In this document: in pieces, positions 1-61,909 of the stretch | Numbering within the stretch: the stretch's first letter is position 1 | How the letters are laid out: the number at the start of each line of letters is the position of its first letter | Source: Chloroflexota bacterium | GTDB taxonomy: Bacteria; Chloroflexota; Dehalococcoidia; SHYB01 | DNA: 61,909 bases | NCBI GenBank assembly: GCA_022572465.1 | Contig: JACZVV010000004.1 | Coordinates: 1-61,909 of the forward strand | Reading direction: 5' to 3' | The notes under the pieces: generated by a model | What the model was told of the DNA's origin: nothing | What the model saw: the letters and a program-made list of their open reading frames with translations, nothing else | The model's database searches: none | Position numbers and translations under genes: made by a program

Positions 1-993
1 AGCGCGACGTTCATGGCCTACGCCCTTGCACAGACCGAACGAATCCACATCGGCTCGGGCATTTTCAACATGAACCCCATCGTGAACCACCCGGTCCGAC
101 TGGCCGAGCGGGTCGCGATGCTCGATCAGCTGAGCCAGGGACGTTTCGAGTTCGGGACCGGCCGCGGCGCCGGCAGCCATGAGATCGGCGGGTTCGGTCT
201 CACCAACGATGAGACCAGGTCCAACTGGGAAGAGACGATCCGTGAGATTCCGAAGATGTGGAAGCAGAAGGGATACTCGTACCCCGACGGCTCGGCGTTC
301 AACGTCCCGGCGAAGGGCACGCAGTCGATGCCCAATAGAGAAGGCGCATTCAACGTGCTGCCCAAACCCTACGCGCATACCCACCCCGCGATGTGGGTGG
401 CGGCGGGCAATCCCGGAACCTACGAGAGGGCGGCCAAACTCGGTCTGGGAGTCCTTGGCTTCGGCATCGGGTCGGTCTTGGCCAACTCACCGCTCATCAA
501 GATCTATAAGGAGACGATCGCCAACGCCGAGCCGGTGGGCGACTACGTCAACGACAACGTGATGAACATGGCCGGCATCATCTGCCTCGAGGACCGGCAG
601 CGTGCGCGGGAGGCCGCCGCCGCCAAGGGCAACACTTACCTGGGCTCTCTCGTGTACCGGTACCACGATACCTTTCCAAGGCCCGAGGGGGTTCCACGGT
701 GGCCGGCGCTCATTCCGGAGACCACGCTGGAAAGCATCGATGCCAGCATCGAGGGAGGGTTCGGTTTCATTGGCGACCCCGCCGAGGTCACCGAACAGTT
801 CGCGCGATTCCAGGAGGTCGCGGGTTGCGACCAGCTGGTGATTGCGCTCCCTCTGCACATGCCCCACGAGACCGCTCTCGAGATCATCCGGGTGTTCGGC
901 GACCAGGTGATCCCGAAGTTCGACACCGATCCCGTGCACCGGACGACCCGGTTTCGCGAGGCGGCGGGCGGCCCGCTCGTGCCTCGCGACTGA
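1..993 (+). CDS. LLM class flavin-dependent oxidoreductase, 5' truncated
   Basis: Luciferase-like monooxygenase family (TIM-barrel flavoenzymes using FMNH2 or F420H2). The reading frame is open to the first base of the window (Ser-Ala-Thr-Phe before the first Met at 13), so the true N-terminus lies upstream. Family hallmarks are LAERVAMLDQLSQGRFEFG, a GRGAGSHE stretch, LPKPYAHTHPAMWVAAG, and a C-terminal segment in which GDPAEVTEQFARF precedes the last barrel strand. The substrate cannot be read from the sequence. Two more members of this superfamily lie at about 33 kb and 61 kb, in line with the multiplication of these enzymes reported for SAR202-type Chloroflexota. Confidence 0.85.
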   Translation, partial: SATFMAYALAQTERIHIGSGIFNMNPIVNHPVRLAERVAMLDQLSQGRFEFGTGRGAGSHEIGGFGLTNDETRSNWEETIREIPKMWKQKGYSYPDGSAFNVPAKGTQSMPNREGAFNVLPKPYAHTHPAMWVAAGNPGTYERAAKLGLGVLGFGIGSVLANSPLIKIYKETIANAEPVGDYVNDNVMNMAGIICLEDRQRAREAAAAKGNTYLGSLVYRYHDTFPRPEGVPRWPALIPETTLESIDASIEGGFGFIGDPAEVTEQFARFQEVAGCDQLVIALPLHMPHETALEIIRVFGDQVIPKFDTDPVHRTTRFREAAGGPLVPRD

Positions 994-1068
994 TCGTCCC
1001 AGCCCCGGGATTAGACGCGGCGTCGATGCGCCACTGTGGTGGACTGCCCGGCCGCTGGCCGGCGCGCC

Positions 1069-1251
1069 CCACCATCCGGAGTGGGCTTCTGGGGCCGAAC
1101 GGGTCGAGGGGAGCATCGTGTTGAGTGAAACGATCAAGGCGTCCGCCAGGATCAGCCCGGGCCGTGCGTTCCCGGTGAAGGTGACCGAGCTCACTCCTCG
1201 CCAGCAAATGACTTGGACCGGGGGGATGCCACTAGAGGCGGGGGGTGGCTA
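1069..1251 (+). pseudogene. Remnant of an SRPBCC-domain (START-like) gene
   Basis: One plus-strand frame reads PEWASGAERVEGSIVL, then SETIKASARISPGRAFPVKV, then TELTPRQQMTWTGGMPL before running into an unrelated glycine-rich tail and a TAG stop. This matches the middle of SRPBCC polyketide-cyclase-like proteins (P-E-W-N near the start, RAFPVKVTEL and MxWxxGMPL in the core). I see no plausible start and no C-terminal half, so it looks like a decayed fragment. Its end overlaps the 3' end of the convergent operon. Recognition rests on motif memory only. Confidence 0.45.
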
Positions 1252-1476
1252 GCGGCGGGTGAGCATACGTTTGAGAGCGTCTGCTCTGGGCTTGAAGATC
1301 GAATCATCGTCGAAGGTCACGGGGCCTGCCTGGAGAGACCCGGATTTCAGGAGCCGGCGTTGGATGAAGGTTCCCACGCCCACCGCGGCCGCCGCGCCGA
1401 TGGCCGCCTTCATCAGAAACTCGCGGCGAGAGAAGCCAGGCCGTGTCGTGTCCGTGTGCATGTGACTGGGCTCCAT
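1249..1476 (-). CDS. Small Tat-signal protein ending the Alternative Complex III operon
   Basis: A 75-residue product with a twin-arginine motif (FSRREFLMKAAIG, about residues 15-27), a hydrophobic stretch to about residue 38, and then only about 37 residues of exported or anchored chain. The ATG at 1476 lies 5 bp beyond the ActE stop and follows GTAGGAACG; a second Met at residue 6 is possible. It is the last gene of the operon. I do not recognise a family and see no cysteine or haem motif. A Tat signal on so short a protein suggests a membrane-anchored accessory subunit or a factor exported with a folded partner (inference). Confidence 0.6.
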   Translation of the reverse strand: MEPSHMHTDTTRPGFSRREFLMKAAIGAAAAVGVGTFIQRRLLKSGSLQAGPVTFDDDSIFKPRADALKRMLTRR

Positions 1477-1481
1477 CGTTC

Positions 1482-2048
1482 CTACCCGCCTGATTGATCG
1501 GCCAAGAACCGGAGGTAGTGCACCAGGGACCACCGGTCGTCTTCGCTCACCATGTTCTTGAACTGGGGCATCACCAACACGCCATCGGTAATCAGCGAGA
1601 AGATTTCGCCGTCGGCGCGACCCTGGGTAAGGTCGGCCGTCAGGTTCGGTGGCCGCGAGTAACCCCATTTCACCAGGAAATCGCCGACCGCGCCGTCCCC
1701 CTTGGCCTGAGGTCCGTGGCACATGGCGCAGTTGACCCGGAACAGCTCGGCGCCGTGCTTGAGCACCGTTTCGGACCGGGGCAGCGGGTTGGGGACGTCG
1801 GCGGCCACCGCGAATTCGAAGTAGGTCTCTTTCCCGGTGATGGGCACCGCTCCCTCCGGGGGCAAACGCCGAGGCGGCTCCTGGATGCGGGTCGACTGAT
1901 GGTAGTGCATCTCGGGAAAGATGTCGACGGGATAGGTGCCCCCGGTGCACCCGGCCACGACCAGCGCCACCAGGACGAAGACCGCCAGCCCCACGGCCCT
2001 GGTTGGCCTGGGCCGAAGCCGACGCAACATGCTTGCGACTCGTCTCAC
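1482..2048 (-). CDS. actE: Alternative Complex III subunit ActE, monohaem cytochrome c lipoprotein
   Basis: A 188-residue exported cytochrome c. The N-terminal hydrophobic segment ends in a lipobox (VVAGC, Cys34), so the protein should be lipid-anchored outside the membrane. There is one haem site, CAMCH (Cys107, Cys110, His111), followed by HGPQAKGDG and a Met-containing GVLVMPQFKN segment likely to give the sixth ligand. In ACIII, ActE helps pass electrons from quinol oxidation to a soluble carrier or oxidase. The start is a GTG preceded by GAGGGAGCGATCGAC. It follows ActD by 54 bp in the same operon. Confidence 0.85.
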   Translation of the reverse strand: MRRVASMLRRLRPRPTRAVGLAVFVLVALVVAGCTGGTYPVDIFPEMHYHQSTRIQEPPRRLPPEGAVPITGKETYFEFAVAADVPNPLPRSETVLKHGAELFRVNCAMCHGPQAKGDGAVGDFLVKWGYSRPPNLTADLTQGRADGEIFSLITDGVLVMPQFKNMVSEDDRWSLVHYLRFLADQSGG

Positions 2049-2102
2049 GTCGATCGCTCCCTCATCCTTCGCGTACGTCTGCTCGCGTTCCTCTTCCAGC
2101 GG

Positions 2103-2612
2103 CTACTCCTCGTGCTTAACGTCCTCGGCGCCGGACTGGCGGAAGACCAGGTCGGCGGCCTGCACACGATCGTCGGGGCACTTCAAGGCGACGCCGATGT
2201 AGCCCTCGGTGATGCGCGTGTCGTAGAGGCCGGTGAACGGCCGCGGTAGCCGGGACTCGAAGATCACGCCGATGATCGTCATGATAATGGCGCCGAGCAT
2301 CGTCCCCTCGTAGGTGATGATGGCCATCGGCGGGATGGCGAGGATGGGCTTGCCGCCGGTGACCAAGGGATAGGAGATCTGGGTGCCGGCGGTCACGAGT
2401 ATGGCCACGGTGAACCCGACGGCAGCCCCGAAAAAGGGAAAGGCGAACAGACGGTGTTTCGGGATCTCCTCTCCGAAGGCCCCCTCCGGGTACGGGGCCC
2501 CGGTAAGGACCTGGTAGTCCTGGGCGCTGAAACCGGCCTCTTTGAGCCGGTCCGTGGCCAGGGCCGCGTCATCCGCGGTCTTAAAGATGCCCAACACTTG
2601 TTTCGACGCCAT
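2103..2612 (-). CDS. actD: Alternative Complex III subunit ActD (DUF3341)
   Basis: A 169-residue membrane protein of the DUF3341 family, the most diagnostic ACIII subunit. It begins with a soluble ferredoxin-like fold (VLGIFKTADDAALATDRLKE), has two transmembrane helices at about residues 57-77 and 100-120, and ends in a second soluble lobe with Cys near LKCPDDR. ActD carries no cofactor in characterised complexes and packs against the NrfD-like subunits. It starts 22 bp after ActC, showing tight operon linkage. Length and hydropathy fit the family. Confidence 0.88.
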   Translation of the reverse strand: MASKQVLGIFKTADDAALATDRLKEAGFSAQDYQVLTGAPYPEGAFGEEIPKHRLFAFPFFGAAVGFTVAILVTAGTQISYPLVTGGKPILAIPPMAIITYEGTMLGAIIMTIIGVIFESRLPRPFTGLYDTRITEGYIGVALKCPDDRVQAADLVFRQSGAEDVKHEE

Positions 2613-2634
2613 AGGGCATCACCCCCCTTGCTGT

Positions 2635-4032
2635 CTACTCCTCGCGTATGACCGCGGGAATCGTGACCTTGCCTATCTTCATCTCGCGCCTCAAGATCTC
2701 CCCTTCCTTGACATCGTAGATCGGGATCAGGGGGAAGACCTTGGCGAACAACAGTATCGACATGCCGACGAAGCCGAAGGAGCCAACGACCATCAGGATC
2801 TCGGGAACGCTGGGAGCGTAGGTGCTCCAGCTGAAGCTAAGCGGCTGTTTTCGAGCCAGACCTGGGATAATAATAAGGAATCTCTCCAACCACATGCCAA
2901 TATTGACGGAAATCGTCGTGATGGTCATCCAAAAGAAGCTACGGCGAACGTTTTTAAACATCCACATAGGCACCGGGAAGAAGAAGGCGGCGATGATGAA
3001 GACGAGGAAGAGGGTCGAGTAAGGCGTCTCGAAGAACTGCATCGAGCGCAGGCCGAGCTCGGCGTTCTCCAGGGTGAAGAGGCCAAAGGTGACCTCCATG
3101 GCAAAGAAGTAGAACCACGTGATGGCGACGACGATGAGCAGCCGGCCCAGGGCGTCCATGTGCTCGGGCCGAATGTAGTCCTCCCACTTGAAGAGGAAGC
3201 GCAGGATGATCATCACGGTGACGACGGCCGAGACGCCGGAGTGGACCGCGCCGATGACGAAGTAGGGGGCGAAGATGGTGGAGTGCCAGCCTTCCACCGA
3301 CTGGTTCACCGCGAAGTCCCACGAAACGATGCTGTGGACGGAGACGAAGATGGGCAGGATCAAGGCGGAGAGGAGGAAGCCTGCGATGATCTGGAGCCGC
3401 CACTGCCTGGGGTAGCCCCGCCAGCCCAGGGCCAAGACGCTGTAGAACTGGTGCCGAATGCCCGTGGTGCGGTCGCGCGCCACGGCGATGTCGGGTATGA
3501 GCGCGACGTAGACGAACAGGACGCTGGAGGTCAGGTAGGTGATGATGGCCGACGGGTCCCAGATCAAAGGAGAGCGCACGTTGGGCCAGATGCCGCGGCC
3601 GAAGTCGTAGGGGAAGGCCCAGTAGAGGGTGCGCCACGGACGCCCGGTGTGGATGATGGGGAACAGCATCGCGTTGACCAGGGAGAAGATCGTGACGATC
3701 TCGGCGGCCCTCGTCGCCGGCCTGCGCCACTCCGCCTGAGCCAGCCGCAGGATGGCCGAGAGCATGACGCCGGCGTGGCTGATGCCGATCCAGAAGACGA
3801 AGTTGGTGATGAAGAAGGCCCACATGATCGGCCGGTTGAGACCCGTCGCCCCGAGCCCTTGCGCCACCACGTAGCCGGCGGCGCCGAAGCCCGCCGCGGC
3901 GAGAAACGCCATCAGCGCGACGGCGACCCAGAACCGCTTGGGAACGGAACCCGTAACGCTGATCAAAAGGTCGCGGTTGACCTTCTGCTCCACCTCTTGG
4001 AGGTTGCCCCCCATGGCGACCCGTTCTTGCAT
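2635..4032 (-). CDS. actC: Alternative Complex III subunit ActC, NrfD/PsrC-like quinol-binding membrane protein
   Basis: A 465-residue polytopic protein of the NrfD/PsrC family with about ten helices. It carries the typical ActC segments NRPIMWAFFITNFVFWIGIS and SHAGVMLSAILRL, then GRPWRTLYWAFPYDFGRGIW and NVRSPLIWD. ActC holds the quinol site next to the iron-sulfur subunit and probably part of a proton path. It sits between a second NrfD-like gene and ActD, giving the two homologous membrane subunits expected for ACIII. The C-terminal cytosolic tail is short and basic. Confidence 0.88.
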   Translation of the reverse strand: MQERVAMGGNLQEVEQKVNRDLLISVTGSVPKRFWVAVALMAFLAAAGFGAAGYVVAQGLGATGLNRPIMWAFFITNFVFWIGISHAGVMLSAILRLAQAEWRRPATRAAEIVTIFSLVNAMLFPIIHTGRPWRTLYWAFPYDFGRGIWPNVRSPLIWDPSAIITYLTSSVLFVYVALIPDIAVARDRTTGIRHQFYSVLALGWRGYPRQWRLQIIAGFLLSALILPIFVSVHSIVSWDFAVNQSVEGWHSTIFAPYFVIGAVHSGVSAVVTVMIILRFLFKWEDYIRPEHMDALGRLLIVVAITWFYFFAMEVTFGLFTLENAELGLRSMQFFETPYSTLFLVFIIAAFFFPVPMWMFKNVRRSFFWMTITTISVNIGMWLERFLIIIPGLARKQPLSFSWSTYAPSVPEILMVVGSFGFVGMSILLFAKVFPLIPIYDVKEGEILRREMKIGKVTIPAVIREE

Positions 4033-4129
4033 TGCCTACCTTTTCAGCTTCGGCGGACCGTTGCGCCCGGCGCCGCCCGCTGCTCCGTATGCTGTTTCAC
4101 TCTCAACCAACGCTCCGCTCCTCCCGGCG

Positions 4130-5531
4130 TCAATCGGGCTTGCCCATGAGCATGATGGTCCGTTTGAGGAAGGGGACCGTCTTGCGATACAGGAGGCCCT
4201 CGGAGACCTCCCAGATGGAAATGATGGGGATGAACTTCATGGCCAGGAGATAGAGGAAGATGGCGCCGCCGATGCCGCCGATGACGATCATCACGTCGGC
4301 CGTCACGGGCATCTGGGCCGTGGGGACGCCCAGCAAAGGCTCCGGGTGCAGCGCCTCCAGCGCATCGGCCCGCTTGTCGGCGATGGAGAACGTGGCGACG
4401 TAGATGCGGACGCGGTCCATCATGGTGCCGACCAGGATGCTGAATCCGATCAGCGCGGGTCCCAAGAGGCTCTTGCGGACGAAGTTCCACATGAGGCCGA
4501 AGACGGGGACGAAGAACGTCAGGACCATGGAGATGACGAAGGGCCATCGATAGGCCTCGAACATGAACGTCTTGAGGACGTTCTGCTCCACCGGCTGGCG
4601 GCCGTACCAGTAGACGATGAATCCGGAAAACCAGAAGTAGAACCAGAGGAGCGACAGGCCCAGAAGAATCTTGCTGGCGCTCTTGAACTGGTCGGCGTGG
4701 ATGTAGTCTTTGAAGCCTCCGAACCGGTACAACAGGTACATGGCCACCAGGGTGACGGCGATGGCGCTCTGGAGTCCGCTCAACGCATGGTACGGTGCGA
4801 GGATGGAGTCCTTCCATCCGGGCACCAGGGCCTGGGCGAAGTCGGCGGTAATGAGGAAGTGGACGTAGATCAGCATCATGAAGTAGAGGGCGCCGAGGAC
4901 CATCAGCCCAGCCCGCAGCACTTTCCACTGGCGGTCGTCGCCGTGCCAGCCGGGGACGAGTCGGGCGGCCCAGCGTTGCCGCCAGCCATCGCCGAGATCG
5001 CGGGTGGCAGCCAGGTCGGGGACCGCCGCGACGAAGAGCAAGGCGATGCCGAGGACGAAGAGGAAGACAACGGCCAGGATATCGGGCCAGAACGGCGTGC
5101 CCGGCCATTCGAACCATATGCTGCGGCGGCCCTCGGCCGAGGGCAGCAGGAGCAGGAGCGGGATGAACATGAGGGTGCTCAAGACGCCGACGACGGCGAA
5201 CATCTCGGCGACGCGGGCCATGGGCCGCCGCCAGTGACTCCGCACCATCCGCTGGGTCACGGAGAAGACCGGCGCGGAGGCCGCGGCGGTGATCAGGAAG
5301 GAGAAGGTGGCCATCATGTAGCCCCAGGGGCTGAACCGGTCGAAACCATCGTTCGTCGCCCGGATGATGAAGCCGATGATGCCCAGGACGAGGAGGAGGC
5401 CGAAAAACGCCAGCGCCCTCTTGTAACCCGGTCCGGTCGAACGAGTCTGGTCCAAGACCTCCCGGGTTATCTCCCGTTGGGTCTTGGTGAAGACCTGGGG
5501 CTGATAGAGGTGCCCGCCGTTATGCGAGCCG

Positions 5532-5545
<14 letters not shown>
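4130..5545 (-). CDS. actF: Second NrfD/PsrC-like membrane subunit of Alternative Complex III (ActF-like)
   Basis: A 471-residue polytopic protein with a hydrophilic N-terminal tail of about 45 residues and about ten hydrophobic helices. It is homologous in plan to the downstream ActC: both share a RRPxxRxAE segment after helix 3, a GWRG/GWHG loop and an FKDYIHADQ or WEDYIRPEH segment. By position and divergence it is the ActF counterpart, although here it lies directly after ActB2 and before ActC. The start codon overlaps the ActB2 stop by 14 bp, implying translational coupling. The ActF name is inferred from pairing, not from a specific motif. Confidence 0.75.
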
Positions 5546-6308
<763 letters not shown>

Positions 6309-6332
6309 CGTCTTGCTCCCTGCCGCTCCCGG

Positions 6333-8624
6333 CTACTCGTCCTTGCTCGCAATCTTGATGACCCTGTTGCCGCTGGCGAAGCCGAAGTCGATGGGCAGGA
6401 CGGTCCCTTCCATCTTGGGAATGCGGATGCGCCGGCCCGTGGGGACCATCCTGACGCGGGTTGCCGCCCATGCCAGCGCGCCGGTCTCGCGATCGGTCTT
6501 GTCTGGGTCGACGACGGCCAGGGGGTTCGAGCCGCGGCCCTCGGCGTATCGGCCGAAAGCCTTGTGGCCCTGGCCCATGGGGATGCCCAGGACCCAGGGG
6601 GGCGTCGCCATATTGGGGTAGACCGCCGCCTCGATGCTGCCCGCCGGCGACTCGATGGTGACGACGTCGCCTTCCCGCAGGTCCATCTCCTTGGCGATCT
6701 TCTGGTTTACCTCGACCCAGGTCGCCCACGTAGCCGTGGTCATCGGGTCCGGCGTCGCCTGCAACCATGGCAGGTGAGCGCCTCGCCCGTCGCCGATGCC
6801 GATGGACTCGAATGGAACGAGGTTGAAAGGATAGTCTCCCTGCGACCCGGAGAGGTCGGCGTCGCCGCCCTGGAGGGAGATGGCCGACGCCCGCGTCGAC
6901 GCCGTCGAGCGGGAGCGGGAATCCCACCATCCGCCCTGGCGCAGCAGGTCGTTCCAATAGGCTCCGAACGACGCGCCGGTCACGTTGCCCCGGTTGAGCC
7001 CCTGGAGTCTCTGGGCCCCGTCCGTCAAGACGTCGCGGAAGGTCTCCCAGGGGAGGGCGGCCTCCATGCCCAGCTCTTGGGCCAGCGTGAGCAGGATATC
7101 GCCGAAGCCGCGAGTCTCCTGGAACGGGCGGACCACCGGCTGCTGAAAGCCGACGGCCTGATGCCCCGGGCCGGGTTCGGCCACGCCGTCGGCCCAGTCC
7201 TCCATGGGCACGCTGCTGGGGAGCACGAGATCGGCCAGCAACGAGGTGTCGTCCAGGAAGCTGGACAGGCTGACGATGTATGGGACCTGGCGCACGGCCT
7301 CGCGGGCGTTCAACGCGGCCGGCAGGCCGTGGACGGGGTTGGCGTTATGCACCAGCAGGACGCTCACCTGGCCCGACCGCATGCGATCGACGGCGGCGCG
7401 AACGTCGGGGAAGGCGTCGGCCTTGGCGGGGCCAAAAGGCGCGTCGTTGGTGAACAGCGAGCCCCTGAGGTCCGGCGCAGCGGGATTGAAGATGACCCCG
7501 CCGGGCTTGCCGACGTTGCCCACCAGGTGGTTGAGGGCGTAGATGGCCGAGAGGTTGAACACGCCGTTGGTGTGGGCCCCGGCGGTGCCGCCTCCGATCG
7601 CGAGGGCCGGTTGATGGTCCGGCGCGGCGAACTCCAGGGCCAGCTCCTCGATCCGCTCGGCGGTGACGCCCGAGCGTCCATCGCCGGCTACCCGATCGGG
7701 CCGGAAGGCTGCCAGGGCGTCGAGTCCGCGGCCACCGGTCAGGTCATCCGCCGCGCCGGCGTCGCCCAAATCTTCCCGAATGATGACGTAGGCGATGCTG
7801 AGGGCAAGCTTGCCTTCCCACCCAGGGCGGATGGGAACCCACCGGTCGGCGTTGGCCGCCGTCATCGAGAACCGCGAGTCCACATGGGTGAAGGAGCCTC
7901 GAGGGCCATCGCCCTGTCGAAACTCGCCGTATCCCCGGGAGTGCTGCACCTGGGAGATCCATCCGCCAAGGAAATCGGCCCCGAAGGAGAGCAGATAGCG
8001 GCTGTTGGCGATGTCGAAGAACGGCAACGAATCCTGGCCGAAGACCCCACGAATCGCCGCTTTCAACACCGCCTGGTCTATCGGTTCGTACGCGACGTGG
8101 CCGGCGCCGTAGGCCGAGGCGAAGCGGGAGACCAGGGCGCCCAGGTGTCCGCCGAGGGGTTCCGTCATGACGATCGCGTTTGCCGCGGCGCCATCGGCCT
8201 TGATCTGACTCAGCCGGCCGACAACCTCGTCCAGCGCCTCGTCCCACGAGATCTCGACAAATTTCAGCGAGTCGCGGCCGCCGGTCTTGCGCATCGGCCG
8301 CCGGATTCGGTCGGGATGGTACAGGGCCTGTACCCCGGCCTGGCCTCGCACGCAGAGCTTGCCGGCGTTGATGGGGTGCAGCGGGTTCCCCTCCACCTTT
8401 TTCGCTCGTCCTTCGATCACGCGGACCTGTATGCCGCACCCCGAGGAGCACTGCTGGCACAGGGTCGCATACCAGTTGTCCACGCCGGTCACCAGGTCTT
8501 CAGGCAGAAGCACCGGGCTCTGGGCGATGAACTCCCGAACGGCCGGCCGGCAGGCGGCCAGCACCGCAGCCCCGGCCGCGGAGCCGCCGGCGAGCTTCAG
8601 GAACTGTCGTCGCGAAAAGGCCAT
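6333..8624 (-). CDS. actB1: Alternative Complex III subunit ActB1, molybdopterin-oxidoreductase-like protein
   Basis: A 763-residue protein with a Tat signal (SRRQFLKLAGGSAAGAA) and the complex iron-sulfur molybdoenzyme fold. It keeps the N-terminal cluster motif CQQCSSGC plus LCVRG (Cys56, Cys59, Cys63, Cys91; C-x2-C-x3-C-x27-C), typical of catalytic Mo/W-bisPGD enzymes. The characterised ActB1 domains lack a molybdenum site, so retention of this motif is notable. The C-terminal molybdopterin-dinucleotide-binding-like domain is present (VEVNQKIAKEMDLREGDVV). ATG is preceded by CCAGGAAAACTC. It lies between ActA and ActB2. Confidence 0.85.
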   Translation of the reverse strand: MAFSRRQFLKLAGGSAAGAAVLAACRPAVREFIAQSPVLLPEDLVTGVDNWYATLCQQCSSGCGIQVRVIEGRAKKVEGNPLHPINAGKLCVRGQAGVQALYHPDRIRRPMRKTGGRDSLKFVEISWDEALDEVVGRLSQIKADGAAANAIVMTEPLGGHLGALVSRFASAYGAGHVAYEPIDQAVLKAAIRGVFGQDSLPFFDIANSRYLLSFGADFLGGWISQVQHSRGYGEFRQGDGPRGSFTHVDSRFSMTAANADRWVPIRPGWEGKLALSIAYVIIREDLGDAGAADDLTGGRGLDALAAFRPDRVAGDGRSGVTAERIEELALEFAAPDHQPALAIGGGTAGAHTNGVFNLSAIYALNHLVGNVGKPGGVIFNPAAPDLRGSLFTNDAPFGPAKADAFPDVRAAVDRMRSGQVSVLLVHNANPVHGLPAALNAREAVRQVPYIVSLSSFLDDTSLLADLVLPSSVPMEDWADGVAEPGPGHQAVGFQQPVVRPFQETRGFGDILLTLAQELGMEAALPWETFRDVLTDGAQRLQGLNRGNVTGASFGAYWNDLLRQGGWWDSRSRSTASTRASAISLQGGDADLSGSQGDYPFNLVPFESIGIGDGRGAHLPWLQATPDPMTTATWATWVEVNQKIAKEMDLREGDVVTIESPAGSIEAAVYPNMATPPWVLGIPMGQGHKAFGRYAEGRGSNPLAVVDPDKTDRETGALAWAATRVRMVPTGRRIRIPKMEGTVLPIDFGFASGNRVIKIASKDE

Positions 8625-8642
8625 GAGTTTTCCTGGGCGCGT

Positions 8643-9437
8643 TTAGTAGTGGCAGGCCGCGCAATCGGTCGGCGGAGCGCGGGTGAGGCCGGCGTCTCCG
8701 AGCCTGTCCTGAGCCGCCGCAAGGGCCTCACGATCGCCTTCGAGGGTGTCCTCGCGAGCGGCGATCTCTTCGGCGTCTCCGGCCAATCTTGCGCGCCCGA
8801 GGCGGTCCCGGCCCTTCCGGAGATCGTCCTCCGCTTGAGCGATGCCGTCGATCGCCACGCGGATCAACTGACTGGCCTCGTCGTTCAGATACTGGAGGTA
8901 GCCGCCCCGATGGCAATCGACGCAGTCCCGCATCTTGAGGTTTCGCACCTGCTCGGCGATCCCCATGGAGCCGACGTCGCCGTGGCATATGGAGCAGACC
9001 TGGGATATGGCGACCTTGTTGGTCTCGGAGAAGAAGCGGACGTGGACATCGTGAACGAACTGAGTATGGTCGGGTAGCCGGTGCACGCGGATCCAGTTAA
9101 TGGGCTCGTCGTTCTCGAAGGCGGTGATGATCTTGACCACCTCTGGGCTGTCTTTGGCCACGATCTGGTGGCAGAAGTAGCACTGTTGGACGGCGGGCAG
9201 GCTAGCCGCCTCGGTGTCGGCAACGGTGCGGTGACAGAACTGGCAATCGATCTGGGCGTCCTGGACGTGGACGCTGTGCGGAAAGTCGATAGGCTGGGTG
9301 GCCTCGACCCGCACCGGGCCCGGGGGCAGGCTCCACCACGCCTGCAGGACACCGACCACGACGACGATGCCCCCGATGGCGAGCAGAAGCCCCACGACGG
9401 GGACCGCGATCTTGACTGCCAAAGGCACCCTAGGCAA
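8643..9437 (-). CDS. actA: Alternative Complex III subunit ActA, pentahaem cytochrome c
   Basis: A 264-residue protein with one N-terminal transmembrane anchor (about residues 10-35) and five CxxCH haem sites: CQFCH (65), CYFCH (86), CSICH (148), CVDCH (172) and CAACH (259). This is the class III/c7-like multihaem subunit that relays electrons in ACIII. Between haems 4 and 5 there is a charged, probably helical stretch (about residues 190-250, rich in E, D, R and A) that separates the last haem from the rest. The start is uncertain: the chosen start is TTG, with a GTG three codons in. Confidence 0.85.
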   Translation of the reverse strand: MPRVPLAVKIAVPVVGLLLAIGGIVVVVGVLQAWWSLPPGPVRVEATQPIDFPHSVHVQDAQIDCQFCHRTVADTEAASLPAVQQCYFCHQIVAKDSPEVVKIITAFENDEPINWIRVHRLPDHTQFVHDVHVRFFSETNKVAISQVCSICHGDVGSMGIAEQVRNLKMRDCVDCHRGGYLQYLNDEASQLIRVAIDGIAQAEDDLRKGRDRLGRARLAGDAEEIAAREDTLEGDREALAAAQDRLGDAGLTRAPPTDCAACHY

Positions 9438-9503
9438 CGGCGCCCTCTGCGTGCACGTCCCTATTCATCGTTCATCGATGCTCCGGTGGCTTCCTTCCGC
9501 CCT

Positions 9504-9806
9504 TTAAATCCAGTCGCGGTGCCAGATTCGCCGGAGCTCATGCGCCGAGTCGGCCGCGAACCAGAACCACACGGCGATGCCGGCAATAAAGAGGAGGGCC
9601 GTAGCATATAGGGGGAATCGCAATTTTCTGACTCGCTCCCGGAGGCCGTCGGGGATGTGGCCCGAGTCCAGCAGCGAGGGGATCATCGCGTGGGTCAGAA
9701 CCATGACCGTGGAGAACCCGAAAGTGAAGATAACGATGAACCAGATCCAGCGGAGGGTGAGACTCGTCGCGCGCCAGTCAACGCTATTCAGGGGTTCGGG
9801 ATCCAT
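9504..9806 (-). CDS. Small two-helix membrane protein, first gene of the ACIII operon
   Basis: A 100-residue protein with two hydrophobic helices (about residues 17-42 and 66-85) joined by a basic loop (RERVRKLRFP), and a charged tail. No family is recognised. The ATG at 9806 follows GAGAGAGTGGGACG. It is promoter-proximal in the operon and 66 bp before ActA. By position it could be a small accessory or assembly subunit, as small membrane subunits such as ActG and ActH exist in known ACIIIs, but there is no motif to assign it. Confidence 0.65.
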   Translation of the reverse strand: MDPEPLNSVDWRATSLTLRWIWFIVIFTFGFSTVMVLTHAMIPSLLDSGHIPDGLRERVRKLRFPLYATALLFIAGIAVWFWFAADSAHELRRIWHRDWI

Positions 9807-9892
9807 CGTCCCACTCTCTCTCGAACGCCCCGAGGTTCAGCCCCCCCAGGGAGGAACGGCCACCATCGCACACCCGGTCCAACGGCGCATTG

Positions 9893-9921
9893 AGAATACA
9901 TTCACAAACAGGGTGTGTCAA
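9893..9921 (-). promoter_or_regulatory. Sigma-70-type promoter of the ACIII operon
   Basis: On the minus strand TTGACA (9916-9921) is followed after 17 bp by TATTCT (9893-9898). This is a perfect -35 box with a 4/6 -10 box, about 85 bp upstream of the first operon gene, in the divergent gap shared with the cysteine synthase. Confidence 0.7.
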
Positions 9922-10018
9922 GGGGAAAAACGGCGAATCAACCCTGGCGGCGGCGCCCCGAAAGCCACCTGCTCGACCTTGCCTTGCCCGCGTCGTGGCC
10001 CCATGCCACAATGGGCCC

Positions 10019-10948
10019 ATGCCGGTGCAGGGTAATCGGTCGCTCGGACGGGGGATCGACGGAGCTGTCGGCGAGACGCCGATGGTCGAGCTTCAGCGGC
10101 TCCCCCCGCCAGGGTCCGCCAGGGTGCTGGTGAAGCTGGAGTATCTCAACCCCAGCGGCAGCATCAAGGACCGGGCCGCGCTGGCCGCCATCCAGGACGC
10201 CGAGAAGCGTGGCGACCTGCGCGCCGGGGGGGCGATCGTCGAAGCCACCAGCGGCAACATGGGCCTCGCCCTGGCCTTGGTTGGCGCCGCCCGAGGCCAC
10301 AAGGTGATCATCGTCATGCCGGAGGAGGTGTCCCAACAGCCCGCGCGAAGGCTGGCGCTGGTGGGCGCGGAGGTCGTGCGGAGCCAGCCCGCCGGGAACA
10401 TGGCCGAGGCGGGAAACGCCGCCCGCCGTCTGGCCGACGAGAACCAGGGCTACTGGTTCGTCGATCAGTTCAACAACCCCTCGGTCGTCCGCGCCCATCG
10501 AGAGAATACCGGCCCGGAGATCCTTCGCGACGCGGGCCGGGCGTTGGACGCATTCGTGGCCGGCGTTGGCACCGGCGGCACGTTGACGGGCGTCGGCCAG
10601 GCGCTGAAAGCCGCGAGCGACTCCACGTCGATCGTCGCCGTGGAGCCCGCCCGTTCGCCGGTGATCTCCGGCGGCAAGCCGGCGACGCATCATATCGTCG
10701 GCATCGGAGCGGGCTTCGTGCCGCCGCTGCTGGATTCTACGCTCATCGACCGGACGATTCTCGTGGAAGATGACGAGGCGTTCGCAACGGCCCAAGAGCT
10801 GGCGAAAATCGAGGGGTTGTTCGTGGGGCCGTCTTCGGGCGCCAACGTCTCGGCGGCGCTCCGGATCGCAGCCGAGCTGGGCGAAGGACGGACCGTCGTT
10901 ACCGTGCTCGCCGATAGCGGCGAACGGCACCTTGGCGAGTTCCGGTAA
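10019..10948 (+). CDS. PLP-dependent cysteine synthase (CysK/CysM family)
   Basis: A 309-residue fold-type II PLP enzyme that forms cysteine from an activated serine and a sulfur donor. The PLP lysine is in NPSGSIKDRAA, the substrate loop is EATSGNMGLALA, the phosphate-binding loop is GTGGTLTG, and the C-terminal GPSSGAN is present. The ATG at 10019 follows a short spacer from the divergent ACIII promoter region; a longer frame upstream lacks family similarity. It is close to the CysK/CysM split and cannot be assigned to one. A JAMM peptidase related to the Mec/CysO route lies two genes downstream, so a CysM-like role with a sulfur-carrier protein is possible (inference). Confidence 0.85.
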   Translation: MPVQGNRSLGRGIDGAVGETPMVELQRLPPPGSARVLVKLEYLNPSGSIKDRAALAAIQDAEKRGDLRAGGAIVEATSGNMGLALALVGAARGHKVIIVMPEEVSQQPARRLALVGAEVVRSQPAGNMAEAGNAARRLADENQGYWFVDQFNNPSVVRAHRENTGPEILRDAGRALDAFVAGVGTGGTLTGVGQALKAASDSTSIVAVEPARSPVISGGKPATHHIVGIGAGFVPPLLDSTLIDRTILVEDDEAFATAQELAKIEGLFVGPSSGANVSAALRIAAELGEGRTVVTVLADSGERHLGEFR

Positions 10949-11164
10949 GACCGAAAAGCAGGGGCGCCAGCACTGAAACGGAGATGTCGGGCAGACGCGC
11001 GAACCCCCCGACGATTGGCTGCATCATAATGGCAGGTTTCTCGCGATGGCCTATGGGATATTCTGATGCCGCGGATTGAATTCGTCCATCCAAGACCTGG
11101 GTGGTGTGCTACAATCGACAACTACGGTGGAGAACCGGGGAACAGCACGGCCTGAAGGAGTGCC

Positions 11165-12217
11165 ATGACCACGGGCGAGCGGATACGGCTCACCGAATTG
11201 GCCAGCTGCGGCGGTTGAGGTTCGAAATACGGTCCGGGTGACCTGTTCGAGCTGCTGGCGGAACTGCCGGAGGTTAACGATCCCAACCTCTTGGTCGGGT
11301 TCGCCACGGGAGACGATGCCGCCGTGTACCGGATCAGCGACGAGCTGGCCCTGGTGCAGACGGTGGACTTCTTCCCGCCGGTGGTCGACGACCCGTTCTG
11401 GTACGGGGCGGTGTCGGCGGCCAACTCGCTGAGCGATATCTACGCGACGGGCGCGAAGCCACTGACGGCGCTGAATATCGTCGCCTTTCCGAAAGACCTT
11501 CCCCGTCAGATTCTCAAGGACATCCTGCGCGGCGGGGCCTCCAAAGCAGCCGAGGCGGGCGTCCTCATCGTGGGCGGCCACACCATCGACGATGCGGAGC
11601 CCAAGTATGGGTTGGCCGTGACGGGTATCGTGAAGCCAGGCCAACAGTTGACCAACGCCAACGCGAGGCCGGGCGACGCGCTGATTCTCACGAAGCCGTT
11701 GGGGTCGGGCGTCATTACCACGGCGGCCAAGAAAGACCTGGCCGACGATGCCGTGCTGCAAGCGGCGATCGAACACATGGCAACGCTGAACAAGGCCGCG
11801 GCCGAAGCGGCGCTGAAGATAGGGGTGAACGCCTGCACCGACGTCACCGGGTACGGACTGCTGGGCCACCTGCGCGGCATGGCCAAGGCCAGCGGCGTCG
11901 CCGCCCGCGTTCATTTCGAGGCCGTGCCGATCATGGCCGGAGCCTGGTCCCTGGCCGTCGAGCAGGAGATCTCGCCCAGCGGCACGCACCGCAACCGCAC
12001 CTATCACGACCATGGCGTGTGTTGGGAGCCGGACATCCACCCCGACGCGTACCGCCTCCTGTACGATCCTCAGACATCGGGCGGCCTGCTGATCTCGTTG
12101 CCGGAAGCCAAAGCCGATGCGCTGGTGTCCGAGCTGCACGCGCGAGGGGTCGACGACGCGGTTGTCGTGGGAGCGATCGTCGACGGGCCGGCGGCGGCGA
12201 TTCAGGTTTCCGCCTGA
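11165..12217 (+). CDS. selD: Selenophosphate synthetase SelD, itself a selenoprotein (in-frame UGA)
   Basis: Makes selenophosphate from selenide and ATP. The ATG at 11165 opens a frame reading MTTGERIRLTELASCGG, then TGA at 11216-11218, then GSKYGPGDLFELL, continuing in the same frame without interruption to 12217 (350 residues). The TGA lies at the catalytic Cys/Sec position of SelD, just before the conserved lysine (here Lys21). The ATP-binding GDDAAV, the GGHTIDD motif and the C-terminal DPQTSGGLL are all present. Ordinary gene calling would start it late, at 11291, and lose the active site. Sec at this position is known in many SelD proteins. Confidence 0.9.
11231..11243 (+). promoter_or_regulatory. 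Candidate bacterial SECIS apical stem-loop in selD
   Basis: GGTC (11231-11234) pairs with GACC (11240-11243) around the loop CGGGT, beginning 13 nt after the UGA. Bacterial SECIS hairpins sit in this distance range. The stem is short and was not folded computationally. Confidence 0.4.
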
Positions 12218-12245
12218 CAGGCCGCGCTCCGTTCGAACCATCGTG

Positions 12246-12662
12246 ATGCAAGCCTTGAAACTGCCGGCCGGGTGCGCCCAGGAGATCATCGACCATGCCC
12301 GGGCCGACGCTCCCAACGAGTGCTGCGGAATCCTGGCCGGCCACGACGGCGCCGTGGCGCAGGTCTACCGCGCCGCCAACGCCGACAGGAGCCCGGTGCG
12401 GTACACCATCGACCCCAAGGACATGATGCGCATCATGGGGGAGACGGACCAGGCGGGCCAGGAAATCCTGGCGTTCTATCACTCCCATACGTTCACCGAA
12501 GCCTATCCGTCGGTCACCGACATCAGGAGCGTCCCGCCTTCGGACCTGTTCGACTATCTCTACGTCATCGTCTCTTTGCAGAACCAGGATGCGCCGGTGA
12601 TCCGAGCCTTTCGCATCGCCGGGCCGCAGGTCGACGAGACTCCGGTGGAGATCGGCGCGTAG
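12246..12662 (+). CDS. M67-family JAMM/MPN metallopeptidase (Mec-like)
   Basis: A 138-residue single-domain JAMM protein. It has the catalytic glutamate (ECCGIL, Glu25) and the zinc motif HSHTFTEAYPSVTD, with His79, His81, Ser89 and Asp92 in HxH-x7-S-x2-D spacing. Stand-alone bacterial members such as Mycobacterium Mec release cysteine from the C-terminus of the sulfur carrier CysO; others clip ubiquitin-like proteins. It lies 28 bp after selD and close to a cysteine synthase, which favours a sulfur/cysteine role, but no CysO/ThiS-like carrier is visible here. The start could also be the GTG at 12243. Confidence 0.8.
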   Translation: MQALKLPAGCAQEIIDHARADAPNECCGILAGHDGAVAQVYRAANADRSPVRYTIDPKDMMRIMGETDQAGQEILAFYHSHTFTEAYPSVTDIRSVPPSDLFDYLYVIVSLQNQDAPVIRAFRIAGPQVDETPVEIGA

Positions 12663-12851
12663 CCGGCCCAGCGTGCGGGCCAGTCGCGTCCGGGAGAGCC
12701 CGGCGCGGTATTCGCCGGAATCTTCGGGCCTAACCAATCGCGAGCTCCATCGTTCTAGGTCACGAGAGCGTGTGTCTTAGACGCGATTTCACGAAGAGCG
12801 CTCACAGCGCGACCAGGCCGGCCCAGGGCCGTGGGGAGATGATCAGGCACC

Positions 12852-15617
12852 ATGCGCAACGAGCTTGAACAGGTCCGAAACCTACGCTGGCGTTGGCCGG
12901 CGATGGCGCTCCTCCTGGGCGCCGTCGCTTTGCTGGTCGCCGCCTGCGGCGGGTCCGGCGACGGCAACGATGAAGAGGAGCAGCGAGTGGACGTCGTCCG
13001 CGGAGACATCGAGATCTCGGTCTCCGCCTCCGGCAACGTCAGCTTCCCGAAACGGCGGTCGCTCACGTTCGGCAGCGCCGGCTCCGTCGACCGGGTGATG
13101 GTCGAGGAGGGCGACCGGGTCCGCGCCGGCCAAACGCTGGCGATGCTGGAATCCAGCGACCTGGAGAAGGCCGTGGCCAAGGCCGAGGTCGATCTCGCCA
13201 CCGCCTTGGAGAACCTCAGCGAAATTGCCGGCGGCGTGGAACCGCAGGCCGTGGCCAGGGCGCGAGAGCTGGTCGCCAGCTCACAGACGGCGCTCCAGGC
13301 GGCCCAAGAAGCCCGGCGGGACGCGCTCCAACCTTTCAGCGTGAAGGAGACAAGCCAACAGGCGGAGGCGGTGGCCAACGCGCAGCTTCAGCTTCAAACG
13401 GCCCAGGAGGCGTTGGACGCCGCTCGCCAGCCGTTCACGGAGCAGGACCTGAAACGGCAGGAGGAGGCCGTCGCCAACGCCCAACTCCAGGTCCAGGCCG
13501 CCGGCGAGGCGCTGGACCTGGCTCGCGAGCCGTTCGGCGCGCAGCAGATCAAGCAGCAGGAGCAGGCGGTGGCCAACGCGGCGGTCCTGCTTCAGTCGGC
13601 CCAAGACGCGGTCCGGGAGCCCTTCACCGCGCAACAGATCAAGGTCCAAGAGGAGGCCGTGGCCACCGCCGCGGTCGCGCTCCAGACGGCTCGCGATGCT
13701 CTGGAGACGGCCCGCCAGCCCTTCGCCGCGGAGCAGGCCGCGTCGGCCGAGACGGACGTCCGGCTGGCCACCGAATCGTTGAGCAACGCCCGCCAGTCGC
13801 AAACGGCGAGCGAGGCAGCCCAGGCCGAGTCCGTGCGCGTCGCCGAGCTGACGCTAACGAACGCAATCGACGCCTACCGGACCATCATGCTGTCCCAATT
13901 CGGGATCTCGATTCCCGATGCCGACCTGTTTCTCACGCCGCTGGAGCTTCTGATGAAGTTTCCGGCGACATTCGCCCTCGGCGGAGCAAACCCCGATACG
14001 GTTCATACCGCGCTCGTCGCGGCCCGCAACGGCCTCGACAACGCCCGCAGCGCCCAGGCTACCGCGTTGACCTCCGGACGCCGGTCGGTGGAGCAGGCGG
14101 AGGTCGCCCTCAGGAACGCCGTGGACGCCCTCGCCACCGTCAACGCCGGGGCCGACCCGTTGGACGTGGCGGCGAAGGAAGCACGGGTCGCCGCGGCGGA
14201 GGCCGGCCTCAGCGCCGCCGGGCAGACCCTGGCCGAGATGGCCGACGGCGGAGTGGCGGTCGCCATCGAGCTCAGGGTGGCCCAGGCGGCCACGGCCGAG
14301 GAAAACCTGGCGGCGGCCCAGGCCACCCTCGCCGAGATGCTGGCCGGCGCCGACCCCATCGACGTGGCCCTGAGCGAAGCGAGAGTCGCCAAGGCCGAGG
14401 CGGACCTCGGGGCGGCGCAAGAGACCCTGGTCGACATGCGGGCCGGGGCCGATCCCACTCAGGTAGCTTTGAGCCGGTCCAAGGTGACGACGGCCGAGGC
14501 GAACCTGGCGGACGCCCAAGAGACCCTCGCCGAGATGCTGGCCGGTCCCGATCCGCTGGACGTAGCGCTCGCGGATGCCAAACAGCTCACGGCGAGAGCC
14601 GACTTGTCGAAAGCGGTGGACGACCTGGAGGACCTGCTCGAGGGTCCGGACCTGCTCGACGTCGCTCAGGCCCGGTTCCAGGTCCAGTCGGCCGAGCTGG
14701 CCCTGGAGCAAACCAACGAAAACCTCGGGCAGTCAACCATCACCGCCCCCTTCGACGGCGTCGTGGCCACGGTCAACGTCGAGGACGGTGACGTCGTTGG
14801 GGCCAACGCGCCCGCTATCGTTGTCATCGACACCACCGAAGTGGAGGTCCAGGCGACGGTCGACGAGGTCGACATCCTTCAGATACGAGAGGGACAGACT
14901 GTCCGCGTATCGCTGGAGTCGGCGCCGGACGTGGAGCTGCCGGGCACGGTGAAGCGGATCGCCCTCCTGGCCAACCGGGTCCAGGGAATCATCAGCTACA
15001 CGGTTGTCATCGGGATCGATCTTGGCGGGCTGGCAGGCGGCGCCGTTGAAGGGCGGCCCCAGGGGCGCCCGGCCGATGGCCAAGCAGCGCAGCGAGGCCC
15101 CGGCGGTCAAGCCCCAGGGGGGGACGCCGGCGAGCGCACCCGGGAGGGTCTCCCCAACTTGCAGAGCTTATCCCCCGAGCAGCGGGAAGCGCTCCTGGCA
15201 CGATTGTCGCCCGAGCGGCGGGAGGCGTTACTGGGCCGGCTGCAAGGAGCCGGGCAGCCCGCGGGCGGCCCGGCGCAACGGGCAGGCGCGGCGACGCTGC
15301 TCCGCGAGGGTCTGTCCACGCTGGTCACCATCATCGTCGAGCGGCAGCAGGACGTGCTCATGGTCCCCAATCGCGCCGTTGGGCGCTCCGAAGCCGGCCA
15401 GATCGTCCGAGTGGTCGATGACGGCGGCAACGTCGAGGAGCGCGTGGTGAGGTTGGGACTCACCGACGGCGTCAACATCGAGATCGCCGAGGGCCTGGAA
15501 GAAGGCGAGACCGTCCTGGTCGCCGCCCGGGGCGCCGCGGGCAACCAATTTGGCGGATTCGGCGGTGGATTCGGTGGTGGATTCGGCGGCGGGTTCGGCG
15601 GCGGGTTCGGCCGCTAG
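12852..15617 (+). CDS. Very long HlyD/MacA-type efflux adaptor lipoprotein
   Basis: A 921-residue periplasmic-adaptor-like protein. The N-terminal signal ends in a lipobox (VAACGG). A first half-lipoyl/barrel segment (VDVVRGDIEISVSASGNV, GDRVRAGQ) leads into a coiled coil of about 550 residues made of repeated blocks: four or five of about 31 residues (QEEAVANAQLQLQTAQEAL-like) and five or six of about 36 residues (LAEMLAGADPIDVAL-like). The second lipoyl half follows (TITAPFDGVVATVNVEDGDV). Typical family members are about 350-500 residues. The C-terminus ends in GGFGGG repeats. The next genes encode a MacB-like ATPase and permease, so this is the adaptor of that exporter. Confidence 0.85.
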   Translation: MRNELEQVRNLRWRWPAMALLLGAVALLVAACGGSGDGNDEEEQRVDVVRGDIEISVSASGNVSFPKRRSLTFGSAGSVDRVMVEEGDRVRAGQTLAMLESSDLEKAVAKAEVDLATALENLSEIAGGVEPQAVARARELVASSQTALQAAQEARRDALQPFSVKETSQQAEAVANAQLQLQTAQEALDAARQPFTEQDLKRQEEAVANAQLQVQAAGEALDLAREPFGAQQIKQQEQAVANAAVLLQSAQDAVREPFTAQQIKVQEEAVATAAVALQTARDALETARQPFAAEQAASAETDVRLATESLSNARQSQTASEAAQAESVRVAELTLTNAIDAYRTIMLSQFGISIPDADLFLTPLELLMKFPATFALGGANPDTVHTALVAARNGLDNARSAQATALTSGRRSVEQAEVALRNAVDALATVNAGADPLDVAAKEARVAAAEAGLSAAGQTLAEMADGGVAVAIELRVAQAATAEENLAAAQATLAEMLAGADPIDVALSEARVAKAEADLGAAQETLVDMRAGADPTQVALSRSKVTTAEANLADAQETLAEMLAGPDPLDVALADAKQLTARADLSKAVDDLEDLLEGPDLLDVAQARFQVQSAELALEQTNENLGQSTITAPFDGVVATVNVEDGDVVGANAPAIVVIDTTEVEVQATVDEVDILQIREGQTVRVSLESAPDVELPGTVKRIALLANRVQGIISYTVVIGIDLGGLAGGAVEGRPQGRPADGQAAQRGPGGQAPGGDAGERTREGLPNLQSLSPEQREALLARLSPERREALLGRLQGAGQPAGGPAQRAGAATLLREGLSTLVTIIVERQQDVLMVPNRAVGRSEAGQIVRVVDDGGNVEERVVRLGLTDGVNIEIAEGLEEGETVLVAARGAAGNQFGGFGGGFGGGFGGGFGGGFGR

Positions 15618-15666
15618 CCACGACGAAAGAGCCGGCCGCCACAAGATTTCGAGGCACGGGACGAGC

Positions 15667-16377
15667 ATGGAATCGAACAGCGAGAGCCCGTTGATTCAGG
15701 TTGAGGGATTGGAGAAGGTCTACCGCCTGGGCAGCGTCGACGTTCCGGCGTTGCGCGGCGTCGACATCAGCATCCGGCAGGGCGAGATGGTGGCCATCAT
15801 GGGGCCGTCGGGATCGGGCAAATCGACGCTGATGAACATCTTGGGCTGCCTGGACCGGCCAACGTCGGGCAGGTACCTGCTCGGCGGGGCCGACGTGGGC
15901 GCCATGAACGATAACGAGCTTGCCGAGATCAGGCGAGGCCGCGTGGGGTTCGTCTTCCAGACCTTCAACCTGCTGACGCGGATGACGGCGCAAGAGAACG
16001 TCGAGCTGCCTCTCCTCTACAGCGGCCGCGACCGCCGGAGCGAACGGGCCCTGGAGGCGCTGGAGCGGGTCGGCCTGGGAGAGCGGGCGAGGCATCGGCC
16101 CACCGAGCTCTCGGGAGGCGAGCAGCAACGAGTGGCCATCGCCCGGGCGCTGGTCAACCAGCCATCGTTGATCTTGGCCGACGAGCCGACGGGCAACCTC
16201 GACAGCAAGGTCGGCCAGGAAATCATGTCGATCTTCGGAGAGCTGAACCAAAACGAGGGGATCACGGTGATCCTGGTGACCCACGACGCCGACATCAGCG
16301 CGGCGGCGCGGCGAGTCATCGGCCTCCGCGATGGACTGGTGGTGCGCGACGAGATGCAGGACGGCGCCGAGCGATGA
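15667..16377 (+). CDS. MacB/LolD-type ABC transporter ATP-binding protein
   Basis: A 236-residue ATPase with Walker A GPSGSGKST, Q-loop FVFQTFNLL, signature LSGGEQQRVAIARAL, Walker B LILADEPTGNLD and H-loop VTHD. The LDSK motif after Walker B and the overall pattern are those of the MacB/LolD/FtsE family. The start chosen is the ATG at 15667; the in-frame region upstream translates the adaptor's glycine-rich 3' end in another frame. The stop overlaps the permease start by 4 bp (ATGA). It energises the mechanotransmission exporter formed with the flanking genes; the cargo is unknown. Confidence 0.9.
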   Translation: MESNSESPLIQVEGLEKVYRLGSVDVPALRGVDISIRQGEMVAIMGPSGSGKSTLMNILGCLDRPTSGRYLLGGADVGAMNDNELAEIRRGRVGFVFQTFNLLTRMTAQENVELPLLYSGRDRRSERALEALERVGLGERARHRPTELSGGEQQRVAIARALVNQPSLILADEPTGNLDSKVGQEIMSIFGELNQNEGITVILVTHDADISAAARRVIGLRDGLVVRDEMQDGAER

Positions 16378-17615
16378 GCCCGCTGGAGAGCCTGCGAGTC
16401 GCCTTGGCCGCCTTGACGGACAACAAGCTGCGGTCGGTGCTCACGTTGCTGGGCATGGTGATCGGCGTCGGCGCGGTGATCTCGGTGATGTCCATCGGGC
16501 GGGGCAGCAGCGCCGCGATAACCGAGCAGATCGAGAGCATCGGCAGCAACCTCATATTCGTTCGGGCCGCGGCATCCTTCCAGGGTGGCGTCCGCGGAGC
16601 TCAGGGCAGCGCGGCGACCCTGACGCTCGATGATGCCCAGGCCCTCGCGGACTCCGTGTTGACACCGGACGTTCTGGCCGTGGCGCCCGAGATCAGCACC
16701 TTTTCCCAGGCTCGGGCGGGGCGCGAGAACGTCAACACGAGGATCATCGGCGTCACGCCCGAGTATGAGCAGGTGCGCAACTTCCAAGTGGCCGAGGGGC
16801 GGTTCATCACCGCCCAGGATGTGGCGGCCAGGAGGTTGGTGGCCGTGGTGGGGAGCAGCGTCTCGGAGACGTTATTCGGCGGCCTCAGCCCGGTCGGCCA
16901 GACGGTGACGATCAACCAGCGTCCGTTCCGCATCGTGGGTTTGCTGGAGGAGATGGGGGGCACCGGACTTGCCATTCAGGACGATGTCATCGTGGCGCCC
17001 ATCACCACGGTGCAGGCGCGATTGGTCCGCCAGCGCACCGCCGCCGGGAGAGACCGCGTCCAGACCATCACGGTGCAAGTGACCGACAACGACCGGCTGG
17101 AGCAGGCGAAGTTTCAGGTCTCCGAGGTGCTGCGAGAGCGCCACCAGATCATCGACCAGGACGACTTCACCCTCACCAGCCAAGAGGACATCATCCAGGC
17201 GCGGACCGACGTGAACAACGTGCTGACCATTTTCCTGGGGAGCATCGCCGCCATCTCGTTGCTGGTCGGCGGGATCGGCATCATGAACATCATGCTGGTC
17301 TCGGTGACGGAACGGACCCACGAGATCGGCATCCGCAAAGCGGTGGGGGCCAAGCGCCGCGACATTCTGTATCAGTTCCTGGCGGAGGCGACCCTGCTCA
17401 GCTTCGGCGGCGGCGCCATCGGCGTGGGCGGCGGATGGGGCGTATCGCGCTTGCTGGAGCGGCTGACGATCAGCGGCCAGCAGGTGGAGACGCTGGTGCA
17501 GGCCGACATCGCCTTTCTGGCGCTGGGCGTCTCCGTGGCCATCGGCCTGTTCTTCGGAATCTACCCCGCGATACGGGCGGCGCGTCTCGACCCTATCGAG
17601 GCTTTGCGGCGCTAG
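16374..17615 (+). CDS. MacB-like FtsX-domain ABC permease
   Basis: A 413-residue permease with the MacB plan: helix 1 at about residues 18-42 (LRSVLTLLGMVIGVGAVISV), a large extracytoplasmic MacB_PCD domain, then three helices in the C-terminal FtsX region. That region includes GGIGIMNIMLVSVTERT followed by EIGIRKAVGAKR, and the last segment ends PAIRAARLDPIEALRR. Unlike E. coli MacB, the ATPase is a separate upstream gene, coupled by a 4-bp overlap. It converges on cimA with only a 16-bp gap. Confidence 0.9.
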   Translation: MSPLESLRVALAALTDNKLRSVLTLLGMVIGVGAVISVMSIGRGSSAAITEQIESIGSNLIFVRAAASFQGGVRGAQGSAATLTLDDAQALADSVLTPDVLAVAPEISTFSQARAGRENVNTRIIGVTPEYEQVRNFQVAEGRFITAQDVAARRLVAVVGSSVSETLFGGLSPVGQTVTINQRPFRIVGLLEEMGGTGLAIQDDVIVAPITTVQARLVRQRTAAGRDRVQTITVQVTDNDRLEQAKFQVSEVLRERHQIIDQDDFTLTSQEDIIQARTDVNNVLTIFLGSIAAISLLVGGIGIMNIMLVSVTERTHEIGIRKAVGAKRRDILYQFLAEATLLSFGGGAIGVGGGWGVSRLLERLTISGQQVETLVQADIAFLALGVSVAIGLFFGIYPAIRAARLDPIEALRR

Positions 17616-17631
17616 GGGGTTTCGATCGCCC

Positions 17632-19221
17632 TCAGCCCTGGCCGTACTTCAGCAGCCAGTACTCCATGCTGTCGGCAAGGGCGGTCCAGCTGGCGTCGAT
17701 GATGTTGGTCGAGCTCCCGACGGTGCTCCAATGCCGCTCGCCGTCGGTGGAGTCGATGAGGACCCGAACGACGGACTCGGTGCCTCGGTGCTCGTCGATG
17801 ATGCGCACCTTGTAGTCCGCCAGGGTCACTTTGGACAGGCCCGGGTAGAACTGGACCAGGCCCCGGCGCAGCGCCCCGTCCAGGGCGTTGACCGGACCGT
17901 CGCCCTCGGCCGCCGTGTGCACGGTAACGCCGTCGACCTTGACCTTGACCGTCGCCTCGGACAGTGTCTCCTCGCCGTTCTCCTTGCTGGGGGCCCGCCG
18001 GCCCCGCTCCACGACTACCATGAAATCGACCAGCTCGAAGGGCTGCTTGTAATCGGGCAGCGCCCGGCGCAGCAGCAGCTCGAACGAGGCCTCGGCCGCC
18101 TCGAATGCGTACCCCTGACTCTCCAGGGTCTTGATCTGGTCGACGACCTTCTTGACGACGCCTTTGTGGGGGGCCACGTCGATGCCCAGGTCGTTGGCCT
18201 TGGCCAGGACGTTGCTGCGGCCGGCCAGCTCGGACACGGTTACGCGCTTGGCGTTGCCCACCTTCTCCGGCTCGATGTGCTGGTAGCTGCTCTCGATCTT
18301 GGCCACCGCCGCGGCGTGGAGCCCGCCCTTGTGACTGAACGCGCTTTCGCCGACGAACGGCTGGAACGGGTCGGGGGCCCGGTTGGCCTTTTCGCTGACA
18401 AAGAGGGCTACGTCTTTCAAATGCCGAAGCTGCTCGTCGGTCACGCAATCGACGCCCAGCTTCAGCTTCAGGTTCGCGATCACGGAGATCAGGTTGGCGT
18501 TGCCGCAGCGCTCGCCCAGGCCGTTGATCGTGCCCTGGACATGGACCACGCCTCCGGCCACGGCGGCCAGGCTGTTGGCCACGGCCAGCTCACCGTCGTT
18601 GTGGGCGTGGATCCCCAGGGGCGAGTCCACGGCTCGCCCAACCTCCTCGACGATCACGGTCACCTCGTGGGGCAGCGATCCGCCGTTGGTGTCGCAGAGG
18701 ATCACGCAGGTGGCGCCGGCCTGGGCCGCCACTTTGAGGGTCTGGAGGGCATACTCGGGGTTGTCTTTGTATCCGTCGAAGAAGTGCTCGGCGTCGTAGA
18801 AGACCGTCCGCCCGCGCTCTTTGAGGTAAGCGATGGTGTCGGCGATCATGTTGAGATTCTCTTCGAGGCTGGTCTCGAGCACCTTCGTCACGTGAAGCTC
18901 GGAGCTCTTGCCGACCAGGGTGATCACCGGCGCTTGGGAGTCCAGCAGCATCTGGATATTGGGGTCCCGGTCGACGGCGACACCGGCGCGACGGGTGCTG
19001 GAGAAGGCGGCGATCTGGGCCTGGCCCAGGTCGAGGCCCCGTGCCAGCTCGAAGAACTCGGCGTCCTTGGGATTCGATCCCGGCCAACCACCCTCGATGA
19101 AGCGAATCCCCAGCGCGTCGAGTCTCCGGGCGATCGTCAGCTTGTCCTCGACGGAGAAGGAGATCCCTTCCGACTGCGAGCCGTCGCGCAGCGTGGTGTC
19201 ATACAGGTCCATCGCGGCCAT
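17632..19221 (-). CDS. cimA: (R)-citramalate synthase
   Basis: A 529-residue DRE-TIM metallolyase that condenses pyruvate with acetyl-CoA, opening the threonine-independent route to 2-oxobutyrate and isoleucine. The signature DTTLRDGSQSEGISFS and [17 protein letters not shown] are present, with GTINGLGERCGNANL in the catalytic barrel. The C-terminal third is a LeuA-type allosteric domain. The GSQSEG pattern and length separate CimA from LeuA, which is also present at about 26 kb. The start could be Met4 (19212). It has its own promoter, so it may be controlled apart from the T-box operon upstream. Confidence 0.88.
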   Translation of the reverse strand: MAAMDLYDTTLRDGSQSEGISFSVEDKLTIARRLDALGIRFIEGGWPGSNPKDAEFFELARGLDLGQAQIAAFSSTRRAGVAVDRDPNIQMLLDSQAPVITLVGKSSELHVTKVLETSLEENLNMIADTIAYLKERGRTVFYDAEHFFDGYKDNPEYALQTLKVAAQAGATCVILCDTNGGSLPHEVTVIVEEVGRAVDSPLGIHAHNDGELAVANSLAAVAGGVVHVQGTINGLGERCGNANLISVIANLKLKLGVDCVTDEQLRHLKDVALFVSEKANRAPDPFQPFVGESAFSHKGGLHAAAVAKIESSYQHIEPEKVGNAKRVTVSELAGRSNVLAKANDLGIDVAPHKGVVKKVVDQIKTLESQGYAFEAAEASFELLLRRALPDYKQPFELVDFMVVVERGRRAPSKENGEETLSEATVKVKVDGVTVHTAAEGDGPVNALDGALRRGLVQFYPGLSKVTLADYKVRIIDEHRGTESVVRVLIDSTDGERHWSTVGSSTNIIDASWTALADSMEYWLLKYGQG

Positions 19222-19282
19222 CGGTCTACTCCGGAGCTCGCTTGGCCCACCGGGACGAAGATCGGCGAGTGCGTAACATCTC

Positions 19283-19312
19283 AGTATATCCCTGAAGGCG
19301 AGGGGTGATCAA
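19283..19312 (-). promoter_or_regulatory. Sigma-70-type promoter for cimA
   Basis: On the minus strand TTGATC (19307-19312) and TATACT (19283-19288) are separated by 18 bp, about 60 bp upstream of the cimA start. Confidence 0.55.
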
Positions 19313-19356
19313 CGTAAAACCCAAAATCGCCTGGGCCTGCCTCCATCGCGGTCCGG

Positions 19357-19956
19357 TCAGTACAGCCCGGTGATGAACGCGATGCCCATGAACGCCATCA
19401 CCGCGGCGGAGACCTTGGTCATGTGGGGAAGCACCGACCGGCCGCGCCGCTCGATGACCCGAAACGCCGCGATGCCCGCCTGAGTGATGACGATCATGGC
19501 GAACAGCACCGCCAGAGCGTAGACCGTCATCAGCACGAACGGATTGAGTCCACCCAGCGCCAAGCCGAGCAGGGCGAACTCTTCCTCGTGGGCGAACCCC
19601 AGGACGAGGGCGCTGACGACCAGAGCGCGAAGTCCAATCGGTGGCCCGTGCTCATGGTCCAACCCGTGACCCTTCTCCAGCCAGAATCTGGTGGCGATAA
19701 GCAGGAGGAGGGCGCCGGCGATGTACCGGAAGATGTCCGACGAAAAGTCGAAGACGGAGTCGAAGGCGATGAACACGCCCACGACGGCGAAGGAAGAGAC
19801 GAGATGACCGAGGCCAAGGACGCCGGCCGCCCAGGCCCCGTACAGGTGCGGTCTGCCGTGACGGTGGGCCAGGGCGATGGCCAGGGGCCAGCCGTGGCCG
19901 GGTTCGAGCCCGTGGATGAGTCCGATGACGGCGACGGGGATAAGCGAGCTGGGCAT
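19357..19956 (-). CDS. NicO/UreH-type small metal-transport-like membrane protein
   Basis: A 199-residue protein with about six helices. The first helix carries HGLEPGHGWPLAIAL, resembling the HxxxPDH/HGLDPDH metal-binding motif of NicO, RcnA and UreH-like transporters, and a second motif, GFAHEEEFALLG, follows in helix 4. A histidine- and charge-rich loop (KGHGLDHEHG) lies between helices 3 and 4. It begins 8 bp after the leuB stop, so it is probably co-transcribed with the leu genes, an unusual partner. The transported ion cannot be read from the sequence; nickel, cobalt or other divalent metals are the family options. Confidence 0.65.
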   Translation of the reverse strand: MPSSLIPVAVIGLIHGLEPGHGWPLAIALAHRHGRPHLYGAWAAGVLGLGHLVSSFAVVGVFIAFDSVFDFSSDIFRYIAGALLLLIATRFWLEKGHGLDHEHGPPIGLRALVVSALVLGFAHEEEFALLGLALGGLNPFVLMTVYALAVLFAMIVITQAGIAAFRVIERRGRSVLPHMTKVSAAVMAFMGIAFITGLY

Positions 19957-19963
19957 CGTGCGC

Positions 19964-21079
19964 TCAGGCGCCGGGGATCCGGTTCGCGATCAGCTCGCCC
20001 ATCTGCCGCGTACCGACGACCGAGGAGCCGGGGGTGGCAATGTCGGGGGTGCGGTAGCCGGATGCCAGCACCTCGCCGACGGCCGCCTCCACGGCCTCCG
20101 CCTCGGCATCGAGACCCAGCGAGAACCGGAACATCATGGCGATGCTCAGGATGGTGGCGATAGGGTTGGCCTTGTCCTCGCCGGCGATGTCGGGCGCGCT
20201 GCCGTGGATCGGCTCGTAGAGGCCAAAGGCCCGGCTAACGCCGGCGCTCGACCGCCGGGCCGGGGCACGGCCCCCCAGGCTGGCCGACGGCAGCATGCCC
20301 ATGGACCCGGCAAGCACCGCCGCCTCGTCGGTCAGAATGTCGCCGAACGTGTTCTCGGTGACGATCACGTCGAAAGCGGCCGGACGGCGTATGAGCTCCA
20401 TCGCGCAGGTGTCCACCAGCATATGGCGGAGCTCCACGTCGGGGTATTGCTTGCCCACCTCGATTGCGACCTCCCGCCACAGCCGGGACGTCGCCAGCAC
20501 GTTGGCCTTGTCGACGGAAACGAGCGACGACCGCCGTCCCCGGGCGAGCTCGAAGCCGAGCCGCAGCACCCGCTCGATCTCCTGCTCGCTGTAGGACATG
20601 GTGTCGACGGCGCGGCGGCCGCGGGTATTGGCCCACCGCTTCTTCGGCTTGCCGAAGTAGAGACCGCCGGTCAGCTCGCGGATCACGAGCAGGTCTAACC
20701 CTTCGAGGATCTCGGGCTTGAAGGGGGTCGAGTCCAGGAGCTCGGCGTGGGTCTTGACGGGACGGAGGTTGGCGAACAGTCGAAGCTCCTTGCGAATCCG
20801 CAGCAGGCCGTCCTCGGGACGAGTCGCGGCAGCGGGGTCGTCCCACTTGGGCCCGCCGACGGCGCCCAGGAGGACTGCGTCGGCGGCGCGGCACAACGTC
20901 ACCGTCTCGTCGGCGAGGGCCGTGCCTTGCGTGTCGATGGCGATGCCGCCGACCAAACCCTCGCGGAAGGTGAACCGGTGCTCGAAGTGCCGGCCCACCG
21001 TGTCGAGGATGCGCATCCCCTGCCGCACCACCTCGGGCCCGATCCCGTCGCCCGCCAGTACCGCGATCGTGAACTCCAT
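19964..21079 (-). CDS. leuB: 3-isopropylmalate dehydrogenase
   Basis: A 371-residue NAD-dependent beta-decarboxylating dehydrogenase of leucine synthesis. It opens with [20 protein letters not shown], has the [11 protein letters not shown] segment, the substrate-binding [13 protein letters not shown], the metal site [15 protein letters not shown] and the cofactor region [19 protein letters not shown]. Length and motif order match LeuB. ATG follows CAGGGAGCGAC. It is separated from leuD by a nested palindromic element instead of the usual short gap. Confidence 0.95.
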
Positions 21080-21102
21080 GTCGCTCCCTGTGATTTATAA
21101 AT

Positions 21103-21273
21103 CTGGGAACCCCTTTCTTGGAAGAACGGTGTTCCCAGACTCTCCCCAAAGAACTTTAGCATCAACCGAATCCGGGTGGGGGTCGTCGACGACCCCCACC
21201 CGGATTCGGTTCAGGTGGAAGTTTTCTGGAAGGGGCCTGGGGAAACCTCTTCTCCAAAAGAGGTGTCCCCAGG
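21103..21273. repeat. Nested palindromic element: perfect 48-bp palindrome flanked by two mirror-image hairpins
   Basis: The centre, 21164-21211, is a perfect zero-loop palindrome of 48 bp (axis GTCGTCGACGAC). A hairpin at 21103-21138 (17-bp arms, two mismatches) and one at 21236-21273 (16-bp arms, one mismatch) lie with their centres about 67 bp on either side of the axis. The reverse complement of the left flank closely resembles the right flank, so the whole 171 bp is one imperfect inverted repeat. It sits between leuD and leuB, inside the transcription unit. It resembles a MITE-like or processed RNA element; no transposase is present. Confidence 0.8.
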
Positions 21274-21283
21274 GTAATCAATC

Positions 21284-21907
21284 TCAGGAATCGAAACGGG
21301 TTGGCCAGCGGCGGCGCTCGTAGGCGTCGATCTTGTCTTCGTGGTGCAGGGTGAGGCCGATCTCGTCCAGGCCGTTGAGGAGGCAGTGACGGCGGAACTT
21401 GTGCGTCTGAGGCTCAGGGTGCACCACGAAGGGTGCGCGAAAACCCTGCTCGTCGAAAATCTCGGACTGCTCCAGGTCGACGGTCATTCGATAGCCTGGG
21501 GAGGCCTGCGCTCGATCCATGACCTCACCGAGGACGTTTTCGGGCAGAAAGACGGGGACGAGACCGTTCTCGAAGCAGTTCTTGTGAAAGATATCGGCCA
21601 GGCTGGGGACGACGACCGCTCGATAGCCGGCTTGAAGGATGGCCCACACGGCGTGCTCCCGCGAGGAGCCGCTTCCGAAGTTGCGACCGGCCACCAGGAT
21701 CGAGGCGCCCTGGTAGGCGGGCCTGTTCAGCTCGAACTCGGGGTTCAGCGACCCATCAGGCAGATGGCGCCACGCCTGGAACAGGAACTCGCCGTAGCCG
21801 GTTCGCTCGATCCGCTTCATGTATTGCGCGGAGATGATCTGATCGGTATCGACGTTGGGCCGGTTCAGCACGGCGACGATCCCGGTGTGTTTGGTGAATG
21901 GTTGCAT
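21284..21907 (-). CDS. leuD: 3-isopropylmalate dehydratase small subunit
   Basis: A 207-residue swivel-domain subunit of isopropylmalate isomerase. It has NRPNVDTDQIISAQYMKRI near the start and the conserved GRNFGSGSSREHAVWAI loop. The start at 21907 follows GAGGGAGCGCAAC; an upstream Met at 21937 would add ten non-family residues. In most genomes leuD follows leuC directly; here three foreign-looking genes separate them by about 1.8 kb. Confidence 0.93.
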   Translation of the reverse strand: MQPFTKHTGIVAVLNRPNVDTDQIISAQYMKRIERTGYGEFLFQAWRHLPDGSLNPEFELNRPAYQGASILVAGRNFGSGSSREHAVWAILQAGYRAVVVPSLADIFHKNCFENGLVPVFLPENVLGEVMDRAQASPGYRMTVDLEQSEIFDEQGFRAPFVVHPEPQTHKFRRHCLLNGLDEIGLTLHHEDKIDAYERRRWPTRFDS

Positions 21908-21979
21908 GTTGCGCTCCCTCGACTGGCTGAGGCCCAAGGGCCGCCATCGCGGCCCACTACTATTCTGTATCTCCAGCGT

Positions 21980-22237
21980 TTATCGATAGACCTCGCGCCG
22001 ATGGCCGATCTTCATGACCCGGACCACCCTGGACTCGTCATCGATGGTGTACAACACCCGGTAGTTGCTCTGCCAAAGCCGGTAAGCATCGGCCCCGGCG
22101 AGCTTTTGAGAGCCGACAGGGCGAGGGGTCTCGGCCAGCGCTTCTATCTTGGCGACCAACCGAGCCCGGACTCGTTTGGGCACTCGTTCCAACTCTTTGA
22201 CGACCGAAGGCTTAACCAGGAGGTTGTAGCTTTCCAC
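21980..22237 (-). CDS. RelE/ParE-family toxin
   Basis: An 85-residue basic protein with the RelE/ParE fold pattern: VKPSVVKELERVPKRVRARL, GSQKLAGADAYRLWQSNYR and a C-terminal VVRVMKIGHRREVYR. RelE members cleave mRNA on the ribosome, ParE members poison gyrase; the conserved arginines and terminal Tyr favour the RelE-like side, but this is not decisive. It overlaps the upstream antitoxin gene by 26 bp, the usual coupled antitoxin-first order. Confidence 0.85.
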   Translation of the reverse strand: MESYNLLVKPSVVKELERVPKRVRARLVAKIEALAETPRPVGSQKLAGADAYRLWQSNYRVLYTIDDESRVVRVMKIGHRREVYR

Positions 22238-22457
22238 GCCGTTTCAGGTCGTTGACCACCGCCTCGAACGACAGGTCCGGCTCCCCTGCCCGCTCTCGAA
22301 CAATGGCCAGGTCTTCCAAGTCCTCGGCCAGGCTCAGGCGGACGGCCTCGTTGACCAGGTCGGAGATGGACCGGTCTGTCTCGGCCGCCTTGAACCGCAA
22401 GGCCCGGTGAAGCTCGGTGTCCATGTAGATGGTGGCGCGCCTCTGTGGTGCGGTCAT
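22212..22457 (-). CDS. Ribbon-helix-helix antitoxin
   Basis: An 81-residue protein whose N-terminal half is a CopG/RHH DNA-binding domain: the beta strand ATIYMDTELHRALRFKA and helices AAETDRSISDLVNEAVRLSL. The C-terminal half is acidic and probably wraps the toxin. RHH antitoxins bind their own promoter; upstream, 22458-22534 is comparatively AT-rich and contains ATAACGCTATGACGTTGTGA-like repeats that could be the operator. It is followed with overlap by the RelE-like toxin. Confidence 0.85.
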   Translation of the reverse strand: MTAPQRRATIYMDTELHRALRFKAAETDRSISDLVNEAVRLSLAEDLEDLAIVRERAGEPDLSFEAVVNDLKRRGKLQPPG

Positions 22458-22534
22458 GACCGGATCATAACGCTATGACGTTGTGACGTCAAGGCGCCTG
22501 CGTTCCCGATCGTGAGTGTGGTCAACGGTTGCAC

Positions 22535-23644
22535 CTACTGATCCGCGCCCGCTGCGGCCCGTTCGTAGTACCCGACTGTGGTTTTCAATTGTTCTGCGTG
22601 GCTGTAAATCCCATCTACATCGTCGATCGGAACCCGTCGTTCCGTTTTTTGTTCATCATAAAGTCCCAGATGCTTGGCCGATCTATGGAAATGAAATTGA
22701 CATATAGGTTTATGATTCGTGTCGTCGAGAAGGACAGTGCTTCGTCCCAAACCACTCCTATTACGGAGTGCCAAACGCGTTGGGGGTATCACTTCATGAA
22801 GGATAGCCTTTACAGCATAGAAAGCCTGTAGTTCTTCTTCCGTGATAAGCTCTTCATTGGTTACCCTCTCGCCTGCATCTGGCGAGGCCGACGGCTCCTC
22901 GCTTTTCTGCATCAGAGACGTTGTTTCCTCACCCGCCAGCGCCGACTTGAGTCGATCGCTGATCCGATCGCTAATGAATTGGTGCAATGCGTTTTTCGTA
23001 ATTGGCACGAATCGCTCCCGCACAGCCTTGGTCATCTTCCCCGAATACAACTGCGACGCAAAAAATCGAACGAATTCTTCTGATGGGTTGCTTAGCTGCT
23101 CCCCTAAAATGCGCTTGATTTCTCGCGTGTACTTCAACTCATTAGCAGTAGTGAGTATTGCGTTAACGTCAAAGTAGGATTTCGTGAACTTCTTGAGCTC
23201 CTGAACAAGAGACTCGTCAATATCAAGCATGTTGAACTCAAGAAATGGCTTGATGTCCATGATGTTGGGCTTTTCCAAGTCAGAAAAGAAACGATACACC
23301 ACTCCATCGGTCAGGACACCGAATCTAGCCGCAGTAGTGTTAAAGTAGCGGTAGAGCTGTGAAACCTGTTCTTTATCAAGGTCAGCGCCATATCGCTTGC
23401 ATTCAAACAGTATTACGGGCTTGCCATCTCTGACAATCGCGTAGTCGACCTTCTCCCCCTTTTTTTTGCCTACGTCTGCGGTAAACTCGGGAACGACCTC
23501 AGTTGGGTCAAATACGTTGTACCCAAGGACATGGTTAATGAAAGGCATGACCATCCCGGTTTTTGTGGCTTCTTCAGTTTGGACATGGTCAACCCGCTGT
23601 GCGATGCGTCCAGCTATTTCCCTAACCTGGTCGATAAAGTCCAC
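22535..23644 (-). CDS. Stand-alone HsdR N-terminal-like restriction nuclease protein
   Basis: A 369-residue protein resembling the N-terminal domain of type I restriction HsdR subunits. A PD-(D/E)xK-like core is visible: Asp67 in EKVDYAIV, then ILFECKRYG with Glu81 and Lys83, followed by QLYRYFNTTAARFGVLTDG. No helicase motifs or partner hsdM/hsdS genes are present. The start is a GTG preceded by GAGGAGGGGGAAC. Base composition differs from its neighbours (26 G+C in 60 bases at 23101-23160), a sign of acquisition. It lies 44 bp after leuC. Its function is unknown; a DNA-targeting defence role is inferred only from the fold. Confidence 0.75.
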   Translation of the reverse strand: MDFIDQVREIAGRIAQRVDHVQTEEATKTGMVMPFINHVLGYNVFDPTEVVPEFTADVGKKKGEKVDYAIVRDGKPVILFECKRYGADLDKEQVSQLYRYFNTTAARFGVLTDGVVYRFFSDLEKPNIMDIKPFLEFNMLDIDESLVQELKKFTKSYFDVNAILTTANELKYTREIKRILGEQLSNPSEEFVRFFASQLYSGKMTKAVRERFVPITKNALHQFISDRISDRLKSALAGEETTSLMQKSEEPSASPDAGERVTNEELITEEELQAFYAVKAILHEVIPPTRLALRNRSGLGRSTVLLDDTNHKPICQFHFHRSAKHLGLYDEQKTERRVPIDDVDGIYSHAEQLKTTVGYYERAAAGADQ

Positions 23645-23688
23645 GTTCCCCCTCCTCGATCATTTGTCGTGGTATGGAAGACGCTATT

Positions 23689-25089
23689 CTACCACTCCCG
23701 GATGTCCACGAACCGGCCGGCGATGGCGGCGGCGGCGGCCATCTGGGGGCTGACCAGATGCGTGCGTCCGCCCTTGCCCTGGCGGCCCTCGAAGTTGCGG
23801 TTCGAGGTTGAAGCGCACCGCTCGCCGGGCTGCAACACGTCCGGGTTCATCGCCAGGCACATGGAGCACCCGGCCTCGCGCCACTCGAAGTTGGCGTCGG
23901 TAAAGACCCGATCGAGGCCCTCCTGCTCCGCTTGACGCTTGATGGCCCACGAGCCCGGCACCACCATGGCGTGGACGCTGTCCGCCGCCTTGCGGCCCCG
24001 GACCACGTCGGCAGCGGCTCGCAGGTCTTCGATGCGCGAGTTGGTGCACGAGCCGATGAAGACACGGTCGATGGCGATCTCCCGCATCGGCGTGCCGGGC
24101 TTCAAGTCCATGTACTCCAACGCGCGTTTGGCGGCTTCGCGATCGGTGGCCTCGGCGAACGAGTCGGGGTCCGGCACCTCGCCGGTGACGGGCACGACCA
24201 TGCCGGGGTTGGTGCCCCAGGTCACGTAGGGCGTGAACGCGGACGCCTCGAACTCGACGACCTTGTCGTAGCGCGCCTCGGGGTCGCTGGCCAACCCCCG
24301 CCACCGCTCGACCGCCTCGTCGAACTCGGCCCCGGATGGGACGCGAGGCCGGCCGCGCATGTACTCGAACGTCGTCTCGTCCGGCGCGATCATGCCTACC
24401 CTGGCGCCCGCCTCGATGGACATGTTGCAGACCGTCATGCGGCCTTCCATGGAGAGCGACCGGAACGCCTGGCCGGTGTACTCCACCACGTGGCCGGTTG
24501 CGCCGTCGACGCCGATCTCTCCGATGATCCCAAGGATCAGGTCCTTGGCCGTCACGCCTGGCCCAAGCTCGCCGTCGACCCGAATCTCCATGGTCTTGGT
24601 CTTGGCCTGGACCAGGCATTGGGTCGTCAAGACGTGCTCTACTTGAGAGGTGCCGATGCCGAACGCCAGGGCGCCGAACGCGCCGTGGGTGGCGGTATGG
24701 CTATCGCCGCAGACGATGACCATTCCCGGCTGGGTATGCCCCTGCTCCGGCCCGATGATGTGGACGATCCCCTGACCCGAGCTCTCGCGTCCGTAGTAGA
24801 TGATGCCGAACTCCTCGGCGTTGGCGGCCATCGTCTCCACCTGCTTCTTCGAGATCGGGTCCTCGATCGGCAGCGTCCGGTCGGTCGTCGGGACGTTGTG
24901 GTCGACGGTGGCCACGGTGAGGTCGGGACGGCGGACCTTGCGCCCGGCGACGCGCAGGCCCTCGAACGCCTGGGGAGAGGTCACCTCGTGGACCAGGTGC
25001 AGGTCGACGTAGAGAAGCGCCGACTGGCCCGGTTCCTGGTGGACCAGATGGGTCTCCCATATCTTGTCGAACATGGTTTTTGGAGGCAT
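23689..25089 (-). CDS. leuC: 3-isopropylmalate dehydratase large subunit
   Basis: A 466-residue aconitase-superfamily protein that binds a [4Fe-4S] cluster and isomerises isopropylmalate. It has [29 protein letters not shown], the cluster cysteine in [16 protein letters not shown], and the CSMC pair in [14 protein letters not shown]. Length is normal for LeuC. ATG follows GGAGTGACGCC; Met6 is an alternative start. The partner leuD is displaced by an inserted cassette. Confidence 0.95.
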
Positions 25090-25176
25090 GGCGTCACTCC
25101 TCTAGCGATAGCTCGATAAGCAGGAACGGATTGCCAAGCGTCCCGCTCCCATCGTCCATCGAGGGCACGGGTAGCG

Positions 25177-26733
25177 CTACGGCCCGACCTTCTCGGCCGG
25201 GGATGCCTGGGGCAGATCGCGGTTGGCGATGAGCCGGTTCAGGGCGTTCACGTAGGCCTTGCCGCTGGCGACGATGATATCGGTGGCGGCGCCGCGGCCC
25301 ACGTAGGTCATCCCGTCGCTCTCTACCCGCACCATCACCTCGCCGATGGCGTCGATCCCTTCGGTGATGGACTGGACGGCGAACTCCTCCAGGCAGGCGG
25401 GCACGCCCACGATTCGGTCGATGGCCTTGAAGACGGCGTCCACCGGCCCGGCGCCGGTAGCCGATTCCTGGCGCGGATTTCCATCCGCATCGAGGAGGCG
25501 GACCGTCGCCGTGGGGGTCTCGTGATTCCCACACGTGACCTGCATGTGGTCCAGACTGAACGCCTCGGAGATCACGCGGCGTTCGTCGGCCACCAGGGCC
25601 TCGAGGTCCAGGTCGCTCAGCTCCTTCTTCTTTTCGGCGACTTCCTTGAAGCTCTCGAAGGCACGGGCCAGCTCGTCGTCTGTCAGTTGGTAGCCCAGCT
25701 CTTCGAGCCGCTTGCGAAAGGCGTGGCGGCCGCTGAGCTTGCCCAGCACGAGAGAGGTGCCTGCCAGGCCGACGCTGGCCGGGTCCATGATCTCGTAGGT
25801 CGTCCGTTCCTTCAAGATGCCGTCCTGGTGGATCCCCGAGGCGTGGCGGAACGCATTCTTGCCGACGATGGCCTTGTTGGGCTGGACGGCGAAACCGGTG
25901 TGCTCGCTGACCAGGCGGCTGGCCCGGATGAGCTGGGTGGAGTCGACGTTGGTGGTCAGCTCGTAGGTGTCGACACGGGTCCTCAGCGCCATCACGATCT
26001 CTTCCAAGGAGGCGTTGCCCGCTCGCTCGCCGATCCCGTTGATCGTACACTCGATCTGCCGCGCTCCCGCCCGGACGGCGGCCAGGCTGTTGGCCACGGC
26101 CATGCCCAGGTCGTTGTGGCAATGGACCGAGATGCGGGCCTTGTGAATGTTGCGGACGTTCTCCACGATGCCCCGAATGAGCTGGTAGAACTCCTCGGGC
26201 GTGGTGTAGCCCACGGTGTCGGGGATGTTCACCGTCGAAGCGCCGGCGTCGATGGTCGCCTCCAGCAGCCGATGCACGTAGTCGGGATCGCTGCGGGTCG
26301 CGTCCATCGGGGAGAACTCCACGTCCTCGCAATAGCCTCGGGCCCTGGCGACGTTCTCGCAGGCCAGGTTCAGCACCTCTTCGCGGTCCTTGCGGAGCTG
26401 GTGAAGGAGATGGATCTCCGAGGTGGAGAGGAAGACGTGGATGCGGGGCCGCGCGGCGTCCTTGAGGGAGTCGCGAGCCGCGTCCACCGCCGCGTTGTTG
26501 GCATGGCACAGGGCGCAGATGATGGGGCGCGTCACTTCGGTGGCGATGCGCTGCACCGAGGCCAGCTCGCCGGGCGAGCTGATGGGAAACCCGGCCTCGA
26601 TGATGTCCACGCCCAGGCGGTCAAGCTGATGGGCGATCTCCACTTTCTGCTCGACGGTCATGGTCGCGCCGGCGGCCTGCTCGCCGTCACGCAGGGTGGT
26701 ATCGAAGATCAGTACCGTGCTTTCGTCCGTCAT
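25177..26733 (-). CDS. leuA: 2-isopropylmalate synthase
   Basis: A 518-residue DRE-TIM metallolyase that starts leucine synthesis from 2-oxoisovalerate and acetyl-CoA. [41 protein letters not shown] and [15 protein letters not shown] are all present, followed by the C-terminal LeuA regulatory dimer domain that mediates leucine feedback inhibition. The ATG has a strong upstream GAAGGAGG. It is separated from ilvC by 142 bp that include a short CCCGAT-type palindrome. Confidence 0.95.
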
Positions 26734-26875
26734 GGCGAACCTCCTTCGCCTCGTCTGCCTCGCTCCTGGCTACGTTCTCACCGTCTTGGAGCGAACGGCC
26801 TCTCCGCGTCTCGCATTCGGCGGGCCTCCCTTCTCCGTCCCGATGGCATCGGGATGAAGAGGGGTCGAGGGTGAG

Positions 26876-27880
26876 TTATCGCACCTTCGGCTTGTCCAGC
26901 CACTTCATCATCGAGCGCAGCTCCTCGCCCACGCGCTCGACCTGGTGGTCGTGGTCCTTTTTCCGCATGGCGTTGAAGTTGGTCGCGCCCTCGCGCCACT
27001 CGGCGATCCACTCGCGGGCGAACGAGCCGTCCTGGATCTCGCCCAGCACCTTCCGCATCGATTCGCGCACGCGGTCGTCGATGATTCGCGGCCCGCGCGA
27101 GTAGTCGCCGTACTCCGCCGTGTCGCTCACCGAGTAACGCATGTAGTTCAGGCCGCCCTGGTACATGAGGTCGACGATGAGCTTCAGCTCGTGGAGCGTC
27201 TCGAAGTAGGCCAGCTCGGGCTGGTAGCCCGCCTCCACCATGGTCTCGAAGGCCATCTTGACCAACGACGAGACGCCCCCGCACAGGACGGTCTGTTCGC
27301 CGAAGAGGTCGGTCTCCGTCTCTTCGAGGAAGGTGGTCTCGAGCACGCCGGCTCGCGTGCAACCGACGCCCTTGCCGTAGGCCAACGCGTTTTCCTTGGC
27401 ATGGCCCGAGGCGTCCTGGTGCACCGCCAGCAGCGCCGGGACGCCGGAGCCTTCGACGTGCACCTCGCGCATGCGGTGGCCGGGGGCCTTGGGCGCGATC
27501 ATGCTCACGTCCACGAAATCCGGAGGCACGATCTGCTTGAAGTGGATGTTGAAGCCGTGGGCGAACATCAGGGTTTTGCCCGGCTTGAGGTTCGCCTTGA
27601 TCTCCGCTTCGTAGACATCGGACTGGATGGTGTCCGGCAGCAGGATCATGGTAATGTCGGCGGCCTCGGCGGCATTGACGACGGTGTCGACCGTCAGGCC
27701 GTCGGCCTCGGCCTTGGCCCAGCTCTTGCTGCCGTCGTACAGGCCCACGACGACGTCGCACCCGGAGTCCCGCAGGTTGAGGGCATGGGCGTGCCCCTGG
27801 CTGCCGTAGCCGACGACGGCGATCTTCTTCCCTTCGAGCCTGCCCAGATCGGCGTCGTCATCGTAGTAGATCTTGGCCAT
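26876..27880 (-). CDS. ilvC: Ketol-acid reductoisomerase
   Basis: A 334-residue class I KARI that isomerises and reduces acetolactate with NAD(P)H. The Rossmann loop is [19 protein letters not shown], followed by [14 protein letters not shown] and the metal-binding knotted C-terminal domain with [16 protein letters not shown]. The ATG at 27880 follows AAGGAGCACGCA; an upstream in-frame Met would overlap ilvN and lacks family similarity. It lies 29 bp after ilvN. Confidence 0.95.
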
Positions 27881-27909
27881 TGCGTGCTCCTTGTGCTTCC
27901 TAACCTGGC

Positions 27910-28464
27910 TCACCCACCGCGGGTGGAGGCCCTGCTCTTGGCTTCGCCAGTCTTGAGGGGCGCCTTCTTGCCACGGACCATCGCCACGCGGCCCGTGCGC
28001 ATCACTTCAACGATCCCGAACCCGCGCAGGAGCGTCAGAATCGACTCGATCTTGTCCTCATCGCCGGTGACCTCGATAGCGACGGAATCGGCGGCGACGT
28101 CGACGATCTTGGCCCGGAACAGCTCCACGACCTGAATGATCTCGCTCCGCGCGGAGGCCGTCTGGGCCCTGACCTTCACCAGGGCCAGCTCCCGAGCGAC
28201 GATATCCTCTTTGCTCAGGTCGGAGACCTTCACCACCTCGATGATCTTGTGGAGCTGTTTGGTGACTTGCTCCACGATATCGTCGGAGTCGGAGTCGACG
28301 ACGAAGGTCATGCGCGAAAGCTGGGCCTGCTCACTCTTTCCCACGGCCAGGCTGGCGATGTTGAACCCCCGCCGGCGGAACATGCTAGCGATGCGCGTGA
28401 GGACACCGGGCCGGTCCTGCACCAGCGCCGTGATGGTGTGGCTATGGACGTTATTCCCGCTCAT
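27910..28464 (-). CDS. ilvN: Acetolactate synthase small regulatory subunit
   Basis: A 184-residue protein with an N-terminal ACT domain ([31 protein letters not shown]) and the ALS_ss C-terminal domain (REIL-like [11 protein letters not shown]). It activates IlvB and confers valine feedback. The start overlaps the ilvB stop by 4 bp (ATGA), giving coupled synthesis of the two subunits. The C-terminus ends in a basic tail ([17 protein letters not shown]) beyond the usual family end. Confidence 0.93.
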
Positions 28465-30173
28465 GTCGACGAGTCCTTGGAGTCGACCAGGTGAAGGCCC
28501 GGCAATGGCGCCTCCAGCATCTCGTTCACCGAGGTCCCGGCCGGGATCATGGGATAGACGTTCTCCTCGGACTCGACGACGAAATCGATGAGGACCGGGC
28601 CTTTCACGGCTCGAGCCTGGTCGATGATGGGGCGCACTTCTTCCTTGTTGGTCACCCGGAGTCCGGTCATGCCGTAGGCGTCGGCCAGCTTGACGAAGTC
28701 TGGGTTGAAGAGCTTGGTGGCGACGTAGCTCTTCTTGTAAAAGATCTCCTGCCACTGGCGTACCATGCCGTGGAAGCTGTTGTTGAAGATGGCCAGCTTG
28801 ACGTCGATCTTGTTCTCCACGATGGTCGCCAGCTCCTGAAGCGTCATCTGGAAGCCGCCGTCGCCGCAGATGGCCCAGACCTCGTCCCTGGGCTTGCCAA
28901 CCTTCGCGCCCATGGCCGCGGGCACCTCGAATCCCATCGTTCCCAAGCCGCCGGAGGTGACGAAGGAGGCCGGCTTGGTGTAGTAGTAGTGCTGGGCGGC
29001 CCACATCTGGTGCTGGCCGACGCCGGTCACGATGATCGCGTTTCCGCCCGTCGCCTCCCAGATCTGGTTCACCACGTACTGGGGCAGCACCTTGTCGCTG
29101 ATCGGGATCTCGTGGGACGGATGCTCGCGCTTGAGCACGTCGATCTGCTTGATCCACTCCCCTCGTTCCTGGTGCTCGACCTGCCGGTTGAGGGCGGCCA
29201 GCACCCGTTTCGCGTCGCCGACCAGAGGCACGGTGGTCTTCACGTTCTTGCCGATCTCGGCGGGATCGATATCGATGTGGATGATCTTCGCCCGGGGAGC
29301 GAAATCGGAGACGCGGCCGACGACCCGGTCGTCGAACCGCATGCCGATGGCGATGAGCAGGTCGGAGCGGTCGATGGCGATGTTGGCGTAGGCCATGCCG
29401 TGCATGCCGGGCATGCCGACGGAGAGAACGTGATTCTCGGGGAAGCCGCTGATCCCGAGCAGGGTAGTGATGACCGGGATCTGGGCCTTCTCGGCCAGCT
29501 CTTTGAGCTCGGCGTAGGCCTTGGAGATGATGACGCCGTGGCCGGCCAGGATGATCGGCCGTTCGGCCTCGGCGATCAGCTTCGCCGCCCGTTTGATCTG
29601 CGTCGGGTGACCCGTCAGGTGCGGCTTGTACCCGGGCAGGTCGACGGAATCGGGGTAGCGATAGTCGACCTCCTCCTGCTGGACGTCTTTGGGGATGTCC
29701 ACCAGCACCGGTCCAGGGCGCCCGGTACGCGCCAGATGAAAGGCCTCTTTGATGGTCGCGGCCAAGTCCTTGGGGTCCATCACCAGATAGTTGTGCTTGG
29801 TGACGGGAAGAGTCACGCCGGTGACGTCGGTCTCCTGGAACGCGTCCTTGCCGATGGCTGCACGCGGGACCTGACCGGTGATCGCCACCATCGCGACGGA
29901 GTCCATGAGGGCGGTGGCGAGGCCGGTAACCAGGTTGGTCGCGCCGGGGCCGGAGGTGGCGAAGCAGACGCCGACCTTGCCGGTCACGCGAGCGTAGCCG
30001 TCGGCGGCATGGGCGGCGCACTGCTCGTGGCGTACCATGATGTGCTTGAGCTGAGGGTACTCGGGCAGCGTCTGGTACAGCGGCAGGATAGCGCCGCCCA
30101 CAAGTCCGAAGACGACATCGACGCCTTCCTTGATCAGGGACTCACACACGATCTGCGCGCCGGTCCGTTTCAT
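28461..30173 (-). CDS. ilvB: Acetolactate synthase large subunit
   Basis: A 570-residue ThDP enzyme that condenses pyruvate to acetolactate or acetohydroxybutyrate. It has the catalytic glutamate region MVRHEQCAAHAADGYARVTG, GRPGPVLVDIPKDVQ, and the ThDP/metal motif WAICGDGGFQMTLQELAT ending in NN. The ATG at 30173 follows GGAAAGAGGAGAGCG and lies just past the T-box terminator; an upstream in-frame Met would translate the RNA leader and is rejected. It is the first gene of the ilv-leu operon. Confidence 0.95.
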   Translation of the reverse strand: MKRTGAQIVCESLIKEGVDVVFGLVGGAILPLYQTLPEYPQLKHIMVRHEQCAAHAADGYARVTGKVGVCFATSGPGATNLVTGLATALMDSVAMVAITGQVPRAAIGKDAFQETDVTGVTLPVTKHNYLVMDPKDLAATIKEAFHLARTGRPGPVLVDIPKDVQQEEVDYRYPDSVDLPGYKPHLTGHPTQIKRAAKLIAEAERPIILAGHGVIISKAYAELKELAEKAQIPVITTLLGISGFPENHVLSVGMPGMHGMAYANIAIDRSDLLIAIGMRFDDRVVGRVSDFAPRAKIIHIDIDPAEIGKNVKTTVPLVGDAKRVLAALNRQVEHQERGEWIKQIDVLKREHPSHEIPISDKVLPQYVVNQIWEATGGNAIIVTGVGQHQMWAAQHYYYTKPASFVTSGGLGTMGFEVPAAMGAKVGKPRDEVWAICGDGGFQMTLQELATIVENKIDVKLAIFNNSFHGMVRQWQEIFYKKSYVATKLFNPDFVKLADAYGMTGLRVTNKEEVRPIIDQARAVKGPVLIDFVVESEENVYPMIPAGTSVNEMLEAPLPGLHLVDSKDSST

Positions 30174-30233
30174 CGCTCTCCTCTTTCCAGGTCGCCCCGT
30201 CCAGGATCCGCACCCGAGCCACGTACCCCCAAA

Positions 30234-30264
30234 ACTAAGAAAACCCGTCCCGCAAAGGGACGGG
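30234..30264 (-). terminator. Regulatory terminator of the T-box leader
   Basis: On the minus strand CCCGTCCC (30257-30264) pairs with GGGACGGG (30244-30251) around a 5-nt loop, followed by TTTTCTTAGTTTT. It competes with the antiterminator formed with the T-box bases just upstream. Confidence 0.85.
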
Positions 30265-30500
30265 ATGCAGATCCCGCGGTACCACCCTTTTTCCCCGATT
30301 CGCCCGTTGGCTATCGGGACCCTCATTCCGCTATAACGGGCGTACCCGCCCGGGCTTACGCATCTGCTTCGCGAGGTTTCAGCCCGGTCGCTCAGGGGCG
30401 AGTTCGAGGGCCTTGCCGCCGGGTCGCACCACCCCCGGCTCTCTTGGGACTCGGTTGCCTCTACTACTCCCCGTCAACGCGTTTCCGTACAACCCCTAAC
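30234..30500 (-). promoter_or_regulatory. T-box riboswitch leader of the ilv-leu operon, probably leucine-specific
   Basis: The canonical T-box sequence AAGGGTGGTACCGCGG is at 30274-30289 on the minus strand, followed by the regulatory terminator. Upstream, stem I elements are visible: GGAGTAGTA near the 5' end, then AGAGAGCCGGGGGTGGTGC, and a 3' side reading CGAACTCGCCCCTGAGC. By alignment to known stem I layouts the specifier would be CTC (30400-30402), a leucine codon; this assignment is by eye. Uncharged tRNA binding would permit transcription of ilvB onward. A leucine T-box fits an operon that includes leuA, leuC, leuD and leuB. Confidence 0.92.
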
Positions 30501-30528
30501 GCTAACACAGTTGACCCAGAAGCGTCAA
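30500..30528 (-). promoter_or_regulatory. Candidate promoter of the T-box/ilv-leu operon
   Basis: On the minus strand TTGACG (30523-30528) is followed after 17 bp by TTAGCG (30500-30505), immediately before the T-box leader. The -10 box is weak. Confidence 0.4.
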
Positions 30529-30580
30529 ACGGGGAATCATGCCATGGCTGACCCGGGCGCCTACGACGCGGAGAACGCCT

Positions 30581-30699
30581 CTACCCCAAGAACGACTTGA
30601 CGGCGGCCACGAAGCGGCCCGGCTGCTCCAGCATCGGCGAGTGGCCCGCCCTGGGGATCCTGACTACCTTCGAGCCGGCGATGAGCTTGCGGAACAGCG
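30581..30699 (-). pseudogene. Displaced 3' end of the alpha/beta-hydrolase gene (direct repeat copy 1)
   Basis: Bases 30596-30699 are identical over 104 bp to 31793-31896, the 3' part of the intact hydrolase gene upstream. The frame is preserved (LFRKLIAGSKVVRIPRAG ... AVKSFLG stop), with a different last few codons from the intact gene (VKEFLT). It has no start of its own and lies 1.1 kb downstream of the intact copy, beyond two unrelated genes. It looks like the original gene end, displaced by an insertion or left by a duplication. Confidence 0.85.
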
Positions 30700-30726
30700 C
30701 TTGTCCTGTTAGGTCAACGAGCGTAC

Positions 30727-31077
30727 TCATTCCTCTACGATTATCCTGACTCGTACTGTCAAAATGGTCCTTATCAGGGACATCAGGGAGATGTAGATGC
30801 CGATTACCAGGATAGTGCTGGCGGACGCCAGCAAATACCAATCGCCGGATTTCCCGTACTGCACGGCATATCTCCACGTCAGAACCACGGCCAGTATTAA
30901 GGCCATTGCCCCGAGGTAACGGGCGAGATCCACGTGACGTCCGATTCTTTCGAGCAGGCCCAGATACTCGTCGCCATCACGGGTGAGTAGAGTGACAAGG
31001 ATACCTATCATTAGTTGGGGGATGGTAAACAGCATCGCTGCGATCAGCCAACCAATCTGGACAGTATCCGCAGGCAT
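30727..31077 (-). CDS. Small multi-helix membrane protein of unknown function
   Basis: A 116-residue protein with three hydrophobic helices: about residues 8-32 (IGWLIAAMLFTIPQLMIGIL), 52-70 and 78-103. A charged loop (TRDGDEYLGLLERIGRH) separates helices 1 and 2. No family is recognised. The ATG at 31077 directly follows the stop of the upstream gene (TAA-ATG), so the two are translationally coupled. Both lie between the two copies of the 104-bp direct repeat. Confidence 0.6.
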   Translation of the reverse strand: MPADTVQIGWLIAAMLFTIPQLMIGILVTLLTRDGDEYLGLLERIGRHVDLARYLGAMALILAVVLTWRYAVQYGKSGDWYLLASASTILVIGIYISLMSLIRTILTVRVRIIVEE

Positions 31078-31569
31078 TTATGAAGATGGCTCCAAACCTT
31101 TGGTGAGTCTGGCGAATGTTGCCTCCGCTGCTTTTGCAACCTCCGGAGCGTCGTGAAGAATGATTGCCGAGAAACGGTCAGGATTCGGCGGATGGTGTTG
31201 CTCGATTCGAGCATGCTTTCCGTCAAAGACCATGAGGTGTCGTTTCGCGGGGCTGTTCAGGCGGTAGCACTCGATCTTCTCCGACTTAAGATATTTGAGT
31301 TCAGGAGAATCCAGGTGTTTCGAGGAAGGCCCATAGGCGATCTTCACCGTGACTCCACGATCGACCGCGGCTTTTATCGGTCCGGCCACGTTCTCATGGC
31401 CGTAGAAATCAACGTGTAAGTCTCCGGAGACAATCAGGACGGAATCCTTTGTTTGATTGACCAGCTTTCCGAACTCAGCCCTCGCTGCGGCCGGCCTTCC
31501 GTTGCTGGTAAAACCGTAGCCTAGGAACGTAGGCACCCTTAACGCAGAGATCCGAAAGGGAAACCTCAT
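31078..31569 (-). CDS. PLD-like (phospholipase D-fold) domain protein
   Basis: A 163-residue protein. The segment SVLIVSGDLHVDFYGHENV leading to KAAVDRGVTVKIAYGP resembles the first half of a PLD-fold domain, and RHLMVFDGKHARIEQHHPP resembles the HKD region, but the motif is HxM rather than HxK, so catalysis is doubtful. The ATG at 31569 follows AGGAAGGGGTGTGTTTC. G+C is lower than in flanking genes (33 of 60 bases at 31201-31260). It is coupled to the small membrane protein and located inside the repeat-bounded insert. The family call is by pattern only. Confidence 0.5.
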   Translation of the reverse strand: MRFPFRISALRVPTFLGYGFTSNGRPAAARAEFGKLVNQTKDSVLIVSGDLHVDFYGHENVAGPIKAAVDRGVTVKIAYGPSSKHLDSPELKYLKSEKIECYRLNSPAKRHLMVFDGKHARIEQHHPPNPDRFSAIILHDAPEVAKAAEATFARLTKGLEPSS

Positions 31570-31777
31570 GAAACACACCCCTTCCTCGACGGAACCTTCG
31601 GCTGCTCCATTGTACCCCAATGGCGCTAGGGCCGGAAGGCGTCCTCGGCGCCAACGGTTGCGCAAGCCACCGCCGCCGCGCCGACCGATGCTGTATAACA
31701 TACCTTCGACATCCTCGTCAAGGGCGATTTCGGCCCCGATGCAAGAGCGTTTGCAGCTCGATCGCAGAGTGTGGAGT

Positions 31778-32563
31778 CTACGTGAGGAACTCCTTGACGG
31801 CGGCCACGAAGCGGCCCGGCTGCTCCAGCATCGGCGAGTGGCCCGCCCTGGGGATCCTGACTACCTTCGAGCCGGCGATGAGCTTGCGGAACAGCGGAGC
31901 GTAGGACGGCGGCACGATCTTGTCGGAGGCGCCCCACACGAGAAGCGTGGGAGCGGTGATGCGGTAGGCGCGCCGGTCGAGCCCCTTGTCTGGAATGGGC
32001 CAGAGGAACTTGCCCGCAGTGGACAGCGCCTTGGCCCGATCGAGGATGGCGGCTCGTTTCTGGTTGTCCGTCTTCGGTATCTTGACCAGCCCTCTCTTCA
32101 CCGCGCCCTCGGGGTCGTGCCAGGCAATCTTCGTCATCTCCGGCTCGGTGATGGCGAAGACATCGACGCCGGGGTCCTCGTCGTTCCAGAGGCCGGTGGG
32201 GGCTACCAGCACCAGTTTATCGACCGCATGGGGGTTGATAGCCGCAAGCTCGGCGGCGATGTTCCCGCCCAGGCCATGGCCGATGATCGCCGGCCGCTCC
32301 ATGCCCAGCGCCTCGATGAGGTCCAGGTAGAACAGCGACAGGTCGAGGAAGCTCTCCAGATGGTCCAGGCCCGTCGAGCTGCCGAAGCCCGGCTGCTGGG
32401 GAGCGACCACTCGCCAGGCGCCGGTGAAGCCATCGAGCCAGGAGGGCCAACCGTTGAGGCCGTCGATGCCGTGGAGGTAGAGCAGGGGCCGGCCGCTGCC
32501 GGCGCTCCAGGTCTTGATTTTGAACGCGCCTCTCCGGAGGGAGATCGTCTTCGCCTGAGCCAT
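31778..32563 (-). CDS. Alpha/beta-hydrolase-fold protein lacking the nucleophilic serine
   Basis: A 261-residue alpha/beta-hydrolase: LLYLHGIDG oxyanion loop, PGFGSS, the nucleophile-elbow segment AIIGHGLGGNIAAELA, WGASDKIVPP with the acid, and RAGHSPMLEQP with the catalytic histidine. The elbow normally reads GHSxGG; here residue 97 is Gly (codon GGC), so the usual serine is absent while Asp and His remain. It may be a pseudoenzyme or use another chemistry. Its 3' 104 bp recur exactly at 30596-30699. It lies 51 bp after the upstream luciferase-family gene and is likely co-transcribed with it. Confidence 0.85.
   Translation of the reverse strand: MAQAKTISLRRGAFKIKTWSAGSGRPLLYLHGIDGLNGWPSWLDGFTGAWRVVAPQQPGFGSSTGLDHLESFLDLSLFYLDLIEALGMERPAIIGHGLGGNIAAELAAINPHAVDKLVLVAPTGLWNDEDPGVDVFAITEPEMTKIAWHDPEGAVKRGLVKIPKTDNQKRAAILDRAKALSTAGKFLWPIPDKGLDRRAYRITAPTLLVWGASDKIVPPSYAPLFRKLIAGSKVVRIPRAGHSPMLEQPGRFVAAVKEFLT
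31793..31896. repeat. 104-bp direct repeat, copy 2 (within the intact hydrolase gene)
   Basis: Identical to 30596-30699. The two copies bound 1,093 bp (30700-31792) that carry the PLD-like and small membrane-protein genes. Confidence 0.9.
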
Positions 32564-32614
32564 GATGCGTCGTCCTCGAATCCTGGGTTCTTTGCCCGTT
32601 TCGCGGAAGCCGTT

Positions 32615-33853
32615 CTATCGCGACGTGCCGGCGGCGGCCGGCTGCTGGACCTCTTGCTCCCCAAGCGACTGCGGAAACCACTTGTCGTCCCATTCGGACC
32701 ACATGCCCTTGAGGTGCGGCATGACCTCCCGCGCGAAGAGATCGGTGTTGTGGAGCGTCTTGTCCCGAGGCAGGTCGCCGAAGTGCAACAACAGCATCAA
32801 GTGGCCCACGTGCAGCCGCTCGATCACGTCTTTGAGCTGCTCCCGGACCGTGGCCGGGCTGCCGGCGACCACGAACCCGCCGTCGATGTAGTCCTTCCAC
32901 TTCAGGCCCGCTCGAAGGCTCCGGGCCTGGCTGCCGAACTGGGACTGGAGCCCGGCCTTGATCGTGGCCACCGTGCGGTAGCCGGGCGCGTCGGCGAATC
33001 CCGGCGCGATGTGCAAACACTTGTCGTAGAAGTAATCGATGTGGGGGCTGTAGAGCTTCTCGGCCTGGGCGTCGGTATCGGCGACGGCCACGAGCTGGAG
33101 GAAACCGCCGCGGTAGGGGTTATTGTCCACGCCCAGGTGATCGATGGCGTCCCAGTAGCCCTTCATCACGTCCTCGCCGCGCTTGTAGCCCGAGTAGCTG
33201 AGGTAGGAGTACTGATAGTCCCGCTCGCCGACCCACGACCACGTCTCGATGCTGCCGCCGCCCGGCACCCAGATCGGCGGATGGGGCTTCTGGATCGGAC
33301 GCGGCCACAGGTTGACGTACCGAAGCTGCGTGTATTTCCCGTTGAAGGCGAAGGGTTCGGGTTCAGTCCACGCTCGAATAATGAGATCGTGAGCTTCCCG
33401 GTATTTCTCCCGGAGCGTCGCGGGCGTCGCGCCGTAGCAGTAGTTGACGTCCATCGAGCTGCCCACGGGAAAGCCAGCCACCAGCCTCCCGCCGCTGATC
33501 ACGTCCAGCATGCCGAACTCCTCGGCCACGCGGATCGGCGGATTGTACAGGGCGATGCTGTTGCCCAAGACGACGATGGCGGCCTTGGACGTCGTGCGGG
33601 CCAGGGACGCGGCCATGATGTTGGGCGAAGGCATCATCCCGTAGGCGTTCTGGTGGTGCTCGTTGACGCAGATGCCGTCGAAACCGCTCTCCGCCGCGAA
33701 CTCCAGCTCGTCGAGGTACTCGTTGTAGAACCGGTGGCCCGCCACGGGGTCGAACAGATGGCTGGGAACGTCGACCCACACGCTGTGGTACTTCTCGGAG
33801 AAGTCCTTCGGCAGCTCCTGGTACGGCATCAGGTGGAACCAGTGAAATTTCAT
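32615..33853 (-). CDS. LLM class flavin-dependent oxidoreductase
   Basis: A 412-residue luciferase-family TIM-barrel protein. Typical features are GFDGICVNEHHQ, SPNIMAASLARTTSKAAIVV, a GGRLVAGFPVGSSM segment, EKYREAHDLIIRAW and KPHPPIWVPGGGS. A long variable C-terminal part includes GSPATVREQLKDVIERLHVG. The ATG at 33853 follows GAGGGGAAAG. The downstream hydrolase-fold gene suggests a two-step degradation or hydrolysis pair, but the substrate is unknown. It is distinct from the members at 0 kb and 61 kb. Confidence 0.88.
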   Translation of the reverse strand: MKFHWFHLMPYQELPKDFSEKYHSVWVDVPSHLFDPVAGHRFYNEYLDELEFAAESGFDGICVNEHHQNAYGMMPSPNIMAASLARTTSKAAIVVLGNSIALYNPPIRVAEEFGMLDVISGGRLVAGFPVGSSMDVNYCYGATPATLREKYREAHDLIIRAWTEPEPFAFNGKYTQLRYVNLWPRPIQKPHPPIWVPGGGSIETWSWVGERDYQYSYLSYSGYKRGEDVMKGYWDAIDHLGVDNNPYRGGFLQLVAVADTDAQAEKLYSPHIDYFYDKCLHIAPGFADAPGYRTVATIKAGLQSQFGSQARSLRAGLKWKDYIDGGFVVAGSPATVREQLKDVIERLHVGHLMLLLHFGDLPRDKTLHNTDLFAREVMPHLKGMWSEWDDKWFPQSLGEQEVQQPAAAGTSR

Positions 33854-34016
33854 CTTTCCCCTCCTTCGACGACCGGGCTCCGGCAACGGCACCGAACAGG
33901 GCGAAACCAGGGCTCAGTTTACCGTTGGGAGGCCAAAAGTCAAGGGCGCGCGGCTTGGCCCAGCCGGGTGGCCGGCGCATCGATCGGCGTGATCAAGCTG
34001 CTGCCCATCGCCCCGA

Positions 34017-34793
34017 CTACAGCGCCCGGCCGGTGTCGAGCAGATGGCCACCGTCGACCACGATGTACTGGCCGGTGATCATGCGGGAGTCGTCGCTGGC
34101 CAGGAACAGAGCCGTGGCGGCGATGTCCTCGGGTTCGCAGAGGCCCAAGGGCTGGCGCTTGCGGTAGCCTTCGGCCAGCGCGGGGTTATCGGTCAAGCGC
34201 TGGCGCAGCCGCGGCGACATGGTAACGCCGGGGCAGATGGCGTTGGCGCGGATGCCCTGAGCGGCGTACTCCAGCGCGATGGTGCGGGTCAGGCCGATGA
34301 TGCCCGCCTTGGCCGTGGCGTAGGCATGTTTCTTCCACGCCCCGGCCAGGCCCGCCACGGAAGCCGTGCTGATGATCGACCCGCCGCCGGCCTTGGCCAG
34401 CTCCGGGATGGCGTACTTGCAGAAGAGGTAGGACCCGAACAGGTTCACCGCGTAGGTCTGGTTCCAGACCTCGATGGGCGTATCGACGACGCCCTGCTCT
34501 TCGTTCATCGAGAAGCCCGCGTTATTGTACATAACGTCCAGGCGGCCGTACTCTCGCAGCGCCGCCGCGACCGCGGCCTCCACCGCTTCCGGCTGGGTGA
34601 CATCGGTCTGGACGAACGTGGCCCGCCCTCCGGTCTCCCGCGCCAGCTGGGCCGTCTCCTCGCCACGCTCGGCGTCGATCTCGGCGACGACCACGGCGGC
34701 CCCCTCTCGCACGAAGGCCACGGCGCCGGCCCGGCCGATGCCGCCGCCGGCCCCGGTGATGAGAGCAACTTTCCCTTCGAGCTTTCCGGCCAT
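34017..34793 (-). CDS. Short-chain dehydrogenase/reductase
   Basis: A 258-residue classical SDR. The cofactor loop is ALITGAGGGIGRAGAV, YNNAG follows, and the catalytic Ser is in IISTASVAGLAG with Tyr and Lys in HAYATAKAG (YxxxK). The C-terminus shows the VDGGHLLDTG family ending. Acidic VAEIDAERG after beta-2 suggests NAD rather than NADP preference. The substrate is unknown. It is divergent from cmk and possibly functionally linked to the downstream luciferase-family gene on the same strand. Confidence 0.9.
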   Translation of the reverse strand: MAGKLEGKVALITGAGGGIGRAGAVAFVREGAAVVVAEIDAERGEETAQLARETGGRATFVQTDVTQPEAVEAAVAAALREYGRLDVMYNNAGFSMNEEQGVVDTPIEVWNQTYAVNLFGSYLFCKYAIPELAKAGGGSIISTASVAGLAGAWKKHAYATAKAGIIGLTRTIALEYAAQGIRANAICPGVTMSPRLRQRLTDNPALAEGYRKRQPLGLCEPEDIAATALFLASDDSRMITGQYIVVDGGHLLDTGRAL

Positions 34794-34926
34794 GGTCCAC
34801 CTCGCGGTTCCTCAGGTTGATGGAGACGACGCACCGTCTCGCGTGGCGCCAGCCTAGCCCCGGCGTTTCTTGATGTCAAACCGCCATCGACGGTCCCGGC
34901 GCCGGGAGTTTCCATCCCGCTCCCGA

Positions 34927-34955
34927 TTGCCCGCCTCCACCCCCGAGGATATAAT
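34927..34955 (+). promoter_or_regulatory. Promoter of cmk giving a very short leader
   Basis: TTGCCC (34927-34932), 17 bp, then TATAAT (34950-34955). The ATG of cmk is at 34967, only 11 bp after the -10 box, so the transcript would be leaderless or nearly so. Confidence 0.6.
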
Positions 34956-34966
34956 CGCTTGCAGCC

Positions 34967-35656
34967 ATGACGCCCGCCAACGATGCCCCCGCCAAGCCCC
35001 CAGTCATCGCCATCGACGGCCCAGGGGCCTCGGGGAAGACGACGGTGGGTCTCGGGCTGGCGCGCCGTTTGGATTACCGGTTCATCGATACCGGCGTGAT
35101 GTACCGGGCGGTGACGGTCCTGGCGCTGGAGCAGGACGTCGGGTTGGACGACGGTCCCGAGCTGACGCGCCTCGTCCAAGGCATCTCCATCACCTTCGGA
35201 GAGCAGGCGTCCCCGGAGACGCCGCCAAAGCCGTTCGTCGATGGGCGGGACTTCTCGACCCTGGTCCACGAACATAAGATAGACCGGGCGGTCTCCCGAG
35301 TCTCCGCCGTGGCCGGAGTCCGCACGGCGTTGGTGGCGCTGCAACGCCGGATGGCCGAACAGGGCGGCGTGGTGATGGTGGGCCGTGACATCGGCACCGT
35401 TGTTCTTCCCAAAGCCGACCTGAAAGTTTTCCTGGAGGCTTCGGCCGAAGTACGGGCTCGACGGCGGCACCGGGAACGGAGCGGGAGCAGCTCGTTCGAT
35501 CGCGTGCTGGCGGACCTTCAACGCCGGGACCGCATCGATAGCCAACGGGAAATCTCGCCCCTCGTGCCGGCGGCTGATGCCCGCCGCGTCGACACCGGCC
35601 AACGAACGGTCGAGCAGGTGATTGACACGATATGCAAGCTCTTAGACGCCGGGTAA
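34967..35656 (+). CDS. cmk: Cytidylate kinase
   Basis: A 229-residue P-loop nucleoside monophosphate kinase that phosphorylates CMP and dCMP. It has AIDGPGASGKTTVGLGLARR, FIDTGVMYRAVTVLAL, MVGRDIGTVVLPKADLKVFL and the LID-like RRRHRERSG. Between them the usual CMP-binding insert is present. It overlaps plsC by 25 bp, a common cmk-plsC arrangement. No ribosome-binding site is obvious upstream of the ATG, consistent with the promoter position. Confidence 0.95.
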   Translation: MTPANDAPAKPPVIAIDGPGASGKTTVGLGLARRLDYRFIDTGVMYRAVTVLALEQDVGLDDGPELTRLVQGISITFGEQASPETPPKPFVDGRDFSTLVHEHKIDRAVSRVSAVAGVRTALVALQRRMAEQGGVVMVGRDIGTVVLPKADLKVFLEASAEVRARRRHRERSGSSSFDRVLADLQRRDRIDSQREISPLVPAADARRVDTGQRTVEQVIDTICKLLDAG

Positions 35657-36321
35657 ACGCAGTCTACACCGACGTTTTCTGGTGGTTCATGACCGCGCTG
35701 GCTCGCTTTCTCTTCGTCGTCTTCTCCCGATGGCGGGTGGAGGGCAAAGAGTTCGTCCCGCCCATGGGACCGTTGATCGTTGTCTCCAACCACATGAGCA
35801 TGATCGATCCGTCGTTGGTGACCACCGCGGTGCCCCGCCGGATCACGTTCATGGCCAAGTCCGAGCTGTATCGGCACTGGTTCACGCGGTGGCTGGTCCA
35901 CTCCTACGGCTCCGTGCGAATCGTGCGGGGTCGAGGGCAGCGCCAGACCCTGGAGACGCTAGCCAACGTGTTGCGCCACGATGGCACCGTGCACATGTTC
36001 CCAGAAGGCACGCGGTCGAAGGGACAGTTGGCCCGGGCCAGCCCGGGGACGGCCCAGCTGGCGTTGCAGACGGGCGCGCCGATTCTGCCTGTCGCCATCA
36101 CCGGATCGCAGCGGGTCACGCGCTTCAAACCCGGCTTTACACGCCCCCGCCTAACTGTTAGGATAGGGCAGTCTTTCACCCTCCCCCTTCTGGAGGGGCC
36201 TGTCCAAAAGGCGCAGCTCAACTCCATGGGCGACATGATCATGGATCGAATAGCCGCCCTGCTGCCGCCGGAATATCGCGGCCACTACGCAACCAAGCCG
36301 CGCGCCCCGAGTGCAACCTGA
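35632..36321 (+). CDS. plsC: 1-acyl-sn-glycerol-3-phosphate acyltransferase
   Basis: A 229-residue membrane-associated acyltransferase that makes phosphatidic acid. It has the catalytic NHMSMID (HX4D), the acceptor-binding FPEGTRS, and PVAITGSQ. An N-terminal hydrophobic segment (FWWFMTALARFLFVVF) anchors it. It overlaps cmk, so the two are co-translated. Length is normal. Confidence 0.92.
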   Translation: MQALRRRVNAVYTDVFWWFMTALARFLFVVFSRWRVEGKEFVPPMGPLIVVSNHMSMIDPSLVTTAVPRRITFMAKSELYRHWFTRWLVHSYGSVRIVRGRGQRQTLETLANVLRHDGTVHMFPEGTRSKGQLARASPGTAQLALQTGAPILPVAITGSQRVTRFKPGFTRPRLTVRIGQSFTLPLLEGPVQKAQLNSMGDMIMDRIAALLPPEYRGHYATKPRAPSAT

Positions 36322-36414
36322 GCGACGGCTCCTCAACGCGCCGGCGTGCCGCTCCCGCCCGCCATTCGCGAAGGAACCGTCGCACCGACTAAACGAAGGA
36401 GAACCCGAGCGCCC

Positions 36415-38256
36415 GTGTGTGGCATCATCGGCTGCTGCGGCAGCACACCCGTCCTTCCCACGATTCTGGAGGGGCTGAAGCGCCTGGAATATCGGGGCTA
36501 CGACAGCGCGGGCGTGGCCGTGTTCGAGCCGCCAATCGGTGTCGTCATTCGCAAGAACGCCGGCAAGCTGGCCGACCTCGTCGCCGCCATCGATGAGCCG
36601 CTCGCCGGGACGGTCGGGATGGGCCACACCCGCTGGGCAACTCATGGCCGCCCCACCGTCGAAAACGCTCATCCCCACACCGACTGCACCGGCTCGGTGG
36701 CCGTGGTCCATAACGGCATCGTCGAGAACTACCGGGAGCTGAAGCAGCGGTTGGAAGGCGCGGGGCATCGCTTCCAATCGCAGACCGACACCGAGGTTGT
36801 CGCCCATCTCATCGAGGAGTTCCTGGCCGGGGGAGCGGACGTCGAAGAGGCCGCGATCAAGGCGGGAAACGAGCTGGCGGGCGCCCAGGTCATCGTGGTG
36901 CTGAGCAAGGACGAGCCCGATAGGCTCGTGGGGATGCGGATCGGCCACGCCGGCGGCTTGGCCGTCGGCTACGGCGCCGGCGCCATGTATCTCGCCAGCG
37001 ACCTGCCGGCCATCGTGGGCAAGGCCGACCAGGTCGTGTACCTCGAGGACCGGGAGGTCGCCACCATCACCCGGACCGGCGTCAAGTACGGCACGCTCGA
37101 CGGGACGTCCCTCGAAAAGACGCCCCAGACGGTGACCCAGGACCCGGCGGCGGCGGCGAAGGGACCCTACCGCCACTTCATGCTCAAGGAGATCATGGAG
37201 CAGCCGGAGACGCTGGTGAGCGCCTTGCGCGACCGGGTCGATTTCCAGGCGATGGAGGTGACGTTGCCCGATTTCCCGCTCTCCGCGGCAGAGGCGACGG
37301 AGCTGGACCGGGTCGTGATCATCGGGATGGGGTCCAGCTATCACTCCGCCCAGGTAGGCCGTACGATGATCGAGCGGCTGGCCCGCCTACCCGTCGAGGC
37401 CGAGAACGCGGCCGAGTTCCGCTACCGGGACCCGGTCCTCAACGCATCGACGCTGGTCGTCTCGGTGGCCCAGTCGGGCGAGACGGTGGACACGCTGGTC
37501 GCCATGGCCGAGGCCAAACGGCGGAAGGCCCGGCAGATCACGGTCTGCAACGTTCCGGGGGCCGAGGCGACCCGCATCGCCGAGTACACCATCCAGATCA
37601 ACGCCGGGCCGGAGATCGCCGTCGCCAGCACCAAGACCCTCGTCGGCTCCATGGTCTGTCTGTTCCTTCTCGCGCTGATGCTGGGGCAGCTCCGGGGCAC
37701 GGTGAAGAGCGGGGAGCGCCGGCGCCTCATCGAGGAGCTTGCGAGCCTGCCGGAGTCGCTGGGCGGCGTCCTGGCGAACGGACCGGCTTACGAGGAGTTG
37801 GCCCGGCGATACGCCCATCACGACCATTTCTTTGTCCTGGGCCGGGGCATCACCTATCCCATCGCCATGGAAGGCGCGTTGAAACTGAAGGAGATCAGCT
37901 ACATCCACGCCGAAGGGTACCAGGCCGGCGAGATGAAGCACGGCCCCATCGCCTTGATCGACAAGGACATGCCGGTCATCGCCATCGTGCTGAAAGACCG
38001 GCTGTACGACAAGATGATGAGCACCATCGAGGAGGTCCGGGCAAGGGATGGCCGGGTGCTCGCCGTCGCCACGCTAGGCGACGAGGCGATCCATGAGAAG
38101 GCGCGCGACGTGCTGTTCGTGCCGGCGGTGTCGGAGTTGCTGTCGCCGATCCTCGCGGTGGCGCCGTTGCAGCTCTTGGCCTATCATATCGCCGTGCGCC
38201 GGGGCTGCGATGTCGACCAGCCCCGTAACCTTGCGAAGACGGTCACCGTCGAGTAA
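36415..38256 (+). CDS. glmS: Glutamine-fructose-6-phosphate aminotransferase (isomerising)
   Basis: A 613-residue two-part enzyme that makes glucosamine-6-phosphate for cell-wall precursors. Translation must start at the GTG at 36415, because the next codon encodes the catalytic N-terminal Cys (CGIIGCCG). An AAGGAG lies 13 nt upstream. The Ntn glutaminase part has GMGHTRWATHGRPT and VVHNGIVENY; two SIS sugar-isomerase domains follow (GMGSSYHSAQ, SGETVDTL, STKTLVG) and the C-terminus ends PRNLAKTVTVE. No glmS ribozyme was seen in the 93 bp upstream. Confidence 0.95.
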   Translation: MCGIIGCCGSTPVLPTILEGLKRLEYRGYDSAGVAVFEPPIGVVIRKNAGKLADLVAAIDEPLAGTVGMGHTRWATHGRPTVENAHPHTDCTGSVAVVHNGIVENYRELKQRLEGAGHRFQSQTDTEVVAHLIEEFLAGGADVEEAAIKAGNELAGAQVIVVLSKDEPDRLVGMRIGHAGGLAVGYGAGAMYLASDLPAIVGKADQVVYLEDREVATITRTGVKYGTLDGTSLEKTPQTVTQDPAAAAKGPYRHFMLKEIMEQPETLVSALRDRVDFQAMEVTLPDFPLSAAEATELDRVVIIGMGSSYHSAQVGRTMIERLARLPVEAENAAEFRYRDPVLNASTLVVSVAQSGETVDTLVAMAEAKRRKARQITVCNVPGAEATRIAEYTIQINAGPEIAVASTKTLVGSMVCLFLLALMLGQLRGTVKSGERRRLIEELASLPESLGGVLANGPAYEELARRYAHHDHFFVLGRGITYPIAMEGALKLKEISYIHAEGYQAGEMKHGPIALIDKDMPVIAIVLKDRLYDKMMSTIEEVRARDGRVLAVATLGDEAIHEKARDVLFVPAVSELLSPILAVAPLQLLAYHIAVRRGCDVDQPRNLAKTVTVE

Positions 38257-38283
38257 GGCGGCTGACGCTACAGGAGGCAAACG

Positions 38284-38508
38284 ATGGTCCAAGAGCACAT
38301 CAAGAAGTTCGGGATCTACCTGAACGCCAAGGAGAAAAAGGTCGTCCGCATCAACTCACCCTATTGGTTCCCACCGGAGCCCGAGTGGGTGATGCTGACC
38401 CCCGAAGTCAACATGACGCTCCTCAAGATTCGGGAGCTGGCCGGCGAAAAGAAGCTGGCGAAGAAACCCGATGAGGTCACATGGGGCTCGATCCCCGTGC
38501 TGGACTGA
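38284..38508 (+). CDS. Small conserved-looking protein of unknown function
   Basis: A 74-residue soluble protein with a well-placed ribosome-binding site (CAGGAGGCAAACG before ATG). It is rich in Lys and Pro with aromatic residues (SPYWFPPEPEWVML). There is no cysteine, signal or membrane segment, and no family is recognised. It lies 27 bp after glmS and upstream of the thiolase-DUF35 pair, with a hairpin between it and the thiolase, so it may belong to either unit. Codon use is like its neighbours, supporting a real gene. Confidence 0.6.
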   Translation: MVQEHIKKFGIYLNAKEKKVVRINSPYWFPPEPEWVMLTPEVNMTLLKIRELAGEKKLAKKPDEVTWGSIPVLD

Positions 38509-38530
38509 GTTCGAGCCCGGCCCGTTTCCT

Positions 38531-38587
38531 GCCTCTCCCCGTCACCGGCGAGAGTAGACCGTGCTTTCCCATGGCAGCGGGAGAGGC
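38531..38587. repeat. REP-like hairpin between the small gene and the thiolase gene
   Basis: GCCTCTCCC (38531-38539) pairs with GGGAGAGGC (38579-38587). The sequence style (CCTCTCCC...GGGAGAGG) matches other intergenic hairpins in this window. There is no T-run, so it is not a clear terminator. Confidence 0.4.
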
Positions 38588-38629
38588 GATGAATGGGCGC
38601 ATTGTTAGACCGAGAGGAGCGCTGACTGC

Positions 38630-39799
38630 ATGGGCGGACTGACGAAAAAGGCGGCGATCGTGGGGGCCTACGAGCACCCAGGCCGCCTCATTCCCGGCAA
38701 ATCAACCCACGAGATCCAGGCCGAGTGCGCCCGGCACGCGCTGGCGGAGGCAGGTCTGACCAACAAGGACGTCGACGGCTTTATGACGCCTTCGGGGATC
38801 GGCATGGACGCGATGAACGTCGCCGAGTACCTGGGCGTCCAGCCCGACGTCTTCGACTCGACGCAGGTCGGCGGCTCGTCGTTCCTGCTCCACGTGGCCC
38901 GGGCGACGGCCGCTATCGCCGCCGGCCAAGCGCAGGTCGTCCTCATCACCTACGGCAGCAACGCCCGGTCGGCCGCTCGCGCCATCGGCACCGGCGGGGC
39001 CGCCCGCCCGGTCATCAACCCCTGGCCCGATAGCTTCGAGGCCCCCTACGGCGGGATCCTTGCGGGCATGTACGCCACCGTGGCCTCCCGTCACATGCAC
39101 GAATACGGCACCACCAAAGAGCAGCTGGCGAACATCTCCGTCGTCACTCGCCGCCACGCCTCGATGAATCCCGACGCGATGTATCGCGACCCCATCGCCG
39201 TCGACGACGTGCTCGCCTCGCGGATGATCGCCTGGCCCCTCAAGATGCTCGAATGCTGCGTCATCTCCGACGGCGGCGGCGCCATCGTGGTCACCAGCCC
39301 CGAACGGGCCCGCGATTGCAAGACGAGACCGGTGTGGGTCCTGGGCGCCGGCGAGGGATACCGGCACCTGGGCCGGGGCAAGCGGGACTGGACGACCATC
39401 GCCGCGGCCCAGTCGGGGCCCTCGGCCATGGGGATGGCGGGCGTGACCCACAAAGACATCGATCACCTGATGGTGTACGACTCCTTTACGATCACGGTGC
39501 TGACGACGCTGGAGAGCCTGGGGTTCTGCAAGACGGGCGAAGGAGGATCGTTCGTCGAGGGCAACCGCCTGGCTATCGACGGCGAGCTGCCGATGAACAC
39601 CGACGGCGGCGGGCTGTCATCCAACCACCCGGGCATGCGCGGCATCTTCCTCATCATCGAAGCCGTCAAGCAGCTCCGGGGCGACTATGAAGGCACCCAG
39701 CGGCAGGTCAAGGATTGCAAGATTTCGTTGTGTCACGGGACCGGCGGCATGCTGGGCTCGCGACACAGCGGCGAGACGCTCGTTTTGGGGAGGGACTGA
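38630..39799 (+). CDS. Thiolase-superfamily protein (SCP-x/Ltp2-like), nucleophilic Cys replaced
   Basis: A 389-residue thiolase-fold protein. The first half carries AIVGAYEHPGRLIPGKS, STQVGGSSFLLHVARA and VVLITYGSNARS; the second has NTDGGGLSSNHPGMRG and CHGTGGMLGSRHSGE. Classical thiolases have a nucleophilic Cys where this reads GGSS, so ordinary thiolysis is unlikely; SCP-x-like and steroid-aldolase (Ltp2) relatives share this loss. The DUF35 gene 1 bp downstream is the usual obligate partner of such proteins. A CoA-dependent retro-aldol or condensation is the likely chemistry (inference). Confidence 0.82.
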   Translation: MGGLTKKAAIVGAYEHPGRLIPGKSTHEIQAECARHALAEAGLTNKDVDGFMTPSGIGMDAMNVAEYLGVQPDVFDSTQVGGSSFLLHVARATAAIAAGQAQVVLITYGSNARSAARAIGTGGAARPVINPWPDSFEAPYGGILAGMYATVASRHMHEYGTTKEQLANISVVTRRHASMNPDAMYRDPIAVDDVLASRMIAWPLKMLECCVISDGGGAIVVTSPERARDCKTRPVWVLGAGEGYRHLGRGKRDWTTIAAAQSGPSAMGMAGVTHKDIDHLMVYDSFTITVLTTLESLGFCKTGEGGSFVEGNRLAIDGELPMNTDGGGLSSNHPGMRGIFLIIEAVKQLRGDYEGTQRQVKDCKISLCHGTGGMLGSRHSGETLVLGRD

Positions 39800-39800
39800 G

Positions 39801-40211
39801 ATGGCCGACTACGTCAAGCCACTACCGACGATCAGCGACGAGACCAAGACCTATTGGGAGGGCTGCAAGGCCCACGAGCTGCGCATCCCCAAGTGCAACG
39901 ACTGCAGCGAGCTGTTCTTCCCGCCTCAGGGGGTCTGCCCTCACTGCCTCTCGGACAACGTGGGCTATCAGAAGGCCAGCGGCAAGGGGACCGTCTACAG
40001 CATGTCCATCGTGCACCAGAACCGGTCGCCGGGCTTTCGCGACGAGCTGCCCTACATCATCGCCTACGTCACCCTCGACGAGGGCGTGCAGATGTTCACC
40101 AACGTCGTCGGGGCGGACGACCCGTACCAGGTGAAGGTCGGCGCGGCGGTGGAGGTGGTCTTCGAGGACGCCACCGACGAGATCACGATACCCAAGTTCA
40201 AGCCGGCGTAG
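39801..40211 (+). CDS. DUF35 zinc-ribbon/OB-fold acyl-CoA-binding partner
   Basis: A 136-residue protein with an N-terminal helix, a zinc ribbon (CNDC and CPHC, about residues 32-50) and a C-terminal OB fold (SGKGTVYSMSIVHQNRSPGF). DUF35 proteins dock onto thiolase-like enzymes and bind the CoA moiety. The stop of the thiolase gene and this start are separated by one base (TGA-G-ATG), so the two are made together. Confidence 0.88.
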   Translation: MADYVKPLPTISDETKTYWEGCKAHELRIPKCNDCSELFFPPQGVCPHCLSDNVGYQKASGKGTVYSMSIVHQNRSPGFRDELPYIIAYVTLDEGVQMFTNVVGADDPYQVKVGAAVEVVFEDATDEITIPKFKPA

Positions 40212-40342
40212 GGGCGGATTTTCGGAACCAGGCGACCGCCGCGGCGTCGCATGGAAGCCTCAACGCTGGAGGGTTTCCAGCGGCGGCCTTCAGATCGGCG
40301 TGGGGCGAACACCGCCCGTTTCGCCGGTCTTGACGCCTCGCT

Positions 40343-41647
40343 TCACGCCGCGAGGAGCCGCTGGAACCGGCCCTCGCTGCGGTAGGGGCCCACGATCGCC
40401 AGGCTCATCTGCTCCGAGAGCAGGAGATCGTTGGCCACCCGGTGCAGCGTCTCCGCCGACAGAGCGTCCACGATCTCCACGATCTCGTCCACGCTCTTGA
40501 TCTCGCCCATCAGCAGCTCCTGGCCGCCGACCCACCCGGCCATGCTCCGGGTGTCCTCGGTCCTGAGCATCAGCCGGCCCTTGGTCATCTCTTTGGCCTT
40601 GTGGAGCTCGCCTTCGGGGATAGGCTCCTTGAGCCGGTACAGCTCCCCCAGGATGCCCTCGACCGCCGAGTCGATGTTCTTGGGATCGACACCGGCGTAG
40701 ACGGTCACGGCGCCGTCGTCCTGGAAGTGGCTCACGTAGCTATGGACGTCGTAGGCCAGGCCCCGCCGCTCTCGAATCTCCAGGAACAGGCGGCTGCTCA
40801 TCCCTTCGCCCAGGATCACGTTGAGCAGATCGAGGGCGTACCGGTCCGGGTGGTGGGCGGAAAGGCCGCGAAAGGCGATACAGAGGTGGGCCTGCTCGGT
40901 CTTCTGCCACTTCAGGCGGGTCTGGGGCGCCGTCTGGCCGTTGACCGACGGGAACCACGACAGGGGTTTCGAACGCGCCCACCCGTCGAGGTGGCCCTGG
41001 ACCGCGGCCACCACCTCGTCGTGGACCAGGTCGCCCGCCACGGCGACGACGGCATTGTTCGGGGCGTACTGGCTGGCCATGTACTCCAGCAGGTCGGACC
41101 GCGTAATGGCGCCGACCGATTCCTTGGTCCCTCCAACGTCGCGACCCAGAGGCTGGCCGGGCCATAGCACCTCGTCGATCAAGAGGTCGACGCGCTGAGC
41201 CGGCGAGTCGTTGATCGAGCTGATCTCTTCCAGGATCACCTTCCGCTCCCGCTCCATCTCATCGGGTTCGAACAGCGATTCCAGAAGCATGTCGGACAGG
41301 AGGTCCAACGCGATGGGGAGATGTGGCCGGGCCACCTTGGCCCAGTAGGACGTGATCTCCCGGTCGGTCCCGGCGTTCATGAAGCCGCCGATGCCGTCGA
41401 TGGTCTCGGAGATCTGTTGGGCCTTGGGCCGGCGGCGCGTTCCCTTGAAGAGCATGTGCTCGACGAAGTGGGACAGGCCGGCCTGCTCTTCGACCTCGTA
41501 TCGGGAGCCGGCGCCGAGGTAGAAGGCGATGCTCACCGACCGGACCTGGGGCATCGGCACGGTAAGCACCCGAAGACCGTTGGTCAGCGTGCTCTTCTCG
41601 TACATGCGATTCATGAGCCCGGCGCCGCGATTCGATCGCCGGCTCAT
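40343..41647 (-). CDS. M16-family zinc protease (processing-peptidase-like)
   Basis: A 434-residue insulinase-fold peptidase. The inverted zinc motif HFVEHMLFKGT with downstream ERKVILEE (HxxEH...E) is intact. The second half has RGLAYDVHSYVSHFQDDGAV, typical of the RxY region. The start at 41647 overlaps the upstream metallo-beta-lactamase stop as ATGA; an alternative Met at 41614 is also plausible and gives 423 residues. Similar genes in bacteria are often near RNA- or protein-turnover genes; the substrate is unknown. Confidence 0.88.
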   Translation of the reverse strand: MSRRSNRGAGLMNRMYEKSTLTNGLRVLTVPMPQVRSVSIAFYLGAGSRYEVEEQAGLSHFVEHMLFKGTRRRPKAQQISETIDGIGGFMNAGTDREITSYWAKVARPHLPIALDLLSDMLLESLFEPDEMERERKVILEEISSINDSPAQRVDLLIDEVLWPGQPLGRDVGGTKESVGAITRSDLLEYMASQYAPNNAVVAVAGDLVHDEVVAAVQGHLDGWARSKPLSWFPSVNGQTAPQTRLKWQKTEQAHLCIAFRGLSAHHPDRYALDLLNVILGEGMSSRLFLEIRERRGLAYDVHSYVSHFQDDGAVTVYAGVDPKNIDSAVEGILGELYRLKEPIPEGELHKAKEMTKGRLMLRTEDTRSMAGWVGGQELLMGEIKSVDEIVEIVDALSAETLHRVANDLLLSEQMSLAIVGPYRSEGRFQRLLAA

Positions 41648-42282
41648 GCGTCCCGCCACAGCACGTTGCCGCAAAGATCGGACTTGTGGGAGCGCTTCGA
41701 AAAGTCGGCGAACTGGTCCTTCTCCCGGCCCATGACGGTATCCTCGCCGTGGCCCGGATGGACCTTGACGTCTTCGGGCAGGGTGAAGATACGCTGGCCT
41801 AGCATTTCGACTAGCTGCTGAAAATTCTCCGGCGACGTGGTGCGGCCCGGCCCGTTGGGAAACAGGACGTCTCCAGAGAACAGATGGTCGCGCCAAAGCA
41901 GCGAGGTCCCGCCGGTGGTGTGGCCGGGCACGTGAATGGTCCGCAGGGTGATCGAGCCGAACGTCACCTGCCCCTCGTGCTGGAACTCGTGTTCCGGTGC
42001 GAGCGGCAGGACGTCGGCCTCGGAGGGATGGACCCAAACCGGGGCGCCGGTGGCTTCCTTGACCACCTTGTGGCCCAGGATATGGTCCATGTGGCAGTGG
42101 GTCATCAGGATGCCGACGACCTTGGTGCCCTCGGCCTCGGCCAGGATCTTCTCCGGCTCGGCGGGGGTGTCGACGATAACACTCTCCCCGGTATCGGGGC
42201 AGACGAGGACGTAGCAGCAGTTGTCGAAGGAGCCGATTCTGATCTTGCGAATTTCCAGGCCGTCGGAGTGAATGACTGCCAT
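41644..42282 (-). CDS. Metallo-beta-lactamase-fold hydrolase (glyoxalase II-like)
   Basis: A 212-residue MBL-fold protein with THCHMDHILG (HxHxDH), HVPGHTTGGTSLL, the bridging Asp in FSGDVLF and VHPGHGEDT. The size and pattern are those of glyoxalase II-like thioester hydrolases. The ATG at 42282 follows GGGGAGAACGC. The overlap with the M16 protease indicates one transcript. Confidence 0.9.
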   Translation of the reverse strand: MAVIHSDGLEIRKIRIGSFDNCCYVLVCPDTGESVIVDTPAEPEKILAEAEGTKVVGILMTHCHMDHILGHKVVKEATGAPVWVHPSEADVLPLAPEHEFQHEGQVTFGSITLRTIHVPGHTTGGTSLLWRDHLFSGDVLFPNGPGRTTSPENFQQLVEMLGQRIFTLPEDVKVHPGHGEDTVMGREKDQFADFSKRSHKSDLCGNVLWRDA

Positions 42283-42513
42283 GCGTTCTCCCCTTGCTAG
42301 GCGCGCCGCGTGGCTCTCAGGATAGCAAACGCACGCCGAGCGTGGCAAGGTGTGCAAAGGCACGAGCAATCTCGTAGGGATGTTGGTTCCCGGAAGGTGC
42401 GGGCCGCGCTCCACCAAACTGTTAGAATGGAATCTCCGGTCCCACCGGCGTCGGCTTCGCGCCCCACCGCCAGGCAAACCCAAACCTTCCTCGGCCGGGA
42501 AGCGCTCACCCTT

Positions 42514-43158
42514 ATGAAGAAGCAAGCGGTCATCTTCGACATGGACGGCGTCATTACCGACAGCGAGCCTTTTTACGCCGAGGCGGTGAACGTCGTCATC
42601 GGTCCCCTGGGCCATCGACTGACCGACGAGGACCACCGGGCCATCATGGGCAGCAGCATCGACTACACCTGGCAGTGGGTCATCGACCGGTTCGCCCTGG
42701 ATGGCGACGTGGAGCGGTGGAAGGCGCCGTACGACCTGGCCGTCGAAGAGTTGCTGCGGCGCAACGTGACTCCGGCGCCCGGCCTGTACTCGCTGTTGCA
42801 GGCGCTGGAAGGTCGCGGCGTCAAGATCGGCCTGGCGACCTCGTCCCAGGGCAACTGGGTCGAGGCGGTTCTGGCGCGGCTCGACGTCACCGGGCGTTTC
42901 GGAGCCATCGCAGCGGCGGAAATGGTGCGCGAGGCCAAGCCCGCGCCGGACCTGTATCTGCTGGCCGCTCGGAAGCTCGGCGTGACCCCCCAGGCCTGCC
43001 TCGCGATCGAGGACACGCCTCGGGGGATCGAGTCCGCTCAGGCCGCGGGCATGGTCACCGTTGCGGTGCGGACCGAGGCAACCGCCCACATGGACGTTTC
43101 GTCGGCGGAACACGAGATCGAATCGCTGGAGCAGTTCGAGCCGGCCTGGTTGGACTGA
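42514..43158 (+). CDS. HAD-superfamily phosphatase/phosphomutase
   Basis: A 214-residue HAD subfamily IA protein: motif I FDMDGVITDSEP, motif II ATSSQ, motif III lysine in REAKPAPDLYLLAARKLG and motif IV AIEDTPRGIESAQAAGM. The cap helices resemble beta-phosphoglucomutase and related sugar-phosphate phosphatases. The start is the ATG at 42514. A TAGAAT -10-like box lies at 42423-42428. The exact substrate is not readable. Confidence 0.88.
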   Translation: MKKQAVIFDMDGVITDSEPFYAEAVNVVIGPLGHRLTDEDHRAIMGSSIDYTWQWVIDRFALDGDVERWKAPYDLAVEELLRRNVTPAPGLYSLLQALEGRGVKIGLATSSQGNWVEAVLARLDVTGRFGAIAAAEMVREAKPAPDLYLLAARKLGVTPQACLAIEDTPRGIESAQAAGMVTVAVRTEATAHMDVSSAEHEIESLEQFEPAWLD

Positions 43159-43252
43159 GACGATGACCGCTCGGCGCGGCGGTCCCTCATATCTTGGGGA
43201 ACCGGCCTGAATACAGGGCGTTGCGGAACCGACTTGAACCCAGGGCTTATAG

Positions 43253-43258
43253 TATAAT
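43253..43258 (+). promoter_or_regulatory. -10 box (TATAAT) upstream of htpX
   Basis: A consensus TATAAT within an AT-rich patch (GCTTATAGTATAATTTATCG), 65 bp before the htpX start. No good -35 box at 16-18 bp. Confidence 0.45.
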
Positions 43259-43322
43259 TTATCGTTACTTGCCAGAGAACGGGGAGGCGTCGGGCAGACC
43301 GGACGCCGGAGGTGGGGATGCT

Positions 43323-44231
43323 ATGAGCTGGCTCAAGACGTTTAGTCTCTTGATCATCCTGACGGTCCTGGTCGTGATCGCCGGTGGTCTTGCCGGCGGT
43401 TTGCCGGGCCTCATCATGGCGGGGGTCTTCGCCATCCTGATGAACTTCTTCGCGTTCTGGTTCAGCGACAAGATGGCGCTTCGGATGGCCGGCGCCAAAG
43501 AGGTAACGCAGCAAGAGCAGCCCAGGCTGCACCAGCAGGTGGCGCAGGTCGCGCGGCTGGCGAACCTGCCGATGCCCAGGGTCTTTCTCATCGAAAACGA
43601 CTCGCCCAACGCCTTCGCCACCGGCCGTAGCCCGAAAAAGGCCGTCGTCGCCGTTACCACGGGCATGCAACGCCTTTTGAACGAGGAAGAGCTCAAGGGC
43701 GTCATTGCCCACGAGATGGCCCACGTAAAAAACCGGGACATGCTGATCATGAGCATCGTCGCGGTGCTGGCCGGCGTCATCGCCTTCCTGGCCTTCATGG
43801 CCCAGTTCGCCTTGATCTTCGGGGGCATGGGCGGTCGCGGCCGGGGCGGTGGCGGTGGATACGGCGCTATCATCGGCATCGTCGGCCTGCTGCTCCTGAT
43901 CTTCTTGATGCCGATGGCGGCCTCCGTGGTGCGCTTCGCGATTTCCAGGACCCGCGAGTACGCCGCCGACGAGACCGGCGCCAATATTTTAAAAAATCCC
44001 TTGCCGCTGGCCGCCGCTCTGGAGAAGCTCGACAGCGGAGTCCGGCGCCGGCCCTTGAAGGCCACCTCCACAAACGAGGCCATGGCTCACATGTACATCG
44101 TCAACCCCCTGGGGGCTCGCTCGCAGCATCCGGAAGAGGAGGGCGCCAGCCGATTCGTGGGCTTGTTCTCCACGCACCCACCCCTGGAGGAGCGGGTCCG
44201 CAGGCTCCGAAACATGATCATGTTCAGCTAA
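43323..44231 (+). CDS. htpX: HtpX-family membrane zinc protease
   Basis: A 302-residue M48 peptidase for membrane-protein quality control. The active-site helix is GVIAHEMAHVKNRD (HExxH), and the third ligand lies in REYAADETGA. Two N-terminal helices (about residues 8-50) and two central ones flank a glycine-rich linker (GGMGGRGRGGGGG). FSTHPPLEERVRRL ends the protein as in HtpX. It is followed by a strong terminator. Confidence 0.93.
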   Translation: MSWLKTFSLLIILTVLVVIAGGLAGGLPGLIMAGVFAILMNFFAFWFSDKMALRMAGAKEVTQQEQPRLHQQVAQVARLANLPMPRVFLIENDSPNAFATGRSPKKAVVAVTTGMQRLLNEEELKGVIAHEMAHVKNRDMLIMSIVAVLAGVIAFLAFMAQFALIFGGMGGRGRGGGGGYGAIIGIVGLLLLIFLMPMAASVVRFAISRTREYAADETGANILKNPLPLAAALEKLDSGVRRRPLKATSTNEAMAHMYIVNPLGARSQHPEEEGASRFVGLFSTHPPLEERVRRLRNMIMFS

Positions 44232-44254
44232 TCGACCGCCGATGGCAAAACGAA

Positions 44255-44281
44255 AGGCCCCTCAGAGCGAGGGGCCTTTTT
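44255..44281 (+). terminator. Intrinsic terminator of htpX, probably bidirectional
   Basis: AGGCCCCTC (44255-44263) pairs with GAGGGGCCT (44269-44277), followed by a T-run to 44281. The opposite strand also reads TTTCGTTTT after the stem, so it may also end transcripts of the convergent DUF3179 gene. Confidence 0.9.
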
Positions 44282-44327
44282 CGTGGGGAGAGCGTCGGCT
44301 CAGAAGCGCGACCGATGCCGGATTCGC

Positions 44328-45479
44328 CTACTCATCCACGCCGGCGTAGAGCTCCGTCTTGGGGTAGTAGTCGCTCCAGCCGAACCAGAAGGCGTAGGTC
44401 GCCGGCACCTGCTCGAGACGCGAGCCTTGCAGCGGGCCCTCGATCGCCCGGCCGGTCACCGCGTTCCACCGCGTCCCCGTCTCCCGGTCGGCGACCATCG
44501 GCTGGCCCGAGCGGCGCTCCGATGGGCCGAAGGTCAGCTCCCGGCCATTCACCAAGCGATCGAAGACCAGCCCGGTGCCGGTCTCGTCGTCGAACACGAT
44601 CAGCAGCGGACGGCCCTCGAACGTGTCGTTCGTCACGCCCTCGCGCGCCATGGTCCGGAACGGGTATGCCTTGGCGCTTGACGCCCCCTGGATTCCGATC
44701 ACCAGCTCCTTCGGCGGCAATCGCTTGTCGTTCCGGGTCGAGCCCAGGACGCCTTTCTTGGACCCGGAGAAGTACGATGCATAGCGATCGCTCCGGTAAC
44801 CGCCACCCTTGTCCAGCACCAACGTCTCGGGGTGAGCCGAACGCCACTGGGCCCAGGTCGTCTGGGTGGCGGGCAAGGCCCGCAGCTTGACGCCGGCGAG
44901 GGGGCCCTTTACCGCTTCACCGAGCACCTGACTCCACAGCGTGCCGGTCTCGCGGTCGTACATGACCAGACCGTTCATGATGAGCTTGCCTGACACGCCG
45001 AAGCTGTGGACCGTCCCCTGGACCTCCCGGGCATACACGATGCCCGTGAAGCAGAGGGGTCACCATGTGATCGCTACCGGCACGCCGCCGACCACGTCGT
45101 TGACGATCTCGTGGGCGCTCAGCATGAACGTCGAGTAGGCGCGAGCGTCGCCGTCGATTTCGAGGCCGATGACCGGCTCGTCGGGGCGAAGCTGCGACGC
45201 CGCCTCGGCGGCGGAGACGAACCGAGGCTCGTCGATCGAACGAATCGCATCCTTGGGCACTAACGAGATGATCTTCACTTTTCTCCCTACTTCGGCCTGG
45301 CCATCCAGCAACGCGGCCCGCGTCGATTCGATCGTGACGCTGCCGGCAAAGAGTCCGGAGCGCTGGATGAACGGCCAGGCGATGATCCCCAGCAACGCCA
45401 GCGCTCCACCGCCGATGAGGATGACCTTCAGCGCGCCCCAAGGCATGCGGACGCGCCGAGGCCCAGAAGAGTCCTCCAT
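44328..45479 (-). CDS. DUF3179-family membrane-anchored protein with in-frame UGA, candidate selenoprotein
   Basis: Two minus-strand frames usually read as separate genes (45479-45060 and 45038-44328) are one frame joined through TGA at 45060-45062. The joined protein (383 residues) has an N-terminal anchor (about residues 18-38), then KDAIRSIDEPRFVSAAEA, PVIGLEIDGDARAY and HEIVNDVVGGVPVAITW. Codon 140 (TGA) comes next, then PLCFTGIVYAREV and SFGVSGKLIMNGLVMYDR. DUF3179 proteins normally read CPLC here, so the UGA replaces the first Cys of a CxxC motif with selenocysteine (UxxC). The frame and similarity continue unchanged to the stop. DUF3179 function is unknown; the motif suggests redox chemistry outside the membrane. 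Confidence 0.85.
45028..45046 (-). promoter_or_regulatory. Candidate bacterial SECIS hairpin in the DUF3179 gene
   Basis: On the minus strand CGGGCAT (45040-45046) pairs perfectly with ATGCCCG (45028-45034) around the loop CGTGT. It begins 14 nt after the UGA, the distance at which SelB-binding hairpins occur in bacteria, and has a small loop containing G and U. Confidence 0.65.
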
Positions 45480-45512
45480 GATACTTTGATGACGGCATGC
45501 CGGCGGAGGTTA

Positions 45513-45548
45513 CAAAAAAAAGAGGCCGCCCCGAAGGGCGGCCCCTCT
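45513..45548 (-). terminator. Intrinsic terminator of the solute-binding lipoprotein gene
   Basis: On the minus strand a G+C-rich stem (45521-45531 with 45536-45548, CGAA/TTCG loop) is followed by eight T residues (45513-45520). It lies 17 bp after the gene stop and 34 bp before the DUF3179 start. Confidence 0.9.
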
Positions 45549-45564
45549 GCGGTCCATCTGAGCG

Positions 45565-47283
45565 CTATCGATCCAGCCAGGTGGTGTCGTACCGGCCGCG
45601 GTTGGAGAACGACGAGCCCAGGATCAGCCCTTTCACGTCGGGCCTGAGGATCCAAGGGGTTGAGGCCCAGCCGAGGATCACGTAGGTGGCCTGGTCGTAA
45701 GCGAGCTCCATCATTTCGAGGATAGCGGCTCGCCGGCGAGCGGGGTCGGTGGTGGTCTCCTGCTCGTCGAACAACGCGTCGATCTCCGGGTTGGAGAACT
45801 CACCGTAGTTCCTCGACCCGGTGCTGATCCAGAACAGCCCGAAGGTGTGCACCGGATCGTCCAGGGCCGAGCCGAAGGGGCGGTAGATCAGGTCGAACTT
45901 GCCCCCGGGAACGACGAGACGCTGGGCCTGCGTCCCGGTGTCCTCGACGTTGAGATCCAGAGCGAATCCTGGAATCTCGTTGAGGAGGGTTACCGCCACC
46001 ACCGCTTCATCGGCAAACGCGCCGAAGGAGATGACGTCGACGTTCGCTTTCAGCGGGTTGTCCTTGTCGAACCCGGCCTCTTTCAGCAGCCGCTCGGCCT
46101 CGGCGGCGTCGGCGTCGTGAGTCGCTTGGTTCAGTCCGGGGAAGCGTTTCTCCTCTTCCTGGGAGAGCCCCCACACGCCTCCGGCGCCCTTGGGAGTTAT
46201 CGCCAGCCCCGAGGGGAAGCCGTTGCCCTGGAAGGCCGCATCGACGAACTCCTGGCGGTCGATGCCGATCTGCATCGCCTTCCGCACCCGGATGTCGTCG
46301 AACGGAGGCTTATTCTTGATGAGGATCATTCGCCAGCTGGTTGCCGTCGCGCCGGTTATGAGGCCGGGGACGTCGCCCTTGATGCCATTGAGGACGCTGG
46401 TCAGCGCCGTCGCATCGATGTGGTCGAAGGCGTCGATTTCCCCCGTGCGGAAAGCGGCGATGTGGAGGGCCGATTCAATGATGAGGAAGAAGTCGATACC
46501 GTCGAGGTAGGGCAGCGGCTGGCCGTCTTCGCCATTCACGTAGAAGTTAGGATTGGCCCGCTGCTCCACCTTGTTGTCTCGCTTGAAGCTGGTCCACTCG
46601 AACGCGTTGGTGCCAACGACGTTGCCTTTGGCCAGCTCCTCCGCGGAGACCTGTGGCGCGTAGTTCAGCATCATCGCGTGGGTGAAGGTGGCGAACATCG
46701 AGTTGCTGGGCCGGCTCAGCGTGAGTTTGATGGTGGCGTTGTCCACCACTTCCACCGTGTCGACGGCGCTGAAAAAGGTCTTGAGGTGGCTCTTGAAGCC
46801 CTGACTCTCGAAAAACACGGTGTCGAGGTTGAACTTGGCGTCCTCGGCCGTGAAGGGCTTTCCATCGTGCCAAACCACCCCCTGCCGGAGGTTGAAGACG
46901 ATGGTCAGTCCGTCCCCGCCGATGGTCCAGCTCTCGGCCAGATCGCCCTTGATCTCGTTCGTGGCCAGATCGAACTGGATGAGCGAGCTCATCACCGGCT
47001 CGAAGAGCGGGTACGATGCGGAGATGGGGCCTTCTAGCGTGTTCCAGGGGTTGGGGTTGATGCCGATACGGGTCTTCAGAATGCCGCCGCGTTTGATGGT
47101 GACCTCGGGCGTCGGGGTCGGCGCGGGGGTTGGGGTCGCTTGAGGAGCCGATGTGGCCGTGGGAATGGCCGTCGGCGACCGCGGCGTCGATGTGGGATCG
47201 CCACCGCCACAGGCGGCAACGATCAGCGATGCGGCCATCACAACCGGTACGATAGCCATCCAACGAGATCGGAGCATACGCAT
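45565..47283 (-). CDS. ABC transporter family 5 (peptide/nickel-type) substrate-binding lipoprotein
   Basis: A 572-residue extracytoplasmic solute-binding protein. The signal peptide ends in a lipobox (LIVAACGGG), followed by a Thr/Pro/Ala linker (TSTPRSPTAIPTATSAPQAT and on), common in Chloroflexota. The SBP_bac_5 core has LAESWTIGGDGLTIVFNLRQ, GVVWHDGKPFTAEDAKFNL and a C-terminal lobe. The ATG at 47283 follows CAGGAGGTTCCAA. No cognate permease or ATPase gene is in the window, and the strong terminator argues for a single-gene unit. Confidence 0.9.
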   Translation of the reverse strand: MRMLRSRWMAIVPVVMAASLIVAACGGGDPTSTPRSPTAIPTATSAPQATPTPAPTPTPEVTIKRGGILKTRIGINPNPWNTLEGPISASYPLFEPVMSSLIQFDLATNEIKGDLAESWTIGGDGLTIVFNLRQGVVWHDGKPFTAEDAKFNLDTVFFESQGFKSHLKTFFSAVDTVEVVDNATIKLTLSRPSNSMFATFTHAMMLNYAPQVSAEELAKGNVVGTNAFEWTSFKRDNKVEQRANPNFYVNGEDGQPLPYLDGIDFFLIIESALHIAAFRTGEIDAFDHIDATALTSVLNGIKGDVPGLITGATATSWRMILIKNKPPFDDIRVRKAMQIGIDRQEFVDAAFQGNGFPSGLAITPKGAGGVWGLSQEEEKRFPGLNQATHDADAAEAERLLKEAGFDKDNPLKANVDVISFGAFADEAVVAVTLLNEIPGFALDLNVEDTGTQAQRLVVPGGKFDLIYRPFGSALDDPVHTFGLFWISTGSRNYGEFSNPEIDALFDEQETTTDPARRRAAILEMMELAYDQATYVILGWASTPWILRPDVKGLILGSSFSNRGRYDTTWLDR

Positions 47284-47330
47284 TTGGAACCTCCTGACGT
47301 GAGGGAACCTCGTGGTTTCCAGCGGGAGGA

Positions 47331-47360
47331 ATGCTAGCATCCGACAGGAAAGCGTGTCAA
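47331..47360 (-). promoter_or_regulatory. Sigma-70-type promoter of the solute-binding protein gene
   Basis: On the minus strand TTGACA (47355-47360) is followed after 18 bp by TAGCAT (47331-47336), 47 bp upstream of the ATG. Confidence 0.6.
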
Positions 47361-47448
47361 TGGAGGAAAGACGACGGATCAATCAGGAGACGTCGCGGTC
47401 CGTTGGGTCTCAGCGCGCCTGGCCCGTAGCCTTGCGCCGGCAACCTGC

Positions 47449-47757
47449 TTACTCATCCAGTTGCCGCAGCGCGTCGAGCCGGCCATGAAGGAACCCTTCT
47501 CTGCGGGCCTGCTCCAGCCGAGCCTCGGTCACCTGCTCCGACAGCCGGTCGATGGCATCCTGCGACTGCCCCGAGAGGCCGATGAGCCGTTCCAGCAGCG
47601 CTTCGATCTTCTCGACGCGGTCGCTGTCCTCCGCGCTTAAACGAACGTATACCGTGGCCCCACCGCGCTCACGGAGAAAGCGCCCAACTCGAAAAGCGGA
47701 CATCCCGGCGGCCACGGCGGCTCCCAATGCGGCAGCCGCGGGGATCAAAAGCTCCAC
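47449..47757 (-). CDS. Phage-module protein with N-terminal helix and coiled coil
   Basis: A 102-residue protein at the distal end of the phage-like gene run. It has an N-terminal hydrophobic segment (LIPAAAALGAAVAAGMSA), then a charged helical region likely to form a coiled coil (DRVEKIEALLERLIGLSG, LSEQVTEARLEQARREG). The start is a GTG with AAAGGA upstream. No family recognised; position and topology would allow a virion-linked or holin-like role, without direct support. Confidence 0.55.
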   Translation of the reverse strand: MELLIPAAAALGAAVAAGMSAFRVGRFLRERGGATVYVRLSAEDSDRVEKIEALLERLIGLSGQSQDAIDRLSEQVTEARLEQARREGFLHGRLDALRQLDE

Positions 47758-47827
47758 GACGAACGGTTCCTTTCTGTATCGCCGGCGGCGGGTCTGGATT
47801 CACGATGCCCGGGCTCACGACAGACCG

Positions 47828-48241
47828 TCACGCCAGGGTGACCTCGCCGGGGGTAATGTCCGGCGGGCGCAGGCTGTACTCGCCCCATTGCGAGAAGCTC
47901 ATGACTTCCAAAGGACCGGCCCCGGTGTCCCACCCATAGAGCTGAAGCAGGTCGCCGGTCTGCCATCCGCCGATGTCCTCGCTGAACGTCGTGAAATCGC
48001 CGCTGGTACTCTGCTGAATGACGCCAAGGGCGGCGCCGTTGCGATAGACCTGCGCGTGAGAGGCACCGGCGCCTCCCGCCTTGCGCAGGGCGAACTTGAT
48101 CCGGTACACGCCGGGATAGGTAACGGTGATCTCCTTGAGCTTGACTGGCGGGAAAGAGTTAGTGGTTGCTACCTCCACCGATTGTTGCACCAACGAGCTG
48201 GACGGCCTGGCGACGACCTGTTTTGGTTCGATGCCTGCCAC
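47828..48241 (-). CDS. Phage-module protein, probable beta-rich structural component
   Basis: A 137-residue protein starting at a GTG (48241) with a strong GAGGAGG 5-9 nt upstream; an earlier ATG at 48295 lacks a comparable site. The body is rich in beta-strand-forming sequence (KLKEITVTYPGVYRIKFALR, HAQVYRNGAALGVI, GDLLQLYGWDTG), as in tail or decoration proteins. No specific family recognised. Confidence 0.55.
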   Translation of the reverse strand: MAGIEPKQVVARPSSSLVQQSVEVATTNSFPPVKLKEITVTYPGVYRIKFALRKAGGAGASHAQVYRNGAALGVIQQSTSGDFTTFSEDIGGWQTGDLLQLYGWDTGAGPLEVMSFSQWGEYSLRPPDITPGEVTLA

Positions 48242-48316
48242 GGGGCTCCTCCTCTTGCGAACGCAGTCCCGCTGCGATGCCGTTCGGACGAGCATTCCGC
48301 CCGAGCGGAAGCGGGA

Positions 48317-49135
48317 TTACACACCCGCGATCACGATCCTGCGATAGGGCGCGAGCAGCGTCCGTACGTCGGGGTCCACATCGGGGAAGGGTTCCTGACG
48401 GAACGTCGCGGCGGCGACGTTGACGATGTAGGCCGAGTCCTTCCGCTTCCAGATCCGCGCCGCCTGGATGAGGCACGCCTCGGCCACCGGGCGAGGATAG
48501 CGGTACACGTCGATGCCGGTCCCATCGGCGTGGGCCGCCGCCGTCGTGCCGTTGACGGCTCGCTCCACCGTCAGATCGTTCCCCGAGATGGCCGAGACGT
48601 AGAGCTGCTCCGACTCGATGCGCACGGTCATGCCGGTCTTGAATTTCGTTCCATCGGTGACCGTCAACGTGGTGTCGGTGGCCGAGTACTGGGCGCCCTC
48701 GTTGATGTCGGCGCCGGAGTCCTCGATCTCCTCGCGGTAGCCCCACCGGCCCGCCACCTCCACGGCCTTCTTCCCACCGTTGTTGAAGTCGCTCCGTCCG
48801 CCCCACGGCGTCACGGCGATCGCGTTCTTGGGGAAGCCGTTGTACGGCAGCAGCTCGTAATCGCTGGCGCTCCAGGTCGTCTCCCAGCCGGCGCCGTCGG
48901 CATCGTCGTCGGTCTTGACGCTGGTGACGGCGACAAGGTCTCCATCCAGGAGCAACGGGCCGGCCACGCCGTCGTAGTACCGGGTCTCGTCCTTGACGAA
49001 GAAGAATCGGTTGCAAAACTGATCGATGGCGCGACTGATGTTCTCCAGAAGCGCCAGGACCTGGGCATCGTCGCCGGTGCCGGTGATGCCCATCCGGGCC
49101 TTGAAGCTCTCGAGGTCGCAGTAGAGGTTGCTCAT
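48317..49135 (-). CDS. Phage head-tail connector (gp6/gp15-like) protein
   Basis: A 272-residue protein whose N-terminal part (YCDLESFKARMGI, ALLENISRAIDQFCNRFF) matches the helical head-tail connector family that begins after the capsid gene in HK97-type phages. A beta-rich insert (about residues 130-210) is followed by a return to helix, VAEACLIQAARIWKRKDS. The start overlaps the upstream gene by 4 bp (ATGA). Confidence 0.7.
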   Translation of the reverse strand: MSNLYCDLESFKARMGITGTGDDAQVLALLENISRAIDQFCNRFFFVKDETRYYDGVAGPLLLDGDLVAVTSVKTDDDADGAGWETTWSASDYELLPYNGFPKNAIAVTPWGGRSDFNNGGKKAVEVAGRWGYREEIEDSGADINEGAQYSATDTTLTVTDGTKFKTGMTVRIESEQLYVSAISGNDLTVERAVNGTTAAAHADGTGIDVYRYPRPVAEACLIQAARIWKRKDSAYIVNVAAATFRQEPFPDVDPDVRTLLAPYRRIVIAGV

Positions 49136-49512
49136 GATGCCGGCTCCCGTCCCGATTCTCGGGGTAGGTCCGGCTCCCGTCCCGATGCGGATTCGGGATG
49201 CGAATAGGAGATCGGAGCGTCCAGCTCCTCCATCTTCGCGCGGGCCTCCGGGTACAGGCGGTCGATCTCAGCGATGTCCCGGACGTAGCGGTCCAGCTCC
49301 TGTCCCAAACGCCGCGCCTCGTCGGTGGCGTTGCGCCGCCGGGCCAGCCGCTGGTTCATCTGGGCCAGGACGGCGCTATTGCGCAGGACCTGGCGCTGGC
49401 GGGCGGCGATACTGGTCTCCAGCTCTCGAGGGATCGAGAGGTCTACTCCGTCGATGTCGGCGCCAACGTACTCTCGTAATTCGTCGACGATGTGTTGGTG
49501 GGTGTTGGACAT
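49132..49512 (-). CDS. Phage-module helical protein of unknown function
   Basis: A 126-residue, strongly helical, charged protein (ELETSIAARQRQVLRNSAVL, RRRNATDEARRLGQELDRY). The C-terminus contains a short repeated peptide (SGREPD, ESGREPA) encoded by repeated GGCTCCCGTCCCGA-type DNA, suggesting that an intergenic repeat was absorbed into the reading frame. No family recognised. Confidence 0.55.
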   Translation of the reverse strand: MSNTHQHIVDELREYVGADIDGVDLSIPRELETSIAARQRQVLRNSAVLAQMNQRLARRRNATDEARRLGQELDRYVRDIAEIDRLYPEARAKMEELDAPISYSHPESASGREPDLPRESGREPAS

Positions 49513-49522
49513 GGCTGCCTGC

Positions 49523-49756
49523 CTACAGGGATTCCGCGATCTGCTGGAGGCGTTTACCGATCGTCTTGGCGCCGGTCTTTTGCGATGCGGTGAGCTGGTC
49601 CCAAATGTCGGTCGTCTTGCGAACCCGCGTCTCCTCCTCGCCCGTCACGTCGTCCTGCACAGCGTAGTTGACCGTCAGCTCGACCCCGATGACATCGGGG
49701 CCGTCGAACTGGAAGGTTACTTGTTCCAACCGGTGGTCTGTCTTAATGAGTGCCAT
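49523..49756 (-). CDS. Small phage-module protein
   Basis: A 77-residue protein (MALIKTDHRLEQVTFQFDG) with a predicted beta-then-helix plan. Its start overlaps the upstream stop by one base (TAATG). It includes one of the CCCCGAT-ATCGGGG palindromes inside its coding sequence (49684-49700). No family recognised. Confidence 0.5.
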   Translation of the reverse strand: MALIKTDHRLEQVTFQFDGPDVIGVELTVNYAVQDDVTGEEETRVRKTTDIWDQLTASQKTGAKTIGKRLQQIAESL

Positions 49757-50727
49757 TAGATAGCAGCCCCCTCTATGAATTCTTCAATAAACCCACCGCC
49801 AAACATTTCATCCAGCCGTCTCATTAGGCGCTCCATGTGAACGCGGAACACGCGGCCCGTTACAGTGTTCTTACTGTTAAACCACCACTCGCCGGTTTCA
49901 GGGTCGTGGGGCGAAAGCTGTGTCACGACGCCCCCACTGTCGATTACTTGCATCTCACCGGACGAAACGTAGAAGCTGGCCCCGTTCGTCAGCGTTCCCA
50001 CTGGGGCCGTGGCGTTGAAGATGCTGATGAGGTTATGGCCTATCGTTGTAGCGTGAGTCGTTGCCGCACCAAGCTGAAGACGACCCAAGGTGCCAATATG
50101 CCCAAGGTTAAGTGGGCCAGCGCACCAGAATATTCTCCAGTTGCGGCTGCTAATACCTAAGTCCAAACCGTTGTTAGTGGTAGGAACAAAGTGCCCGCCC
50201 GCGCTCACTTCAGCCCCATAAATGCCAGAGGTTGGCATTAGCTGCAAAGCTACGTTGCTGGTTGGCCTAATAACTGCCGGACTGCCTGTAATACGTACAA
50301 CATCAGCAGGGTCTAGCGTCAGGTCGCCGGCGGAGGTCTTGATGGCCTGGTTGCCGCCGATGATCAGATCGGTGGCCGGGTTGAGCTGAATGGCGCCGGC
50401 GCCGCTTTCGATGACGGCGTCGGTGCGATTGTGCAGAAGGCTGACGTACTCGTTGGCGCCGCCCGCCGCCGGGTCGTCGCCGGACCAGACCACCAGCCGG
50501 GGATCGGCGGTGACGCCCAGGCCGGTGTCTTTGTCGATATGGTCCTTGTTGACCAGGATGAAGTTGCCGGAGAAGGCGGCGTCGTTGAGCTTGAGGCCCA
50601 GCTTCAAGGCGTCGTTGGTCTCCGCCGTGTCCCACTGGAGGCAGGCGTCCTGGCCGCTGCCGAAGCAGTGGTCCAGGTCGTCGGCCACCAGCCGTGGGTT
50701 GCGCAAAAGTTCGATAGCTGTGGTCAT
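49756..50727 (-). CDS. Mosaic tail-fibre-like virion protein
   Basis: A 323-residue protein. The first ~145 residues are encoded by very high-G+C DNA (48 of 60 bases at 50461-50520), the rest by DNA much closer to even (31 of 60 at 50221-50280). The middle carries repeated turn-rich motifs (NPATDLIIGGNQAIKTSAGD, TSNVALQLMPTSG, NNGLDLGISSRNWRIFW) as seen in phage tail or fibre proteins, and the end is helical (HMERLMRRLDEMFGGGFIEE). The composition step near 50290 suggests domain exchange. Confidence 0.65.
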   Translation of the reverse strand: MTTAIELLRNPRLVADDLDHCFGSGQDACLQWDTAETNDALKLGLKLNDAAFSGNFILVNKDHIDKDTGLGVTADPRLVVWSGDDPAAGGANEYVSLLHNRTDAVIESGAGAIQLNPATDLIIGGNQAIKTSAGDLTLDPADVVRITGSPAVIRPTSNVALQLMPTSGIYGAEVSAGGHFVPTTNNGLDLGISSRNWRIFWCAGPLNLGHIGTLGRLQLGAATTHATTIGHNLISIFNATAPVGTLTNGASFYVSSGEMQVIDSGGVVTQLSPHDPETGEWWFNSKNTVTGRVFRVHMERLMRRLDEMFGGGFIEEFIEGAAI

Positions 50728-50763
50728 GTCGTCCTCCTTTCGCCCCGATGTTATCGGGGAGGC

Positions 50764-51051
50764 CTAGCTCACCGCGCAGTACTCGACGCCCTCGCCGTTG
50801 ACGGAGACGTCGAGATAAACATCCGCGAGGTTGAACGGCTCATCCGAAGCGATTCTGAACTGGTCCCCCGGAAAGAGCTCGGGAGCGTTGCTGCTGGCCA
50901 CCCCGTCGTTGCCCACGTAGACCTTCCCGGTGTTGCCGGATTTGGCCACGATGGTCAGCGCCTTCGCGGACAGGTTCGATGCCACGGCGACCAGCCGCTC
51001 CCTGGTCCCAGCCGTGGTGACGGTCTTGCTCCCGGTCGAGAGCTTTGCCAT
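50764..51051 (-). CDS. Small virion-associated protein (decoration-like)
   Basis: A 95-residue beta-rich protein between the capsid and the fibre-like gene (KLSTGSKTVTTAGTRERLVA, GKVYVGNDGVASS). The ATG at 51051 follows GGAGACCGTT. Position directly after the major capsid gene would fit a decoration or head-completion protein, but no family motif is recognised. Confidence 0.55.
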   Translation of the reverse strand: MAKLSTGSKTVTTAGTRERLVAVASNLSAKALTIVAKSGNTGKVYVGNDGVASSNAPELFPGDQFRIASDEPFNLADVYLDVSVNGEGVEYCAVS

Positions 51052-51070
51052 AACGGTCTCCTCCCTTGTT

Positions 51071-51108
51071 GCCCTCACCCCAACCCTCTCCCACTGGGAA
51101 AGGGGGAG
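51071..51108. repeat. REP-like intergenic palindrome
   Basis: A CCCTCACCCCAACCCTCTCC-type sequence followed by GGGAAAGGGGGAG, the same family as at 53745-53781 and 59902-59953. It lies between the capsid and small virion genes. Confidence 0.6.
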
Positions 51109-51212
51109 TCCCGATTCTTGCCGGCGCCGGTCCCGATAAATCGGGACGGCCGGAAGGAACGAGGGAGACAGGAGCCAGGGCCCCCACTCCCCCGTTCCTC
51201 GATCCTCGCCCC

Positions 51213-52616
51213 CTACACGCCGGTAATGTTGTAGGCCAGGGTGGCGTGCTTGGCCGAAGAGCGGGCGCCTCGGGCGACCAGCGCCATGCGGAAGCTCACC
51301 ACCATCTTGATCTGGGTCCTGTCGATGTCCCGGTCCGTCTCGATCAGCATCTCCCGGCGGAAGCCGTGGAACCAGCCGTGGCGGTTGACCGCCAGCACCC
51401 GTCCGGTGTCGGTAACGTTGCCGCCATCAGTGACCTTGCCGTCGGTGTCGGCCACGCCCATCACACCGCTGACCAGGTATGGGACGCCATAGACCTGGGC
51501 GAGCTGCCCCGATCGGATGGTCGCCGCCGGCCCCAGCTTGTCCACCGTGACGACCTCGCTCAGCGCGATGGCCTGGAGCCAGGTCCGCGTGTCGCTGATG
51601 AAGACCAGGTCGGGGCTGGTGGCGTTGTTGCCGCCCGTCGGATTCAGCGCGTACTTGTCCATCTTGGCCAGGATGTTCTTGAACATGTCGGCCGAGATGG
51701 CGGCGTTGTGGTCGATGGCCTGGGCGGTGTTGTCCACCAGCGGCAGATGCAGCAAACCGTCGCCGCCGCCGTAGAGGTAGCGGCTGCTAGCCGGCAGCGT
51801 CGCGCCGTCGGCAATGATGGAGTCCAACGCCGTGCTATCTGTTTGCAGCAGCAGGTCGTCGATGGTCTCGGCGGTGTTGCGAACGAAGACCTCCCGTACG
51901 CTGGGGAGCATCGCCATGATCGCGTCCTCGTCCAGCTCGTAGGACCAGACGCTGAGGGCCTTGACCCCGCCGGCGGACATGGTGTTCTTGGCGGTGGTCA
52001 GGTCCGTCGCCGTGCCCGCGCTGTTCTCCGTCGCCTTGTAGAAGGTCACGTCCCCCATCTCCAGCGGGATGTCGAAGGGGTTGGTGGGCATGTTGATGCG
52101 GGGCAAGAACGACGAGATCACCGTGTTCAGACGGACGTCCCGCCAGATCTCCGTGGCCATGCCGGTGGGGACGAGCTCGTCGCCGCTGCCGGCGGTCGTG
52201 CTGTCCAGGGCCCGTTTCAGGGGCTCCCAACCGTCCTGCTGATGGACGATGCGGTTCTGACGCCGGTGGCTGCCGACCCAAAGCCGGGTGGCGCCGTCGG
52301 CATCGGCGCGCACGTCGAGGGTGAAGATCGCGCGTCCCTTCCCCATCTCGGCCGCCTCTCGAAGCGCCTTGACGATGGCCAGGTCGAAATGGGTCAGGCC
52401 GTCGTACCGGCCGCCTCGCACGCTCTCTCCCTCGCCGCCGCCGAAGATGGGACGCCGGCGCACCTCGTCGAACTTGGCCAGGTCCTTGCGCACCGAGTCC
52501 ACCAGCCGCGTCATCTCCTCGCGGGTGACCAGCGCGGCGGACCGCTCTCGGATGAAGTCCCGGGCCTCGATGATGCCGTGGATCGCGTCTTCGATTTCAG
52601 CGTTGCTGTATGCCAT
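51213..52616 (-). CDS. HK97-type phage major capsid protein
   Basis: A 467-residue capsid protein. An N-terminal helical delta-like region (to about residue 110, rich in R, E and D) precedes the HK97-fold core: GDELVPTGMATEIWRDVRL, PRINMPTNPFDIPLEMGD, SVWSYELDEDAIMAMLPSVR, DTRTWLQAIAL and YGVPYLVSGVMG. The next gene upstream is the prohead protease and then the portal, the classic order. ATG follows AAAGGAGAAACG. Confidence 0.88.
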   Translation of the reverse strand: MAYSNAEIEDAIHGIIEARDFIRERSAALVTREEMTRLVDSVRKDLAKFDEVRRRPIFGGGEGESVRGGRYDGLTHFDLAIVKALREAAEMGKGRAIFTLDVRADADGATRLWVGSHRRQNRIVHQQDGWEPLKRALDSTTAGSGDELVPTGMATEIWRDVRLNTVISSFLPRINMPTNPFDIPLEMGDVTFYKATENSAGTATDLTTAKNTMSAGGVKALSVWSYELDEDAIMAMLPSVREVFVRNTAETIDDLLLQTDSTALDSIIADGATLPASSRYLYGGGDGLLHLPLVDNTAQAIDHNAAISADMFKNILAKMDKYALNPTGGNNATSPDLVFISDTRTWLQAIALSEVVTVDKLGPAATIRSGQLAQVYGVPYLVSGVMGVADTDGKVTDGGNVTDTGRVLAVNRHGWFHGFRREMLIETDRDIDRTQIKMVVSFRMALVARGARSSAKHATLAYNITGV

Positions 52617-52743
52617 CGTTTCTCCTTTGTCGGTGGTGGGAACCAGGAACGCCGGTCCCGAGTCAGCACCCAGTCCGCTGAGGGCCGGGCCTTGGGACGG
52701 CGCCCATGTTCCGGGCTTGCTCTTCCTTTTTCCTGTTCTCGGA

Positions 52744-53661
52744 TCACTTGCTCAAGCCGGGCGCGCTTTCCAACGCCTGCGCGAGCTCCCGGGCGTCGGG
52801 ATGCGTTCGCATCTCCTCGACGAGCCCCCGGAACTCTCGCGCGGCGCGGACCAACGCGCCCAGCCTTTCGTTATCGGCTGTGTCGTCGCCGTTTTCACGC
52901 TTGTCGTCATCCACGAAGCATTCGTCGCTCACAGGCTGCCCCTGGGCCACCGCCGCGCCCAGCTCTCGCGCCATGCGAGTGAGGGGTTGAAGGAGCCGCG
53001 GCGAGGTCGGCCCGGCGGGCCCCAGCCGGGACTTGACGTAGTCCCACGCGTCCTCAAGCTCGGCCACCAGCTGGGTGAGCGACGGGTGGTCCACCCGTGC
53101 CGCCGGCGGCAGCGCGCCTGTGGATGGGCCCTTGCCCAACAGATCGCCGAAGCCCATCGAACGCATGCCCGCGGCGTAGAGCTCCCGGCTCGCCGCCGGG
53201 TCCGCCGGGATCGGCACCAGGCTCCATTCCAGGAGGTCCGACTTGCGGTGACGGAGCCCCCGCCGGTTGGGCAGCGGCGTCGCCTCCAGGCTCTCCCACC
53301 CGATGGACGCCGTGCGCAGGAAGCCGCGCTCCCAGGCGTTGGCCACACGGTTGGCGAAGGCGTCGCCCGGCAGGAACTCGAACTCCACGTCGATGGCCTG
53401 GGGACGCCGGTGCAGCGATAGCGTACGGCCGATGGGCAGTCCCCCCGACGGCGTCCTGCCGACGTAATCGTGGACCCACATCACCACCGGGTTCTTGAGG
53501 TAGTTCTCCACGTTCATGCCCATCGGCTCCACCACGTCGCCGTCGCGGGCCACCACGTCGGTCATGATGCGAACGCGGTGCCGCCGTTGAGACCCTTCGC
53601 CTCGGCGCGTGGCGGGCCCGTCCTGGACCTCGATGGGAAACCATCCTTGAGCCGTCGTCAT
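52744..53661 (-). CDS. HK97-family prohead protease
   Basis: A 305-residue protein with an N-terminal S78-type protease domain: VVEPMGMNVENYLKNPVVMW, the catalytic His in MWVHDY and the Ser in RTASIGWESLE. The C-terminal ~120 residues are helical and charged and probably act as scaffold (RELGAAVAQGQPVSDECF). It lies between portal and capsid, as in HK97-type phages. The start is the ATG at 53661. Confidence 0.85.
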   Translation of the reverse strand: MTTAQGWFPIEVQDGPATRRGEGSQRRHRVRIMTDVVARDGDVVEPMGMNVENYLKNPVVMWVHDYVGRTPSGGLPIGRTLSLHRRPQAIDVEFEFLPGDAFANRVANAWERGFLRTASIGWESLEATPLPNRRGLRHRKSDLLEWSLVPIPADPAASRELYAAGMRSMGFGDLLGKGPSTGALPPAARVDHPSLTQLVAELEDAWDYVKSRLGPAGPTSPRLLQPLTRMARELGAAVAQGQPVSDECFVDDDKRENGDDTADNERLGALVRAAREFRGLVEEMRTHPDARELAQALESAPGLSK

Positions 53662-53744
53662 GCGTACCCCCTCGTTTCTGTCCCTGTCCCTTGTCCGTCG
53701 TCCCGAGAAGCCATCCCGAAAATGGGGCCGCTAGATTGGGAGGA

Positions 53745-53781
53745 CCCTCACCCTAACCCTCTCCCTCGAAGGGCGAGGGGA
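53745..53781. repeat. REP-like intergenic palindrome
   Basis: CCCTCACCCTAACCCTCTCC followed by CTCGAAGGGCGAGGGG, between the protease and portal genes. It shares the CCCTCACCC core with the element at 51071. Confidence 0.6.
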
Positions 53782-53795
53782 TTTTGGAATAGCCT

Positions 53796-55016
53796 CTATC
53801 GGTGCCACTCGTCGCCCCAGGCAACCGGCGCCAGGCCCTCTCGCTGGCGCACCTCGTTGATCGTGAGGATGCCGGCCTGGACCAGCCTCTGATCGCGCTG
53901 AGCCCTGGCGTTGGCATCCTCCCGAAGCGACGAAACCTCCCGCAGGTCGAATCGCACCTCGAGCCCGTCGCCCAGCATCGGCATCAGCCCCTCGTTGACC
54001 TCGGCCTCCAGGAACTGCATCTCGGGGATCATCGTCTCGTCCCAGAAACTGGCCTTGGCGAGCTGGAAGTTGTTGAACGTCGACTGGCGCAGGTCGCCGA
54101 TGAGGACCGGCGAGATGCCGTAGGCGCCGCAGATCTCTTCCTTGGTGAAGCGTTGCGCCTCGACGAACTCCATCTCGCGCTGAGACACCGCCAGGGTTCG
54201 CAGGTCGGCGCTCTTGTCCAGGATGGCGATGCTGTGGGCCCGCTCGGGGTCCTTGAACGCCTTCTCCCATCGCAGGCGCAGGTCCTCCGCCTGAGCGCTG
54301 GTCAGGTCCATCTCGCTCTTGAGATAGACGCGGCCGGGCGTGGCGTCGTTCTTGAAAAACCGCTGGTTGAACCGAATCGCGTCGACGTTCATGTCCACGG
54401 TCGTCCGCAGGGCGGCGATGGGCGAAAGGCCGGCGTACTCCTGGATGGGGTTGGGGTAGCGGAACCACAGCACCTCGTCGGGCGCGAAGGCGACCTCCAC
54501 TCCATCACGGGTGTACAGGTATCCTTTGATATAGCTGGTGGCGTCGGGCACCACTTTGAAACGGCTGGGCTGCAGCCACCACAGCTCCTTGACCTCGCCC
54601 CGGCCATCGCGGAACAGCGCGATCGGCGCCGATCCCCACAGCCCGAGACTGGCCTCGACGATGTACCAGAACCGCTGCCGGCTCCAATGGGGGTTCACCG
54701 AGTCCAGGAACCGCTGGACCGGGTGGGTGTCGCCGACGGGTGCGACGACGCCGTCGGTCCGGCGCTGGTGGACTCGCAGCCGGATCCGGGCCAGGTTTCG
54801 CGCCCGCAGATGGACGCATGCGTAGATCGTCGGCGAGATGGCCATGTAGTCGCCGTAGCTCGTGGGCGCCCAATCGTCGCCCAGGCCGAGCCGCTGGGTA
54901 TAGCGATCGGACAGGAGCAACGCCACCGGGTTGGCCCGGGCCAGCGCTCGATTTCCCAGCAACGCCCCCGGCATCATTCGGGAGGCAACTTTCCTCAGAG
55001 GTGTCAACAGTCCCAA
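53796..55016 (-). CDS. HK97-type phage portal protein
   Basis: A 406-residue portal with SPTIYACVHLRARNLARI, LWWLQPSRFKVVPD, VLWFRYPNPIQEYAGLSPIA, the long-helix region AIRFNQRFFKNDATPG and FTKEEICGAYGISPVLIGD. The start is a TTG at 55016 with AGGAGG 7 nt upstream. The portal forms the DNA entry ring of the head. It is followed by the protease and capsid genes. Confidence 0.88.
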   Translation of the reverse strand: MGLLTPLRKVASRMMPGALLGNRALARANPVALLLSDRYTQRLGLGDDWAPTSYGDYMAISPTIYACVHLRARNLARIRLRVHQRRTDGVVAPVGDTHPVQRFLDSVNPHWSRQRFWYIVEASLGLWGSAPIALFRDGRGEVKELWWLQPSRFKVVPDATSYIKGYLYTRDGVEVAFAPDEVLWFRYPNPIQEYAGLSPIAALRTTVDMNVDAIRFNQRFFKNDATPGRVYLKSEMDLTSAQAEDLRLRWEKAFKDPERAHSIAILDKSADLRTLAVSQREMEFVEAQRFTKEEICGAYGISPVLIGDLRQSTFNNFQLAKASFWDETMIPEMQFLEAEVNEGLMPMLGDGLEVRFDLREVSSLREDANARAQRDQRLVQAGILTINEVRQREGLAPVAWGDEWHR

Positions 55017-55033
55017 AGCACGCCTCCTTAGCT

Positions 55034-55084
55034 GTAGGGGCCGGTTTCATGCCGACCCTACAACTGGTATGAAACCGACCCTAC
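55034..55084. repeat. GTAGGG/CCCTAC intergenic palindrome
   Basis: GTAGGGGCCGGTTTCAT and ATGAAACCGACCCTAC face each other around a copy of CCGACCCTACAACTGG, between TerL and portal. It resembles repeats of this style seen between genes in other bacteria. Confidence 0.5.
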
Positions 55085-55095
55085 GAGGGCCGCCG

Positions 55096-56535
55096 TTACA
55101 CCCAGAGCCCGGCGCCGCGTTGGCGGCGGAGCTGCGCCTCCAGGGCTAGGGCCAGCGCGTCGGCCCGGTCGGGGCTGCCAGCGTCCCGGCCCTTGCCGCG
55201 CTTGTAGACGCGGATCGCCCGGTCGCTCTCCTGCTCCCATTCCAGCTGCGTAAGCTGAGCGGCCAGCCTGGCGTCGTCCAGCAGTGACAGGCGGCCGTTT
55301 TGCAGCCACTCTCGCAGCACCCAGTACATCTCCGACAGCTTGTTCTTGAAGTGGACCGAGAGCCGTCCGTCGGGCGCCGCGCCGAACTTGATCGGATAGA
55401 CCGCGACGTCGAGCTCGCGCAGCCGGTCGACCACGCCGCCGCCGACGCCGCCGTCGTCGATGGCGATGCTCAGGCCGGGGTACTCATCGGCGTAGGCCTT
55501 GACCACGCCCGCCGTCTTCATGGTGTCCTGGCCCACCCACGTCTCCAGACGCTCCAGCCGGTCGCCGGCCAGCAGCGCCAGGACCGTCTCGTCGCTCCCG
55601 CTGCGGGCTACGTCCACTCCCAGCGCCGGCTCTTCGGCGAATCCGGCCCCAGAACGGGACTCCCTACGCGGCGAGAGCTCGGGGTGAGCCGAAAGGTCAC
55701 GGTACCGCTGGACCGCGCTCTCGACCCACTCCAGGTGAATGAGCTGGCTGCTGGCCGCGGTGGGAAACTGGCCCAGGATGCGCACCTGGTACAGCGGGCT
55801 GTCCTCGCCCCAGTCCGCGATGGCCTGCTTGACGCCTTCGCGAGTGACCAGGCCCGGCACCGGGACTCCTTGCCCCGAGAGGTTCGGGGTCTCCAGCGCC
55901 GAGATGTGCAGCCGCCGCCACAGATGGGCGTTGCGGTGGAAGGCCTCGTAGAACTCGCCGTGCAGCCGCGTGGGGTTGCCGATGGCCAGGAGCACGGCTT
56001 TGCCCGCCAGCAGCGAGCCCTTGATCGCCTCCCAGTGGGCTTCGGGCACGCCGCTGGCCTCGTCGGCCACGAACAGGATCAGGCCCGCGTGGAACCCCTG
56101 GAACCGCTCGGGCCGCGTGTTCTCCGGGCTCATCCCCAGGGCGAAGCGCCGCGGCCCCAGCTCCCACTGAGGTTTGCCATCGTAGAAGCGGCCGCCCAGA
56201 GGGTAACGGCTGGCGTGGTAGGCGTCCCGAGCCTCGCGCCACAGCAGCTCCGTGACCTGGCGGCTCGTGGGCGCCGTGGTGATGACGACGCTGTCGCGGT
56301 AGCAACGCAGCACCCACAGCATGATGCGGGCGGCGATGGCCGTCTTGCCCACGCCGTTGCCGCTGCGCACGGCGATGCGATTGGGGCCATCGCCGGCGAT
56401 GGCGTCACGGACCGCCTCGGCGATCTCGACCTGGCCGGACCAGGGCTGCCAGCCCAGCACTTCGCGAAAGAAAAAGGCCGGGTCTCGACGGGCCCGGCCG
56501 ACGACTTTCGGGAGACGTCTGCTATGCGACGTCAT
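55096..56535 (-). CDS. Terminase large subunit
   Basis: A 479-residue DNA-packaging motor. ATPase part: Walker A VRSGNGVGKT (about residues 57-65), the motor motif ITTAPTSRQ and Walker B LILFVADEASG (Asp159, Glu160). Nuclease part: GVDVARSGSDETV, AIDDGGVGGGV and a C-terminal SPDRADALALAL with acidic metal ligands. The start overlaps the small-subunit stop by 14 bp. The most strongly identifiable phage gene in the run. Confidence 0.92.
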   Translation of the reverse strand: MTSHSRRLPKVVGRARRDPAFFFREVLGWQPWSGQVEIAEAVRDAIAGDGPNRIAVRSGNGVGKTAIAARIMLWVLRCYRDSVVITTAPTSRQVTELLWREARDAYHASRYPLGGRFYDGKPQWELGPRRFALGMSPENTRPERFQGFHAGLILFVADEASGVPEAHWEAIKGSLLAGKAVLLAIGNPTRLHGEFYEAFHRNAHLWRRLHISALETPNLSGQGVPVPGLVTREGVKQAIADWGEDSPLYQVRILGQFPTAASSQLIHLEWVESAVQRYRDLSAHPELSPRRESRSGAGFAEEPALGVDVARSGSDETVLALLAGDRLERLETWVGQDTMKTAGVVKAYADEYPGLSIAIDDGGVGGGVVDRLRELDVAVYPIKFGAAPDGRLSVHFKNKLSEMYWVLREWLQNGRLSLLDDARLAAQLTQLEWEQESDRAIRVYKRGKGRDAGSPDRADALALALEAQLRRQRGAGLWV

Positions 56536-56905
56536 CGGACTCAGCGGCTCGCTCCAGCTCCTCCCACTTGGCGTCGGCCTCCTGCCCCCGCTTCGGCGCG
56601 GACTGCCGCGGCTCGTCGCCGTAGACCTCGGGCAGCTCGTGCTTGGCGATGAACCGCCACGTTGGGCCGTTGCCTCTCTCCGCCTGCTCGATCAGGTGCT
56701 CCTTGACATAGTCCTTGAACTTCGCCTGCGCCTCCTCGAACCGCTCGCGAAAGGCGGCGTCTCGCTCGATCCAGCGCTTGGCCGTCCGCCGGTCGACGCC
56801 CGCGGCCCTGGCCCCGGCGCTGATGGTCCCCACCCGCTCGTAGGCCTCCAGAAACCGGTCCTGCCGGTCCCGCTGGTCGTGTTCGTTTTGCTGCTTTTTA
56901 GTCAC
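56522..56905 (-). CDS. Terminase small subunit-like DNA-binding protein
   Basis: A 127-residue protein starting at a GTG (56905). It carries a helix-turn-helix-like region (DRFLEAYERVGTISAGARAA, GVDRRTAKRWIERD) typical of small terminases that recognise packaging sites, then acidic and basic helices. A longer frame to 57070 exists, but a hairpin with a T-run sits inside it, which argues for the GTG start. It overlaps terL. Confidence 0.8.
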   Translation of the reverse strand: MTKKQQNEHDQRDRQDRFLEAYERVGTISAGARAAGVDRRTAKRWIERDAAFRERFEEAQAKFKDYVKEHLIEQAERGNGPTWRFIAKHELPEVYGDEPRQSAPKRGQEADAKWEELERAAESDDVA

Positions 56906-56912
56906 CGCAAAT

Positions 56913-56934
56913 AAAAAACCCCGAAAGATCGGGG
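56913..56934 (-). terminator. Terminator-like hairpin just upstream of the terminase genes
   Basis: On the minus strand CCCCGA pairs with TCGGGG around a 4-nt loop, followed by six T residues (56913-56918), immediately before the GTG start. It could insulate the phage module from upstream transcription or act as an attenuator. Confidence 0.65.
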
Positions 56935-57123
56935 CCTGGGCTGGGGCCGATGCCGTTCCGAGCATCCCGAAGTGGGATGGGGCGGGGCCTGGGCTGGCTT
57001 CAGCCAAGATGGCCGGGCCAGAACGTATGTTCGCAAGGTAAGGATAAACCCCCTTGACAAGCGGTGTCAAGTATCATTGTCACATCGATTCTCCCCAGCG
57101 CCCCAACGGACAAGGAGCTCCTC

Positions 57124-57309
57124 ATGCCAGTCATTCACGTAGAGATGTGGCCCGGCCGCACGCACGACCAGAAGTCGGAGCTGGCCAAGGCCATCACCGA
57201 CGCCGTCGTCCGCATTGCCAAGACGTCGGCGGAGCATACCATCGTGATCTTCGACGACGTGGACAAGGCCAACTGGGCGCAGGGCGGCGTCCTGGCCTCG
57301 GATATGTAG
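57124..57309 (+). CDS. 4-oxalocrotonate tautomerase-family protein
   Basis: A 61-residue tautomerase fold protein. After removal of the initiating Met, Pro1 is exposed (MPVIHVEMWPGR), the general base of the family, and the conserved Arg lies in PGRTHDQK. The ATG is at 57124; GGAGCTC precedes it. The inverted repeat TTGACA-AGCGG-TGTCAA (57054-57070) upstream may be an operator or promoter element. The substrate is unknown. Confidence 0.85.
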   Translation: MPVIHVEMWPGRTHDQKSELAKAITDAVVRIAKTSAEHTIVIFDDVDKANWAQGGVLASDM

Positions 57310-57653
57310 TCCCGCGCGGCGTCAGGGTCTTTCTATTGTTGGTTCGTCCTGAGGTTCGATTCCTGCGAATCGCGTCGAGCTCCGACTCTGTCGAGAGTCC
57401 GCAACGAAGTCGGGAAGTCCACGACGAGAGCCGGGATATCGCGAGTCTCGACGCCGCCGGACGTGTCGAAGAAAGCGCTCATGGTTGGTTGTGCTCGGCA
57501 GACCGTTTAGGCATCTCGGGTATCGTCAAGATACCGGCCAGCCCTGCTTTCGTTCGTCGAAAAAAGGGATGTCGAGCTTATCCCCTTTAAGCGGGCGTGA
57601 TCGGGGTGTTCGTGAGGGGTAGCTTCCCCGACAACCGTGCCGAAGGGCCGGCA
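57310..57653. other. Intergenic region without a supported gene
   Basis: No frame here has convincing coding character. A weak hairpin (AAAGGGAT with ATCCCCTTT, near 57567-57591) could serve as a terminator for either flank. Nothing else recognised. Confidence 0.5.
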
Positions 57654-58709
57654 CTATCCCTGTTCAAACTTTACGCTGAACACCTGCACCCGGTCATTGC
57701 TCCGGTCGACGACGTACACGTTCCCTTCGCTGTCCACCGCTATCCCTACAGGCAGGTCGAACTCCCCCTCGCCCTTCCCATGGTGTCCCCATTGGCCCAG
57801 GAACTGGCCCTGGGCGGTGAACACCTGCACCCGGTCATTGCCCCCGGTGACGTACACGTTGCCTTCCCTGTCTACCGCTATCCCTTGAGGCTCGTCGAAC
57901 TGCCCCTCGCCCTCCCCACTAGTCCCCCATTGGCGCAGGAACTGGCCCTGGGCGGTGAACACCTGCACCCGGTCATTGCCCCAGTCGGCGACGTACACGT
58001 TCCCTTCCCTGTCCACCGCTATCCCTTCGGGCGAGGTGAACTCCCCCTCGCCCTCCCCATAGTGTCCCCATTGGCGCAGGAACTGGCCCTGGGCGGTGAA
58101 CACCTGGACCCGGTCATTTAATGTGTCGGTGACGTACACGTTCCCTTCCCCGTTCACCACTATCCCTATAGGCTCGTCGAACTCCCCCTCGCCCTCCCCA
58201 TAGTGTCCCCATTGGCGCAGGAACTGGCCCTGGGCGGTGAACACCTGCACCCGCTCATGGCCCCAGTCGACGACGTACACGTTCCCTTCTCTGTCCACCG
58301 CTATCCCTTCGGGATCGTCGAACCCCCCCTCGCCCTCCCCACCCCATTGGCGCAGGAACTGGCCCTGGGCGGTGAACACCTGCACCCGGTTATTGCCCCA
58401 CTCGACGACGTACACGTTCCCTTCCCTGTCCACCGCTATCCGTTGGGGCTCGTCGAACTGTCCCTCGCCGCCGCCTTCGGTGCCCCAGGTGGCGACTGAC
58501 ACCACTTCCAAAAGAACTGACGGTTCTGGCGGCAGTGGTACGGTCGGCGTTGGTGTGGGGATAGGCGCCAGCGTTGGTGTGGGAATAGGCGCCAGCGTTG
58601 GTGTGGGGGTAGGCGTCGGTGTAGGAGCTGTGGTGGGTTCAGCCCGGGTGCATGCTGACCCCAGGACCATTAGTAGCGCGACTGCCGCAAGGACTAGGAA
58701 TCGCATCAT
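57654..58709 (-). CDS. NHL-repeat (six-bladed beta-propeller) lipoprotein
   Basis: A 351-residue exported lipoprotein: the signal peptide ends in a lipobox (LGSAC), then a Thr-Pro linker of about 35 residues (TPTPTPTLAPIPTPT). Six NHL repeats follow, each of 44-47 residues built on IAVDREGNVYVVDWGNDRVQ and VFTAQGQFLRQWG. The repeats are nearly identical, also at DNA level, implying recent internal duplication or gene conversion. Start at the ATG at 58709; the next codon is also ATG. NHL propellers bind peptides, sugars or RNA; no ligand is readable here. Confidence 0.9.
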   Translation of the reverse strand: MMRFLVLAAVALLMVLGSACTRAEPTTAPTPTPTPTPTLAPIPTPTLAPIPTPTPTVPLPPEPSVLLEVVSVATWGTEGGGEGQFDEPQRIAVDREGNVYVVEWGNNRVQVFTAQGQFLRQWGGEGEGGFDDPEGIAVDREGNVYVVDWGHERVQVFTAQGQFLRQWGHYGEGEGEFDEPIGIVVNGEGNVYVTDTLNDRVQVFTAQGQFLRQWGHYGEGEGEFTSPEGIAVDREGNVYVADWGNDRVQVFTAQGQFLRQWGTSGEGEGQFDEPQGIAVDREGNVYVTGGNDRVQVFTAQGQFLGQWGHHGKGEGEFDLPVGIAVDSEGNVYVVDRSNDRVQVFSVKFEQG

Positions 58710-58759
58710 GTCTGGCCCTTGATTTCCTGAACGGCCCTCACCCGCAAGATTTCGCGGCA

Positions 58760-58788
58760 ATTCTGTTCCCCCACCCGCCGGCTGTCAA
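58760..58788 (-). promoter_or_regulatory. Sigma-70-type promoter of the NHL lipoprotein gene
   Basis: On the minus strand TTGACA (58783-58788) is followed after 17 bp by CAGAAT (58760-58765), about 50 bp before the start codon. Confidence 0.55.
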
Positions 58789-58849
58789 GCGCTTGTGTCA
58801 ACGGCAGGTCCCTAGGGTCGGGCATCCCGTTGGGAGGGGAGCGAGAGCC

Positions 58850-58895
58850 GCAGGTATTGCCCGGGTCAAGGCGCCTTGACCCGGGCAATACCTGC
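58850..58895. repeat. Perfect 46-bp palindrome
   Basis: GCAGGTATTGCCCGGGTCAA followed by GGC and its exact reverse complement: two 23-bp arms with no loop (axis AAGGCGCCTT). It lies in the gap between the NHL gene and the first SDR gene. The flanks are not symmetric. Compare the 48-bp perfect palindrome at 21164-21211. Confidence 0.85.
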
Positions 58896-59039
58896 TTCCG
58901 GGCCCAGAAATAGTGCACGTATTGCTTAGTTTGAGGTTCGCCAAGCTCACTACGAGCGGTAATGGCCCGCCGCTTCCACCTCCTTGACACGCCCGCACCG
59001 CGTTGGTACGGTTGGCCCCGCTCAGTGCCTATCCCCTGG

Positions 59040-59063
59040 CCCCTCTCCGCCAACGGAGAGGGG
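59040..59063. repeat. Short perfect hairpin upstream of the SDR gene
   Basis: CCCCTCTCCG and CGGAGAGGGG pair perfectly around CCAA, 18 bp before the ATG of the next gene. It is of the same CCTCTCC/GGAGAGG type as other intergenic hairpins here and overlaps the likely ribosome-binding region (GGGGAGGAAAA). Confidence 0.6.
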
Positions 59064-59080
59064 AGGAAAAGCGACCAACC

Positions 59081-59842
59081 ATGCGCCTCGAAGGCAAAGC
59101 GGCCATCATCACCGGGGCCGCCGACGGGATCGGGCGAGGGATCGCTCTGAAGTTCGCTCGCGAAGGAGCGGACTCGTTCCTGGTCGATCTCAACGCCGAG
59201 GGCGTGAACGAGACGGCGGGCATGGTGCGCGACCTGGGCCGCCGCGCCGGCGTGCTGGTCGGCGACCTCCGCGACCGGGCGTTCCTCAGGACCATCGTCG
59301 CCCAGGCCGTGGAAGCGCTGGGCTCGGTGGATATCGTCGTCAACAACGCCGGCGTCTCCCGCCCCGCCGCCTACGAGGAGTACTCGACCGACGACCTCGA
59401 CCTGGTGCTGGACGTCAATCTGAAAGCTCCTTTCCTTCTCTCCCAGCAGGTGGCCCGCTACCTGGTGGACAGCAAGAAGCCGGGCCGCATCGTCCACATC
59501 GCCTCCATCAACGCGGAATTCGCCGCCGTCAGTGGCTCCACGGCCTACTGCGCCTCCAAGGGCGGCATTCGTCTGCTCACCAAGGCCTCCGCCTACGACC
59601 TGGGCCCCTATGGCATCACCGTGAACGCCGTCGGCCCGGGCCACACCCGCACCGGCATGACCCGGCCCATCTTCGAGGGGGACGCGTCCCGGGAGCAGGA
59701 GTGGGCCGGCAAGACCCCGTTGCGCCGCGTCGGCGAGCCCGAGGACATCGCCAACGCCGTCGCTTTTCTGGTCTCCGACGAGGCGTCCTACATCACCGGC
59801 CAGACTATCTTCGTCGATGGCGGCCGCACGCTGTGGACGTGA
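59081..59842 (+). CDS. Short-chain dehydrogenase/reductase (first of a tandem pair)
   Basis: A 253-residue classical SDR: cofactor loop AAIITGAADGIGRGIALKFA, acidic VDLNAEG after beta-2 (NAD-type), VNNAGVSRPA, catalytic Ser in HIASINAEF and YxxxK in TAYCASKGG, ending YITGQTIFVDGGRTL. The ATG at 59081 follows GGGGAGGAAAAGCGACCAACC. It is very similar to the next gene, so the pair arose by tandem duplication. The substrate is unknown. Confidence 0.9.
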   Translation: MRLEGKAAIITGAADGIGRGIALKFAREGADSFLVDLNAEGVNETAGMVRDLGRRAGVLVGDLRDRAFLRTIVAQAVEALGSVDIVVNNAGVSRPAAYEEYSTDDLDLVLDVNLKAPFLLSQQVARYLVDSKKPGRIVHIASINAEFAAVSGSTAYCASKGGIRLLTKASAYDLGPYGITVNAVGPGHTRTGMTRPIFEGDASREQEWAGKTPLRRVGEPEDIANAVAFLVSDEASYITGQTIFVDGGRTLWT

Positions 59843-59901
59843 CCGTTTCGACCATGAGCTTCATACCAGGGGAGTTGAGCCCTACGGCACGTTTTTGAGA
59901 A

Positions 59902-59953
59902 CCTCCCCCCAATCTCCCCTCTCCATGTATGTGGAGAGAGGCCGGGGGTGAGG
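59902..59953. repeat. REP-like intergenic palindrome between the tandem SDR genes
   Basis: CCTCCCCCCAATCTCCCCTC with GGAGAGAGGCCGGGGGTGAGG form a nested hairpin. It shares the CCCTC.../GGGTGAGG style of the elements at 51071 and 53745. Confidence 0.6.
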
Positions 59954-59968
59954 CGAAACGACAGGAAC

Positions 59969-60727
59969 ATGAAACTACAAGGGAAAGTGGCTATCGTTAC
60001 GGGCGCCGCCGACGGGATCGGGCGGGGCACCGCCGTCAAGTTCGCTCGCGAGGGCGCGGACCTCCTGCTGGTGGACCTCAACGAGAGCGGCCTCAGCGCC
60101 ACCTCGACCCTGGTAGCCGAGGCCGGGGGCCGGGTCGAGGAGATGGTCGCCGACGTCACCGGCGACGACTCCCCCGAACGCATCGTCGCGCGGGCCGTGG
60201 AGCGGCTCGGCGCGCTGGATATCCTGGTCAACAACGCCGGCGTCCCTCCCAGCGGGCACTTTCTCACCATCACCGAAGAGTCGATGGACCGCGTGATGGC
60301 GGTGAACCTCCGGGCCCCCTTCCTCCTGGGCCAGGCCGCCGCCAGGCATTGGATCGAGCAGAAGAAGCCGGGCCGCATCGTCAACATCTCCTCCATCAAC
60401 GCCGAGATCATCCAGGGCGATTCGTCCGACTACTGCGCGTCCAAGGGCGGCGTCCGGATGCTCACCAAGGCCGCCGCCTGCGACCTGGGACGATACGGCA
60501 TCACCGTCAACGCCGTGGGTCCCGGCCACACGCGCACCGGCATGACCCGGCACCTGATCGACAACCCGGAGCTTGAGCAGGACTGGGTCGCGCGGACGCC
60601 TTTGGGCCGCCTCGGTGAGCCCGAGGACATCGCCAACGCCGTCGCTTTTCTGGTCTCCGACGAAGCGGCCTACATCACCGGCCAGACCATCTACGTCGAA
60701 GGCGGCCGCACGCTGCACATTCCTTAA
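59969..60727 (+). CDS. Short-chain dehydrogenase/reductase (second of a tandem pair)
   Basis: A 252-residue classical SDR: VTGAADGIGRGTAVKFA, LLVDLNESG, VNNAGVPPSGH, Ser in NISSINAEI, YCASKGGVRMLTKAAACDLG and the ending GQTIYVEGGRTL. It mirrors the preceding gene almost segment for segment (PGHTRTGMTR and ASKGG are shared). The ATG at 59969 follows GACAGGAAC. Divergence sits mainly in the substrate loop, so the two copies may act on different compounds. Confidence 0.9.
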   Translation: MKLQGKVAIVTGAADGIGRGTAVKFAREGADLLLVDLNESGLSATSTLVAEAGGRVEEMVADVTGDDSPERIVARAVERLGALDILVNNAGVPPSGHFLTITEESMDRVMAVNLRAPFLLGQAAARHWIEQKKPGRIVNISSINAEIIQGDSSDYCASKGGVRMLTKAAACDLGRYGITVNAVGPGHTRTGMTRHLIDNPELEQDWVARTPLGRLGEPEDIANAVAFLVSDEAAYITGQTIYVEGGRTLHIP

Positions 60728-60763
60728 GGGGCTGCGCCCTTCAAGCCATCGATGGCCGACGCG

Positions 60764-61795
60764 TCAGTCGATGAACGGGGCCATCACCTCGCGGCGGAAC
60801 CGCTCCACCAGGCGCCGGTCGAAGGGGCGCGGCGTCATGATCACGATGTGGGTCACGCCGACGTCCACGTAGCGCTGGATGGCCCCGCGTATCTCCTCGG
60901 GGTTCCCGGCCAGCAGCGACGCCCGCACCTGGTCCTCGAACGTCTCCCCCTCCACGGCGTTGCGAGCCTGAGCATTCACCGGCCGGCGGCTCGCGGCCTC
61001 CAGCTGCCGCACCCGCGACTGGACCTTCCCCCGCACCTCGCCGGCATCGTCGCTCAGGAGCAGGCCGGTGTACTGGGAGAACTCCAGCTCGCCGGGGTCT
61101 CTCCCGGCTGCCCGGCAGAGCTCCACCAGACGCTGGATGCACCGGGAGGCGAAGGCGGGCGTGCTGACGCTGGCCCAGATCTGGGCCAGGCGCGCCGTGA
61201 GCTTGAGACCCCGATCGCCGACGGCGGCAATCAAGAACGGCGGATGCGGCTTCTGCACCGGCTTCGGCTCGAACGGCGCATCCTCGACCTGATAGTGCTT
61301 GCCCCGGAACGTGAACCGGTCGTGGGTCCACAGGCCTCGGATGATCTCCACGGCCTCCTCCAGGCGCTCCTGGCGCTCCTTGAGGGGCGGGAACGGCAGC
61401 CCGTAGGCCACGTGGTCCTCTCGGGACCAGGCCGCGCCGATGCCCAGCTCCAGACGTCCGTCGCTGATGACGTCGATGGCGCCGGTGATCTTGGCCAGCA
61501 TCGCCGGATGGCGGTAGGTCACGCCGGCGACGAAGCAGCCGAGACGGAGACGCCGCGTGACGGCCGCCAACCCAGCCGCGATCGTCCACGGCTCCAGCAG
61601 TGGAGTCTCGGGGCGCGCGCCGGCCACGCCAAAGAGATGGTCCGAGGTGTAGAACGCCGAGAAGTCCAGCTCCTCCGCCGCCTGGGCCACCTCGACGATC
61701 TCGCGGAACGAGGCGAAGCCCATGGTCCCGGCCATGCTAAATCGGATAGGCCGGCTCGCGATGAACGCTGACTCCTGCCGTGACGTCACCACCAT
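60764..61795 (-). CDS. LLM class F420- or FMN-dependent oxidoreductase
   Basis: A 343-residue luciferase-family protein resembling the F420-linked subgroup: FSAFYTSDHLFG, LGCFVAGVTYRHPAMLAK, DVISDGRLELGIGAAWSRED, KERQERLEEAVEIIRGLW and the C-terminal GVTHIVIMTPRPFDRR. It converges on the SDR pair with a 36-bp gap. Start chosen is the far ATG at 61795; Met21 (AGTMGF region) is a shorter alternative. The substrate is unknown. Confidence 0.88.
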   Translation of the reverse strand: MVVTSRQESAFIASRPIRFSMAGTMGFASFREIVEVAQAAEELDFSAFYTSDHLFGVAGARPETPLLEPWTIAAGLAAVTRRLRLGCFVAGVTYRHPAMLAKITGAIDVISDGRLELGIGAAWSREDHVAYGLPFPPLKERQERLEEAVEIIRGLWTHDRFTFRGKHYQVEDAPFEPKPVQKPHPPFLIAAVGDRGLKLTARLAQIWASVSTPAFASRCIQRLVELCRAAGRDPGELEFSQYTGLLLSDDAGEVRGKVQSRVRQLEAASRRPVNAQARNAVEGETFEDQVRASLLAGNPEEIRGAIQRYVDVGVTHIVIMTPRPFDRRLVERFRREVMAPFID

Positions 61796-61854
61796 CGGTC
61801 CCCCCGGTGACCTTGTTCTCTACCAACCTGTCAACGCCCGCGTGGACCGGAAAT

Positions 61855-61888
61855 GCCGATGCGGCTCAGCCGCCAGAGCCGCATCGGC
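61855..61888. terminator. Strong hairpin, possible terminator
   Basis: GCCGATGCGGCT (61855-61866) pairs perfectly with AGCCGCATCGGC (61877-61888) around a 10-nt loop; only CTTT follows on the plus strand. The short T-run makes termination uncertain, and it may belong to a gene outside the window. Confidence 0.45.
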
Positions 61889-61909
61889 CTTTACGGTCAC
61901 GCAAGGGCC

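Follow-up and report, generated by a model that had tools for sequence, protein, structure and literature searches.

A minus-strand gene at 44328-45479 of the window (the whole 61,909-nt stretch of Chloroflexota DNA that was analyzed) is predicted to encode a DUF3179-family selenoprotein, in which a hairpin directs selenocysteine to residue 140 (Sec140) of a membrane-anchored domain and Sec140 forms a putative U/C redox center. We place the probability of this full explanation at about 95%. As a prediction from DNA the selenoprotein gene appears genuine by every test run, and the evidence for it is very strong. Translated with TGA read as U, the frame 45479-44328 (-) runs from ATG to a TAG stop (44330-44328) with a single interruption, the TGA at 45062-45060, and the read-through product has 383 residues. 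The UGA is codon 140 (context GGVPVAITW-U-PLCFTGIVYAR), opens a UPLC motif, and occupies the position of the first Cys of CPLC in an otherwise intact DUF3179 gene. The product matched the Pfam family PF11376 across the TGA and over the full profile (positions 1-292 of 292; E 1.4e-90; 304 bits vs. a cut-off of 27). The preliminary description had proposed that two half-frames are joined in phase by one TGA at the first Cys of CPLC and had suggested translation with U at codon 140; the single open frame and full-length domain match bear this out. The gene is solitary and flanked by terminator-like sites. The first, found by a terminator scan, lies 5' of the gene, between it and an upstream SBP_bac_5 gene (45519-45548, -), while the second, a probable terminator 3' of the gene (44254-44276, -), consists of a GC-rich hairpin, AGGCCCCTC...GAGGGGCCT, with a T-rich stretch after it, and was read from the sequence, the scan having missed it.

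Conservation of the UGA codon was examined within the genome and across related genomes. Eight DUF3179 matches were found in the same genome, four of which carry one in-frame TGA each, all at the equivalent of codon 140, and three intact Cys paralogues are also present. In the first homologue set this column held TGA in 44 distinct sequences and TGC or TGT in 47, with no TGA elsewhere in any matched DUF3179 domain. A further 22 loci had TGA at the equivalent codon, and among the best 30 matches in the class 24 carried TGA and six Cys. The contig scan used three closer alignment rows, the first alignment being too divergent. Eighteen extra loci were picked for carrying a stop; TGA was present at this codon in 16, and the other two had a Cys codon there and an aligned match free of stops. 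In total, more than 80 homologous loci from several lineages share the TGA. The nearest named relatives carrying the gene were Chloroflexota MAGs, several of them labeled Dehalococcoidia, and more distant ones were deltaproteobacterial and Nitrospinota MAGs; this pattern suggests that the present genome is from Chloroflexota, class Dehalococcoidia. The Sec members show UPLC, UPIC, UPVC, UTLC, UPAC, UVAC, UVVC, UIKC, UIRC, UILC, and UIVC motifs. Comparison with sister genomes, which the preliminary description had named as a check, thus showed either UGA again or a codon for Cys at this site, nearly always with no further in-frame stop.

In a draft genome, a lone TGA could also mean that a CPLC gene has suffered a nonsense mutation or been misread in sequencing, leaving a pseudogene or truncated protein, and Cys homologues are indeed common. 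This account is opposed by the recurrence of TGA at the same codon in so many loci and lineages, almost always as the sole stop, by selection on the region downstream, and by the covarying hairpin and the Sec machinery described below. At the sequence level we regard it as already refuted by conservation, and its probability as negligible. Downstream of the UGA, dN was lower than dS in all eight pairs that gave a dS value, a ninth pair yielding none, and by this measure purifying selection acts on the region past the TGA.

At two loci, L187 (genome G540) and L188 (G711), the Sec-DUF3179 gene has a further in-frame TGA, at the equivalents of residue 132 (a conserved Gly) and residue 105, respectively; these may be sequencing errors, signs of decay, or cases of a second recoding. 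Four other DUF3179 relatives (L043, L114, L117, and L120) have motifs lacking one or both Cys (GPLT, SPLS, NPFA, and NPLC), and some members may therefore be redox-inactive.

The distribution of Sec and Cys points to repeated exchange at this position. In a tree built with the Sec/Cys column masked, well-supported branches forced at least six Sec/Cys changes. Residue 140 is likely catalytic, since Sec and Cys have been exchanged there repeatedly. Six Cys orthologues (L157-L160, L166, and L178) are 49-56% identical to the protein studied here. In this gene's own clade, Sec seems to be the ancestral state, with three Cys groups arising secondarily, a direction we infer. The Cys-form proteins (e.g. 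L157-L160, L178, and the three paralogues of the same genome) have the domain and the CPLC motif in common with this protein but differ in having TGC or TGT at codon 140 and in having largely lost the 7-bp hairpin that follows the UGA. One TGC orthologue, L178, seemingly retains a shorter stem where the SECIS would lie, which would suit a recent conversion from Sec.

This bSECIS-like hairpin (45028-45046, -) was assessed by folding, covariation, and contrast with Cys homologues. It comprises a perfect 7-bp stem (arms 45046-45040 and 45034-45028) and a 5-nt loop, CGUGU (45039-45035), in the arrangement CGGGCAT-CGUGU-AUGCCCG, with G at the second loop position. The first pair lies 14 nt past the TGA and the whole element spans +14 to +32, confirming the stem, small loop, and start of the preliminary description and adding that the stem covaries across relatives. 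Among 29 sequences of the main register group, 94.6% of stem cells were paired, both-side changes numbered 27 cells vs. 7.0 in shuffles, and the covariation score was 0.418 vs. 0.115 when shuffled, falling to 0.10 or less with the register slid. Stem covariation was also seen in a smaller sequence set, and two other subgroups had their own registers with similar stems (e.g. CCGGUC/GACCGG and GGGGUC/GACCCC). The mean stem score of UGA members was 8.45, compared to 5.54 for synonymous shuffles and 5.23 for Cys homologues (Mann-Whitney p 8e-11). The hairpin of this gene alone scored only marginally above synonymous shuffles (p = 0.07); the strength of the support lies in covariation, not in single sequences.

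Decoding of the UGA as another residue (Trp or Cys), through a general code change or suppression, was also considered, as a frame that opens under a changed code is by itself no evidence of Sec. The TGA codons of relatives, however, fall nearly all at this one codon, and not gene-wide as a code change would give, and orthologues carry Cys, not Trp, at the site. Together with the SECIS-like hairpin and a tRNA-Sec with a UCA anticodon, these observations leave such decoding with a vanishingly small probability.

Selenocysteine machinery was sought by family and by protein in the genome, a draft bin of 2.9 Mb in 160 contigs with 83% completeness. Family searches yielded matches to selA (565 bits) and selB (334 bits), and selC was represented by a tRNA-Sec match (70 bits) that ARAGORN also called as tRNA-SeC with anticodon TCA. 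These three genes lie on contigs other than that of the window, while selD lies within it (TIGR00476, 370 bits; 11186-12112, +) and has its own in-frame TGA at 11216-11218 (ASCGG-U-GSKYGP). The UGA-containing SelD noted in the preliminary description is therefore present, as are selA, selB, and selC, whose absence it had proposed as grounds for refutation. Its TGA lies in GGUGSK, at the usual Sec site, and this is the common Sec-containing form of SelD. Among 15 UGA-carrying genomes, selB fell under the cut-off in two, G015 (69% complete) and G290 (89%). Co-occurrence with selB is non-discriminating because Cys-only genomes of the phylum also have selB. Elsewhere in the window, a T-box leader (RF00230, 120 bits) was observed at 30253-30486 (-).

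The architecture of the predicted protein was examined by sequence and model. A hydrophobic stretch at residues 16-40 (45360-45434, -) is a likely membrane anchor, with similar N-terminal stretches in L023, L161, L163, and L167, and suggests a membrane-anchored protein whose domain would face the outside of the cytoplasm. The DUF3179 domain itself is, judging from half-to-half alignment (37% identity; probability 99.9; E 2e-34), an internal duplication with the redox pair in the first half only. The first half (residues 100-228; 44796-45182, -) bears U140 and C143, and the second (residues 256-379; 44343-44714, -) has no Cys at the equivalent positions. The AlphaFold2 model was confident, with ten-residue blocks mostly at 94-98 from residue 81 on and a pLDDT of 93.7 for the first half. 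Across 67 sequences, C140, C143, D175, W182, G187, and W338 were invariant, these six columns including no Cys other than C140 and C143, and H123, E124, N127, and D128 were near-invariant.

Searches of solved structures and NCBIfam models by sequence gave no convincing match. By Foldseek, whether the full model or only its first half was compared, the nearest solved folds were Rieske-type ferredoxins and NirD (e.g. 3c0d, 2qpz, and 3gce), with a probability of 1.00, target TM scores of 0.54-0.60, and E-values of only 0.006-0.04 for the best hits. Compared to these structural neighbors, DUF3179 has two tandem copies and lacks the Rieske ligands CxH...CxxH, which were absent from both the sequence and the family consensus, and every Foldseek E-value exceeded 0.005. 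In profile comparisons with Rieske domains of related genomes, the second half gave a modest signal (score 24.0 vs. 15.6 for the best of 60 shuffles), while the first half gave none, as 9 of 60 shuffles scored equally high. A literature search found no paper linking DUF3179 with Rieske proteins. The model-based resemblance is a lead on the fold, not membership, and homology is not established. Placement of CPLC in Rieske cluster loop I was rejected, since the profile alignments of the two halves differ in register and the first half is at shuffle level; replacement of the iron-sulfur cluster by the redox pair is not claimed, on the same register and shuffle evidence. That DUF3179 might derive from the Rieske fold, in tandem and without the cluster, with the CxxC/UxxC of one half as redox center, and so a membrane-anchored class unlike the thioredoxin-fold selenoproteins, is a tentative idea that we consider rather doubtful.

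In a rival reading, the UxxC/CxxC pair would bind metal or heme instead of performing thiol redox chemistry, with H123, E124, D128, and D175 completing the site. The conservation of H123, E124, N127, D128, D175, and W182, the Rieske metal domains among the nearest folds, and multiheme cytochromes near two relatives would all suit such a role. The six or more Sec-for-Cys exchanges, however, are typical of catalytic redox thiols, CxH...CxxH is missing, and the Cys pair does not align consistently with the cluster loops, making metal or heme binding improbable. The cytochrome genes in question, on L106 (6528-7907, +) and L113 (8728-10035, +), lie near Sec-DUF3179 genes.

The protein most likely functions as a membrane-anchored, extracytoplasmic selenol/thiol redox protein, for which we infer both the orientation and the redox chemistry. 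In the proposed mechanism, the hairpin 14-32 nt past the UGA would recruit SelB with Sec-tRNA(UCA), and Sec would be inserted at residue 140 to give UPLC instead of CPLC. The hydrophobic N-terminus would probably anchor the protein in the membrane with its domain outside the cytoplasm, where the U140/C143 pair of the first half may serve as the selenol/thiol redox center. A U140-C143 selenenylsulfide would then cycle with a reductant, for example a CcdA/DsbD-type system; alternatively, U140/C143 may reduce a partner or a small oxidant. A CcdA/DsbD family protein is encoded in this genome and could feed electrons outward. Comparison of gene neighborhoods among DUF3179 relatives revealed no conserved partner or operon from which a substrate could be named. 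One Sec-DUF3179 relative, on L094, has beside it a DsbD_TM-like gene (6945-7871, -) that scored under the family cut-off.

The selenoprotein assignment of the preliminary description stood, including Sec in place of the first Cys of CPLC and a SECIS element directly after it, but its claim of novelty did not, as the family has been predicted since 2007. Its statement that no DUF3179 selenoprotein had been described was wrong: the family appears in Table 1 of a 2022 review (PMC9312934; motif UxxC/T, status predicted) and in Table 1 of a 2026 review (PMC13188914; DUF3179 domain-containing protein, PF11376, UxxC/T, predicted with high confidence). As cited there, both reviews credit Zhang and Gladyshev 2007 (NAR gkm514) and the Olavius algarvensis delta-1 symbiont, and the reviews give MDJ0986319.1 and MBW1804167.1 as representatives. 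UPLC fits the listed motif, Sec opening the UxxC/T of a PF11376 protein, and the gene is a further well-supported case of this already predicted family. As summarized in the reviews, the 2007 case resembles the present one in family, in the Sec position of UxxC, and in having a bacterial host. That host was a deltaproteobacterial gutless-worm symbiont, whereas the present genome belongs to the Chloroflexota (Dehalococcoidia); relative to the case as summarized there, the present one has four Sec paralogues in a single genome, SECIS covariation, and Cys orthologues. None of the papers found in a literature search described a DUF3179 selenoprotein in Chloroflexota.

The present analysis adds to the table entry the four Sec paralogues in one genome, the recurrent Sec/Cys exchanges (at least six), the duplication with a redox pair in one half, and the Rieske-type nearest folds. 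With its many members, its natural Cys orthologues, and a SECIS that is now defined, the entry has become a well-supported case. Standard annotation will cut such UGA genes short at residue 139. For a family without an assigned function, the matched Sec and Cys proteins allow functional testing.
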